This document shows, in pieces, positions 1 to 43,100 of a DNA stretch of 43,100 nt. A model generated the notes under the pieces. The model was not told the DNA's origin. It saw only the letters and a list, made by a program, of their open reading frames with translations, and did no database searches. A program made the position numbers and the translations under genes. The first letter of the stretch is position 1. Each line of letters starts with the position of its first letter. This stretch comes from Bacteroidales bacterium (GTDB taxonomy: Bacteria; Bacteroidota; Bacteroidia; Bacteroidales; P3): assembly GCA_024400415.1 (NCBI GenBank), contig JAKSMS010000014.1:1-43100 (forward strand), in the 5' to 3' direction.

Positions 1-2
1 CA

Positions 3-212
3 GTATCCAACTTCGAGACCTTCCAGGCCAACCGCATGAAGCTCCGCTTCAAGGACGCCGACGGCAAGATGAAGCTCGCCCACACCCTCAACGGCTCGGC
101 CCTTGCCCTGCCACGCATCGTGGCCGCCCTGCTCGAGAACAACCAGACCCCCGAAGGCATCATCATGCCCGAGTGCCTGCGCCCATACCTCGGTTTCGAC
201 AAGATCGACTAA
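3..212 (+). CDS. serS: Seryl-tRNA synthetase, C-terminal fragment (5' end outside window)
   Basis: Only the last 69 codons are in the window; the reading frame is open to the left edge and stops with TAA at 210-212. The product charges tRNA-Ser with serine in the cytoplasm. The fragment matches the end of class II SerS: the motif 3 region ([12 protein letters not shown], whose Arg contacts ATP) is followed by the family ending of the form G-I-x-P-x-x-L-R-P-Y-x-G. It is followed by a hairpin terminator, so it is the last gene of its transcript. Identification rests on about 70 residues, but these are highly characteristic. Confidence 0.92.
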
Positions 213-242
213 TCCGTCGCCCACCCGCGCGACACATGATAC

Positions 243-276
243 AAGGCGGTTCCTAATGGGGACCGCCTTTGCTTTT
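243..276 (+). terminator. Rho-independent terminator of serS
   Basis: An 8-bp perfect stem (AAGGCGGT at 243-250, ACCGCCTT at 262-269) with an 11-nt loop is followed by a T-rich tract. It lies 31 bp after the serS stop. Confidence 0.8.
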
Positions 277-557
277 CATCATGTCGGCAGAATCAGAATC
301 TTTCGGCAGTCATGCTGGGCATGCTAGCCAAGCAGTTTTTTATTGAGCCGCCTCAGGGCTGTGCATTGTGTGCGGTTTCTCCGAGGCTATTTATCGGAGT
401 TGATACGGAGATAACACGGAGATTGTCGCCGGTTAGGCCGCAGTTAGGCCGCTTGGCCTTCTGGTGCAGTTGGTGCAGGGATTGTTTTTGGAAACGGAAG
501 AATTGTCTTGCGGGATTTGTCGTGCGTATGATGGTGTCTGTCGGTAATTGATGTGGA
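277..557. repeat. Intergenic stretch with a degenerate 'CTCCG' repeat patch (about 380-452)
   Basis: No convincing gene lies between the serS terminator and the terminator of the convergent barrel gene; the short open frames are GC-rich shadows. Read on the minus strand, 452 to 380 contains spaced blocks such as GCGGCCTAACTGCGG, ATCTCCGTGTTATCTCCG and TCAACTCCGATAAATAGCC. The same blocks, in the same order and orientation relative to the upstream gene, occur at 31968-32056. This suggests two diverged copies of one dispersed 3'-flanking element. Confidence 0.5.
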
Positions 558-590
558 TAAGAAAAAGGCGGCTCCGAATGGTGCCGCCTT
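558..590 (-). terminator. Rho-independent terminator of the minus-strand barrel gene
   Basis: On the minus strand the stem AAGGCGGC (590-583) pairs with GCCGCCTT (572-565) and is followed by TTTTTC. It is 25 bp past the stop codon of the gene at 616-1308. Confidence 0.8.
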
Positions 591-615
591 GGGATATGTT
601 GTGCGTGTGTTTCGA

Positions 616-1308
616 TTAGAAGTGGAATCCGATGCGGAGGTTGAGGCTGCCGAGGCTGCGGAGCTCGTTGGTGGAGCCGAGGTCGGGGAGGTTTGCCTGC
701 TTCTTGTAGTTGATGGTGTGCTTTCCAAGTCCGTAGTAGTGGATGCCTACGCTGAAGTGGTTGCCGAAATAGGATCCTACGCCTACCTGCCAGGCGAGTG
801 CGCCGCCGGTCTTGTATTTGGCGTATGGGTCGAGGGTGCCCTTCTTGCCCTCTGGGGTGATGAAGAAGGCGTCGTAGCCTACGCCGAACTCGCCAAAAGC
901 GGTGATGATGTCGGTGATGCCGTAGCGGTAGTTAACGCCTATGAGGATAGGGATGTTGAAATAGTTGGGAATCTTGTATCCGAGGGTGGCTGACTGGTCG
1001 CGATACTTGCTGGAGGTCTGGTTCCAGAGGAGGTCGGCGCTAAGGAATGGGGTTACCTCGCCGTAGCCGATGTCGAACACGAAGCCTGCACGATAGCCGA
1101 GGCCGAAGCCGATGGTGGTTTCCTTGGCGATATTCTCCTTGCCGAAGACGGTAGGCATAGGGGTGGTGTTGAGCTTCTGGTGGAACTGGCCGAGGGGCAT
1201 GCCTGCGTTGAGAAAAACGCTCTGTTCGAGCTGGGCATTAGCGCTCTGCGCGGTGAAAAGCAGAGCTGCTGCTACTGCTAATGATTTGAATATGTTAGTC
1301 TTTTTCAT
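616..1308 (-). CDS. Outer-membrane beta-barrel protein (porin family)
   Basis: 230 residues. The ATG at 1306-1308 is chosen because it begins a classic signal peptide (MKKTNIFKSLAVAAALLF, cleavage after SANA-Q). The frame is open further upstream, but that part is a lysine-rich non-signal sequence and a promoter-like TATTTTTGC lies at 1341-1333. The mature part alternates polar and hydrophobic residues with many Gly, Tyr and Phe, and ends in LRIGFHF with a terminal Phe, the usual C-terminal signature for insertion by the Bam complex. This fits the small 8-strand porin-like family of Bacteroidota. Its substrate cannot be told from sequence. It is monocistronic, with its own terminator, and divergent from the porin at 1408. 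Confidence 0.8.
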   Translation of the reverse strand: MKKTNIFKSLAVAAALLFTAQSANAQLEQSVFLNAGMPLGQFHQKLNTTPMPTVFGKENIAKETTIGFGLGYRAGFVFDIGYGEVTPFLSADLLWNQTSSKYRDQSATLGYKIPNYFNIPILIGVNYRYGITDIITAFGEFGVGYDAFFITPEGKKGTLDPYAKYKTGGALAWQVGVGSYFGNHFSVGIHYYGLGKHTINYKKQANLPDLGSTNELRSLGSLNLRIGFHF

Positions 1309-1384
1309 AGTGTTGGTTTTTCTGTTGGAATTGCAAAAATAAACATAAAATTTGTTCTTTACAAGTTTTTTCAATATTTTTTCG

Positions 1385-1393
1385 TACATTTGC
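1385..1393 (+). promoter_or_regulatory. Bacteroidota -7 promoter element of the porin operon
   Basis: TACATTTGC matches TAnnTTTGC and is preceded by TCG as in several other promoters here. No well-placed TTTG -33 box is seen. Transcription would start near 1400, which excludes the upstream ATG at 1390 and favours the start at 1408 with a very short leader. Confidence 0.6.
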
Positions 1394-1407
1394 ATATTAT
1401 TTATAAA

Positions 1408-2502
1408 ATGAATAAAACAATTAATATTTTGAAAGCAAATAAGTTATTCTCGGTTGTGGTGCTTGGAGCATCGCTTTTTGCAGGCCTTTTTGCGAAGGCT
1501 CAGTCTGACAGCAAACCTACTTTCAACGAATTCAAGCTCGAAACCCGTGCCGATTTTCAGTGTACAGACGGCAATGGTGGCGAGGCTGGCTTCTACGGCC
1601 GCTACCTCACCCTGCATCTGGGCGGCAACCTCACCGACAAGCTGAGCTACTATTATCGTCAGCAGCTCAAGGCCAATGCCGGCGGCATCAAGTTCTACGA
1701 CAATACCGACTTCCTGTGGATCAACTACGACTTCAATAAGAACTGGGCCGTACGCCTGGGTAAGGATGCCCTGATGGTGGGCGGATTTGAGTACGACGCT
1801 CGTCCTATCGACGTGATGTACTCCAGCTACTATTGGGACAATTACTACTGCTTCCAGATGGCCGCTACCGGATTTTGGAAGAGCAACGACGGCAACCACA
1901 AGGTGGCTTTCCAGTTCGGCACCTCGCCCTACTCCTTTACCGGCAGCCCCTACGGCGAGAACAACCGCTTCAGCTACAACCTGATGTGGATGGGCAGCCT
2001 TGGCAAGCATGTGAGCACGCTGTGGTCGGTAAATGCCTTCCAGTATACCGACAATGAGTATATGGGCAATATTGCTCTCGGTACCAAGCTGACCTACGAC
2101 AAGTGGGAGGGCTACATCGACCTGATTCATCGCGACCCCTATATGAACTTCTCGGTGACCGACTTCTCCATCGTGAGCCGCATCGACTGGAAGCCGATGG
2201 ATGGGTTGAAGGTGTTCTTCAAGGGCGCTTATGAGTACAACGACGATATGCTTGGCGACCCCTCCAATCCATATCTCGCACCTGGTCTGGTCCGCGACAT
2301 CATGTCGGTGCCCAATTCAAGCCTCTGCTACTATGGTCTTGGTGCCGAGTATCGTCCAGAGTTCTGCCGCGACCTCAGATTCCACCTCTTTGTGGCCAGG
2401 TTCGACCGCGACTACTTCGACAATACTCCCGATCGCAGCGACCTGATGTTGAACTTGGGTATGAGCTGGCAGGTGAACTTCCTCAAGTATATGAACAAAT
2501 AA
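1408..2502 (+). CDS. Porin, phosphate-selective porin O/P-like
   Basis: 364 residues. The start at 1408 is preferred because the -7 element lies at 1385-1393. The signal peptide runs to about residue 32 (ASLFAGLFAKA-QS). The body has the aromatic-rich beta-strand pattern of 16-strand trimeric porins of the OprP/OprO family. Examples are FYGRYLTLHLGGNLTDKLSY near the N-terminus, a 'WAVRLGKDALMVGGFEYD' segment resembling the conserved 'R-x-G-K-x-x-x-x-x-G-G-x-E' of this family, and further strands to the end. It should form an outer-membrane channel. The next gene starts 12 bp downstream and encodes an inner-membrane Gate-domain protein, then purE. By inference the solute may therefore be a nucleoside or nucleobase rather than phosphate. 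Confidence 0.75.
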   Translation: MNKTINILKANKLFSVVVLGASLFAGLFAKAQSDSKPTFNEFKLETRADFQCTDGNGGEAGFYGRYLTLHLGGNLTDKLSYYYRQQLKANAGGIKFYDNTDFLWINYDFNKNWAVRLGKDALMVGGFEYDARPIDVMYSSYYWDNYYCFQMAATGFWKSNDGNHKVAFQFGTSPYSFTGSPYGENNRFSYNLMWMGSLGKHVSTLWSVNAFQYTDNEYMGNIALGTKLTYDKWEGYIDLIHRDPYMNFSVTDFSIVSRIDWKPMDGLKVFFKGAYEYNDDMLGDPSNPYLAPGLVRDIMSVPNSSLCYYGLGAEYRPEFCRDLRFHLFVARFDRDYFDNTPDRSDLMLNLGMSWQVNFLKYMNK

Positions 2503-2514
2503 TACTGACATAAT

Positions 2515-3723
2515 ATGGGTAAGAAGAAAATGAACAAGGGCCTCGAAACTGCCATTTTCCTGGTGGTGTTTCTGGCATTCTTTGTGGGACTCTCCGTTCC
2601 GATGGGAGTCCAGAATATGTTTGGCACCTTTATGCAGACGGCCTATCACCTGCTGCTCGAGACGGTGCTGTATATCTGCGCTATCTGTGTGATGACAGGT
2701 GCCATCTCCAAACTCTTTGTGGAGTTTGGCGTGGTGACGTTGTTGGAAAAAATCCTGCGTCCGCTGATGAAGCCTATCTTCAACCTGCCAGGCGTGGCCT
2801 CGCTAGGCGCTGTGATGACCTTCCTCAGCGACAATCCAGCCATCATCACCCTGAGCAAGGACAAGAGCTTTGCACGCTATTTTAAGAAATATCAGATGGT
2901 GTCGCTTACCAACTTTGGTACCGCCTTCGGCATGGGCCTAGTAGTGGTGTGTGTGATGGTGAGCTACGGCTTCGGCAAAGGCGCCTTGGTAGGCGTGTTT
3001 GGCGCTGTGTGCGGCTGCATCATCTCTACCCGCCTGATGCAGCGTTTCACCCTCAAGGCCTTCCCTGAGATGGACAGCCCGGCCCTCACTGCTGAGGAAA
3101 TCGCTGCCCTCGACCGTTTGGACAGCCAGCAGAGCGATATCGCCAGCCTCGATGCCGAGCTCGATCCTGATACTGCTGCAGTAGTGGCAGAGGAGAAGCC
3201 TAGCGGATTTATGCGCGTGCTCAATGCCATCCTCGACGGCGGCATGGACGGTGTGGCCATCGGCAAGGCCATCATCCCTGGCGTGCTGGTGATCAGCACC
3301 TTGGTGATGATGCTGACCTTTGGTCCGGCCGACAAGGCTGCAGGCTATACTGGCGTGGCTTACGAAGGTGTGCCAGTGATTCCATGGATTGCCGACAAGA
3401 TCGACTTCCTTTTCCGCTGGCTGTTCGGATTTACCGCTCCTGAACTTATCGCCTTCCCAATCACCGCTCTTGGCGCTGTAGGAGCAGCACTGGGTCTGGT
3501 GCCAGGCTTTATCCAGGCCGGTATTCTCGACAACAACGCTATCGCAGTATTTACCGCTATGGGCATGTGTTGGAGCGGCTACCTCAGCACTCATACAGCC
3601 ATGCTCGACTCCATGGGCTATCGCAAGCTCATCAGCAAGGCTATCGGTGCCCACACCATCGCAGGTCTCTGCGCTGGCGTGATTGCACACTTCACCTATG
3701 TATTATTAGCAATGATTTTCTAA
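2515..3723 (+). CDS. Gate-domain (nucleoside-recognition) inner-membrane protein
   Basis: 402 residues, polytopic. Hydrophobic segments lie around residues 8-28, 42-62, 90-105, 135-160 and in the C-terminal third. There is a charged cytoplasmic linker around 180-235 rich in Asp and Glu. Two Gate-like repeats (Pfam Gate, also called nucleoside-recognition domain, as in SpmA/SpmB and NupC-type carriers) are suggested by the repeated 'TFLSDNPAIITLSKD' and 'AFPITALGAVGAALGL' segments. Family members are membrane transporters or regulators, and the substrate of this one is unknown. Position directly after a porin and 1 bp before purE suggests a role in purine or nucleoside uptake (inference). A second possible start is the Met at 2530. 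Confidence 0.7.
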   Translation: MGKKKMNKGLETAIFLVVFLAFFVGLSVPMGVQNMFGTFMQTAYHLLLETVLYICAICVMTGAISKLFVEFGVVTLLEKILRPLMKPIFNLPGVASLGAVMTFLSDNPAIITLSKDKSFARYFKKYQMVSLTNFGTAFGMGLVVVCVMVSYGFGKGALVGVFGAVCGCIISTRLMQRFTLKAFPEMDSPALTAEEIAALDRLDSQQSDIASLDAELDPDTAAVVAEEKPSGFMRVLNAILDGGMDGVAIGKAIIPGVLVISTLVMMLTFGPADKAAGYTGVAYEGVPVIPWIADKIDFLFRWLFGFTAPELIAFPITALGAVGAALGLVPGFIQAGILDNNAIAVFTAMGMCWSGYLSTHTAMLDSMGYRKLISKAIGAHTIAGLCAGVIAHFTYVLLAMIF

Positions 3724-3724
3724 T

Positions 3725-4231
3725 ATGAAACCAGTTGTAAGCATCATTATGGGCAGCACCAGCGACCTTCCGGTCATGGAGAAAGCCTGCCAGTTTTTTG
3801 AGGAGATGGAGATTCCTTTTGAGGTGAACGCCCTCTCCGCCCACCGTACCCCAGCAGAGGTGTCGGATTTTGCCCGCAACGCCAAAGGTCGCGGCATCAA
3901 AGTGATCATCGCCGGTGCCGGCATGGCCGCTGCACTGCCGGGCGTGATAGCAGCAGAGACTCCGCTGCCAGTAATCGGCGTGCCTATCAAGGGTTCTGTG
4001 CTCGAGGGTATGGATGCTACCTTGGCAATCCTGCAGATGCCTCCGGGAATCCCTGTGGCCACCGTGGCCATCAATGGCGCGATGAATGCAGCCATACTGG
4101 CCATGCAGATGATGGCACTTGGCGATGAAGTTATGATGCAGAAACTCGAAACCTACAAGGCTGGCCTGAAGAAGAAGATAGTGAAAGCCAACGAGGATCT
4201 CGCTAAGCTGGAATATAAATATAAGGTATAA
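3725..4231 (+). CDS. purE: N5-carboxyaminoimidazole ribonucleotide mutase
   Basis: 168 residues, the usual length of class I PurE. It converts N5-CAIR to CAIR in de novo purine synthesis. Visible signatures are the phosphate-binding GSTSD near residue 10, the SAHRTP active-site loop (about 39-44, with the catalytic His), the glycine-rich AGAGMAAALPG (about 64-74) and the PIKGS loop. The start codon lies 1 bp after the stop of the preceding membrane gene, so translation is coupled. Partner purL lies in the same window on the other strand (8321). No purK is seen. Confidence 0.95.
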   Translation: MKPVVSIIMGSTSDLPVMEKACQFFEEMEIPFEVNALSAHRTPAEVSDFARNAKGRGIKVIIAGAGMAAALPGVIAAETPLPVIGVPIKGSVLEGMDATLAILQMPPGIPVATVAINGAMNAAILAMQMMALGDEVMMQKLETYKAGLKKKIVKANEDLAKLEYKYKV

Positions 4232-4255
4232 AGAACATATTATAATATTTATATT

Positions 4256-5290
4256 ATGATCACAATCGGCATTACTGGCACTCTAGGTGCAGGCAAAGGA
4301 ACGATAGTTGACTACCTGATAGAAAAAAAAGGATATGTTCACTATTCGGTGCGAGCCTATCTGACTGAGGAAATCAAGAGAAGAGGTCTGGAGGTGAATC
4401 GTGATACCATGACGATGGTGGGCAACGACTTGCGTGCCACCCATTCTCCCTCTTATATTGTGGAGCAGCTTTATGAGAAGGCCCAGGCCAGCGGCAAGAA
4501 CTGCATCATAGAGAGCGTGCGCACTCCAGGAGAAGTGGCTGCCCTCAGAGGCAAGCCGAACTTCTACCTTTTTGCTATTGATGCTGATCCTAAGGTAAGA
4601 TATGAGCGCATTGTGATCAGAGGTTCGGAAACGGACCATGTTTCGTTTGAGACCTTTATTGCCAACGAGCAGCGTGAGATGACCTCAGATGATCCTAACA
4701 AGCAGAACCTGAAGGTGTGCATTGATCAGGCTGACTACTGCTTTGACAACGGCGGATCGATAGAGGAACTCCGCAATAAGGTAGAGGAAGTGCTGCAGCA
4801 GATTTCCTATCGTCGCCCAAGCTGGGACGAATACTTCATGGAGCTGGCCAACACAGCCTCGAAGCGTGCCACCTGCGACAGAGGCCGCAGCGGATGTGTG
4901 ATCGTGAAGGACAAGCAGTTGCTGGTGACCGGCTATGTGGGTTCTCCAGCAGGACTGCCACATTGTGACGAAGTGGGACACCTGTTTCGCAAGACCATCG
5001 AAGAGGACGGCCGCATCACCAACCATTGCGTGCGCACGGTGCATGCCGAGCAGAATGCAATCTGCCAAGCTGCCCGCAGGGGCATTTCCTTGGAGGGCGC
5101 AACGCTGTATTGCCGGATGACGCCTTGCCGTACTTGCGCTATGCTGATTATCAACTGCGGTATCAAGCGGGTGGTGTGCGAGAAGAAGTATCACGCCGGA
5201 GCAGAAAGCGAAGAAATGCTGCGCCAGGCAGGCGTGAAGCTGGAGTTTTTCTCAGAAGAGGTGCTCAAGTATGAGAATCAAAGTTGTTGA
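4256..5290 (+). CDS. P-loop kinase-like / dCMP deaminase fusion protein
   Basis: 344 residues with two domains. Residues 1 to about 185 form a dNMP-kinase/dephospho-CoA-kinase-like P-loop domain with Walker A GTLGAGKGT (7-15). Residues about 190-340 form a zinc-dependent cytidine/deoxycytidylate deaminase with H263-A-E265 and P290-C291-x-x-C294, the zinc ligands and catalytic Glu. The deaminase part would convert dCMP to dUMP, supplying dTMP synthesis. The same order of domains is known in yeast Dcd1 and, in longer form, in bacterial AvcD-type antiphage deaminases. It lies 24 bp after purE at the end of the porin-Gate-purE run. A housekeeping nucleotide role is most likely; a defence role is possible but has no supporting neighbour here. 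Confidence 0.85.
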   Translation: MITIGITGTLGAGKGTIVDYLIEKKGYVHYSVRAYLTEEIKRRGLEVNRDTMTMVGNDLRATHSPSYIVEQLYEKAQASGKNCIIESVRTPGEVAALRGKPNFYLFAIDADPKVRYERIVIRGSETDHVSFETFIANEQREMTSDDPNKQNLKVCIDQADYCFDNGGSIEELRNKVEEVLQQISYRRPSWDEYFMELANTASKRATCDRGRSGCVIVKDKQLLVTGYVGSPAGLPHCDEVGHLFRKTIEEDGRITNHCVRTVHAEQNAICQAARRGISLEGATLYCRMTPCRTCAMLIINCGIKRVVCEKKYHAGAESEEMLRQAGVKLEFFSEEVLKYENQSC

Positions 5291-5333
5291 GGCATAGCTT
5301 GTTTCGACTGACGGAGAAAAATTGTTGGCGGCT

Positions 5334-5369
5334 TTTGGGCTCCAAATCGTAAATTATTCGTAATTTTGC
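5334..5369 (+). promoter_or_regulatory. Promoter of the ferredoxin gene
   Basis: TAATTTTGC at 5361-5369, preceded by TCG, matches the Bacteroidota -7 element. A TTTG at 5334-5337 could be the -33 box, though its 23-nt spacing is slightly long. Confidence 0.65.
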
Positions 5370-5399
5370 AAAATCAATTAACCTAAAAACTATAGTAAA

Positions 5400-5570
5400 A
5401 TGGCTTACAGAATCGATCCTGACAAGTGCGCTGCATGCGGTACTTGCATCAATGAATGCCCTGTAGGAGCAATCTCCGAAGGCGATGTTTATTCAATCAA
5501 TCCTGACGAGTGCGCCAGCTGCGGTACCTGCGCTAGCGTATGCCCAATGGGTGCTATCTCAGAGGAATAA
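5400..5570 (+). CDS. 2[4Fe-4S] ferredoxin
   Basis: 56 residues, the standard size of a clostridial-type bacterial ferredoxin. Two complete cluster motifs are visible: C10-x2-C13-x2-C16-x3-C20-P and C38-x2-C41-x2-C44-x3-C48-P. The two halves are internally repeated (CAACGTC and CASCGTC). It carries low-potential electrons in the cytoplasm, for example between pyruvate:ferredoxin oxidoreductase and a hydrogenase. The HydE gene at 40722 fits an organism with such metabolism. It has its own promoter and terminator, so it is monocistronic and probably highly expressed. Confidence 0.97.
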   Translation: MAYRIDPDKCAACGTCINECPVGAISEGDVYSINPDECASCGTCASVCPMGAISEE

Positions 5571-5595
5571 TCCTATCTTGATAAAAGATTGGTCG

Positions 5596-5625
5596 AAAGG
5601 CTGCTTCTATAGAAGCGGCCTTTTG
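5596..5625 (+). terminator. Terminator of the ferredoxin gene
   Basis: The inverted repeat AAAGGCTGCTTC / GAAGCGGCCTTT (5596-5622), with one internal mismatch and a short loop, is followed by TTG. Confidence 0.7.
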
Positions 5626-5668
5626 TATTAGTTGGGCAATAATTAAGAACAAACGACGTTATTATTAG

Positions 5669-6532
5669 GTGTTGAAATTATTGTCAATATTGCTTATTAC
5701 GGAGGTTCTCTTCAATCCTATTTCGGATGGGGCAGATTATGTGGAACTCTATAATAATACCGATGACACCATCGCATTGAGTGACTATTACTTGGCCAAG
5801 ATGACTGATGGGATAGTGTCGAAGCTGTATCCGATGGGTCTGGATCATAAGGTCGCACCGCATGACTATGTGGTGCTGACGACTGATGCGGCGGATATCT
5901 TGTCGACTTTCTGTGTGCGTTATCCATCGAAACTGGTGGAGATGAAGAGCATGCCTTCTTACCCCAATGCGGCAGGTTCGGTTGTGTTGGTGGATAAGGA
6001 TACGCTCGTAGTGGACAGATTCGACTATTCGGAGTCAATGCATAGCCGTCTAATCCGCAATGCGGAAGGCGTATCGCTGGAACGACGGTCCCTTACAGCT
6101 GCAACAGATGATAGGTCTAACTGGTATTCGGCCGCCTCTACGACTTCTTGTGATGGTCGGCCGGGACGTGGCACGCCTACGTCGGCTAATTCCCAATCTA
6201 AAGAATTCCTTTTCGAGGAGGATGACTTTGTAGTAGAGCCGTCGATCTTCTCGCCAGATGGAGACGGATATAATGACTTGATGGATGTATCGTATCAGAT
6301 GTCGGTGGATGGCCTTTCGGCAGATGTGGCGATATATGATTCCCAAGGCCGAAAAGTGCGCCAGTTGTTGAGGGGCGGACTGTTGGGCTATCAAGGAGTA
6401 CTAACTTGGGATGGACTAGATGATAATGGGCGTATATGCCACAGAGGAATCTATACCATCGTAATAGTGGCAATAAATCTCAGCGGCGTAAAACAAATTT
6501 CAAAAAAAGCCGTTACTTTAGTAGTAAAATAA
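5669..6532 (+). CDS. Lamin-tail-domain surface protein with FlgD-like C-terminal domain
   Basis: 287 residues. The start used is GTG at 5669; an in-frame TAG lies immediately before it, so the protein cannot begin earlier. Residues about 9-150 resemble the lamin-tail (LTD) beta-sandwich, beginning with the typical ITEVLFNP...GADYVELYN. Residues about 195-287 resemble the FlgD-type Ig fold/gliding-motility C-terminal region (FSPDGDGYND, then IYDSQGRKVRQL and WDGLDDNGR). Such proteins are exported and bind surfaces or partners. The export signal is unusually short: LTD sequence starts at about residue 9, leaving almost no cleavable signal peptide. This may be an N-terminally trimmed copy of a longer protein. 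Confidence 0.65.
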   Translation: MLKLLSILLITEVLFNPISDGADYVELYNNTDDTIALSDYYLAKMTDGIVSKLYPMGLDHKVAPHDYVVLTTDAADILSTFCVRYPSKLVEMKSMPSYPNAAGSVVLVDKDTLVVDRFDYSESMHSRLIRNAEGVSLERRSLTAATDDRSNWYSAASTTSCDGRPGRGTPTSANSQSKEFLFEEDDFVVEPSIFSPDGDGYNDLMDVSYQMSVDGLSADVAIYDSQGRKVRQLLRGGLLGYQGVLTWDGLDDNGRICHRGIYTIVIVAINLSGVKQISKKAVTLVVK

Positions 6533-6555
6533 GATTAACATAAACATTATATACA

Positions 6556-8010
6556 ATGAACAAAGCATTCGAAAACCTCCAGCCAGAGTCCATCTGGCGC
6601 AACTTTAGCGAGGTGATGGCAATCCCTCGTCCATCTAAACACGAAGAACTCATTTCTGCATATCTCGAGAAGTGGGGTAAAGAGCATGGTCTTGAAACCC
6701 TCCGTGACGAATTGGGCAACATCCTGATTCGCAAGCCTGCCACTAAGGGCTACGAAAACGCTCCTAGCGTTTGTCTTCAGGCTCATATGGACATGGTATG
6801 TGAGAAGAATAGCGACAAGCAGTTCGACTTCTATAAGGATCCTATTCAGCCTGTGCTGAATGGCGAATGGTTAGGTGCTGATGGTACTACCCTTGGTGCT
6901 GATGACGGTATTGGCGTGGCTACTGGCATGGCTATTCTTGAAGCCAACGATATTGAGCATGGTCCACTGGAGTGCCTCTTCACTATCGACGAGGAAACTG
7001 GTTTGACAGGTGCCTTCGGTTTGCGCAATGATTGGCTGCAGAGCCGTATCCTCCTCAACCTCGATTCTGAGGACGAAGGAGAGATGTTTATCGGTTGTGC
7101 CGGCGGTGTGGATACCCTGGCCGATCTCGATTACAAGCATGTGCCAGTTGAGGCAGATACAAAGGCTTATCAGATAAAGGTATTTGGTTTGAAGGGCGGC
7201 CATAGTGGCGATGATATCAACAAGGGCTTGGCCTGCGCTAATAAACTGATCACCCGCGTGCTGTGGAAGGCTCAGTATCAGCTGGGTCTGAGACTGGCAA
7301 AGATTGACGGCGGCAACCTCCGCAATGCTATTGCTCGCGAAGCTATGGCTATCGTGACTGTTCCCTCGGCCAAGGCTGCAGAACTGGAAAACATGGTGAA
7401 GCAGGCTTGCGTAAAGATGCAGTTTGAATTCCGTAGTACTGAACCGGGTCTGAATATGTCTATTGAGGCTGCAGAGATGCCTGCTGTCCTTATTGACGCC
7501 AAGAGTCAGGAAAATCTGATCAATGGCCTTTATGCATGCGCTCACGGCGTGTTGGCCATGAGTCGTGAGATCCCTAATTTTGTAGAGACTTCTACCAATC
7601 TGGCTTCAGTGAAGATGGACGACAAGAAGATCTACATCACTACCAGTCAGCGTAGCTCTGTTGAAAGCGCAAAGGAGGCTGCTGCCCAGAAGATTGAGGC
7701 AACATTCCGTCTGATGGGCTGCAATGTTGAACATAGTGATGGCTATCCAGGATGGACCCCTAATCCAGATAGCAAAGTGCTGAAGGTAGCAGTGGAGACT
7801 TACAAGCAGCTCTTTGGTCATGAACCAGTGGTTCGCGCCATCCATGCTGGCCTTGAGTGCGGCCTGATTGGCGAGAAGTACGAAGGCATGGACATGATTT
7901 CCTATGGACCAACGCTCCGTGGCGTACATAGTCCTGACGAACGCATCGAGATTAAGACCGTGAAGATGTTCTGGGATCATACCCTCGCAATCCTCAAGGC
8001 ACTCAAATAG
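6556..8010 (+). CDS. pepD: Aminoacyl-histidine dipeptidase (Xaa-His dipeptidase, M20C)
   Basis: 484 residues, the normal PepD length. It hydrolyses cytoplasmic dipeptides such as carnosine and other Xaa-His substrates using two zinc ions. Metal and catalytic motifs of the M20 family are present: H77-M-D79, the bridging Asp in G-A-D116-D117-G, the catalytic DEE at 145-147, LDSED for a later zinc ligand, and a C-terminal HAGLECGL segment carrying the last His ligand. An internal dimerisation/lid domain occupies about residues 205-390. It follows the lamin-tail gene by 23 bp and ends at a strong terminator. Confidence 0.95.
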   Translation: MNKAFENLQPESIWRNFSEVMAIPRPSKHEELISAYLEKWGKEHGLETLRDELGNILIRKPATKGYENAPSVCLQAHMDMVCEKNSDKQFDFYKDPIQPVLNGEWLGADGTTLGADDGIGVATGMAILEANDIEHGPLECLFTIDEETGLTGAFGLRNDWLQSRILLNLDSEDEGEMFIGCAGGVDTLADLDYKHVPVEADTKAYQIKVFGLKGGHSGDDINKGLACANKLITRVLWKAQYQLGLRLAKIDGGNLRNAIAREAMAIVTVPSAKAAELENMVKQACVKMQFEFRSTEPGLNMSIEAAEMPAVLIDAKSQENLINGLYACAHGVLAMSREIPNFVETSTNLASVKMDDKKIYITTSQRSSVESAKEAAAQKIEATFRLMGCNVEHSDGYPGWTPNPDSKVLKVAVETYKQLFGHEPVVRAIHAGLECGLIGEKYEGMDMISYGPTLRGVHSPDERIEIKTVKMFWDHTLAILKALK

Positions 8011-8026
8011 TGAATAGATAGTTAAG

Positions 8027-8059
8027 AAAGGCACTTCCTTTTGGGTGTGCCTTTTTTTT
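8027..8059 (+). terminator. Terminator of pepD
   Basis: The stem AAAGGCAC (8027-8034) pairs with the G/T-containing GTGCCTTT (8047-8054) and runs directly into a T tract ending at 8059. Confidence 0.85.
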
Positions 8060-8065
8060 GTTTAT

Positions 8066-8253
8066 GGTTACCTCTAAAAATTGCTTTCAGGAGATTTCTG
8101 TTCTATTTGAGATAGATTCAGCTGATGAGCGAAGGCGCATAGCGGGCTATGCAACTGAGTGAAACAGTTGAAGATATCCAAATAGGGCAGAAATATCGAA
8201 AAGTTTTTTTTAATTCCATTTTTCATGTAAAACGGGAATTTTTAGAGGTTACC
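8066..8253. mobile_element. MITE-like foldback element with 7-bp target duplication
   Basis: GGTTACC is repeated directly at 8066-8072 and 8247-8253. Immediately inside are perfect 10-bp inverted termini, TCTAAAAATT (8073-8082) and AATTTTTAGA (8237-8246). The 174-bp interior has no coding frame but folds almost end to end. ATTTCTGTTCTATTTG (from about 8093) pairs with CAAATAGGGCAGAAAT, then GATAGATTCAGCTG with CAGTTGAAGATATC, and the tip is GCATAG-CGGG-CTATGC. Termini, duplication and lack of coding capacity are those of a miniature inverted-repeat transposable element. A structured RNA element is an alternative for the interior. Confidence 0.6.
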
Positions 8254-8261
8254 TTATGGTA

Positions 8262-8291
8262 TAAAAGTAGCGCTCCCCGAAGAGAGCGCTA
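8262..8291 (-). terminator. Terminator of purL
   Basis: On the minus strand TAGCGCTC (8291-8284) pairs perfectly with GAGCGCTA (8275-8268) and is followed by CTTTTAT. It lies about 30 bp past the purL stop. Confidence 0.75.
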
Positions 8292-8320
8292 ACTATACAC
8301 TATAATCAATACTCTTTATA

Positions 8321-11300
8321 CTATTTAAAGTATTCTACGCCGCTTTCGAAGATGCGCTGATCCTGATCGCCGTAGATGTTGAGGTAGGTGCCGTCGCTGC
8401 GGCGTTCGCTGTGTGCCATCTTTCCGAGCACGCGTCCGTCTGGACTGGTGATGCCCTCGATGGCCATATAGCTGCCGTTCATGTTGAAGTCGTCGTCCAT
8501 GGTGATACGGCCTTGGAGGTCGACGTACTGGGTGGCAACCTGTCCGTTAGCGAAGAGCTTATCGATCCACTCCTTAGGGGAGACAAAGCGGCCCTCGCCA
8601 TGAGAGATTGGCACCACGTAGTCTTTGCCGAGTTCTGCACCGCGCATCCATGGGCTGAGGTTGCTGACTACCTTGGTGTAGGCAATCTTGCTCTGGTGGC
8701 GACCAATGGTGTTGAAGGTAAGGGTAGGAGAGTCGGCACCCTGCTCACGAATTTCGCCATAAGGAACGAGTCCGAGTTTCACGAGTGCCTGGAATCCGTT
8801 GCAGATACCGATCATCAGTCCGTCACGCTGCTGAAGCATGTTCATCACTTCGTTGCCAATCATTGGATTGCGGAATACGCTGGTGATGAATTTTGCGCTG
8901 CCTTCTGGCTCGTCGCCTGCTGAGAATCCACCAGGAATCATCACAATCTGGCTTCGTTTGATGGCCTGAGTGAATGCCTCTACGCTTTCGCGGATCTGCT
9001 GACCGTTCTGGTTGCGGAACACGATGGTTTCTACCTCTGCGCCTGCGCGGAGGAATGCGCGTTGGGAGTCATATTCGCAGTTGGTGCCAGGAAATGCGGG
9101 AATAAATACGTGTGGCTTGGCAACCTTGTTCTTGCAGATGTGGATGCTGTCGTAGCTCTTGAGGTTGGCCTCGATGGTCTTCCCGGCCTCTTTCTTGGCG
9201 CGTGTTGGGAAGACATCTTCCAGGGTGCGGGTCCATGCGCTGATGGCTTCGTCCATGCTGATTTCAACACCGCCGTAGATGAATTTATCTTCAGCGATAG
9301 TTTCGCCAACAACCTTGCAGCGGAAGTCGAGGTCGTCAATATTGTCAACCTCGGCCAGGATGTATCCGTAGTTCTTGCGGGTGAGGTCTTCGAGAGCAAG
9401 ATCATCACAAAGTTTCACGCCGATGCGGTTACCAAAGGACATCTTGCTGACTGCCTCTATGAGACCGCCGAAACCGATGGTGTAGGTCGCGAAGACCTTC
9501 TTATCCTTGATGCTTTCTCTCAATCCGGTGTATTGTCCGATAAGGTCGTTATAGTCGGGCATGCCATATTTGTCGCGCTTGATGTTGAGCAGCGCCAGCT
9601 TGCGGCCAGCCTTCTTGAGCTCAGGAGTAACGATATTGTGGATGTCGTCTACGGCCACTGCAAAACTGCACAGGGTAGGAGGAACGTCTATATCGTTGAA
9701 GGTGCCGCTCATGGAATCTTTTCCACCGATAGATGGCAGTCGCAGTCCCATCTGTGCGCTATAAGCTCCCATCAGGGCAGTGAATGGCTGTCCCCAGCGG
9801 TAAGGGTCTTTGCCGAGTTTCTTGAAGTATTCCTGGAAGGTGAGTCGGATCTTGCTGACGTCGCCGCCTGCAGCAGCAATTTTTGCAACAGAGTCAATCA
9901 CAGCATATACTGCGCCGTGGAATGGACTCCAGGACGAGAGGTATGGGTCGTAGCCGTAGCTCATGATGGTCACGGTGTCGCACTTCCCGGTCAGCAAAGG
10001 CAGTTTGCCGATCATGCTTTGGGTTGGGGTTAGCTGGGTCTTGCCGCCATAGGGCATCACCACGCTGCCTGCGCCGATGGAACTGTCGAACATTTCAACC
10101 AGTCCCTTCTGTGAGCATACGTTGAGGTTTGAGAGTGTCTGCAGCCAGTGTTGTTTGATATCTCGGCCACAAGTGCCGCAGGCTGCAGAGCTCTCAAAGT
10201 AGTTTTCTTTCTCGTTGGGGAGCTCCACCTTCACGCTAGTCTCCTGATGAGCGCCATTGGTGTCGATGAATCGGCGGCTGAGGTTTACAACCTCTTTGCC
10301 TCTCCAGCTGATCACCATTCGTGGCTCGGCGGTAACGGTGGCCACCACTACGGCCTCGAGGTTCTCTTCGTCGGCATAGCGTAGCATGGCATCAACGTCC
10401 TTGGGATCTACCACTACGGCCATACGCTCTTGGCTCTCGGAGATGGAGAGCTCGGTGCCGTCGAGGCCGGCATACTTCTTAGGCACGCGGTCTAGGTTGA
10501 TCTGCAGTCCGTCGGCAAGTTCTCCGATGGCTACGCTCACTCCGCCAGCGCCGAAGTCGTTGCATTTCTTGATCAGGCTCGAAACTTCTTCTCTGCGGAA
10601 GAGTCTCTGTATTTTGCGTTCGGTTGGGGCGTTGCCCTTCTGCACCTCGGCGCCGCAAGTGGTCAGAGATGCAGTGGTGTGTGCCTTCGATGATCCGGTA
10701 GCGCCGCCGCAGCCGTCGCGTCCGGTACGTCCGCCAAGCAGTATGATGATGTCGCCTGGGTCGCTGGTCATGCGCTTCACCTGGCGGCGAGGAGCTGCTG
10801 CGATAACGGCACCAATCTCCATGCGCTTGGCCACGTAGTTGGGATGGTAGATTTCATTCACCAATCCGGTTGCCAGGCCGATCTGGTTGCCATAGCTGCT
10901 ATAGCCGTGGGCTGCAGTGGTCACAATCTTGCGCTGAGGCAGCTTGCCTTCGATGGTCTCGTTGAGGGGGCGGGTAGGATCGGCGGCGCCGGTCACGCGC
11001 ATGGCCTGGTATACATAGGTACGTCCGCTAAGCGGGTCTCGGATGCATCCGCCAAGGCAGGTGGCTGCTCCTCCGAATGGTTCGATTTCAGTAGGGTGGT
11101 TGTGGGTCTCGTTCTTGAAGTTCACCAGCCATTCTTCCTCTTTACCGTCGATCACTACAGGCACTACGATTGAGCAGGCGTTGATCTCGTCGCTGATTTC
11201 TTGGTCTTCTAGCAGACCCATCTTGCGGATACGCTTGGCTGCCAGGGTGCCCATGTCCATCAGGCACACGTATTTGTCGTTGCGGTCTTTGTATTGGTCT

Positions 11301-12085
11301 TTGTGGTCGCGCAGGTACTGCTCGAAAGCGCCTTCGATCAGTGGACGATAGTATCCCTCGTCGAAGGTGATGTCTTTCAGCTCGGTGGCGAAGGTGGTGT
11401 GGCGGCAGTGGTCGCTCCAATAGGTGTCGAGCACGCGGATCTCGGTGATGCTCGGGTCGCGTTTCTCCTCGTCGTGGAAATAGCGCTGTATGTGCTCCAT
11501 GTCGCGCAGGGTCATGGCGAGGCCAAGGCTGTTGTAGAGTTTCTCCAGTTCGGTAGCATTCAGGTCCTTGAAGCCTTCGAGGATGGCCACGTCGGCAGGT
11601 TCCTCAAAGTGGTCTTCCAGGGTTTCTGGCTTGGTGTCTTCTGCCACGCGGCTGTCCACGGGGTTCACGCAATGTTTCACGATGGCCTGCTTCTGGTCGT
11701 CGGTCAGCTTGCCGCTGATCACGTAGGTGGTAGCGGATTTGATGATGGGCTCTTCGGCGTCGTTGAGCAGTTTCACGCATTGCTCGGCGCTGTCGGCACG
11801 CTGGTCGAACTGGCCAGGCAGATATTCTACTGAGAAGCAGAAGTCTTGGGCACCTTTCACATAGTTCTCCTCGTAAACATCGTCTACAGGAGGCTCTGAG
11901 AATACGGTGTTCTTGGCTTTCTGGTAGGTTTCGTCTGAGATGTTCTCGATGTCGTAGCGAATCAGCACGCGTACGTTCTCGGCTTGAATGCCGAGGTAGC
12001 TTGACATCTCTTCAAGCAGCTCTTTTGCCTTTACGGCATAGTCGGCTCTTTTTTCGACGTAGATACGTCTTACACCTTTGGTCAT
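8321..12085 (-). CDS. purL: Phosphoribosylformylglycinamidine synthase, single-chain
   Basis: 1254 residues, the long PurL form in which the N-terminal linker, two ATP-grasp-like AIRS domains and a C-terminal glutamine amidotransferase are on one chain (the small PurL form needs separate PurQ and PurS). It converts FGAR, glutamine and ATP to FGAM, the fourth step of purine synthesis. Visible motifs include NFKNETHNHPTEIEPFGGAAT in the FGAR/ATP site. In the final 260 residues there is a class I glutaminase with the nucleophilic Cys in GICNGFQAL and the HGEGRF segment. It follows the acyltransferase gene by 37 bp and ends at its own terminator. purE is nearby at 3725. Confidence 0.97.
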   Translation of the reverse strand: MTKGVRRIYVEKRADYAVKAKELLEEMSSYLGIQAENVRVLIRYDIENISDETYQKAKNTVFSEPPVDDVYEENYVKGAQDFCFSVEYLPGQFDQRADSAEQCVKLLNDAEEPIIKSATTYVISGKLTDDQKQAIVKHCVNPVDSRVAEDTKPETLEDHFEEPADVAILEGFKDLNATELEKLYNSLGLAMTLRDMEHIQRYFHDEEKRDPSITEIRVLDTYWSDHCRHTTFATELKDITFDEGYYRPLIEGAFEQYLRDHKDQYKDRNDKYVCLMDMGTLAAKRIRKMGLLEDQEISDEINACSIVVPVVIDGKEEEWLVNFKNETHNHPTEIEPFGGAATCLGGCIRDPLSGRTYVYQAMRVTGAADPTRPLNETIEGKLPQRKIVTTAAHGYSSYGNQIGLATGLVNEIYHPNYVAKRMEIGAVIAAAPRRQVKRMTSDPGDIIILLGGRTGRDGCGGATGSSKAHTTASLTTCGAEVQKGNAPTERKIQRLFRREEVSSLIKKCNDFGAGGVSVAIGELADGLQINLDRVPKKYAGLDGTELSISESQERMAVVVDPKDVDAMLRYADEENLEAVVVATVTAEPRMVISWRGKEVVNLSRRFIDTNGAHQETSVKVELPNEKENYFESSAACGTCGRDIKQHWLQTLSNLNVCSQKGLVEMFDSSIGAGSVVMPYGGKTQLTPTQSMIGKLPLLTGKCDTVTIMSYGYDPYLSSWSPFHGAVYAVIDSVAKIAAAGGDVSKIRLTFQEYFKKLGKDPYRWGQPFTALMGAYSAQMGLRLPSIGGKDSMSGTFNDIDVPPTLCSFAVAVDDIHNIVTPELKKAGRKLALLNIKRDKYGMPDYNDLIGQYTGLRESIKDKKVFATYTIGFGGLIEAVSKMSFGNRIGVKLCDDLALEDLTRKNYGYILAEVDNIDDLDFRCKVVGETIAEDKFIYGGVEISMDEAISAWTRTLEDVFPTRAKKEAGKTIEANLKSYDSIHICKNKVAKPHVFIPAFPGTNCEYDSQRAFLRAGAEVETIVFRNQNGQQIRESVEAFTQAIKRSQIVMIPGGFSAGDEPEGSAKFITSVFRNPMIGNEVMNMLQQRDGLMIGICNGFQALVKLGLVPYGEIREQGADSPTLTFNTIGRHQSKIAYTKVVSNLSPWMRGAELGKDYVVPISHGEGRFVSPKEWIDKLFANGQVATQYVDLQGRITMDDDFNMNGSYMAIEGITSPDGRVLGKMAHSERRSDGTYLNIYGDQDQRIFESGVEYFK

Positions 12086-12122
12086 ATAATTATAGTTTTT
12101 TTTATTTTACTTCAACTTATGG

Positions 12123-12701
12123 TTAGTTTCGCCTGTATCCTTCATCGGATTTGTTGAACAGTTCGGGGTACTTGGCGTTAGCATCTTGATACAGCTTCAT
12201 GATCTCTATCATGTCGGAATTGAAGTCGCCGGTAGGGTAGAACATCTTCTTGATGGTGGCCGTCTTGCTCTTGTAGTCGAGGGTGCTCAAGGCTATGGGC
12301 ACATGGGCTTGAGTGGCTATTTCGTAGAATCCGCGCTTCCATCTCTTTACGGGCTTTCTAGTCCCCTCAGGGGTCACCACTATGGTAAGGTTCTCTTCTT
12401 GCTCAAATAGCTCTACGGCCTTACTTACCAAGTGGTTATTCTTGTTGCCGCGATCTATACATACCACGCCGGCCCACCTCAAGATGGGGTCGGTAAACCA
12501 ATTCGAGAAACTGTCTTTCATGAATATTTTGGCGTTGAGGCCAATCTTCCACACGCTGGCAGCGCCTACAAAGAAGTCGTCGATGCAGGTGTGTGGAGCC
12601 ATGATAATCACGCATCGTTTCAGTTCTGGCCATTCTTCAACCGTAGGGAGGTTGAATTTCCAGCCAAAGCATCTAACGAGGAATATCCAGAGTTTCTTCA
12701 T
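12123..12701 (-). CDS. PlsC-like 1-acylglycerol-3-phosphate O-acyltransferase
   Basis: 192 residues. The two diagnostic blocks of the glycerolipid acyltransferase family are present: H-x4-D as HTCIDD near residue 37 (catalytic His-Asp) and the phosphate-binding PEGTRK near residue 115. Such enzymes acylate lysophosphatidate or related lipids at the inner membrane. The short N-terminus has a hydrophobic stretch (LWIFLVRCFGW) that may lie in the membrane face. The exact acceptor is uncertain; aminolipid or ornithine-lipid acyltransferases share these motifs. It is probably co-transcribed with purL, and a TATCTTTGC promoter element lies just upstream. Confidence 0.85.
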   Translation of the reverse strand: MKKLWIFLVRCFGWKFNLPTVEEWPELKRCVIIMAPHTCIDDFFVGAASVWKIGLNAKIFMKDSFSNWFTDPILRWAGVVCIDRGNKNNHLVSKAVELFEQEENLTIVVTPEGTRKPVKRWKRGFYEIATQAHVPIALSTLDYKSKTATIKKMFYPTGDFNSDMIEIMKLYQDANAKYPELFNKSDEGYRRN

Positions 12702-12726
12702 GAGGCGAATACGTTTATTTCGATTT

Positions 12727-12735
12727 GCAAAGATA
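12727..12735 (-). promoter_or_regulatory. Promoter -7 element for the acyltransferase-purL transcript
   Basis: On the minus strand TATCTTTGC is an exact TAnnTTTGC match preceded by GTCG, and it lies 26 bp upstream of the start codon. No -33 TTTG is evident. Confidence 0.6.
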
Positions 12736-13055
12736 CGACTTTTTTTATTAATATTGGCATGGATTTATAATAAGTAATTAACAACTTATCTTTCGTTATT
12801 CGTTATTATCTGTAATTCAGTTTGATGCATATTGATTGTGGTTGATAAATCTTTTTTATTGTGATTTAATGCGCTGCTTGAGAGAAATTCCAATTTCATT
12901 TCTATTATTTTGAGCGTTTTCGTTGATGATAGAGGCTTTTTGTAATGTTAAAAAATACACTCATTTTTAATCGAATGATTTATTACAATATATTGGTATT
13001 GTGTATTTTTTTTATTCTCTAAGTGTATTATTTCTATGTCGGAATAGTAAAGTCT
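12736..13055. other. AT-rich intergenic region between divergent genes
   Basis: I see no gene in these roughly 320 bp. The stretch is much more AT-rich than its surroundings. It contains one perfect 10-bp inverted repeat, AAAAATACAC (12951-12960) and GTGTATTTTT (13001-13010), separated by 40 nt; it could be a weak terminator or simply AT-rich chance. The two flanking genes are transcribed away from it. Confidence 0.5.
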
Positions 13056-13088
13056 TTTGCTTGTTATGACAATTTATGCTATATTTGC
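13056..13088 (+). promoter_or_regulatory. Promoter of the small protein / FISUMP lipoprotein operon
   Basis: The -33 TTTG at 13056-13059 and TATATTTGC at 13080-13088 are separated by exactly 20 nt, an optimal Bacteroidota promoter. It places the transcription start near 13095 and so excludes the upstream in-frame ATG at 13057. Confidence 0.8.
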
Positions 13089-13110
13089 ACTCAAAATATC
13101 AATAATAACT

Positions 13111-13332
13111 ATGAATAAAACAAAATTACGCTATCAATCGCCAAAACTAAAGATTGTAGATTTTAAAGTTGAAGTAGGTTTTGCTGGCAGCAACGAATCT
13201 CTCACAACCTCCACATTTGACTGGGGCGGAGGCACTTCCTCCTCGAACGACGACCCTTTGGCCCGCCAAGTCTTTGGACGCCTTCGCGGTGATGGCTCGG
13301 ATCCTTCTGTTTCATCTAAAGATATTTGGTAA
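13111..13332 (+). CDS. Small protein of unknown function preceding a fimbrillin-like lipoprotein
   Basis: 73 residues starting MNKTKLRYQSPKLKIVDFKV; I do not assign a function. The start at 13111 is set by the promoter at 13056-13088. There is no signal peptide. The N-terminal 25 residues are basic and beta-prone ('Y-x-S-P-x-L-x-I-V-D'), followed by GFAGSNES and a low-complexity tail rich in Gly, Ser, Asp and Thr. Short proteins beginning with a similar 'YxSPxxxxV' block occur before surface lipoproteins in Bacteroidales (recollection, not a search). The stop is 3 bp before the next start, so the two are co-translated. A RiPP-like precursor or a regulator are possibilities without proof. Confidence 0.65.
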   Translation: MNKTKLRYQSPKLKIVDFKVEVGFAGSNESLTTSTFDWGGGTSSSNDDPLARQVFGRLRGDGSDPSVSSKDIW

Positions 13333-13335
13333 GCT

Positions 13336-14745
13336 ATGAAAAAGTTGATATTTGTTTCCCTCTTGGGCCTGATTGCCATGGCTTCCTGCAACAAGATTGA
13401 TGATAACTTTCCTGCTCAAGTTGAGCTTGTCCCCATGGTGTTTAATGCCACTACGGCTGATTCTGACGTTTCTCAGAAGACTTCTCTCAGCGGTAATGCT
13501 GTGCTTTGGCAGTCTGGTGATGCTATCGGAGTTGTCTCGGGAGGGGCGCTCAGTCGTCTTGAGATCAGTGGGGGAGTGGGTACTGCTTCTGCATCTTTCA
13601 GCGGTCTCGCTGGCGCCACGGCTCCTTACTATGCATTTTATCCGTATCAAGAAGGAGTGACGCTGGAAGATGGCGTTTTGAAAAATATAAATCTTCCTCG
13701 ACGTCAAATTGCTACGCTAGGTGGTTTCGACCCTCGCTGCAACATCATGGTAGCGGCCTCGAATACCACGGATTTGACCTTTCGTCAGGTGTGTTCCTAT
13801 ATCAAGGTGACTACCGATTTCCCTTGCAAGCATATCACTTTTAAGAGCACCTACAATGGCGTACCTCTCGTGGGCAAGTGCAATGCTGGATATGTAGCCT
13901 CTGGGGCGTTTCCTATTACGCCTCAAGCCGATACGGCTATCGTGTCTCTAGTACCTCCGTCTGGCAATAGCACCTTTGCGGCAGGAACGTATCTGATCGC
14001 AGTTCTTCCGGCAACGCTAACTAGAGGATTTTCAATTATTTTCACCGATGAAGATGATAAGGTATACGTTCGTACGTCTAATTCTCAGGTTAGTCTCTCT
14101 CGAGGTGATATTCTCGACTTAGGCGCGTTCTCCAAAATGAGAACCCCTTGGTCGCTAACCATCGACTATGTTCAACTGTGGGCCGGAGGTCCCTATTGGG
14201 CTACCGAAAACCTCGGCGCCACAAGTGCTGGAGGTTTTGGTGATTACTATGCTTGGGGCGAGATCGAACCTTATTATACAGAAATACATAATTCGGGGGG
14301 TGTTTCTGTATGGAGAAATTCGAAAGGTAACGGATATGTTACAGGTAGTTATCCGTTAAGCAATATAACGCTATGGGGGAGTAGTTCGGAACTCCTGTCG
14401 GCGTACGATGCAGCAAGTCAATTGTATGGGGGTCTTTGGACTCTTCCTACAGCGAGTGAGATGGCCTACTTGGTAAACAATTGTTCTCCCCAGTATGATT
14501 CTCAGAGGCGTGGGTATATTTTCCATTCCGTAGACCTTTCGAAGTCTATCTTTTTGCCAATGGCCGGTGGTTTTAATAGTAGAAGTAATTCTAGTGTAGG
14601 TTCGGAGGGTTACTATTGGACCTCGTCTAAGGTGAGTGGTATATATAGGGCGGAATATTATAAGTTCGAGTCTGATTCGATTTCGATTAATCATCGTAGT
14701 GGATGTCAGGGCTATTCTATTCGTCCGGTGCGTAGGGTTCAATGA
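13336..14745 (+). CDS. Fimbrillin-like lipoprotein with C-terminal FISUMP domain
   Basis: 469 residues. The signal is lipoprotein type, MKKLIFVSLLGLIAMAS-C, with Cys at about residue 19. Residues about 30-265 resemble the fimbrillin/Mfa-like beta domain (MVFNATT, W-x-S-G-D-A-I-G-V-V, Y-x-A-F-Y-P, then I-x-V-L-P-A-T). Residues about 275-469 form a FISUMP/major paralogous domain: LWAGGPYWATENLGA, YYAWGE, GGLWTLPTASEM, FLPMAG, YYWTSS and the ending GYSIRPVRRV. It should sit on the cell surface. Whether it assembles into a pilus is unknown; the FISUMP tail argues for a tip or adhesin-like role. It is the second gene of a two-gene operon ending at a terminator. Confidence 0.8.
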   Translation: MKKLIFVSLLGLIAMASCNKIDDNFPAQVELVPMVFNATTADSDVSQKTSLSGNAVLWQSGDAIGVVSGGALSRLEISGGVGTASASFSGLAGATAPYYAFYPYQEGVTLEDGVLKNINLPRRQIATLGGFDPRCNIMVAASNTTDLTFRQVCSYIKVTTDFPCKHITFKSTYNGVPLVGKCNAGYVASGAFPITPQADTAIVSLVPPSGNSTFAAGTYLIAVLPATLTRGFSIIFTDEDDKVYVRTSNSQVSLSRGDILDLGAFSKMRTPWSLTIDYVQLWAGGPYWATENLGATSAGGFGDYYAWGEIEPYYTEIHNSGGVSVWRNSKGNGYVTGSYPLSNITLWGSSSELLSAYDAASQLYGGLWTLPTASEMAYLVNNCSPQYDSQRRGYIFHSVDLSKSIFLPMAGGFNSRSNSSVGSEGYYWTSSKVSGIYRAEYYKFESDSISINHRSGCQGYSIRPVRRVQ

Positions 14746-14772
14746 AGGGGAAGCGATTGATTTGTAATATTA

Positions 14773-14804
14773 AAGCTCAGCAGTTGGCTGGGCTTTTCTT
14801 TTTG
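14773..14804 (+). terminator. Terminator after the FISUMP lipoprotein
   Basis: AAGCTCAGC (14773-14781) pairs with GCTGGGCTT (14787-14795; one G-U pair) around a 5-nt loop, followed by TTCTTTTT. Confidence 0.8.
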
Positions 14805-14846
14805 TGGTATAGCTTGTTATGACAAATAGTCAATCGATTAATAGCA

Positions 14847-15410
14847 TTAGAGCTGTTTGCTCATTTTTTCGTAGAGGGTTTCGTAGGCTATCATTTCTTT
14901 TTCGGTTTCAAATCCTAGTTTTTGGTAGTATTGCTTGAGGCGGAGGTGTTCTTTGTCTACCAGTAGGGTGGCTTTCTTGATTCCGAGCTGTCGGGCGTGG
15001 TCTATCCTGTCTTGCATCAATAGATGTCCGATGCCTAGTCCTCGGTATTCGGGCAGTATGGCCATGCAGTCTAGATAGTATTCGCCAGGCTGGGTTTCTT
15101 GTGGATTGTTCGTTAGGTCTAATCCGTTTTCTCTCAGTAGTCTATTGAATGTTACCTCGCGTAGTGCTTTATAGTCTTTCCCGTCATAGGAGATGATGCA
15201 TCCCGCAGGCTTTTCGTCGCACTCGGCAATCCGGGCTCTGAGGTAGGAGTAGAGCTCGTCTTCTCTGGCGCAGCCCTTGGCTACGGAGTCTGCTAGTTCC
15301 TTGTTGGCGCTTTCTGCTTCGTCTAGCCCCATTATCTCCATGGCGGCTAGCAGGCATCTTCCCACGAATCGGGCCTCTTCTTTGCGGGCATCTCTGATGT
15401 TGATTCTCAT
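14847..15410 (-). CDS. GNAT-family N-acetyltransferase
   Basis: 187 residues. The acetyl-CoA pyrophosphate loop of GNAT enzymes is visible as R-G-L-G-I-G around residue 134 (LPEYRGLGIGHLLMQD). It is preceded by the beta-4 strand YYLDCMAI and followed by the 'YYQKLGFETEKEMIAY' C-terminal block. It transfers an acetyl group to an unknown amine acceptor in the cytoplasm. Its ATG overlaps the stop of the Vsr gene by 4 nt, so the two are translationally coupled. A functional link to repair is not obvious, and the gene may simply ride in the operon. Confidence 0.88.
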   Translation of the reverse strand: MRINIRDARKEEARFVGRCLLAAMEIMGLDEAESANKELADSVAKGCAREDELYSYLRARIAECDEKPAGCIISYDGKDYKALREVTFNRLLRENGLDLTNNPQETQPGEYYLDCMAILPEYRGLGIGHLLMQDRIDHARQLGIKKATLLVDKEHLRLKQYYQKLGFETEKEMIAYETLYEKMSKQL

Positions 15411-15910
15411 ACGTTGTATTCCTCCTCTTCTTCTGCGGCTATAGGGGTGTCGTATTGCGTGTCGTAGGAGTAGGTGCTGCGCAGCTTCTTGATTTCGCTG
15501 GCGCGCCAGGCTTCTTCAATCTCGTCGGCACATTGCTGGGGGTGCTTTCGTATGTCTGATTCCCAGAATCTCAGCACGTTCCATCCGGCCGATTCTAGCT
15601 GCTGGTTTACTCGCAAGTCTCTTTCTATGTTGCGCTCTATTTTGGCGTGCCAATAGCTGGTGTTGCTCTTGATTCTGGCCTTGTTGGTGCTCCAGTTTCT
15701 GCCGTGCCAGAATTCTCCATCGCAGAACACGGCAAGCTTCCGTCCCTTGAAACTGAAGTCGGGCGTGCCTATCACGCTCTTGTCGTTCTTCCTATAGCGC
15801 AGCCCTCTGTGCCAAAGCTCCCGCCCGAGCACTACCTCTATGCGGGTGCCCTTGGCGGTGTTTCCTTGCATGCATCGCCTTCTTTGTTCGGGAGTTAGCT
15901 TGTCTGTCAT
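15407..15910 (-). CDS. vsr: Very short patch repair (Vsr) endonuclease
   Basis: 167 residues, close to the usual length. Vsr nicks 5' to T:G mismatches that arise by deamination of 5-methylcytosine. The N-terminus (LTPEQRRRCMQGNTAKGTR) matches the family's 'R-S-x-x-M-x-x-I-x-x-x-x-T' start. The catalytic Asp is in GTPDFSF, and the conserved FCDGEFWHG block follows. The region that holds the Cys/His zinc site in E. coli Vsr reads RNW here, so the zinc ligands appear to be missing; this is also recalled from other Bacteroidota copies. No Dcm-type C5 methyltransferase is encoded anywhere in the window, which is unusual because vsr normally sits beside one. Confidence 0.9.
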   Translation of the reverse strand: MTDKLTPEQRRRCMQGNTAKGTRIEVVLGRELWHRGLRYRKNDKSVIGTPDFSFKGRKLAVFCDGEFWHGRNWSTNKARIKSNTSYWHAKIERNIERDLRVNQQLESAGWNVLRFWESDIRKHPQQCADEIEEAWRASEIKKLRSTYSYDTQYDTPIAAEEEEEYNV

Positions 15911-15935
15911 ACTATAATCAAGCGATTAATTCTTA

Positions 15936-17321
15936 TTATAATGTCTTGACTTCGTTTATTCCGGTTCTAGCCGACAGCCAGCGCTGCAGTTGTGCCTGCT
16001 TTTCGGCGCTTAGTGATGGCTGTGTGTGGACGAGGATGATGCTGTGGGTCGAGTCTTGGCTGCTGCTGGAGGATATTCCGCTGGCCAGGTCTACCACTTG
16101 CAGCTCGGGATATTGGGCCCGTATTTCGGCCTCTATCTGCTTGGCGGGCAGTTCTCCGTTGGCGTAGGTCTCTATCTTTCTGTTCAGCTGCGCAATAAGG
16201 CTGTCCTTGTTGGTGATTTCGGCTTCTCTGCGGGCGATGATTTCCGACGCCAGTTTGTCTGATCGAAGGGAGGAGCCCGCCATGTCTGTGTTGATGACTA
16301 TCTGGCTGCGCTTGATACCTTGTTCTAGTGCGAGCGCATATATCGTCTCTTTGTCGCTGGCGTCCAGCTCGTTGTCGGCAATGAACAGTTCTATTATCGA
16401 GGGACTTTCGTCGTGGTTGATCTTGAAGTCGTAAATGTAGTTGTTGCCTAGCGTGCGGGCTGATGCCACAAATTCGTTGGCACTACGCTCGAAGTTGTTC
16501 TGTTTCACCACGTTGATGGCAGAGAATATGCTCGGAATGATCATAATCAGTATGGCGAATCCTATGCGGCGACGATTCTTTCGGCCAATGACGGGATCTA
16601 CCTCGCTTACGGTCTTGTATCCCAGATATTTGACTCCTGCAAAGGCGGCTAGCGCGATGAATACGCTGTTGATGAAGAAGAGGTAGAGCGCTCCGAGGGC
16701 GTAGTGCGCGTTGAGCGATGCTATGCCGTAGCCTATCGTGCAGAGTGGAGGCATGAGGGCCGTAGCGATGGCCACGCCCGACATTACTGTACCTTTCTCT
16801 TTGCGGCTGATTTCCAGTATGCCTGCCAGTCCGCCGAAGAGGGCTATCATCACGTCGTAGATGGTGGGGTTGGTCCTGGCAAGCAGTTCTGTTGGATTTT
16901 CAAGTTTTAGTGGAGATAAGATAAAGTATAGCGTTGATGCAGCGATGCTTATCAATACCATTGTAAGTAGGTTCATGAGCGACGCTCTTAGCAGTCTGAA
17001 GTCGTTGATGCCCATCGATAGGCCTATGCCGACGATTGGTCCCATCAGGGGCGATATGAGCATGGCGCCAATGATTACCGGTATGGAATTCACGTTCAAT
17101 CCCACCGACGCTATGATGATGGCGAATGCAAGGATGAATACGTTGGGTCCGCGGAAGGTCTGTCCGTTCTTGATAGACTCTATGGCGGCTTCGGTGTCTA
17201 TGTGGTCGTGTAGGGAAATGCGTTTCCTGAATTTATGCAACGCATTCTCTTTCTTGCTTTTAATATCTGTATTCTGCATGGTATTAATCGATTGGTAAAA
17301 TTCTAGTCTTCGGTTTTCCAT
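15936..17321 (-). CDS. DUF389 (TIGR00341) integral membrane protein
   Basis: 461 residues. The N-terminal half matches DUF389, with at least six membrane spans: FILAFAIIIASVGL near residue 62, then VIIGAMLISPLMGPIVGIGLS, LLTMVLISIAASTLYFIL, and spans around 155-250. Conserved GAMLISPLMGP and TALMPPLCTIG motifs are present. The last 170 residues are soluble and mixed alpha/beta, probably extracytoplasmic or cytosolic sensory. The biochemical role of this family is not established. A shorter start (MQNTDIKS, 17279) is also plausible. It is first in an operon with vsr (25-bp gap) and the GNAT gene. Confidence 0.85.
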   Translation of the reverse strand: MENRRLEFYQSINTMQNTDIKSKKENALHKFRKRISLHDHIDTEAAIESIKNGQTFRGPNVFILAFAIIIASVGLNVNSIPVIIGAMLISPLMGPIVGIGLSMGINDFRLLRASLMNLLTMVLISIAASTLYFILSPLKLENPTELLARTNPTIYDVMIALFGGLAGILEISRKEKGTVMSGVAIATALMPPLCTIGYGIASLNAHYALGALYLFFINSVFIALAAFAGVKYLGYKTVSEVDPVIGRKNRRRIGFAILIMIIPSIFSAINVVKQNNFERSANEFVASARTLGNNYIYDFKINHDESPSIIELFIADNELDASDKETIYALALEQGIKRSQIVINTDMAGSSLRSDKLASEIIARREAEITNKDSLIAQLNRKIETYANGELPAKQIEAEIRAQYPELQVVDLASGISSSSSQDSTHSIILVHTQPSLSAEKQAQLQRWLSARTGINEVKTL

Positions 17322-17426
17322 AATAACGACGAAGTTGCTTTATTATTGTCTCGTTGGCGTCATTGTCAGTCATCAATGGCCATAATAAGGAAATTAATGG
17401 TGTTCTATTTCAATCTAATAGGTGTT

Positions 17427-17523
17427 ATATGTGCTATATTTGTGCTATATATGTGCTATATATCTGCTATCTCTATAGAATAGTACAAATATAGCACATA
17501 TATAGCACAAATATAGCACATAT
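17427..17523. repeat. 97-bp palindrome built from 11-bp TGTGCTATAT units
   Basis: The left arm 17427-17460 and right arm 17490-17523 are exact reverse complements over 17429-17460 and 17490-17521 (32 bp), extending two more pairs outward. Each arm is itself a tandem of 11-bp units: atgtgctatat, ttgtgctatat, atgtgctatat and a degenerate fourth on the left; atagcacatat, atagcacaaat, atagcacatat on the right. The 11-bp spacing is one helical turn. It lies between the divergent DUF389 operon and the S9 peptidase gene, so it is a candidate multi-site operator or a cruciform/terminator-like structure. Confidence 0.85.
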
Positions 17524-17769
17524 GCGCCGAATTATTTACAGATATAATGGCGATTGAGTTGATTCTGGCTAGCAAAGAATCGGACTGTGGCTTGGAAAGG
17601 GGAGGGTTGTGGCGTGTAATGGTTGGGTTGTGGCGTGCAGGAGGTCGGGCTGAGTTGTGCGAAGGGGAGGGCGCGGTGTGCGGTAATTCGTCCTGCGGAT
17701 TGAGTGGACGGGGATGTTTGTGGCTGCTCTTTTTGCGGGTAGGGCGGTAAGATGAAATTATTTTCTTCT
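17524..17769. other. Non-coding spacer with a GT-rich direct repeat
   Basis: No gene is supported here. The plus strand is strikingly G/T-rich from about 17580 to 17750. GGGTTGTGGCGTG-like blocks repeat directly near 17603 and 17624 (agGGTTGTGGCGTGtaat and tGGGTTGTGGCGTGcagg). The open frames through it are compositional. Confidence 0.4.
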
Positions 17770-17806
17770 TTTGCTTTCGTCTTTCAATATTTTTCATTAT
17801 CTTTGC
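17770..17806 (+). promoter_or_regulatory. Promoter of the S9 peptidase operon
   Basis: TATCTTTGC at 17798-17806 is an exact -7 element. A TTTG at 17770-17773 is the best -33 candidate, though the 24-nt spacing is long. A leader of roughly 90 nt precedes the ATG. Confidence 0.55.
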
Positions 17807-17903
17807 AAATTCAATCTAGTCTGCCGTGAAGGCGTAAGTTCGATGCATCTCTTGGTGGGCAATGATATTATTTAATCGTTAATTTAAAAAGTTATAATTA
17901 TTT

Positions 17904-20369
17904 ATGAAATACTTTTTTATGGCCTTGTTTCTCCTGGTGGGATTCGCTTCTATGGCTCAATCCGTGAAGGTGGAAAAGGTTCGCTCTGCGGGTCCATTCT
18001 CGTTGCTGAGGCCTGCAATTATTGATAGTGTTGACGCTTCTCAGAAGAAATATTCCGACGATTGCTTGCTTGAAACGTCGCTTTCGTTCGATGCTTTAGC
18101 ATCGGGTGAAGTGGTTGATGTCTCGGGTCTTCGTCTTGGTGCCGTCGATGAGGTCGTCCGAAATGTCACTGGTTCTTGCAACCTCTATCTGGCTGCCTTC
18201 TCTTTTGACGTGAAGGGCTATGCCAAGGTTGAGGTCAAAGTTTCGGGACCGGCCCTTGCTAAGGTGTATGTTGATCGTGCTGAGGTGTCGGGCTCTAAGC
18301 CCTACCAGCCGGGCCGCTATCAGGTGGTGGTGAAGTATGTGTCCGACACGGCTGCTCTTAAAGTTGAACTTTCTACTAAGGATTCTAACAATGTGACAAT
18401 CTGTGATGTCGCTTCTGTGGAGAAACGTCCATTTTCGCTCGCCGATAATATGCAGATGCGTCATTATTATGGCGTTTCTGTATCTCCTTCGGGTAAGTAT
18501 GCCAGAGTGAACAAGACTTGGTTTGACCCCAATGGCAGCAGCCGCTATGAGTCGGCATGCGTTGAGGTGGCTACCGGCAGAGAGGTGTTGGCCGAAGGAT
18601 TCTATGAGTGGATGCCTACTTCTGATAAGTATTTGAAAATTAGGAATAACGGCCGCCGCGAGCTGCTAGCCGTAGATCCTTCAACGGGTGCGGTGGCGGT
18701 GCTTTGCAAAGATTTGCCTGAGTGCGGCTTTACGATGTCGCCTACTGAGGACTTCCTGATCCTTTCCGAAGAGGTGAAAGGTCCTGAGCGTGAGTCGGGT
18801 GTGTATGAAATCCTTGTGCCAGACGACCGCCAGCCCGGCTATCGCAACCGCTCTAAACTCTCCAAGCTTGACTTGGCAACCGGACTGGTTCAGCCGCTCA
18901 CTTATGGCAATAAGAACGTTTGGCTCTATGACATAGCCTCCGATGGCAAGTCTATCGTGTTCGGATTCAGCCACGAACGCCTCACCAAGAGGCCTACTAC
19001 CCTTGTGACCGTCTGCCGCATGGATCTGGCTACGCTTCAGGTAGATACGCTGATCAAGGAGGATGGCTTCCTTTCGTCGATAAGCCTGATTCCTGGCACC
19101 AACAATATGTTGGTTACCGCTAGTCCGGAGGCCTTTGGCCGCATTGGCTGCACGCTGCCAGCCAGCTTGATACCAAACCAGTTCGACTATCAGCTCTACT
19201 TCCTCGACGGCACTACTAAAGAGGTGAAGCCGCTGACTAAGGATTTTAATCCATCGATTAAGAGCATCCATCTGTCTAATAATGGTTTATGCTATATCCT
19301 TGCTGAAGATAAGGATTCCGTTAGCCTCTTCAAGATGGACCTTAAGAGCTTCGGAATTGTCAAGGTGGAGCAGCCTTGTGAGGTGATTGGCAATGCCTCA
19401 CTCTCGGCTAACGGCACCACGATGCTCTACTATGGCACGGGCGCTTGCTCTGCCGACAAACTATATGCGCTGACTACCAAGAAGAATCAAGTGCGCATGA
19501 TGGAAGACCTTAACGCTGAGCGCATTGCTCAGATTGACCTGGGCACCTGCGAGGGCTTCAGCTTCATGAGCAAGAATGGCTATCCTATCTCCGGCCACTA
19601 CTATCTGCCGGCCCATTTCGATGCTTCGAAGAAGTATCCAGTCATCGTTCATTATTATGGCGGCTGCAGTCCTACCGCTCGTCGCTTTGGCGGCGGAAGC
19701 CATTATCCCGCCCATTATTGGAATGCCAACGGATATATCGTGCTGGTAGTCAATCCGGGTGGTGCATCCGGCTTCGGTCAGGAATGGGGCGCTCGCCACG
19801 TCAACACTATGGGCGAGGGCGTAGCTGAGGACATTATCGAGGCTACCGAGTGGTTCGCCCAGAATGCATGGGTGAATCGTGACAAGATTGGCTGCGTAAG
19901 TGCCTCATACGGCGGATTTATGACCCAGCTTCTGCTCACCAAGACCGATCTCTTCGCCACAGGTATCAGCCATGCCGGCATTTCCGACCATACTTCCTAC
20001 TGGGGCGAGGGCTATTGGGGCTATAGCTACAGCGAGGTAAGTGCCGCAGATTCATATCCTTGGACCCGCAAGGATCTTTATGTGGATCGTTCTCCGCTCT
20101 ATAATGCCGACAAGATTCACAAGCCAATACTCTTCACCCACGGCACTGCCGATACTAATGTGCCGATCGGAGAGTCGATACAGATGTATACCGCCCTCAA
20201 GCTGCTGGGCGTTCCGACGGCCTTTATTATGGTAGAGGGTGAGAATCATGGTATTATGGACTTCAATAAGCGCCAGAAGTGGATCAACTCCATGGTGGCT
20301 TGGTTCAATCGCTGGCTGCAGGACGACCCCTCTTGGTGGAACGAAATCTATACTCCTAAGGAGTTGTAG
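17904..20369 (+). CDS. Secreted S9-family (prolyl oligopeptidase / DPP-IV-like) serine peptidase
   Basis: 821 residues. A signal peptide (MKYFFMALFLLVGFASMA-Q) sends it to the periplasm. About 160 residues of beta-rich N-terminal sequence precede a beta-propeller-like region (about 150-540). The C-terminal alpha/beta-hydrolase carries the triad S668, D750 (HGTAD) and H782 (GENHG). The nucleophile motif reads S-A-S668-Y-G-G rather than the usual G-x-S-x-G-G; the first Gly is replaced by Ser. Family members cleave oligopeptides, often after proline. It is first in a plus-strand run with the UDP-glucose dehydrogenase (195 bp downstream), which is probably expressed separately. Confidence 0.9.
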   Translation: MKYFFMALFLLVGFASMAQSVKVEKVRSAGPFSLLRPAIIDSVDASQKKYSDDCLLETSLSFDALASGEVVDVSGLRLGAVDEVVRNVTGSCNLYLAAFSFDVKGYAKVEVKVSGPALAKVYVDRAEVSGSKPYQPGRYQVVVKYVSDTAALKVELSTKDSNNVTICDVASVEKRPFSLADNMQMRHYYGVSVSPSGKYARVNKTWFDPNGSSRYESACVEVATGREVLAEGFYEWMPTSDKYLKIRNNGRRELLAVDPSTGAVAVLCKDLPECGFTMSPTEDFLILSEEVKGPERESGVYEILVPDDRQPGYRNRSKLSKLDLATGLVQPLTYGNKNVWLYDIASDGKSIVFGFSHERLTKRPTTLVTVCRMDLATLQVDTLIKEDGFLSSISLIPGTNNMLVTASPEAFGRIGCTLPASLIPNQFDYQLYFLDGTTKEVKPLTKDFNPSIKSIHLSNNGLCYILAEDKDSVSLFKMDLKSFGIVKVEQPCEVIGNASLSANGTTMLYYGTGACSADKLYALTTKKNQVRMMEDLNAERIAQIDLGTCEGFSFMSKNGYPISGHYYLPAHFDASKKYPVIVHYYGGCSPTARRFGGGSHYPAHYWNANGYIVLVVNPGGASGFGQEWGARHVNTMGEGVAEDIIEATEWFAQNAWVNRDKIGCVSASYGGFMTQLLLTKTDLFATGISHAGISDHTSYWGEGYWGYSYSEVSAADSYPWTRKDLYVDRSPLYNADKIHKPILFTHGTADTNVPIGESIQMYTALKLLGVPTAFIMVEGENHGIMDFNKRQKWINSMVAWFNRWLQDDPSWWNEIYTPKEL

Positions 20370-20564
20370 TGCACCATGTGCTTGAATCGCCGAAAAGGAT
20401 TGCTGTTGCTGGATAGTGCAGCCCTTGTCGGCCAGTCGGCTTTGGCTGAACGACTTGCAGCATCCCTGCGAGGAATGATGCTCTTGTCCGTCAGGTTTGG
20501 TGAATTCGCAAATATCTCTAAATCAGTAAGAATTTTTTTTCAAAATAGAAATCGTTTTAATCAT
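20370..20564 (+). other. Leader between the S9 peptidase and ugd
   Basis: The ugd frame stays open upstream to an ATG at 20376, which would add 63 residues. That extension is rejected as protein: the Rossmann fold begins directly at 20565 and the added sequence is unlike any extension of the family. The segment probably holds a promoter or leader. A TTTG near 20500 is visible, but there is no clear -7 element. Confidence 0.45.
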
Positions 20565-21974
20565 ATGACTAAGATATCAGTGGCCGGTACCGGCTATGTC
20601 GGTCTCAGTATTGCCGCTCTCTTGGCACAGCACAACGAGGTTACCTCTGTGGATATAGTGCCCGAACGCGTGGACCTGGTGAACAATCGCAAATCTCCAA
20701 TCCAGGACGAATATATCGAACGCTTTTTCCGTGAGGATCTTGCTCTTCGTCAGGGTGATAGACTGCCGGACTCAATATTAGAAAAGCCACTTTCGCTGAA
20801 GGCTACCCTCGATTGGGAACAAGGCTACAAAGATGCTGACTTTGTGGTGATTGCCGCACCAACCAACTACGACAGCCAGAAGAACTTCTTTGACACCTCT
20901 GCCGTGGAGGACGTGATCGATAAGGTGCTGCAGGTGAATCCTGATGCCGTGATGGTGATCAAGAGCACCATCCCCGTGGGCTATACCCGCTCGCTCTACC
21001 TCAAGTATGCCCAGAAGGGCGCGAACCGGTTCAACCTGCTCTTTGCGCCTGAGTTTCTGCGCGAAAGCAAGGCGCTGTACGACAACCTCTACCCGAGCCG
21101 CATCATCGTGGGATATCCTAAGATGATGGACGAGTCGTTCCCTCAATATAAGGAGGAGAATGAGGCCATCTGCCGACTCACCGATCTGGCAATGCTTGAG
21201 GAGAAGGCCCGTCAATTTTCGGAACTTATCCGCAATGCCGCTATTGCCCCTAGTCCCGATTCTCTGTTGGCCATTGACCATAGGCCGTTGACCAACAAGG
21301 ATATACCGTGTTTGTTTATGGGCGCCAAAGAGGCCGAGGCGGTGAAGCTCTTTGCCAACACCTACCTGGCACTTCGCGTGAGCTATTTCAACGAGCTGGA
21401 CACCTATGCCGAGGTGAAGGGGCTCGACACCGTGTCTATCATCAACGGCATCGGCCTTGATCCCCGCATCGGCACTCATTATAACAATCCCTCCTTCGGC
21501 TACGGCGGCTACTGTCTGCCCAAGGATACTAAGCAGCTGCTGGCCAACTACCAGGATGTGCCTCAGCAGATGATGACCGCCATTGTGGAGAGCAACCGCA
21601 CGCGCAAAGACTATATCGCCGACGCCGTGCTGCGCAAGGCCGGCTGGTATGCCTATAGCGAGCGCAATCAGTACGACGGCCAGCAGGAACCAGTCACTAT
21701 AGGCATCTACCGCCTTACCATGAAGAGCAATAGCGACAACTTCCGCCAGAGTGCCATTCAGGGCATCATGAAACGCGTCAAGGCCAAAGGCGCCAACGTG
21801 ATAATCTATGAGCCGACGCTCGACGACGGCAGCCTCTTCTTTGGCAGCAAGGTGGTCAACGACATGCAAGAGTTTAAACGATTGAGTAAGGCTATAATTG
21901 CCAATCGCTTCGACGATTGCCTGAAGGATGTAAAGGATAAGGTGTATACCCGCGATATCTTCCGTCGCGACTAA
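20565..21974 (+). CDS. ugd: UDP-glucose 6-dehydrogenase
   Basis: 469 residues from the ATG at 20565. The enzyme oxidises UDP-glucose to UDP-glucuronate with NAD+, for polysaccharide synthesis. The N-terminus is the NAD-binding fold ([12 protein letters not shown], with VDI at the end of beta-2). The family blocks KSTIPVGYT and [24 protein letters not shown] follow. The catalytic Cys lies in [15 protein letters not shown] around residue 319. The chain is about 80 residues longer than E. coli Ugd, partly through an insertion around residues 190-240 ([15 protein letters not shown]). The HAD gene follows after 13 bp. Confidence 0.93.
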
Positions 21975-21987
21975 TCTCTTGTAGAAA

Positions 21988-22893
21988 ATGGAGAATATTA
22001 TTGCTGTGGTATGGGACTTCGACAAAACCCTAGTCAAGGGGTATATGCAGGACCCTATCTTTGAAGAATATCAGGTGGACGCAAAGTCCTTTTGGCGTGA
22101 GAACGACGATATGGTTGAGGAGTATAGCCGTAAGGATATACTGATGAATAAGGATACCGCCTACCTGAACCTCTTCATCCGCTATGCCAAGTCGGGGCGC
22201 TTTGCCGGACTAGACAACGCTAAGCTGGCCACCTATGGCCCTAAGCAGTCGTTTTACGACGGCATTCCTGAGATATTCAAGACTACCAAGTCGCTCCTCG
22301 ATGCCGATCCCCTATGCAAAGAGTACAACATCCGCGTGGAACACTATATCGTGAGCACAGGTTTCAGAAAGGTGATACAAAACTCCTCCATCTCGGAGTA
22401 TATCGAGCATGTGTGGGGCTGCGACCTAATTGATGGACTGGACGAGCAGGGCCGGCCTGTGATCTCGGAGATCGGCTTCACTATCGACAATACCTCCAAG
22501 ACGCGCGCACTGTTTGAAATCAACAAAGGGGTGCACAAGAATGAGGGCGTAGAGGTCAACATGAAGCTTACCGAAGACCAAAAGCGCGTCGCCTTCAAGA
22601 ATATGATCTATATAGCCGACGGACCTAGCGACATTCCGGCGTTCTCCGTGGTGAAGAGTCGTGGAGGCTCCACCTTTGCCATCTATCCGAAGCATGATAA
22701 TCGTGCGTTTAAGCAGGTGGAGCAGATGCGCGAAGACGGGCGTATCGATATGTTTGCCGAGGCTGATTATAGCGACGGCACCACCGCCTCGATGTGGATT
22801 TGCAATAAGATCCGCGAGAAGGCCGAACGGATCAAGGAGGAAGAGAAGTCTAAGCGGACGGGTATCACATGCGCGCCGATACATTTGATATAA
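21988..22893 (+). CDS. HAD-superfamily phosphatase (phosphoserine-phosphatase-like)
   Basis: 301 residues. Motif I is complete, W-D10-F-D12-K-T-L, with the nucleophile and the general acid. A 'VSTGF' segment near residue 122 provides the motif II Ser/Thr, and IADGPSDIPAF (about 211) provides the motif IV acidic residues with a lysine in between (K-x-M). The long cap between motifs I and II is type C1. The substrate is unknown. It lies 13 bp after ugd, so a role in sugar-nucleotide or envelope metabolism is possible. The last 30 residues are highly charged. Confidence 0.82.
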   Translation: MENIIAVVWDFDKTLVKGYMQDPIFEEYQVDAKSFWRENDDMVEEYSRKDILMNKDTAYLNLFIRYAKSGRFAGLDNAKLATYGPKQSFYDGIPEIFKTTKSLLDADPLCKEYNIRVEHYIVSTGFRKVIQNSSISEYIEHVWGCDLIDGLDEQGRPVISEIGFTIDNTSKTRALFEINKGVHKNEGVEVNMKLTEDQKRVAFKNMIYIADGPSDIPAFSVVKSRGGSTFAIYPKHDNRAFKQVEQMREDGRIDMFAEADYSDGTTASMWICNKIREKAERIKEEEKSKRTGITCAPIHLI

Positions 22894-22929
22894 AAAAAAG
22901 AAAGATCGACAAGGTTTCCCTTGCCGATC
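22892..22929 (-). terminator. Terminator of the tRNA-Val transcript
   Basis: On the minus strand GATCGGCAAGG (22929-22919) pairs with CCTTGTCGATC (22914-22904), one mismatch, around a GAAA tetraloop, followed by TTTC and eight Ts. It begins 5 nt past the encoded CCA. Confidence 0.9.
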
Positions 22930-22933
22930 CTCT

Positions 22934-23011
22934 TGGTGGTCTGTGGCAGATTCGAACTGTCGACCTCTTCCGTGTGAAGGAAGCGCTCTGAACCAACTGA
23001 GCTAACAGACC
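22934..23011 (-). tRNA. tRNA-Val (anticodon CAC)
   Basis: The cloverleaf is visible on the minus strand: acceptor GGTCTGT/ACAGACC, D-arm GCTC...GAGC, anticodon stem CTTCC/GGAAG with loop TTCACAC, T-loop TTCGAAT, discriminator A and an encoded CCA (22936-22934). The CAC anticodon reads GUG valine codons. The T-stem has an A-C mismatch at the second pair (GACAG against CTGCC). It is driven by the promoter at 23029-23061. Confidence 0.92.
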
Positions 23012-23028
23012 CTCTCTTGAAATCGGCG

Positions 23029-23061
23029 GCAAAAGTACGACAATTCTTTGAATTGACCAAA
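23029..23061 (-). promoter_or_regulatory. Promoter of tRNA-Val
   Basis: On the minus strand TTTG (23061-23058) and TACTTTTGC (23037-23029) are spaced by exactly 20 nt. The whole 36-nt box 23064-23029 matches the tRNA-Ser promoter at 33 positions. Confidence 0.9.
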
Positions 23062-23206
23062 TTTTTTTTACCGATTTCGATGAAGGTGCACTAATTCAAG
23101 TGTTTGTTTTTCTTTGGTGGTTGGTGTGCTGCTCGTTGAAATGGCTGTCTTGAATAACGAAAATATGTTTTTTTACCTTTAATCCCCCTCTCTGCTGAAA
23201 TAACTT

Positions 23207-24007
23207 ATGAAGCGTATTATCTGCTTGATATTCCCTATATTGATGCTTTTGGCCTCCTCGTGCGTTAAAGAGGAGTCTGAAGGGTCTCATTATCCCATCT
23301 ATGTGCCTCGAGTCGAGGCGGTGGATGGCGCTTATTCTGTGAGTGCCGCCAGCCAGGTGCAGTTTGCTGCTGGCAATGTGCAGTATATGCCCTTCTTTGG
23401 GTATTGGCGCATAGCTGAGGAGCAATACCATATCCGCGCCAAGGCCAACGAGCATGGCAGTCGTCGCTACTCTGGTTGGGTGGACCTTTTCGGCTGGGGC
23501 ACGGCTGACGATCCGCTGCTGCGATCGCTGGACACTAACGACTATGCCGTCTTTGCCGACTGGGGTACCCATTTCGGTTCCGGCTGGCGCACCCTCACCG
23601 AGGAGGAATGGGAGTATCTGCTGTACTATCGCCCGGGGGCCAGGTCGCTGTTCGCTACTGCTGTCGTTTGCGGGGTGAAGGGGCTGATGCTCCTGCCTGA
23701 CGAGTGGGATTGTCCGGGCGGCATCTCTATGGCCTATGGCGATTTCTCTTATGGCAACGTTTTTAATGAACGCCAGATTCACCGGCTGCAGGAGGCCGGT
23801 GCCGTATTCCTGCCCAATGCCGGATTCCGCCAGGGCGAATCCTATAGCGAAGGACTCCTAGGCTATTGGACCGCTACCACTGTAGGCGTGCGCGGCTTTG
23901 AAGGAATAAGGGTGTTCCTTGACCTCACGCCCGAAGACTCGTTTGTGGGACTCAAAGGCATGAGCGCCTATTGCGGCCTCGCTGTAAGACTAGCAAGAAA
24001 TATATAA
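23207..24007 (+). CDS. FISUMP/SUMF-like surface lipoprotein
   Basis: 266 residues. The signal is lipoprotein type (MKRIICLIFPILMLLASS-C, Cys at about 19). The body resembles the FISUMP/formylglycine-enzyme-like fold: VQFAAGNVQYM, WVDLFGWGTAD, a 'W-R-T-L-T-E-E-E-W-E-Y-L' block, LLPDEWDCPGG, FLPNAGFR, GYWTATT and the ending GLAVRLARN. It shares this pattern with the C-terminus of the protein at 13336. Members are exported lipoproteins of unknown function; enzymatic activity is not expected from these motifs. It is first in a four-gene operon, and the next start is 4 bp after the stop. Confidence 0.75.
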   Translation: MKRIICLIFPILMLLASSCVKEESEGSHYPIYVPRVEAVDGAYSVSAASQVQFAAGNVQYMPFFGYWRIAEEQYHIRAKANEHGSRRYSGWVDLFGWGTADDPLLRSLDTNDYAVFADWGTHFGSGWRTLTEEEWEYLLYYRPGARSLFATAVVCGVKGLMLLPDEWDCPGGISMAYGDFSYGNVFNERQIHRLQEAGAVFLPNAGFRQGESYSEGLLGYWTATTVGVRGFEGIRVFLDLTPEDSFVGLKGMSAYCGLAVRLARNI

Positions 24008-24011
24008 TAAT

Positions 24012-24923
24012 ATGATCAACGATTTCATACATGCGGCTATGCCGTGGATTTTGATGGGACTGGCTCTGGCCATCTTTTTCGTGGGAGCCTTCCGCCGTCG
24101 AGGGGCAGTCTCCATACTTACACCCGAAGAGCAGGTCTTGCTCAAGAAGCGAATGAACGAGCGCCTGGCAACCTCTATGGCGGTAGGTCTGCTTCTTGGT
24201 GTGGCAGCAGGTTCCACTCCTTGGCTCGACATTCCCGCTGGTGCCGCTTGCGGCGCGCTGTTGGGTGTGGCTGCTGGTTATCTGCTCGTCCGCCGAGAGG
24301 CGTCTGTTCCCGTAGTCAAGAATATCGTCTTCGACCTCGGCGGGGTGATCATCGATACAGATGAGAAACTATCCTACGAGAAGGTGATGGCCCTAGGCTG
24401 CCGAATGCCCGACACTCCCGAAATGGAGGCAGAGTCGGCTGCAAAGATCAAGGCGCTGGTCAATGGCGAGATCACCTTGTCCCAGTATGTGGCCTATCTG
24501 CAGCAGTATATGCCTGAGGGGGTCAGCGATCGGGCTGTAGGCGATGCCGTGTTGGATTCCTTGCAGGGCATTCCCCCCAAGAGGTTGTTGCGCCTGCGCC
24601 AGCTCAAGCAGCGCTACCATATCGTTCTGCTCAGCAATATCGGTCCCGAGGTGTGGCAGCATGCAGTGGGCCAGTTGGCCGCCGCAGGTGCCGCCCCGGA
24701 GGAACTCTTCGACGAGATATACCTCTCCTATGAGCTAGGCGTGGCCAAGCCCAACCCCGACATCTATAGGCAGATGCTTAGCCGAAGCCGCATAGTGCCC
24801 TCTCAGTCGGTCTATTTCGACGATCGTCCCGAGAATGTTGCTGCAGGCAATGCTGCCGGACTGCGTTCGGTGGAGGTGAGGGAAAACCATATCGAAGAAC
24901 TAGAAGTCTATCAAGCCTTATGA
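24012..24923 (+). CDS. Membrane-anchored HAD hydrolase (subclass IA)
   Basis: 303 residues in two parts. Residues 1 to about 100 contain a membrane helix (AMPWILMGLALAIFFVGAF), a charged loop (LTPEEQVLLKKRMNERL), then a hydrophobic hairpin (about 50-95, rich in Gly and Ala). From residue 103 a HAD-IA domain begins with IVF-D108-LGGVIID. The Thr/Ser motif is LLSNIGPEV, the Lys is in ELGVAKPNPDIY, and motif IV is YFDDRPENV. As in YihX-like HADs the second motif I Asp is Gly (D-L-G). Fusion of a membrane hairpin to a HAD domain is uncommon. Its stop overlaps the next ATG by 4 nt. Confidence 0.8.
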   Translation: MINDFIHAAMPWILMGLALAIFFVGAFRRRGAVSILTPEEQVLLKKRMNERLATSMAVGLLLGVAAGSTPWLDIPAGAACGALLGVAAGYLLVRREASVPVVKNIVFDLGGVIIDTDEKLSYEKVMALGCRMPDTPEMEAESAAKIKALVNGEITLSQYVAYLQQYMPEGVSDRAVGDAVLDSLQGIPPKRLLRLRQLKQRYHIVLLSNIGPEVWQHAVGQLAAAGAAPEELFDEIYLSYELGVAKPNPDIYRQMLSRSRIVPSQSVYFDDRPENVAAGNAAGLRSVEVRENHIEELEVYQAL

Positions 24924-25375
24924 AAAAAATAATCTTTTTAGTGCTGCTGGCTGTTGTCCTGGCGGCATGCGGTCGCGAGGAGGTGTTGCAGCCAGAGGGC
25001 GGCCAATGGGCCGAGGCCCTAGGTGGCGGCTATCTTGTGGTTGATGCCGACACGCTCGAACTTGAAGAGGTTCAGCTCTCGGAGTATGACGGCTGTTATG
25101 AATATGCATTTATCCCTAATAGAGGCCGAATTTTTGCCCTTGTGAGCGCTTCGCGTCTGTCCACGGGCGAATACGCCTTCGTGCCTTTAGAGGCGGTCTA
25201 TGCCGGCCGGGAAGGCGTTGCGGGCATACGTCCCTCCACATGCGCCCCGGAGTACTATTCCCAAGGCACGCTTCGTTACGAGCAGAAAGGCAATGGCGGC
25301 CAGTTCGATTTTGAGTGCAGCACAATGTCTGGATCAACCATCAAGGGACATTTTGCTGGCAGGGTAAAAGAATAG
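24920..25375 (+). CDS. Lipoprotein of unknown function
   Basis: 151 residues. The signal peptide and lipobox (MKKIIFLVLLAVVLAA-C) are clear, with Cys at about 17. I do not recognise the mature domain: it is beta-rich and acidic, with a central hydrophobic strand set (CYEYAFIPNRGRIFALVSAS) and a C-terminal pair, YEQKGNGGQFDFEC and TIKGHFAGRV. A structure of the small beta-barrel/lipocalin type is possible but not shown. It sits between two HAD phosphatase genes (4-nt overlap upstream, 6-bp gap downstream), so it is translated with them. Confidence 0.75.
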   Translation: MKKIIFLVLLAVVLAACGREEVLQPEGGQWAEALGGGYLVVDADTLELEEVQLSEYDGCYEYAFIPNRGRIFALVSASRLSTGEYAFVPLEAVYAGREGVAGIRPSTCAPEYYSQGTLRYEQKGNGGQFDFECSTMSGSTIKGHFAGRVKE

Positions 25376-25381
25376 TCGGAG

Positions 25382-25993
25382 ATGAAGATAAAGAATATAG
25401 TATTTGATTTTGGTGCGGTGCTTATCGATTGGAATCCGCATTATCTATACGATTCCTACTTCGGCAGTCGCAGCAAGGCAGATGAGTTTCTCTCCCAGGT
25501 ATGCGATATGGACTGGAACCTTCAGATGGATGCAGGAAGACCCTTCTCGGAGACTATCCCCGAGCGTGTTGCCCTCTTCCCCGAGTGGGAGGAAGCCATA
25601 CGCATCTATGAGACTCGCTGGCAGGAGATGATAGGAGGAGAGATAAAGGGTATGTACGAACTACTTAAGGCACTTACTCTCAGTGTCATGCCTATGTATG
25701 GACTGACAAATTGGAGTCGAGAGACATTTCCTCCTGTGAGAGTGCGTTATGCGCGCATATTCAATCAGTTGCGAGGATATGTGGTGTCTGGGGAAGAGTG
25801 CGTGGTGAAGCCCAATCCCGAAATCTATCGAATCCTGATGGAAAAATACCGTCTAGAGCCAACGGAAACACTCTTTGTAGATGATAATATGAAGAATGTT
25901 TTGGGAGCACGAAATGTAGGTATGCAAGCGTTTCATTTTCAGAGTGTAGAGGGGTTTGCGTCATACCTTGAAGATCAAGGAATTTTACGATAA
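25382..25993 (+). CDS. HAD-family phosphatase (subclass IA, YihX-like)
   Basis: 203 residues, typical for the small cytosolic HAD-IA group. Motif I is IVFDFGAVLIDW, with nucleophile Asp and Gly instead of the second Asp. The motif II Thr lies in YGLTNWS, the lysine in CVVKPNPEIY, and motif IV is LFVDDNMKNV. The nearest characterised relatives dephosphorylate sugar phosphates such as glucose-1-phosphate; the actual substrate is unknown. It is a paralogue of the HAD domain two genes upstream (KNIVFD-type start and VKPNP/AKPNP in common). It is last in its operon, and tRNA-Ser starts 49 bp later with its own promoter. Confidence 0.88.
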   Translation: MKIKNIVFDFGAVLIDWNPHYLYDSYFGSRSKADEFLSQVCDMDWNLQMDAGRPFSETIPERVALFPEWEEAIRIYETRWQEMIGGEIKGMYELLKALTLSVMPMYGLTNWSRETFPPVRVRYARIFNQLRGYVVSGEECVVKPNPEIYRILMEKYRLEPTETLFVDDNMKNVLGARNVGMQAFHFQSVEGFASYLEDQGILR

Positions 25994-26005
25994 TATAAAA
26001 AAAAA

Positions 26006-26038
26006 TTTGGTCAGTCCAAAGAAATGTCGTACTTTTGC
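26006..26038 (+). promoter_or_regulatory. Promoter of tRNA-Ser
   Basis: TTTG at 26006-26009 and TACTTTTGC at 26030-26038 are spaced by 20 nt. The -7 element ends 4 nt before the mature tRNA, so there is almost no 5' leader. Confidence 0.92.
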
Positions 26039-26042
26039 AAAC

Positions 26043-26127
26043 GGAAAGATGGCAGAGTGGTCGATTGCGACGGTCTTGAAAACCGTTGACCTTCACGGGT
26101 CCGGGGGTTCGAATCCCTCTCTTTCCG
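26043..26127 (+). tRNA. tRNA-Ser (anticodon TGA)
   Basis: Class II tRNA of 85 nt. The acceptor is GGAAAGA/TCTTTCC with discriminator G, the anticodon stem ACGGT/ACCGT encloses CTTGAAA, and the long variable arm has a GACC/GGTC stem. The T-loop is TTCGAAT. It reads UCA codons. The 3' CCA is not encoded (the next bases are CAG), unlike the tRNA-Val in this window. Confidence 0.95.
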
Positions 26128-26129
26128 CA

Positions 26130-26269
26130 GAAACGACCAAGAAGCAAGATTCACGAAAGTGGATCTTGTTTTTTTTATGTCCTTCTGGCAATGCAAAATT
26201 CATTTTGTGATTGCCAGAAGGGCATAAAAAAACGAGAATCGCCTGCGATGCTCGATACTTGGTCGTTTC
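26130..26269. repeat. Nested inverted repeats downstream of tRNA-Ser
   Basis: GAAACGACCAAG (from 26130) and CTTGGTCGTTTC (ending 26269) form a perfect 12-bp outer pair. Inside are, in order, the tRNA terminator hairpin; a long hairpin whose arms are ATGTCCTTCTGGCAAT and ATTGCCAGAAGGGCAT with inner GCAAAAT/ATTTTGTG (about 26177-26226); and a short CGAGAATCGC / GCGATGCTCG hairpin. No coding frame is supported. Confidence 0.75.
26145..26176 (+). terminator. Terminator of tRNA-Ser
   Basis: CAAGATTCAC (26145-26154) pairs with GTGGATCTTG (26159-26168) around GAAA and runs into eight Ts. Confidence 0.9.
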
Positions 26270-26363
26270 GAGTCAAGGAAAGCCAGGGATCACAAGCGAA
26301 GCGAGTAATCCCTCTCCCTCAAGCTTGCTTGAAAGGGGCATTGAGGCAATAAAAAAAACAAGG
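26266..26363. repeat. Direct repeat copy 1 (98 bp)
   Basis: Paired with 26399-26507. The first 48 bp are identical in both copies and contain an imperfect hairpin (AGGGATCAC...AGTAATCCCT) around AAGCGAAGCG. The second half carries CAAGCTTGCTTGAAAGGGGC and ends in a poly-A block followed by CAAGG. Confidence 0.8.
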
Positions 26364-26398
26364 ACTCAGTATGAGTGCTTGCAGGGTTGATTTTTTGT

Positions 26399-26507
26399 TT
26401 TCGAGTCAAGGAAAGCCAGGGATCACAAGCGAAGCGAGTAATCCCTGTCATAATCCCTCTCGCTCAAGCTTGCTTGAAAGGGGCGTTGAGACAATAAAAA
26501 AACAAGG
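26399..26507. repeat. Direct repeat copy 2 (109 bp)
   Basis: Same unit as 26266-26363, with a 12-bp insertion (GTCATAATCCCT, partly duplicating the preceding TAATCCCT), three substitutions and one fewer A in the poly-A block. The two copies are 35 bp apart. Confidence 0.8.
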
Positions 26508-26561
26508 TCCAAACACAAAGAAAGGATGCCTTTTGCGGGCATCCTTTCTTTGTATTTGGAC
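26507..26561. terminator. Bidirectional terminator with 24-bp arms
   Basis: The arm 26507-26530 pairs with 26538-26561 at 23 of 24 positions around a 7-nt loop (TTTTGCG). Both strands give a GC-rich core (GGATGCC/GGCATCC) followed by TTTCTTTG. It separates the repeat region from the convergent FKBP gene and probably ends the minus-strand operon. Confidence 0.85.
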
Positions 26562-26572
26562 TGGCGAGGTGG

Positions 26573-27268
26573 CTATTTGATGATCTCGTGGAGTTCTACT
26601 TCGTAGATGGCTGGCGTGCCGTTGGGGATCTTTGTGGAACCGCCGGGGTAGAGCCGGCTTGGGAAGTAGAATCGGTAGATGGATCCTTTGTTCATGAGCT
26701 GCATGGCGTAGATGAGGCCTGGAAACATGGGGTGGCCGATGACGTGGACGATGGGTTCGCGCTGTCCATAGGTGATGTCGGCGAGCTCGTTGGTGAGCAT
26801 GTTGTAGCCTTTGTAGTCGAACTTGACGAGGTCGCCTCCCTTGGCGTTGGGGCCGGTGCCGGCCTTGACTACCTCGTAATAGAATCCTGACTCGTGGCGT
26901 TTGGCCTGCGGGTGCTTCTGCTCAAAGTTGGCGAAGGCTTCTTGTTCGGCCTGGCTGGCCTGCTCTCCTTGCTGGCGTGCGGCGACCTGTCGGTCCATCA
27001 TCATCTGGTTTTGTGCGAAGATGCGTGCTGCCATATAGGTGGAATCGTCGAGGGGCTGTTCTTTGCCAGCGAGTGTGGCTTTGACGGCTTCGATGACTAC
27101 TTCTTGGTTGAAGGTGGGGCTTTCTTGCTGTATGAGGCCTTCGGCGATGCTGCGGCCGAGTGCCCAGCTGAGTGTGTCTTGCTGGTTTTGCAGCTTGGGC
27201 TGAGGTTCGGTGCATGATGCGAATGCCATGAGTGCGGCTGCTGCAATGATGAGGGTGGTACGTTTCAT
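26573..27268 (-). CDS. FKBP-type peptidyl-prolyl cis-trans isomerase, lipoprotein
   Basis: 231 residues. A lipoprotein signal (MKRTTLIIAAAALMAFAS-C) is followed by a helical dimerisation-type N-domain (about 30-120, DTLSWALGRSIAEGL, typical of Mip/FkpA proteins). The FKBP domain covers about 125-231 (GDLVKFDYKGY, 'IPNGTPAIYEVELHEI'). It should assist protein folding in the periplasm. The usual 'G-W-x-E-G-L' segment reads FPGLIYAMQLM, so the active-site Trp is missing and isomerase activity may be weak. It is last in a five-gene minus-strand operon, 28 bp after the sugar transferase. Confidence 0.85.
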   Translation of the reverse strand: MKRTTLIIAAAALMAFASCTEPQPKLQNQQDTLSWALGRSIAEGLIQQESPTFNQEVVIEAVKATLAGKEQPLDDSTYMAARIFAQNQMMMDRQVAARQQGEQASQAEQEAFANFEQKHPQAKRHESGFYYEVVKAGTGPNAKGGDLVKFDYKGYNMLTNELADITYGQREPIVHVIGHPMFPGLIYAMQLMNKGSIYRFYFPSRLYPGGSTKIPNGTPAIYEVELHEIIK

Positions 27269-27296
27269 TATGAATAGCTGTTTTTTTTTTGATGGG

Positions 27297-28715
27297 TTAT
27301 TTGCCTCTTCCTTGGAATACGATGATTACGGTGTAGAGGAGTATCTTGATATCGGTGGTGATGGACATGTTTTCGAGGTAGAGGAGGTCGTAGCGCAGGC
27401 GCTCTACCATCTCGTCGACGTTGGAGGCGTAGCCGTAGCGCACTTGTCCCCATGAGGTGATGCCGGGCTTGACGCGCTGCAGGAGGAGGTATTGTGGCGC
27501 GCGGCGCACGATCTGGTCGATGTAGTACTGTCGCTCGGGGCGTGGGCCTACGAGGCTCATGGTGCCGCGGAGTACGTTGTAGAACTGGGGTATCTCGTCG
27601 AGGCGCACTTTGCGCATGAAGCGTCCGAAGGGGGTGATGCGGGGATCGTTGTCGCGGCTGAGTGCGGGGCCTGCCTGTTCGGCGTCGACATACATGCTGC
27701 GGAACTTGTGCATCTTGAAAGGGCGGCCGTGGATTCCTATGCGTTCTTGGGCGTAGAAGATGGGTCCGGGGCTTGTGGCCTTGATGATGATAGCGGTAAT
27801 GAGGTATAGTGGGGATAGGAGTATCAAGGCGATGAGTGACACGAGGATGTCGCCCATGCGCTTGATGCTGTGCTGCCACTCTTCCATTGGGCGGCTCTTG
27901 AGGGTGATGAGCGAGGAGTGGAAGATGTTGTCTTGGCGTACGGTTCCGAAGATGAGGTCGCGTGCGTCGGGGGTGAGCTTTACGATCAGGTCGGAGCAGA
28001 GTCCGAGGGTGAGGAGGGTGCTGTTGAATGCTTGCTGCTGGTTGTCCTCTACGGCTAGGATGACCTCTTCTGGGTGGTATTGCCGGATTACGTCCTGGAG
28101 GTTGTCGAGTGTGCCGAGGCAAGGCATGACGGAGTCGAGCGGAGTGGGGGTGTCGTTGCCGATGGTGAGGAATCCGATGAAGCTTTCGCCGGAATAGACT
28201 TCTTGATTTTCGAGGTCGAGATAGGTCTGATAGGCTTTGGGGCCTCCGGAGATCATGATGGTAGGGAACCCTATCTCGCGGCGATGCACGCGCTTGACGG
28301 TTCGGGTGGTGAGGATTAGGCGGGCCGCATAGGTGAGCACGAAGTGGGCGGCCAGGAGGAAGAGGAAGGCGAGGTAGTAATAATGGTAGGAGGATAGGTT
28401 GTCGTCGAGCATGAGAGCAAAGAAGATCACAATGACGCCTATGACGGTGCAGGTGAGGGTCTGTTCGAACTCTTTGAGCCGCGACTTGCGAAGCACGCAG
28501 CGGTAGGCGCCGCAGATGGCGTAGAATGCTACCCAGGCGGCTGGCACGATTGCGATGCCGAGCCAGAAGTTGGGGTCTTGCACAATCTGGTCGGAGGAGA
28601 TTATGTTGTCGGGCTCGAGGTCGACTTTGCGGAAAATGAAGAGCGCTGCCCAAGCTATCATGGCAGACAGGAGGTCGAAGAGTACGTATAGCGAAGTGAG
28701 TTTGGTTGTCTTCAT
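27297..28715 (-). CDS. Undecaprenyl-phosphate sugar phosphotransferase (WcaJ/polyprenyl glycosylphosphotransferase)
   Basis: 472 residues. It begins exopolysaccharide or O-glycan assembly by moving a sugar-1-phosphate from a nucleotide sugar to undecaprenyl phosphate. The N-terminal half has four or five membrane helices (about 5-135) and a CoA-binding/Rossmann-like middle region. The C-terminal bacterial sugar transferase domain (about 280-472) starts KRMGDILVS, has one membrane re-entrant helix, then the conserved PGPIFYAQERIG, FKMHKFRSM, R-x-D-E-I-P-Q-x-x-N-V-L, MSLVGPRPE and the W-G-Q-V-R-Y-G block. It lies between an uncharacterised lipoprotein (11 bp) and the FKBP gene. No contiguous glycosyltransferase cluster is present. 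Confidence 0.93.
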   Translation of the reverse strand: MKTTKLTSLYVLFDLLSAMIAWAALFIFRKVDLEPDNIISSDQIVQDPNFWLGIAIVPAAWVAFYAICGAYRCVLRKSRLKEFEQTLTCTVIGVIVIFFALMLDDNLSSYHYYYLAFLFLLAAHFVLTYAARLILTTRTVKRVHRREIGFPTIMISGGPKAYQTYLDLENQEVYSGESFIGFLTIGNDTPTPLDSVMPCLGTLDNLQDVIRQYHPEEVILAVEDNQQQAFNSTLLTLGLCSDLIVKLTPDARDLIFGTVRQDNIFHSSLITLKSRPMEEWQHSIKRMGDILVSLIALILLSPLYLITAIIIKATSPGPIFYAQERIGIHGRPFKMHKFRSMYVDAEQAGPALSRDNDPRITPFGRFMRKVRLDEIPQFYNVLRGTMSLVGPRPERQYYIDQIVRRAPQYLLLQRVKPGITSWGQVRYGYASNVDEMVERLRYDLLYLENMSITTDIKILLYTVIIVFQGRGK

Positions 28716-28726
28716 CTGGGGAGGGG

Positions 28727-29656
28727 CTAGAGGGATAGCACTTTTACGTTGTCGAGGCGTATGTCGCCATCGATGCGGTCGATATTAAGCACGGTGAATG
28801 CTACGCGGAATTCTTCGTTGTAGTGGAATTGGCGCCAGGTGCGGCCAAGGTTGATGTAGACTTTGCGCCATCCGGTGGTGGGGAAGAGGGTGACGCAGCC
28901 TTTTAGAGAGGTGCTTCCTCCGTTGAGTTCTTCGGACTGCATGCCGATCTCGAGGCGGGTGTCGGTCCAGTAGTCGAGTTCAACGTAGAGGTAGGCGGTA
29001 GGGTCTTTCTCTTTGAGCACGTCTTTGATGAAGAATGTCTTTGAGCCCTCGTCTGCGGAGATGTGTACACGTCCGTAGCCGCTGCCAGAGCGGGCATTGT
29101 CGGCATCGATGACGCGCTCTACTATGGAGTCGAAGGCTACGTTGAGCTGCACGGGCTCAAACCATTCGGTCTTGAGAATCTTCATGTTCAGGGTGGAACG
29201 ATAGTTGACGTCGATATTCCAGCGGCCGTCGGCTTCTTGGCTGCCGATGTTGGTGACGCTGTCGGGGGCTACCACTAGGTTGGAGTCGATATAGGGCATG
29301 TAGTATGGGTAGTAGATATGGGTGCCAGCCTGGGCGTTTTGGCGCACGAATGGGTATACGGCAATCTTCTTGATTTTTTTCTGGTCTGTGAGCACGGGTA
29401 TGGTGCAGGGCAGCTGGAAGGTGCCGAGGTTGGTGGTGGTGTCTACTCCTTCCCACCAGCACTCAACCTGCACAGCGTCGATATCGGAGGTAAGGAAGGC
29501 GTCGCCATAGATGATTGTGGTTCCGTCGGTGGGGTGCTGGACGGAGGCTTTGTCGAGGTGGAGATAAATGGGTATAGAGGGTCCTTCAGGCTTGCAAGAG
29601 GCTGCAAGTGCCGAGAAGAGGATGGCTGCTAATAGAATATATATATGGTGTCTCAT
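28727..29656 (-). CDS. Lipoprotein of unknown function
   Basis: 309 residues. The lipoprotein signal is MRHHIYILLAAILFSALAAS-C. I do not recognise a named family. The mature protein is beta-rich. A first domain (about 30-140) contains YLHLDKASVQHPTDGTT and an internal WWEGVDTT. A second (about 145-309) ends with 'WRQFHYNEEFRVAF', DGDIRLDNVKVLSL, a pattern common at the end of jelly-roll carbohydrate-binding or galactose-binding-like domains. Position directly before a polyprenyl sugar transferase suggests an envelope role (inference). Confidence 0.75.
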   Translation of the reverse strand: MRHHIYILLAAILFSALAASCKPEGPSIPIYLHLDKASVQHPTDGTTIIYGDAFLTSDIDAVQVECWWEGVDTTTNLGTFQLPCTIPVLTDQKKIKKIAVYPFVRQNAQAGTHIYYPYYMPYIDSNLVVAPDSVTNIGSQEADGRWNIDVNYRSTLNMKILKTEWFEPVQLNVAFDSIVERVIDADNARSGSGYGRVHISADEGSKTFFIKDVLKEKDPTAYLYVELDYWTDTRLEIGMQSEELNGGSTSLKGCVTLFPTTGWRKVYINLGRTWRQFHYNEEFRVAFTVLNIDRIDGDIRLDNVKVLSL

Positions 29657-29716
29657 AATTGCTAAGAAACGTCGCTGGTGTGGGAATTATTGTGTAGGCG
29701 GCGCTATTTTTACTGC

Positions 29717-30205
29717 TTAGAGTTTTGGGAAGTCGAGAATTTGGAGGTCTTTTGGCGTGGGGTCGAGGGTGAATCGCACAAGGGTGTCCACCTTTTGGAA
29801 TCCTTGACGGCCGGCAGCGCCTGGGTTTATGTGTAGCAGCTGATACTGAGGGTCGTACATCACCTTCAGGATGTGGCTGTGTCCGCTGACGAAGATCTGG
29901 GGTTTCTCTTGGAGGATGAGTTGTCGGATTTCTGGGACATAGTGCTTGGGGTAGCCGCCGATATGGGTCATCATGACTTTCTGCCCTTCAATCTCGAAGA
30001 TGTTCACCTTGGGGTACTTGTAATGCAGGGAGTGGTCGTCGATATTGCCCCAGACGGCGCGCAGGGGCTTGAATCTGAGCAGCTCTTCAACCACGCCGGG
30101 TCCGCAGTCGCCAGCATGCCACACCTCGTCGCATTCGGCAAAGAAGCTGTAGACCTGCTGCGGTACGCGGCCGTGGGTGTCGGAGAGAATGCCTATGCGC
30201 TTCAT
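29717..30205 (-). CDS. YfcE/MJ0936-type metallophosphoesterase
   Basis: 162 residues. All calcineurin-like dimetal motifs are present: SDTHG (8-12), HAGDCG (about 30-35), WGNIDDH (about 51-57), MTHIGG (about 80) and GHSHILK (about 108). Relatives hydrolyse small phosphodiesters such as cyclic nucleotides or model substrates; the physiological substrate is unknown. Its ATG overlaps the stop of the EamA transporter gene by 4 nt (30202-30205). The next gene of the operon starts 60 bp later. Confidence 0.92.
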   Translation of the reverse strand: MKRIGILSDTHGRVPQQVYSFFAECDEVWHAGDCGPGVVEELLRFKPLRAVWGNIDDHSLHYKYPKVNIFEIEGQKVMMTHIGGYPKHYVPEIRQLILQEKPQIFVSGHSHILKVMYDPQYQLLHINPGAAGRQGFQKVDTLVRFTLDPTPKDLQILDFPKL

Positions 30206-31095
30206 TTTGAGGACTTTTTCTGCTGCTGGGCGATGACTACGCCAGCAATGACGATGACCATGCCCAGCACCTTGGGCATAGAGAGCTGTTCCTGTCCGAT
30301 GCAGATGGCCACGATCATGGTGAAGACAGGAATGGCGTTGTTGAAGATGCAGGCGCGTGTGGCACCAAGGTTCTGCACGCCAATATTATAGCCCATATAG
30401 GCGATGGTGCTGCAGAAGATGCCGAGTATGCCGATGAGGAGCAGCATCATGGGACTCCAGCTGAGCTCGAAGACCTGGGTGCCGGTGGTGCAGAACATGA
30501 GCGGCAGGTAGTAGATCATGCCTATGAGGTTCTGATAGGTGGTGATGGTGAAGGGCTGGTAGCGGCCGACCACCTTCATGAGCAGGAGGGTGTAGACGAT
30601 GGCTGTAAGCACGGCTCCGCAGAGGAATAGGATGCCTGCGGCGCTGCCGTCGAGGCCGTCGTTGCCGCCTATGAGCATGACTCCGATGCCGGCCAGCGAG
30701 AGCACAACGCCCAGGATGTGGTTGGCGTGGAGGCCCTCATGGTAGAAGGCAGCCATGGCGAAGGGAACGAATACGGGAATGGTGGCCACTATGATAGAGG
30801 AAAGGCTGCCCGAAACGAGCTGCACGCCGCTGGTTTCGAACAGGTTGTAGACGAACGGCTCGGCCAGCGAGAGCAGGAGGAACCACTTGAGATCGCCCTT
30901 CTGGATGTGCTCCCATTTGCGCAGCAGGAAGAGTCCCGGCACCATGATGAGCGAAGCCAGGCAGAGGCGCAGGGTGACGAGTATGGTGACGGTGATTTTG
31001 GGTTCGGTGAGGAATAGTTCCTTGGTCATCACAAAGCTGATGCCCCAAAAGATAGTGCTGAGCGTGAGCGCTATATATACAAGATGACGTTTCAT
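30202..31095 (-). CDS. EamA-family drug/metabolite transporter (DMT superfamily)
   Basis: 297 residues with ten hydrophobic segments in two EamA repeats (about 5-140 and 150-290). It begins MKRHLVYIALTLSTIFWGISF and includes the family's 'P-x-x-x-x-x-x-x-E' type repeat near residues 60-75. It exports or imports small metabolites across the inner membrane; the substrate is unknown. The start at 31095 is preferred over the ATG at 31107 because the promoter element 31104-31112 overlaps the latter. It is first in the operon EamA, phosphoesterase, lipoprotein, sugar transferase, FKBP. Confidence 0.9.
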   Translation of the reverse strand: MKRHLVYIALTLSTIFWGISFVMTKELFLTEPKITVTILVTLRLCLASLIMVPGLFLLRKWEHIQKGDLKWFLLLSLAEPFVYNLFETSGVQLVSGSLSSIIVATIPVFVPFAMAAFYHEGLHANHILGVVLSLAGIGVMLIGGNDGLDGSAAGILFLCGAVLTAIVYTLLLMKVVGRYQPFTITTYQNLIGMIYYLPLMFCTTGTQVFELSWSPMMLLLIGILGIFCSTIAYMGYNIGVQNLGATRACIFNNAIPVFTMIVAICIGQEQLSMPKVLGMVIVIAGVVIAQQQKKSSK

Positions 31096-31103
31096 AATTG
31101 TGT

Positions 31104-31112
31104 GCAAAGTTA
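31104..31112 (-). promoter_or_regulatory. Promoter -7 element of the EamA operon
   Basis: On the minus strand TAACTTTGC, preceded by TTCG, matches the extended -7 element seen elsewhere here. No clear -33 TTTG. It decides the EamA start. Confidence 0.65.
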
Positions 31113-31207
31113 CGAATTTTTTTAGGACCCGTATAATTTTTTTATTAAAGGTACGTTATATAAATAATTTTGTATAAAAATAAGTAGAAATAATAACCGT
31201 TCAAATA

Positions 31208-31924
31208 ATGAAAAAGATTCTGTTTGTAGCAGCTGCCATGCTGCTGATGATGGGCGCAAATGCTCAAAACACTTTCAAGGGAACTATTAAGTACAAGGTA
31301 GAAAGCACCGGCGAGGTAGCTATGAAGATTCCTGAGGAACAGTCGATTGTAGAGGTAAAGGTGCTCAACGACCAGGCCAAGATGGATAACATTATCCAGC
31401 GCGGCAACGTGGTTACCACTTGCCAGGATTTCAGCCAGTATATCATGGCCCTTTCCATGAACGACATCACTCTCGAGTCCTATGAGGGCGACGGAAAGTT
31501 CCTGCTCAAGAATGAGTATACTCAGTCCGAGATCGACTCTCTGACCATCCCTGTTAACGAAGGCTACTACTTCGAGTACAAAGAGGGCGCCACCAAAGAA
31601 ATCGCTGGCCGCACCGGCAAGCAGGCCATCCTCCACGTGTTCGACGCTGAGGGAACAGACCATCCTATCGAGTTCTGGTACGACCCAACCATAGGCCCAG
31701 CCCACAACTTCCTCTTCAACGGCATCGCAGGCATGCCTCTTACCTTCAGCCAGCAGCTTGGCGAGGGCCGCGAGATGACCTTCACCGCCATCGAGGTGAA
31801 GGAAGGCAAGGTGAAAGACGTAGACCTGCTGCTCCCAGCCGGCTTCAAGGCCGTTTCCCAGGAGGAGTTCGCTGCCTTCATGCAGGAACTGCAGGACGCC
31901 ATCTCGCTGCTCCGTGGCGAATAA
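31208..31924 (+). CDS. Secreted DUF4412-like protein
   Basis: 238 residues with a signal peptide, MKKILFVAAAMLLMMGANA-Q. The mature protein opens with FKGTIKYKVESTGEV, a beta strand pattern of the DUF4412/GLPGLI-like periplasmic proteins. It continues with short strands and ends in a helical segment (EEFAAFMQELQDAISLL). No catalytic motif is visible and there is one free-standing Cys. A TAATTTTG -7 element lies at 31165-31172. It is monocistronic, followed by a repeat patch and a terminator. Confidence 0.6.
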   Translation: MKKILFVAAAMLLMMGANAQNTFKGTIKYKVESTGEVAMKIPEEQSIVEVKVLNDQAKMDNIIQRGNVVTTCQDFSQYIMALSMNDITLESYEGDGKFLLKNEYTQSEIDSLTIPVNEGYYFEYKEGATKEIAGRTGKQAILHVFDAEGTDHPIEFWYDPTIGPAHNFLFNGIAGMPLTFSQQLGEGREMTFTAIEVKEGKVKDVDLLLPAGFKAVSQEEFAAFMQELQDAISLLRGE

Positions 31925-31967
31925 TGGCCGATGGGGCTCGGGGAAGTTCTCTGTCGAAATCTTCCGT

Positions 31968-32056
31968 GGCCTAACTCCGGCATAACTCCGGCATAACTCC
32001 GGCATTTCTCCGGCCTATCTCTAGGTCAACTCCGATAATAGGCCGCCAGTTAAGCC
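31968..32056 (+). repeat. Tandem 11-bp 'TAACTCCGGCA' repeat patch
   Basis: About four units of an 11-bp repeat (CTAACTCCGGCA, TAACTCCGGCA twice, then TTTCTCCGGCC) are followed by TCAACTCCGATAATAGGCC. The same outer blocks occur in the same order at 452-380 on the minus strand. It lies downstream of, and on the same strand as, the preceding gene. It is non-coding. Confidence 0.7.
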
Positions 32057-32107
32057 GACGACGAAAGGCGGGTGATCCGGAGAAGATGGCCACCGACAAA
32101 GCATACA

Positions 32108-32147
32108 GGATAGAAGTTCCTAAGGCATGGGGCTTCTATCCATTTTA
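32108..32147 (+). terminator. Terminator between the DUF4412-like gene and ftsK
   Basis: GGATAGAAG (32108-32116) pairs perfectly with CTTCTATCC (32133-32141), followed by ATTTT. Confidence 0.75.
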
Positions 32148-32190
32148 TCTAAGAAAAAAAGCACAAATACATCAGAATCAGAAATAAGCA

Positions 32191-34746
32191 ATGGCAAAGA
32201 AAAAGAAGAAGGTAAGGCCGACGAGCAAGGGCACCGAGGCCTGGCGCTCGGCAAAGTCCTTCCTGGCATCTGAGCAAGGCGAGAAGTTGAGAGGATCCGT
32301 CAGCATATTGTTTGCGGTGTTCCTCTTTGTGTCCATGTTGTCGTCGTATATCACAGGATTTTCTCAAGACGAGAACTGGCTTGGCGGCATAGGCTATCGC
32401 CTTTCCGACTTTTTTGAGAAAAACCTTTTCGGCATAGCCTCATTCGGCATAGCGTTCCTCTTCTTTATCCACGGCATGCGCCTGTGGGGCTACGAGCTGC
32501 TGCCCAAGTGGAAGACCCTCTTCAGCACCCTATTCTGGATGCTGTGGCTCTCCACGCTGCTAGGCTATTTCGGCGACAGCGCAGATGTGATGTACGACCA
32601 TTATACCGGCGTGGGATTTATCTTTGCCGAAATGCTGAAGGGCGCCATGAGGTGGTTCACCCTCGTGCTGCTGGCATTCCTGGCCGTGGTGTATCTGGTG
32701 TTTGTGCACAACCTCAAGATCAACCTGCCCGAGCGCGATCCTCAAGTGATAGAGGAGAAGCGCCGCCAAAAAGAGATTGCCCGCCTGGCCAAGGAGAAGG
32801 AGAAAGAGGAGCGACGTCTGGCTCTTGAAGCAGAGCGTGCCCGCAAGAAGGCAGAGAAAGAGGCCGCCGAGGCAGAGGAGGAAGAGCTGGATACAGAGGA
32901 TGTTGCGGAAGAGGTTGAGGAAGAAGACGATTTCACCGCCCTGCAGGCCCTCAAGGAGAAACAGCAGGAACTGAGCCATAATGCCGCAGCAGAGAAGCCG
33001 GCAAAGGAACCTGAGGTTCACGAGGGCGGCAAGTTGGAATTCAATATCGACGACGAATTTGAGCGCATCAACCGCCGTGCCCAATCCAAAGAGGAGTCTC
33101 AATCGGAGGTGGCATTCACCATTGAGGAGCAGCCCGACGTGCCAGCCGCCGCCAAGGCGGAGACCGAAACGGAAGCGGCAGATGAGAATGGCGAGCCGCT
33201 TGACGACGATGACTATCGCCGCCATTTCGGACTTGACGACCCCTTTGACCCACACCTGGAACTCAAAGACTTCCAGATGCCCACTATCGATATGCTAGAG
33301 GACTGGGAGGTGAGAAACACCAAGGTGTCCAAAGACGAGCTGATAGCCAACAAGGATAAGATTGTGGCCACCCTGCGCAACTATGGAATTGAGATCGTAG
33401 AGATCTCGGCCAGTCCTGGACCAACCGTAACCCTCTATGAAATCAAGCCAGCACCAGGCATACGCATCTCGAAGATCAAGAGCCTGGAAGACGATATCGC
33501 ATTGAGCCTCTCTGCGTTAGGCATCCGTATTATTGCACCTATTCCTGGTCGCGGCACTATCGGTATAGAGGTGCCAAACACCAATCCGCAGATTGTTGCC
33601 ATGAAGACGATGCTCAGCAGCGACGCCTTTGCCAACAATACCAAATACGAACTGCCTATCGCCTTAGGCAAGACCATCAGCAACGAACCCTACGTGACCG
33701 ACCTTGCCAAGATGCCTCACCTACTGATGGCAGGTGCTACCGGTACGGGTAAGTCGGTAGGCCTGAATGCCGTAATCGCTTCGCTGCTGTTCAAGAAGCA
33801 CCCATCGGAACTCAAGTTCGTGATGGTAGATCCCAAGAAGGTCGAGCTCTCCCTCTACAGCAAGATAGAGCGCCACTACCTGGCCAAGCTGCCCGACAGC
33901 GAGGAGGCCATCATCACCGACGTGAAGAAGGTGGTTCGTACCCTCAACTCGCTGTGTATCGAGATGGATACGCGCTACGACCTGCTCAAGATGGCCCAGG
34001 TGCGCAAGATAACGGAATACAATGCCAAGTTCTGCCAGCGCCGTCTTAATCCTGAAAACGGCCATCGCTATCTGCCCTATATCGTGCTGGTTATAGATGA
34101 GTTTGCCGACCTTATCATGACGGCAGGCAAGGAGGTTGAGACCCCAATAGCCCGACTGGCACAGCTGGCTCGTGCAGTGGGTATCCACCTGATTATCGCT
34201 ACCCAGCGCCCAACTACCAATATCATTACCGGTACGATCAAGGCCAACTTCCCTGCCCGAATCGCCTTCCGTGTAACTTCGAGCATCGACTCCCGCACCA
34301 TTCTCGATACTGGCGGTGCCAACCAGCTGATCGGTAGGGGCGATATGCTTATTTCGCTGGCCGGCGCCGATATGGTCCGACTTCAGTGCGCCCTTATCGA
34401 GACCGAGGAGATTGAAAAGATTGCCGACTTTATCGGTTCCCAGCGCGGCTATCCAGATGGATTCCTGCTGCCCGAATATTTGGATGAGAACGACGAGCCT
34501 ACTAAGGATTTCGACCCCAAGCAGAAAGACGAATTCTTCAATGATGCCGCCCGACTGGTTGTGGCCAGCCAGTTTGGCAGCACCTCGCTGCTCCAGCGCA
34601 AGCTCTCGTTGGGATATAACCGAGCCGGCCGCATCATCGACCAGCTGGAAGCCGCAGGCATCGTGGGGCCATACAATGGTTCGAAGGCTCGCGACGTGCT
34701 GATCAAAGACGAGGTAGAGCTGGAAGAAATCCTCAGAAGCCTATAA
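32191..34746 (+). CDS. ftsK: FtsK/SpoIIIE-type DNA translocase
   Basis: 851 residues. It is anchored at the septum and pumps chromosomal DNA during division. The N-terminus has a basic start (MAKKKKKVRPTSKG) and four membrane spans (about 30-180). A charged, coiled, Glu/Lys/Ala-rich linker runs to about 330. The alpha/beta motor domain has Walker A G515-A-T-G-T-G-K521-S, Walker B VLVIDEFADL (about 631-640) and ATQRP. The winged-helix gamma domain at the end (about 780-851, ARLVVASQFGSTSLLQRKL) recognises KOPS-like sites. The O-methyltransferase gene follows after 16 bp. Confidence 0.96.
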   Translation: MAKKKKKVRPTSKGTEAWRSAKSFLASEQGEKLRGSVSILFAVFLFVSMLSSYITGFSQDENWLGGIGYRLSDFFEKNLFGIASFGIAFLFFIHGMRLWGYELLPKWKTLFSTLFWMLWLSTLLGYFGDSADVMYDHYTGVGFIFAEMLKGAMRWFTLVLLAFLAVVYLVFVHNLKINLPERDPQVIEEKRRQKEIARLAKEKEKEERRLALEAERARKKAEKEAAEAEEEELDTEDVAEEVEEEDDFTALQALKEKQQELSHNAAAEKPAKEPEVHEGGKLEFNIDDEFERINRRAQSKEESQSEVAFTIEEQPDVPAAAKAETETEAADENGEPLDDDDYRRHFGLDDPFDPHLELKDFQMPTIDMLEDWEVRNTKVSKDELIANKDKIVATLRNYGIEIVEISASPGPTVTLYEIKPAPGIRISKIKSLEDDIALSLSALGIRIIAPIPGRGTIGIEVPNTNPQIVAMKTMLSSDAFANNTKYELPIALGKTISNEPYVTDLAKMPHLLMAGATGTGKSVGLNAVIASLLFKKHPSELKFVMVDPKKVELSLYSKIERHYLAKLPDSEEAIITDVKKVVRTLNSLCIEMDTRYDLLKMAQVRKITEYNAKFCQRRLNPENGHRYLPYIVLVIDEFADLIMTAGKEVETPIARLAQLARAVGIHLIIATQRPTTNIITGTIKANFPARIAFRVTSSIDSRTILDTGGANQLIGRGDMLISLAGADMVRLQCALIETEEIEKIADFIGSQRGYPDGFLLPEYLDENDEPTKDFDPKQKDEFFNDAARLVVASQFGSTSLLQRKLSLGYNRAGRIIDQLEAAGIVGPYNGSKARDVLIKDEVELEEILRSL

Positions 34747-34762
34747 TCCGATAAGATTTATT

Positions 34763-35419
34763 ATGCAGAAGCCGACCGCCGTTATCACCAATCCCGATGT
34801 GGAACTGTATGCTGAGGAGCATACCTCTCAGGAAGACGAGGTGCTCTATCAGATCAACCGCAGTATTCATCTACATACGGCCAATCCCCGCATGTCGTCG
34901 GGACCCTATCAGGGACAGCTCCTCCAGATGCTGAGCCAGATGCAGCAGCCGCGGGTGGCGGTAGAGATAGGCGTTTTCGCTGGTTATGCCAGCATCTGCC
35001 TGGCTCGTGGATTGGCGCCAGACGGAAAGCTCTATGCCGTTGAGGCTGAAGAGGAATTCGAACCAATGATACGGCGTCATCTGGCCATGGCCGAAGTGGA
35101 AGATAGGGTAGAGGTTGTCGTAGGGCAGGCGCTTGAGGTGATACCTACGCTGCCCGACGAGATAGATTTGGCCTATCTGGATGCTGATAAGATAAACTAT
35201 CTGGCATACTACGAGATGATTGTGCCCAAAATGAGGCATGGAGGCCTACTGCTCATCGACAATATCCTATGGAACGGCAAAGTGCTCTACGAGCAGCCCA
35301 AAGGCGACCGCGAAACTGCTGTGCTACAGGCCCTCAACGACCGAGTGCAACAGGATTGCCGAGTGGAGAATCTGCTGCTTCCCATACGCGACGGATTGAT
35401 GCTGGTGAGGGTGAAATAA
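34763..35419 (+). CDS. SAM-dependent O-methyltransferase (catechol-O-MT-like)
   Basis: 218 residues. Class I Rossmann methyltransferase of the O-methyltransferase 3 family. The SAM loop is VEIGVFAGYASI (about 67-78), the acidic end of beta-2 is YAVEAEEE, and D-x-A-Y-L-D-A-D-K (about 135) carries the metal ligand Asp. GGLLLIDNILWNGKV (about 157) follows, as in bacterial caffeoyl-CoA/catechol O-methyltransferases. It methylates a hydroxyl on an unknown small molecule. It is co-transcribed with ftsK (16-bp gap). Confidence 0.9.
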   Translation: MQKPTAVITNPDVELYAEEHTSQEDEVLYQINRSIHLHTANPRMSSGPYQGQLLQMLSQMQQPRVAVEIGVFAGYASICLARGLAPDGKLYAVEAEEEFEPMIRRHLAMAEVEDRVEVVVGQALEVIPTLPDEIDLAYLDADKINYLAYYEMIVPKMRHGGLLLIDNILWNGKVLYEQPKGDRETAVLQALNDRVQQDCRVENLLLPIRDGLMLVRVK

Positions 35420-35437
35420 ATATTTTTTTTAAGTTTG

Positions 35438-35471
35438 TTTGCAATATATAATAATTTATTTGTATTTTTGC
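35438..35471 (+). promoter_or_regulatory. Promoter of the cysteine-rich lipoprotein operon
   Basis: TTTG at 35438-35441 and TATTTTTGC at 35463-35471 are separated by 21 nt. Transcription would start near 35478, so the first usable ATG is at 35486 or 35492. Confidence 0.8.
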
Positions 35472-35491
35472 ATTTCGAAAGATTGATGAAT

Positions 35492-35755
35492 ATGAAAAGA
35501 AAAATAATGATAATTGGAGCCCTGGTGCTGGTGGTTCTTGCTGCCGGATGCTCTAAGAAGAAGAGTTGCCGCTGTGCTGTGAGAAGCAGCCAGGCCGACC
35601 CACAAAAGGTACGTATTATCACCGTTCCTAACAGCTTCAACTGCCTAAACATGAATTATGTCGATTACGATCAGAGCGAGATTCAGCAAGACTGGCGCGA
35701 CACGCTGCTCTGCACCGATTACGAATTCGATATTGACTCCATCTTTAACAAGTAA
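35492..35755 (+). CDS. Small four-cysteine lipoprotein A
   Basis: 87 residues from the ATG at 35492, chosen because it begins the signal peptide (MKRKIMIIGALVLVVLAAG-C). After the lipid-bearing Cys come SKKKS-C-x-C, then N-C-L-N-M mid-protein and L-C-T near the C-terminus, giving four cysteines for two possible disulfides. The same framework occurs in the next gene and in the gene at 38630, so these three are paralogues. I know no named family. It is first in a seven-gene operon, with a 6-bp gap to the next gene. Confidence 0.8.
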   Translation: MKRKIMIIGALVLVVLAAGCSKKKSCRCAVRSSQADPQKVRIITVPNSFNCLNMNYVDYDQSEIQQDWRDTLLCTDYEFDIDSIFNK

Positions 35756-35761
35756 GAACGT

Positions 35762-36040
35762 ATGAAAGCAAAAATATTCGCAATAGCCGGAGTGCTGATG
35801 CTGCTGGCATTCACCTCCTGCTCAAAGGGCAAATTCTGCAAATGCACTCTCGATAATCAGCAAAATGAGGTGCGCGTCATCAATGTCGACCATGGTACCA
35901 GCTGTAAGAAGATGACCCAGATCGGTATTGAAGAACAGTATACTCCAGAAGGCGACTCTGTACCCTCGCTTCGCCGCTTCATGGTGGATATGACTTGCGA
36001 GAAGATTAAGGCAAAAGATTACGATAGAAGCGATGAATAA
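35762..36040 (+). CDS. Small four-cysteine lipoprotein B
   Basis: 92 residues. The signal peptide is MKAKIFAIAGVLMLLAFTS-C. The cysteine pattern is lipid-Cys, SKGKF-C-x-C, S-C-K-K-M, then T-C-E-K, matching lipoprotein A. The middle shows QNEVRVINVDHGTS, parallel to KVRIITVPNSFN in lipoprotein A. The stop lies 8 bp inside the start of the next gene (MauE/DoxX-thioredoxin fusion), so translation of the lipoprotein and the membrane redox protein is coupled. Confidence 0.82.
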   Translation: MKAKIFAIAGVLMLLAFTSCSKGKFCKCTLDNQQNEVRVINVDHGTSCKKMTQIGIEEQYTPEGDSVPSLRRFMVDMTCEKIKAKDYDRSDE

Positions 36041-37115
36041 CCTCATCAAAAATATTGCTACGCTCCTAAAAATCTTTTTGGGAGCGTTCTTTGTTTTTTC
36101 GGCACTCAGCAAATTTGTTGATATCGACCGCCTAAATGTCTATATCTATAGCTTCGGTATGCTGCCATTCAACCTCTCGGTGGTGGCATCGTGGATGCTT
36201 ATCTCATTAGAACTTGTGCTGGGTGTGCTGTTGCTAACAAATCGCTGGCATAGGATTACCTGCATGGGCAATGTGCTTCTGCTGGCAGCCTTTTCGCTCT
36301 TTTTGTGCTATGCCCAACTGTCGGGCCGTACCGACAACTGTCATTGCCTTGGCGAGATGCTTCCTTTCAGCCCAGTCCAGTCGCTGCTCAAGAATGCTGT
36401 GCTGCTAGTGCTTGTGCTTTTTGTGTGGAAGTATGCCGATTCAGAACGACATATCCATGTGGCTATCCCTATTGCGGCTATGCTGCTCTGCGCTGGCGTC
36501 ATCTATTTTGCTGGCCGCTATGGCTGGCTGGCGATGACATATCTCGATTTCCAGTACTGTCTTACGCTGGCTGGCGTGACCCTCGTCCCAGCCATCTTGT
36601 TTTCTACCCGTTTCTGGAATCGATGGTGGAGCATAGTGGTTCTAGCTGGAGCCCCAGTTGTGGCCATATTTATTCTTTCTGTAGCAGCTAATTGGATTCA
36701 TTCCGAAACTGAGGCTATGGTGGATCAGCCTCGTTTTTCTCAGGCAGTCTCGCCTGATGGGCCGCTTGCAGCAGCTGCTATACCAGAAGGACGTAAGATT
36801 GTGTGCATCTACAGCCGCACCTGTTCCTATTGCCGCATGGCTTCTCAGAAGGTGTCTATGATTCAGCAGAGAAATGGGCTAGACGCCTCTTCGTTTGTGA
36901 CTATCTTCCCAGGTGACGACACTGTGGGCATCTCTGCCTTCTATGAGGCAGGCGTGAACCGCTATGCCGAATTCTTGCTGCCCGACACCACTACATTCTA
37001 TATTACCCGGGCCCAAGTGCCGCTGGTGATGCTGGTGGATGAGGGTAGGGTGGTGGAGGCCTTCAGCCATTCCGATATCTCCGAGTCCGCTATCGTAGAC
37101 TTTTTGAAGCAGTAG
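36033..37115 (+). CDS. MauE/DoxX-like membrane protein fused to a thioredoxin-fold domain
   Basis: 360 residues. The N-terminal 225 residues have about seven membrane helices and match DoxX/MauE. They begin LLKIFLGAFFVFSALSKFVD and carry the C103-x-C105-L-G motif (DNCHCLGE), which corresponds to the C-x-C-F-G of MauE proteins. Residues about 250-360 form a thioredoxin-like domain with C264-S-Y-C267 after the strand IVCIYSRT and a cis-Pro-like segment AQVPLVML near 325. Known MauE proteins support disulfide formation or maturation in the periplasm, and DoxX relatives use quinones. Here the fusion could pass electrons between the quinone pool and envelope thiols. It overlaps the gene for lipoprotein B. 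Confidence 0.82.
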   Translation: MNNLIKNIATLLKIFLGAFFVFSALSKFVDIDRLNVYIYSFGMLPFNLSVVASWMLISLELVLGVLLLTNRWHRITCMGNVLLLAAFSLFLCYAQLSGRTDNCHCLGEMLPFSPVQSLLKNAVLLVLVLFVWKYADSERHIHVAIPIAAMLLCAGVIYFAGRYGWLAMTYLDFQYCLTLAGVTLVPAILFSTRFWNRWWSIVVLAGAPVVAIFILSVAANWIHSETEAMVDQPRFSQAVSPDGPLAAAAIPEGRKIVCIYSRTCSYCRMASQKVSMIQQRNGLDASSFVTIFPGDDTVGISAFYEAGVNRYAEFLLPDTTTFYITRAQVPLVMLVDEGRVVEAFSHSDISESAIVDFLKQ

Positions 37116-37174
37116 CCCATCATGGCAATTTTTTTAGACCAGTTTCGTTATTATTATGATAATCGCTATTACTG

Positions 37175-38623
37175 ATGAATCCTTTTAAACAGCTTGCAGG
37201 TCAGACCGCCATCTATGGTTTGGGTACAATCCTCCCGAGGATGCTCAATTATCTGTTGGTGCCTCTCTATACACGTGTCTTTGTCCCAGAAATATATGGC
37301 CAGTTTACCGAACTCTATGCCTACATAGCCTTGCTTTTGGCGCTGCTCACCTATGGTATGGAGACCACCTTCTTCCGTCACGGAAAAGGTGATAATTTCC
37401 AGAAGGTGTATGGCAATATCATGACCAGCATTCTTTCTACCACGGTGGCTTTCCTGCTGCTGTTGGTGTTCCTCTATCCAGCGCTGTCGCGCCCTATCGG
37501 CTATGAGTCAAAGAGTGTTTATGTGCTGTTAACGGGTCTCGTGGTGGCTGCTGATGCCATCTCGGCAGTTCCCTTCTGTGTGCTACGCCAACAGAATAAG
37601 GCCAAGCGTTTTTCCTTTATCAAGATGGCTAACGTGTGCACCAATATTGCTCTCAACATCTTCTTTTTGGTGCTTGTGCCCGAGAGTTCAGCCCGCTGGA
37701 CTGATGTGCTGTTTGGCTCTGAAGCCGGAACCCTTACTTGGGTATTTGTCAGCAATTTGATGGCAAGCCTTCTGAATATCGTTCTTCTTTGGCCGCAGTT
37801 GCGCCAGATCAAGCCCCAATTCGATTGGACCCTCATGCGACAGCTGCTCAAATATTCGCTGCCCATTATGTTGATCAGCCTTATTGGCATGGTCAACGAG
37901 GTGGCCGACAAGATTGCTGTCAAGTATCTCTCCCCCGAGGGACAGGCTGATGCCCAACTGGGTATCTATGGCGCATGCTACAAGCTAGCAGTGTTGATGA
38001 CCATCTTTGTGCAGATGTTTCGCTATGCCAGCGAACCCTTCTTTTTCAGCCGTGCCGAGGACCGCAATTCTCCTCAACTTTTTGCCGACGTGATGAAGTA
38101 TTTCGTCATCTTCTGCTTGATCATCTTCCTGTTGATTACGCTCTATCTTGATTTCTTCGGCATTTTTATCGGCGCAGAATTCCGTGATGGACTGGGCATA
38201 GTGCCTATAGTGTTGCTGGCCAACCTATTCATGGGCGTTGTGTTCAACCTCTCCATCTGGTATAAGTTGAGCGACAATACTTCTAGCGGCACTGTGATTA
38301 CCGCTGTGGGCGCACTCATCACGCTAATCTGCCTCTTTGTGCTGATTCCTGTTATCGGATATTGGGGTGCAGCCATAGCCCATCTGGCCTGCTATACCGT
38401 CATGATGGTGATGTCCTATGTGTGGGGCCAGAAGGTATACCCAATACCATATAGTGTCAAGAAGATTCTCTTCTATATCTTCTTTGCGTTGGCCCTTTAT
38501 GGCGTCAGCGTGTTGCTGCGTCCTGCTAATGTGGTGCTTATGTACCTTTTCAATACTATATACATGTTGCTGTTTTGTGCTGTGGCCATCAAGATGGATC
38601 TCAGGCATGCACTTAAAAACTAA
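37175..38623 (+). CDS. Wzx-like polysaccharide flippase (MOP superfamily)
   Basis: 482 residues with about 12 to 14 membrane helices. The N-terminus FKQLAGQTAIYGLGTILPRMLNYLLVPLYTRVF is characteristic of the polysaccharide biosynthesis/flippase family, as are the QFTELYAYIALLLALLTYGMET segment and the MVNEVADKIAVKYLSPEG loop. It moves lipid-linked oligosaccharides across the inner membrane. It follows the MauE-thioredoxin gene by 59 bp and precedes lipoprotein C by 6 bp. No other glycan-assembly gene is in this operon, so its cargo is unknown. Confidence 0.9.
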   Translation: MNPFKQLAGQTAIYGLGTILPRMLNYLLVPLYTRVFVPEIYGQFTELYAYIALLLALLTYGMETTFFRHGKGDNFQKVYGNIMTSILSTTVAFLLLLVFLYPALSRPIGYESKSVYVLLTGLVVAADAISAVPFCVLRQQNKAKRFSFIKMANVCTNIALNIFFLVLVPESSARWTDVLFGSEAGTLTWVFVSNLMASLLNIVLLWPQLRQIKPQFDWTLMRQLLKYSLPIMLISLIGMVNEVADKIAVKYLSPEGQADAQLGIYGACYKLAVLMTIFVQMFRYASEPFFFSRAEDRNSPQLFADVMKYFVIFCLIIFLLITLYLDFFGIFIGAEFRDGLGIVPIVLLANLFMGVVFNLSIWYKLSDNTSSGTVITAVGALITLICLFVLIPVIGYWGAAIAHLACYTVMMVMSYVWGQKVYPIPYSVKKILFYIFFALALYGVSVLLRPANVVLMYLFNTIYMLLFCAVAIKMDLRHALKN

Positions 38624-38629
38624 TAAGAA

Positions 38630-38842
38630 ATGAAACGAAAAATAATACTTTTTGCAGCACTTTTAGCTGTGTTGGCCTTTTCGTCGTGCAACAAGCGTTG
38701 TCATTGCTATGGCTATGACCTCTCTCATACTTATTACACTAAAGAGGATCTTAAAGAGCTAGGCTATTCCTGCAAAGGAATGGAACAATATATGTATGGT
38801 ATCGTTTATTCTCTTTGTGAATACGACACCTCTGATTATTGA
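38630..38842 (+). CDS. Small four-cysteine lipoprotein C
   Basis: 70 residues, the shortest of three paralogues. The signal peptide is MKRKIILFAALLAVLAFSS-C. Then N-K-R-C-H-C, S-C-K-G-M and L-C-E-Y reproduce the C-x-C / S-C-x-x-M / C framework of lipoproteins A (35492) and B (35762). The segment between the first and second cysteine groups is shorter and Tyr-rich. The next gene starts 26 bp after its stop. It is the third cysteine-rich lipoprotein in one operon with a membrane redox protein. Confidence 0.8.
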   Translation: MKRKIILFAALLAVLAFSSCNKRCHCYGYDLSHTYYTKEDLKELGYSCKGMEQYMYGIVYSLCEYDTSDY

Positions 38843-38868
38843 TCACTATCTCCAACACTTCCAGACAT

Positions 38869-40722
38869 ATGATGAGACGCCAAGGATTCTTTTTCGTGAT
38901 TTGTGTCGTGCTGCTTCTTGTAGGATGCGGCAGAAAATATCAGGTTGCCGAATTCAACATTGTGCCAACTCCTGCATTCCAGATGCTGAAGGACGGCACC
39001 TTCACCCTCTCGTCAGAGACCTCCCTCTCGTTCGAGAATCTAGGACAGAACACCATCACTGCCAAATATGTGTCCCGCTCGCTGCGCAAGATGCATTTTA
39101 CCCCTACACTCTCTGGTAGTGCTCAGGGTGGCGGACTCCTCCTCCGCATCAACGACACCATCAACGAAGAGTTGGGCTCGGAAGGCTACCTCCTAGAGGT
39201 CACACCTCAGGGAATCACCATATCGGCCAATACCGAGCGCGGACTTTTTTATGGCTATCAGACCCTCCTTCAGATGCTCCCATCCGATATTGCTACCCGT
39301 AGCTACTCCAGTATCTCAATCCCGTTGTGCACTATCTTGGACCATCCGCGCTTCGAGTGGCGCAGCTGCCGTATCGACGCAACTCGTCATTTCTTTCCTA
39401 TCGACGACCTTAAGCGCGTGCTCGACGTTATGGCTATGTATAAGTACAATCGCATGGTGCTCTGCATTGCTGACGACTATGGTTGGCGAGTTGAGAGCGA
39501 ACTCTATCCAGCACTCACAACCATTGGGGCCATGCGGCCCGACCGCGAAGATGTCGAATGGGCACAGGCTGCTCCGCCTCAAACCGATGAGAAGAGTTCC
39601 TATGGCGGTTATTATTCCAAGGACGATATTCTTGAGCTGGTTCAATATGCTCAATCCCTTCATATCGAAATAATACCAGAACTCTCCATCCCTGCGCATT
39701 GTGCTGCATTGCTGGCCTCTTGTCCTGATATGGCCTGTCGTGGCAATCAGTATCAGGTTCAGTGCGGGCCTCATTCCGATACAGCAGCCGTACTCTGTTT
39801 GGGCAACGACAGTACCATTGCTCATGTGTTCAATCTTCTCGACGAGGTGGCTGGCCTCTTCCCAGGTTCATTTATCCATCTGGGCGGAGACACTGTGGCC
39901 CACTCTTCTTGGTCTTCCTGTCCTCGCTGTCGCTATCGTTGTCTTGAGAATTCTCTGCGCGAGCAGGCACTGCTTCAGGTATGGTTCGTCAATCAGGTGT
40001 CCACGCACTTCAAGGAGCAAAACAGGCAGGTGATCGTGTGGGATGACCTTTGCGCCGAAGGGCTCTCTTCCGATGTGCTCGTTATGGCACGCAACTCTTT
40101 GTCGGCAGGCATGAATGCTGCCAAGAGCGCCCATAAGGTGGTCATGTGTGTGTCTGATTATTGCGACTTCCATCGCTATCAGTCCGATCTTCGCTATCAG
40201 CCTAAGGCCGATTCGGGATTGGTGGGACTCCGTAAGGTATATGATTTCGACCCTGTTCCCACAGGTTCCAATACCCATCTAATTCCTAGCATTCAGGGCG
40301 GTCAGTGCCAGGTGTCAACATCTCATATCCACAATCTTGAGCAACTCGAATACATGTTGCTTCCGCGTATGTGCGCTATGTCCGAAGCCCTTTGGTCTCC
40401 TCGTGGCTGTAAGGACTGGCGCCAGTTCCGCTATCGCATAGAATACCACAAGGCTAGCCTTCTCGAAAAAGGGTTCCACGTATGCCCCGGGTCTTTCAAA
40501 CCTATCATGACGAAAACCACCTCCTCTCAAGGCAACTACCGCTTCATGCTAGAAACTGAGGTGATGAATACCTATGTCTTCTTTACCACAGATGGCTCAG
40601 AACCCACCCAGTCCTCTCAGATCTATGTTGCACCGGTCGACCTCGATTCTGGCACTGTGGTCAAGACGCTCTCCGTCTACAATGGCCAACAGCGTGAAGG
40701 CATTTATGAATACCATTTGTAA
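38869..40722 (+). CDS. GH20-like lipoprotein lacking the catalytic glutamate (probable pseudoenzyme)
   Basis: 617 residues from the ATG at 38869, which begins a lipoprotein signal (FFFVICVVLLLVG-C); an earlier TTG is rejected. The fold is that of GH20 beta-N-acetylhexosaminidase: an N-terminal GH20b domain (about 25-150), then the TIM barrel with RIDATRHFFPIDDLKRVLD and DDYGWR (202-207). The key motif H-x-G-G-D-E reads H337-L-G-G-D341-T342: the catalytic acid Glu is Thr. Other active-site positions also differ (PELSIPAHC for PEIDMPGH, VWDDL for GWDE, MARNS for the W-R-G block). There are 18 cysteines in the mature chain besides the lipid Cys. A C-terminal FN3/chitobiase-like domain ends the protein. 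Its stop overlaps the HydE start (TAATG). Confidence 0.85.
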   Translation: MMRRQGFFFVICVVLLLVGCGRKYQVAEFNIVPTPAFQMLKDGTFTLSSETSLSFENLGQNTITAKYVSRSLRKMHFTPTLSGSAQGGGLLLRINDTINEELGSEGYLLEVTPQGITISANTERGLFYGYQTLLQMLPSDIATRSYSSISIPLCTILDHPRFEWRSCRIDATRHFFPIDDLKRVLDVMAMYKYNRMVLCIADDYGWRVESELYPALTTIGAMRPDREDVEWAQAAPPQTDEKSSYGGYYSKDDILELVQYAQSLHIEIIPELSIPAHCAALLASCPDMACRGNQYQVQCGPHSDTAAVLCLGNDSTIAHVFNLLDEVAGLFPGSFIHLGGDTVAHSSWSSCPRCRYRCLENSLREQALLQVWFVNQVSTHFKEQNRQVIVWDDLCAEGLSSDVLVMARNSLSAGMNAAKSAHKVVMCVSDYCDFHRYQSDLRYQPKADSGLVGLRKVYDFDPVPTGSNTHLIPSIQGGQCQVSTSHIHNLEQLEYMLLPRMCAMSEALWSPRGCKDWRQFRYRIEYHKASLLEKGFHVCPGSFKPIMTKTTSSQGNYRFMLETEVMNTYVFFTTDGSEPTQSSQIYVAPVDLDSGTVVKTLSVYNGQQREGIYEYHL

Positions 40723-41756
40723 TGAATATAGTAGATAACATACGTACTACCCACAGTATCACTCGCGACCAGCTGGCCGAGCTGCTCGACACTCAGGACC
40801 AGGAACTTCTTGAATATCTCCGCCAGCAGGCCCAGCAGGTGGCTCAGTCTATCTATTCCAATAAGGTCTTCATTCGCGGACTTATAGAAATCTCCAGCTA
40901 CTGCAAGAATGACTGCCTCTATTGCGGACTCCGCCGCTCTAATCACGAGGCTGTGCGCTATCGCCTTACTGAAAACGAGATATATGCTGCTTGTGAGAAC
41001 GGATACACGCTTGGTTTTCGCACTTTTGTCATGCAAGGTGGTGAAGATGCCTGGTTCAACGACGACAATATGTGCCGCATAGTATCCACTATCCGTCGCC
41101 GCTATCCCGATTGCGCCATCACCCTTTCGCTTGGCGAACGCAGTCGCGAGAGCTATCAGCGTCTCTTTGATGCTGGCGCCAACCGCTATCTCCTGCGCCA
41201 CGAGACTGCCGACAAGTCCCACTACGCCCAGCTCCATCCCTCCGATATGTCCTTTGACAACCGCATACAATGCCTCTACAATCTAAAAGAAATAGGCTAT
41301 CAGGTGGGCTGCGGCTTCATGGTCGGTTCTCCATACCAGACCATTGATACCCTCTATCAAGACCTGCAGTTTATCCTCCGTCTGCAACCCCACATGGTGG
41401 GCATAGGACCTTTTGTCTCTACACGCCACACCGCGTTCGAAGATTTTTCCAATGGGTCTGTTGAGCGAACCCTACGCCTCCTATCCATCATCCGACTTCT
41501 CCACCCGCATGTGTTGATGCCTGCTACAACGGCTTTAGGTACTCTTCATCCTCGTGGGCGCGAGAAGGGAATATTGGCCGGAGCCAATGTCGTCATGCCC
41601 AATCTATCGCCCCTAGCTCACCGAAAGGACTATAATATATATGATAATAAGATATGCACGGGCGACGAGGCTGCGGAGTGCTACGTGTGCACATCTCAGC
41701 GCTTGAGTCAAATCGGCTACCAGGCCGTGGTCGACCGTGGCGATTTCAAGGAGTGA
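40722..41756 (+). CDS. hydE: [FeFe]-hydrogenase H-cluster maturation radical SAM enzyme HydE
   Basis: 344 residues. Radical SAM protein with the cluster motif C61-x3-C65-x2-C68 (YCKNDCLYCG). HydE-specific blocks follow: FIRGLIEISSYC, GFRTFVMQGGED, ITLSLGERS, NRYLLRHETA, VGCGFMVGSPYQT, GIGPFVS and MPATTALGT with NVVMPNLSP. With HydG and HydF it builds the H-cluster dithiolate ligand in the cytoplasm. Neither HydF, HydG nor a hydrogenase is encoded in this window. The C-terminal C-x-x-C (CYVC) may hold the accessory cluster. It is translationally coupled (ATG shares its A with the preceding TAA) to the GH20-like gene, an unexpected operon partner. Confidence 0.93.
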   Translation: MNIVDNIRTTHSITRDQLAELLDTQDQELLEYLRQQAQQVAQSIYSNKVFIRGLIEISSYCKNDCLYCGLRRSNHEAVRYRLTENEIYAACENGYTLGFRTFVMQGGEDAWFNDDNMCRIVSTIRRRYPDCAITLSLGERSRESYQRLFDAGANRYLLRHETADKSHYAQLHPSDMSFDNRIQCLYNLKEIGYQVGCGFMVGSPYQTIDTLYQDLQFILRLQPHMVGIGPFVSTRHTAFEDFSNGSVERTLRLLSIIRLLHPHVLMPATTALGTLHPRGREKGILAGANVVMPNLSPLAHRKDYNIYDNKICTGDEAAECYVCTSQRLSQIGYQAVVDRGDFKE

Positions 41757-41789
41757 GAGGTACTCCAATAAGCGAGATGACGATTTTAT

Positions 41790-41821
41790 TTTGCCATATC
41801 GTTCACTTTGTGTAACTTTGC
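41790..41821 (+). promoter_or_regulatory. Promoter of the DUF481 outer-membrane protein
   Basis: TTTG at 41790-41793 and TAACTTTGC at 41813-41821 with a 19-nt spacer. Confidence 0.8.
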
Positions 41822-41855
41822 AATTGTTGAATTATTCATTTAAAAATTAAAAAAT

Positions 41856-42632
41856 ATGCGTAAAGTATTAGCTATCATTCTTTTAGTTGCATGCGTAGGT
41901 TCCGTGTCAGCTCAGAAAAAGTGGTCTTGGAACTTCGGTGCTAACGGAACCTTGAACAGCGGTAACGTTGAAAACATGAACTTCAGCCACAATGGTGGTG
42001 TAGATCGCAACGACAGCCTCCTGGCTTTCAGCGCCAACTACAAATTCGTTTACGGCGAGCAGGACAAGGTTACCAACAACCTCGGTCTTAGCGGCGGCGT
42101 TCAGTTCGATGTGTGGCAGTACGACCGTTGGTCACCATTCGTATCCGATATGCTTGAACGCAATACCTACAAGGGTATCGACTTCAAGAATGCATTCCTC
42201 TTCGGTGTTAAGTACAGAATCATTACCAAACCAGGCGTTTACGACTACTCCATCAGTGGTGCGCTCGTAGGCGACTACACCGATTACCATTTCGGCCTTG
42301 CAACCGTTTCTGACGAAGGCTTCGCAGGTGTTGACGGACTCAACAATAATCTCAACGATACCCTCAGTGGTTGGAAGGCTCGTGTATCCCTCCGTTTTAA
42401 GGTTAAGCAGAAAATTACCGATGCTGTTAGCCTCAAGCACACCACCTTCTATCAGCCAAACCTGGTCGACTTTAGCGACTACCTCGTTAACAGCGTTACT
42501 TCAATTGACACTAAGCTCAACAAGAACCTCTCCCTCAACCTGAGCTTTGCTTACGACTATAAGAGCGTAGTGCCAGCAGGCAAGGAGAACTATGATATCG
42601 TTACCAGCGTGGGTCTCAAACTCGCCTTCTAA
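41856..42632 (+). CDS. DUF481-like outer-membrane barrel protein
   Basis: 258 residues with a signal peptide (MRKVLAIILLVACVGSVSA-Q). The mature N-terminus, WSWNFGANGTLNSGNVENMNFS, matches DUF481 (YdiY-like) proteins, whose first strands contain 'W-x-G-x-x-x-L-G-x-x-x-x-S-G-N'. Alternating strands follow (FSANYKFVYGEQDKVTNNL), and the end GLKLAF has a terminal Phe typical for Bam-inserted barrels. Function in Bacteroidota is unknown; E. coli relatives are called acid- or salt-inducible. It is monocistronic, with its own promoter and terminator. Confidence 0.78.
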   Translation: MRKVLAIILLVACVGSVSAQKKWSWNFGANGTLNSGNVENMNFSHNGGVDRNDSLLAFSANYKFVYGEQDKVTNNLGLSGGVQFDVWQYDRWSPFVSDMLERNTYKGIDFKNAFLFGVKYRIITKPGVYDYSISGALVGDYTDYHFGLATVSDEGFAGVDGLNNNLNDTLSGWKARVSLRFKVKQKITDAVSLKHTTFYQPNLVDFSDYLVNSVTSIDTKLNKNLSLNLSFAYDYKSVVPAGKENYDIVTSVGLKLAF

Positions 42633-42657
42633 TACGATATAATAATATATGTATAAG

Positions 42658-42685
42658 AGAGCTGCCATCGTGCAGCTCTTTTTTT
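42658..42685 (+). terminator. Terminator of the DUF481 gene
   Basis: AGAGCTGC (42658-42665) and GCAGCTCT (42672-42679) form a perfect stem with a 6-nt loop, followed by a T run. Confidence 0.9.
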
Positions 42686-43055
42686 GTGCCTATTCCTCCT
42701 TTTAATCTTAAAAACTTATGATATTAATCTCTATCCATTAGTCGCCATATTGCCCTCCATAATGGTAATTACGATATTGTTAATATGTTGATTATTAAAT
42801 AAATATAGGAATTTTTCCTAAATCTATCAGAATGTTGAAATATTTATAAGTTACTATATATCAGTTAAATATATTGATATTTGACACCAAGATGCGCTCG
42901 ATGTTAACTTTAAGTAGTTCATTTTTTCACAAAAACTCATCATTCTTTACCTATTTGCAAGATAAAAAAGTAAGCATATTGATTTTTTTTCAAAAATTAT
43001 TTCGCACAAAATCAGATACTTTACAAAAAATATGCTCAAAAAAACAAAAAAATAT
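42686..43055. other. AT-rich non-coding region upstream of a strong promoter
   Basis: I see no gene here. The composition is far more AT-rich than the rest of the window, with many A and T tracts (for example around 42985 and 43035-43055). The one open frame through it is low-complexity. Such A/T-tract regions commonly lie upstream of highly expressed stable-RNA operons. Confidence 0.5.
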
Positions 43056-43086
43056 TTTGTAGTTTGGAAAAAGGTCGTATCTTTGC
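43056..43086 (+). promoter_or_regulatory. Strong promoter at the window edge, probably for a stable-RNA operon
   Basis: TTTG at 43056-43059, 18 nt, then TATCTTTGC at 43078-43086, preceded by GTCG as at the tRNA promoters. The transcript would begin in the last few bases of the window. The A-tract-rich upstream region and the GCACTCGCTTT start resemble rRNA operon leaders of Bacteroidales as I remember them; the gene itself is outside the window. Confidence 0.65.
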
Positions 43087-43100
43087 ACTCGCTTTCGACA

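Follow-up and report, generated by a model that had tools for sequence, protein, structure and literature searches.

Gene organization and transcription signals

The analyzed stretch of DNA, hereafter the window, comprises 43,100 nucleotides of a Bacteroidales genome and contains seven consecutive genes on the forward strand (Table 1). Three small lipoprotein genes (lipA, lipB and lipC) lie together with mauE-trx and with genes for a flippase, a GH20-like lipoprotein and HydE. A sequence-only reading of this DNA had described one promoter followed by seven genes spaced by 6, -8, 59, 6, 26 and -1 bp. The open reading frame coordinates and all of these spacings were reproduced, and the single promoter was located 5' of lipA, while the motif TAnnTTTG was absent from the 120 bp upstream of all six internal genes.

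Table 1. Features of the lipoprotein and mauE-trx locus, with positions in the window
Feature	Position (strand)	Description
Bacteroidota-type promoter	35439..35470 (+)	TTG -33 box, TATTTTTG -7 box; 5' of lipA
lipA	35486..35755 (+), alternative start 35492	lipoprotein; lipid Cys followed by SKKKSCRC, plus two further Cys
lipB	35762..36040 (+)	lipoprotein paralogous to LipA; lipid Cys followed by SKGKFCKC, plus two further Cys
mauE-trx	36033..37115 (+)	MauE membrane protein with thioredoxin-like domain
terminator-like hairpin with T tail	36060..36087 (+)	within the opening codons of mauE; putative attenuator
flippase	37175..38623 (+)	polysaccharide flippase (PF01943, 45.7 bits), encoded between mauE-trx and lipC; considered a neighbor
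lipC	38630..38842 (+)	third lipoprotein; lipid Cys followed by NKRCHC, plus two further Cys
GH20-like lipoprotein gene	38869..40722 (+)	D-T where the catalytic pair is expected; considered a neighbor
hydE	40722..41756 (+)	radical SAM maturase of the [FeFe]-hydrogenase H-cluster; considered a neighbor

Related loci were retrieved with a single MauE motif, which gave 159, and the best 80 of these were analyzed. They were classed by match length into 30 long-form and 50 short-form loci, and some of them end at contig ends. TAnnTTTG, which we take, alone or with a TTG -33 box, to mark a Bacteroidota-type promoter, was found 5' of lipA in 25 of 29 sequences (28 long-form loci and the window; base-shuffle mean 2.97) and was accompanied by the TTG -33 box in seven of the 29 (0.36 in base shuffles). 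The hairpin at the start of mauE has a folding energy of -20.3 kcal/mol (z -5.83). Terminator-like hairpins were detected in 7/31 mauE genes versus 0.88 expected, and the overall scan for terminator sites returned 7 sites versus 8.5 in shuffles, i.e. no excess. Because a terminator-like structure lies inside the start of mauE, a single transcript for all seven genes is uncertain; the hairpin could possibly serve as an attenuator.

The MauE protein with a thioredoxin-like domain

The product of mauE-trx scored above the cut-offs for both MauE (PF07291, 79.7 bits, cut-off 27) and DoxX (PF07681, 24.0 bits, cut-off 23.6). Together with the conserved C-terminal CxxC and Pro, these matches agree with the MauE/DoxX-thioredoxin fusion recognized in the sequence-only reading. 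The CxC, the CxxC and the Pro are invariant in alignments of 29 and 49 rows. Alignment A4, for which 48 of the 80 loci were used (L107 was dropped because of an in-frame stop, and L024 was left out of alignment A1), shows the CxxC and a Pro at the place of the presumed cis-Pro in 49/49 rows. The motif reads CSYC in the window protein and CGYC in many relatives. Searching the PDB with a profile yielded 22 weak matches (lowest E 5.7e-4, with no individual stretch reaching the threshold by itself), which belong to the thioredoxin superfamily by name, except one that is named only a putative lipoprotein. The Pfam Thioredoxin family appeared weakly in L065 (E 0.059) and was absent from the Pfam matches of the window protein. 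The CxxC, the Pro and these weak profile matches suggest that the C-terminal domain is thioredoxin-like. Hydropathy analysis predicted seven transmembrane helices in the window protein and five in most short homologs, and the predicted number of helices preceding the thioredoxin domain was even in 9/49 rows, which speaks against the function proposed below. If the N-terminus is cytoplasmic, the thioredoxin domain would be periplasmic.

The cysteine lipoproteins

Four non-lipid cysteines were counted in each of LipA, LipB and LipC, as had been claimed. All five cysteines of each protein are invariant in the respective alignments (LipA, A2, 31 rows; LipB, A3, 28 rows; LipC, A5, 23 rows), whose rows were chosen by the lipoprotein rules described below, apart from rows found by tblastn. 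A3 was built without L035 and L051, which were left out, and also without L038 and L043; A5 was built from 22 loci. The proposed paralogy of all three proteins stands for LipA and LipB, which are homologous by profile comparison (97.7%, E 1.8e-12); LipC matches both of them across approximately its first 30 residues only. Lipoproteins of relatives were identified de novo by a lipobox-like leader and a CxC, with four or five further cysteines in the density count and three to five otherwise. Exactly four non-lipid cysteines were present in 122 of 124 such lipoproteins from 67 of the 80 loci (the other 13 loci and the window are outside that set), a number that is partly selected for, since the rules ask for CxC and few further cysteines. 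No Pfam or NCBIfam family matched the mature part above its curated cut-off for the lipoproteins of the window (P0001, P0002 and P0005) or for seven lipoproteins of relatives, and membership in a known lipoprotein family was therefore rejected. Among solved structures, A3 found no relatives and A2 gave three weak matches.

The lipoprotein export signal of Bacteroidota is given in an excerpt of PMC5080379 as C-x-K-(D/E)2 or an S/Q-acidic equivalent. This signal was found in 0/124 lipoproteins, nor was it seen by eye in LipA, LipB or LipC; since its definition comes from other families of Bacteroidota, the signal of this host may differ. At least two acidic residues at positions +2 to +6 occurred in 10/124. 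Surface display, as assumed in the sequence-only reading, was rejected on these grounds. Several lipoproteins from other genera, which are outside the 124 counted, have more acidic N-termini. Lipoproteins of the family are not confined to mauE loci: the genome of the window also encodes two that are unlinked to mauE, one of them adjoining DsbD. Among the 30 best-matching DsbD loci from 56 genomes, 4 showed such an arrangement, and a general coupling of the lipoproteins to DsbD was rejected.

Coupling of MauE-Trx and lipoproteins in related genomes

In 76 of the 80 loci (best 80 of 159), a gene for a CxC lipoprotein adjoins mauE-trx in the same orientation; counting both strands, the number is 78. 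The same-strand misses are L062, L070, L077 and L095. In L062 and L070 the lipoprotein lies on the opposite strand, and in L095 it has an odd leader. Open reading frames matching the lipoprotein rules numbered 147 in 392 kb-strand near mauE and 3 in the 2455 kb-strand that make up the rest of these loci, a count that missed L062, L070, L077, L095 and L097. Six other genera show the same association, with a CxC lipoprotein beside 11/13 MauE-Trx loci from 12 genomes; this set overlaps with the 80 loci, since the lipoproteins of at least one of its loci, L182, are those of L060. Beside MauE paralogs that have the CxC but lack the CxxC, CxC lipoproteins were found in 0/20 cases (L207-L211, L002, L130-L143).

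Within the genus, a strong MauE-Trx match was obtained in 114/120 genomes; of the six genus genomes lacking a strong MauE match, five still matched the LipB profile weakly (E 4.7e-6 to 1.5e-4). Genome G009 has MauE-Trx and no LipB-profile match. Outside the genus, the LipB profile matched in 30 of the 45 genomes where MauE matched strongly and in 3 of the 25 others (p 1.2e-5). A strong match was here read from best E-values (the paralog of the window's own genome reached 7e-11 at best) and need not mean both halves of the protein; both halves were seen in the 12 other-genera genomes. Seven of the 15 strong-MauE genomes without a LipB-profile match were inspected, and 7/7 carry motif-type lipoproteins. 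Outside the window's family, 14/15 MauE-Trx loci from other Bacteroidota families had no CxC lipoprotein neighbor, so MauE-Trx has other substrates there. In L127, from another family of the class, a CxC lipoprotein is encoded directly upstream of MauE-Trx.

MauE-Trx together with the CxC lipoproteins forms a module that is conserved in gut Bacteroidales. The gene neighborhood proposed earlier was thus upheld for the fusion and its lipoproteins and not for the GH20-like gene (see below). No description of the pairing was found in the open-license PMC literature among the matches listed.

Flippase, GH20-like protein and HydE

A flippase gene is present in 25 of the 30 long-form loci and lies on the opposite strand in 25/25; the order seen in the window was found in L064 and L067 only. 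The GH20 gene occurs in 18/30 long-form and 0/50 short-form loci, and the HydE gene in 2/30 and 0/50, respectively. The GH20-like protein matched PF00728 with 271.9 bits (cut-off 22.3) and contains 20 cysteines. As the sequence-only reading had stated, 18 of these are mature and non-lipid and the catalytic Glu is missing: in the motif HLGGDT, the catalytic D-E is replaced by D-T. This pair is D-E in 15 of 18 GH20 relatives, N-E in L033 and L036 and G-D in L039. L033 and L036 are close relatives in the MauE tree, and GH20 and HydE are encoded nearby in both. The GH20-like gene of the window is an altered copy of a neighbor gene that keeps D-E in most relatives. Eight of its cysteines past the lipid cysteine recur in at least 17 of the 19 GH20 proteins that were aligned. 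Most of the 19 retain the catalytic pair, and the cysteine content is therefore partly a family trait. HydE is a clear member of the TIGR03956 equivalog family (565.9 bits, cut-off 254.6) and has an ordinary role available, because HydG is encoded on another contig of the same genome.

With the flippase on the other strand, GH20 and HydE distributed in patches and HydG elsewhere in the genome, a seven-gene system was rejected, and the flippase, the GH20-like protein and HydE were judged bystanders, mostly mere neighbors. Glycan binding by the system is not supported. That all seven genes cooperate as a surface redox or glycan-binding machine is very improbable, since the tight gene spacing in the window and the two nearby branches of the MauE tree with GH20 and HydE are set against these distributions and the lack of an export signal in the 124 lipoproteins.

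Proposed function and alternative explanations

How these bacteria form periplasmic disulfides is a plain gap: among 59 genomes of the genus, DsbA (PF01323) was found in one, VKOR in one and DsbB in none, absences that are approximate because the genomes are incomplete (the window's own genome is 81% complete, and 34/59 are at least 90% complete). The reductive route through DsbD is present in 56/59. A conserved cassette of an enzyme and its partners, with invariant cysteines on both sides, provides a directly testable answer to this gap and draws in a lipoprotein family without a Pfam or NCBIfam match above cut-off. The answer would be relevant to envelope proteins in abundant bacteria of the rumen and gut.

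What was observed directly is the architecture, the invariance of the cysteines and the close genomic coupling of MauE-Trx to four-cysteine lipoproteins; the module probably makes or shuffles periplasmic disulfide bonds. With moderate confidence, we regard lipA, lipB, mauE-trx and lipC as the core of a dedicated envelope thiol-disulfide module with net oxidation of the lipoproteins, the other three genes being bystanders. MauE-Trx, whose layout is like that of VKOR-thioredoxin fusions, is most likely a quinone-linked thiol oxidase with the lipoproteins as clients or partners. Its MauE part would reside in the inner membrane, with the CxC placed where a helix ends on the periplasmic side, and the thioredoxin-like CxxC domain would lie on the same side. 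The CxxC would swap disulfides with the lipoproteins, whose pattern CxC...C...C is enough for two disulfides. Electrons would pass to the MauE CxC and further to menaquinone, so that the lipoproteins would be oxidized on balance. They are probably exposed to the periplasm, either as clients that need disulfides or as mobile oxidants for other envelope proteins. We infer the redox direction and the job of the lipoproteins; of the earlier proposal that the fusion acts on cysteine-rich envelope proteins, the conserved module remains, and the surface and glycan parts fall away.

It is possible, if rather unlikely, that MauE-Trx serves many envelope proteins and that the lipoproteins are merely its most frequent neighbors. 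The loci of other Bacteroidota families without lipoproteins and the near absence of DsbA, DsbB and VKOR from the genus agree with such a general oxidase, but the pairing is kept in the window's genus and six others amid different surroundings.

The module could also run in reverse, with MauE-Trx or DsbD reducing the lipoprotein CxC and the lipoproteins relaying electrons to outer-membrane or periplasmic targets. The motifs CSYC and CGYC resemble the DsbC type rather than the CPHC of DsbA, one family lipoprotein adjoins DsbD in a few of the DsbD loci, and the hosts are presumably anaerobic, given their habitat. Against this, an excerpt of PMC7794033 ties MauE, as speculation, to disulfide formation. 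Moreover, DsbD already gives a reductive route in nearly all genus genomes, and in nearly all of them no other oxidase was found. We therefore consider the reverse direction unlikely.

In a third alternative, the four lipoprotein cysteines would serve as ligands of a metal ion or of a copper or iron-sulfur center that MauE-Trx loads or protects. A CxC plus two further cysteines is a common set of metal ligands, and the invariance of these residues would fit such a role; however, no His reaches 80% conservation in A2, A3 or A5, and no metal transporter was noticed in the commonest neighbor families, which were viewed by eye from the sequence starts. Metal binding is accordingly regarded as quite improbable.

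Under the preferred oxidative reading, a bolder version can be formulated, which we consider doubtful and put forward tentatively: MauE-Trx would be the quinone-linked disulfide generator of this large genus and the CxC lipoproteins its lipid-anchored thiol carriers, doing the work of DsbA. If so, these lipoproteins would not be passive clients and would instead hand disulfides on from the inner membrane to proteins of the envelope.

Comparison with known systems

Like the module, the mycobacterial DoxX-SodA-SseA membrane oxidoreductase complex includes a DoxX-like membrane protein and a predicted thiol oxidoreductase; its partners differ, and the excerpt of PMC6930017 mentions neither a fusion nor a lipoprotein set. 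In candidate RiPP clusters of Streptomyces, as outlined in part of PMC7794033, MauE homologs are likewise encoded next to small cysteine-rich products. Those are actinomycete peptide precursors with at least eight cysteines, in contrast to the four-cysteine lipoproteins and the thioredoxin fusion found here in a different phylum. VKOR-thioredoxin fusions have an analogous layout, but VKOR has two cysteine pairs, according to the section of PMC4555120 on these proteins, whereas MauE-Trx has one invariant CxC, and VKOR (PF07884) is absent from the Pfam matches of the window protein at E values up to 1.

A further comparison is with the BT_3928 family (NF045576), which has a related MauE-like N-terminal half with CxC and of which a paralog is also present in the window's genome. 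MauE-Trx scored 66.9 bits against a cut-off of 250 for this family, the match spanning residues 9-173 only. The BT_3928-type paralogs examined have neither the CxxC nor adjoining CxC lipoproteins, and MauE-Trx has both. In methylamine dehydrogenase maturation, the partner of MauE is MauD, a thioredoxin-like protein. MauE and MauD are encoded in a mau operon, as an excerpt of PMC2474590 describes, and MauE is speculated, in the portion of PMC7794033 concerned, to form disulfides in the beta-subunit of methylamine dehydrogenase. The two systems share the MauE domain PF07291 and cysteine-bearing clients (putative ones here), but the window encodes the thioredoxin-like domain fused in one chain, with extra transmembrane helices and small lipoprotein neighbors.

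Coupling of MauE-thioredoxin fusions to CxC lipoproteins

The sequence-only reading had described seven closely spaced ORFs behind one promoter (lipA-lipB-mauE-trx-flippase-lipC-GH20-like-hydE), and the ORFs, their gaps and the promoter were borne out when the sequence was rechecked. MauE, GH20 and HydE passed curated cut-offs in a profile search of the window proteins, while the three lipoproteins matched no Pfam or NCBIfam family above cut-off. The fusion protein was then used as query against 190 genomes of the same family, 186 of which matched either the whole fusion or the MauE half alone; among the matches listed, strong matches (E < 1e-22) were present in 114 of 120 genomes of the window's genus. 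A motif scan of genome contigs yielded 159 relatives, and the best 80 of these, titled as uncultured or MAG Bacteroidales, Bacteroidia or Bacteroidetes and in many cases ruminant-derived, were kept as 30 long-form (match > 1000 bases) and 50 short-form loci.

Lipoproteins with a lipobox-type leader, a CxC motif and further cysteines were called in the 80 loci by a sequence-independent rule. The order lipA-lipB-mauE-lipC is repeated among the long-form loci, with at least one CxC lipoprotein upstream of mauE in 30/30, two in 28/30 and one downstream in 29/30 by the rule; the lipC of locus L039 was also recovered by tblastn. Short-form loci carry a same-strand CxC lipoprotein in 46 of 50 cases and an opposite-strand one in two more. 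Near mauE, 147 rule-matching ORFs were found in 392 kb-strand, compared with 3 in 2455 kb-strand elsewhere in the same loci, two of the latter being convergent neighbors in L062 and L070. At 13 MauE-Trx loci from 12 genomes of six other genera, one to three same-strand CxC lipoproteins were detected at 11, and both loci lacking them belong to a single genus (g11). MauE paralogues with CxC and without CxxC had CxC lipoproteins at 0/5 loci in a first set and at 0/15 loci in a second (L130-L143 and the own-genome paralogue L002). A lipB profile matched 151/190 family genomes and, outside the genus, 30/45 genomes with a strong MauE match versus 3/25 without (Fisher p 1.2e-5).

The pairing is not exclusive, as the window's own genome contains two further CxC/four-Cys lipoproteins unlinked to mauE (see table); the divergent arrangement of one of them with DsbD recurs in 4/30 DsbD loci of the genus. 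Five of the six genus genomes without a strong MauE match retain a weak lipB-profile match, and one genus genome (G009) encodes MauE-Trx while its lipB profile search was empty. Contig C125 of G009 carries two long VKOR-matching frames (518 and 547 aa), and this is the only one of 59 genus genomes with VKOR matches. Outside the family, 14/15 MauE-Trx loci had no adjoining CxC lipoprotein; the lipoprotein at the remaining locus, L127, has the exact layout of lipid Cys, five residues, CxC, C and C. The MauE-thioredoxin proteins of other Bacteroidota families (L115-L129) contain CGCFG or CGCMG and a CxxC such as CEHC or CDHC.

Coordinates of individual features in the window and in related loci
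Feature	Sequence	Position	Strand	Remarks
Terminator-like hairpin	Window	36060-36087	+	12 pairs and T-rich tail; starts 27 bases into mauE
GH20-like gene	Window	38869-40722		
Unlinked lipoprotein, own genome	L148	1498-1710		Divergent from DsbD
Unlinked lipoprotein, own genome	L146	1507-1731		
Lipoprotein, another family of the class	L127	1227-1433		68 aa; directly upstream of MauE-Trx
Secreted ~900-aa protein	L050 and relatives	498 onward (L050)		~7 kb upstream of mauE

Neighboring genes and a candidate attenuator

The flippase, the GH20-like protein and HydE had been proposed as members of the same system, a view that the relatives do not uphold: with some loci cut by contig ends, the flippase lies on the opposite strand in all 25 of the 30 long-form loci that have it, GH20 occurs in 18/30 long-form and 0/50 short-form loci, and HydE in 2/30 and 0/50. 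HydG, the partner of HydE, is located on another contig of the own genome. In the MauE tree the window groups with L032, L033, L036, L040 and L048 (support 100/98), a set of loci with lipC behind mauE and the flippase encoded on the opposite strand, so the flippase inside the operon looks like a local arrangement of the window. Only L064 and L067 among the short-form loci have a flippase, in the window's order mauE-flippase-lipC, yet the window falls in the long-form clade. The window GH20-like protein lacks the catalytic Glu (D-T), Asp-Glu is kept in 15/18 syntenic relatives, and L033 and L036 have N-E and L039 G-D; the pair has been lost in different ways, which may reflect repeated decay or a change of role.

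Clustering of all neighbors of at least 100 aa at distances up to 8 kb left mauE-trx as the sole family that is frequent in the long and the short clade alike (27 long, 49 short). Two families belong to the long clade, the flippase (25 long, 2 short) and FtsK (24 long, 1 short), and the secreted ~900-aa protein (13 long, 5 short) and an ABC-type ATPase (2 long, 7 short) are partly common to both. Longer lipoproteins were split into separate clusters, and their unity therefore rests on the motif.

Among long-form mauE genes, 7/31 have a hairpin with 8 or more pairs and a T-rich tail within the first 130 bases, against 0.88 expected from 100 synonymous shuffles (maximum 3). This hints at attenuation between lipB and mauE by a candidate hairpin, which, if true, would mean that more lipoprotein than enzyme is made.

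Protein anatomy and proposed function

The lipoproteins share the motif C-x-K/R-x(1-3)-C-x-C followed by two later cysteines, and all five cysteines are invariant in the alignments of lipA (A2, 31 rows), lipB (A3, 28 rows) and lipC (A5, 23 rows), even though identity between the window's lipB and its orthologues is as low as 20-31%. Homology between lipA and lipB spans their length, and lipC resembles both over leader and CxC. Exactly four non-lipid cysteines are present in 122/124 lipoproteins, and K or R occupies +3 in 122/124 compared with 29/52 among longer lipoprotein-like ORFs from the same set of loci; the Bacteroidota surface-lipoprotein export signal was detected in 0/124.

In MauE-Trx, neither the CxC of the MauE part nor the CxxC and Pro of the Trx-like domain vary in the two alignments (A1, 29 rows; A4, 49 rows), and a PDB profile search returned only weak thioredoxin-superfamily matches. 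A hydropathy scan predicted seven helices ahead of the Trx domain in 23/26 long rows and five in 17/23 short rows, the remaining rows having 4, 6 or 8. The odd number in both forms, together with a presumed cytoplasmic N-terminus, would have CxC and Trx both face the periplasm.

MauE-Trx is proposed to be an oxidase of the lipoproteins that is linked to quinone. Alternatively, the module may work in the reverse redox direction, the lipoproteins may bind metal, or MauE-Trx may have a wider oxidase role. Quinone-linked oxidation of the lipoproteins is favored because of the near-absence of other oxidants among the families surveyed in 59 genus genomes (DsbB 0, VKOR 1, DsbA (PF01323) 1), of which 56 have DsbD, and because of the literature connecting MauE with disulfides: PMC7794033 reports speculation that MauE forms disulfides in the beta-subunit of methylamine dehydrogenase, and describes MauE genes next to Cys-rich RiPP precursors as well.
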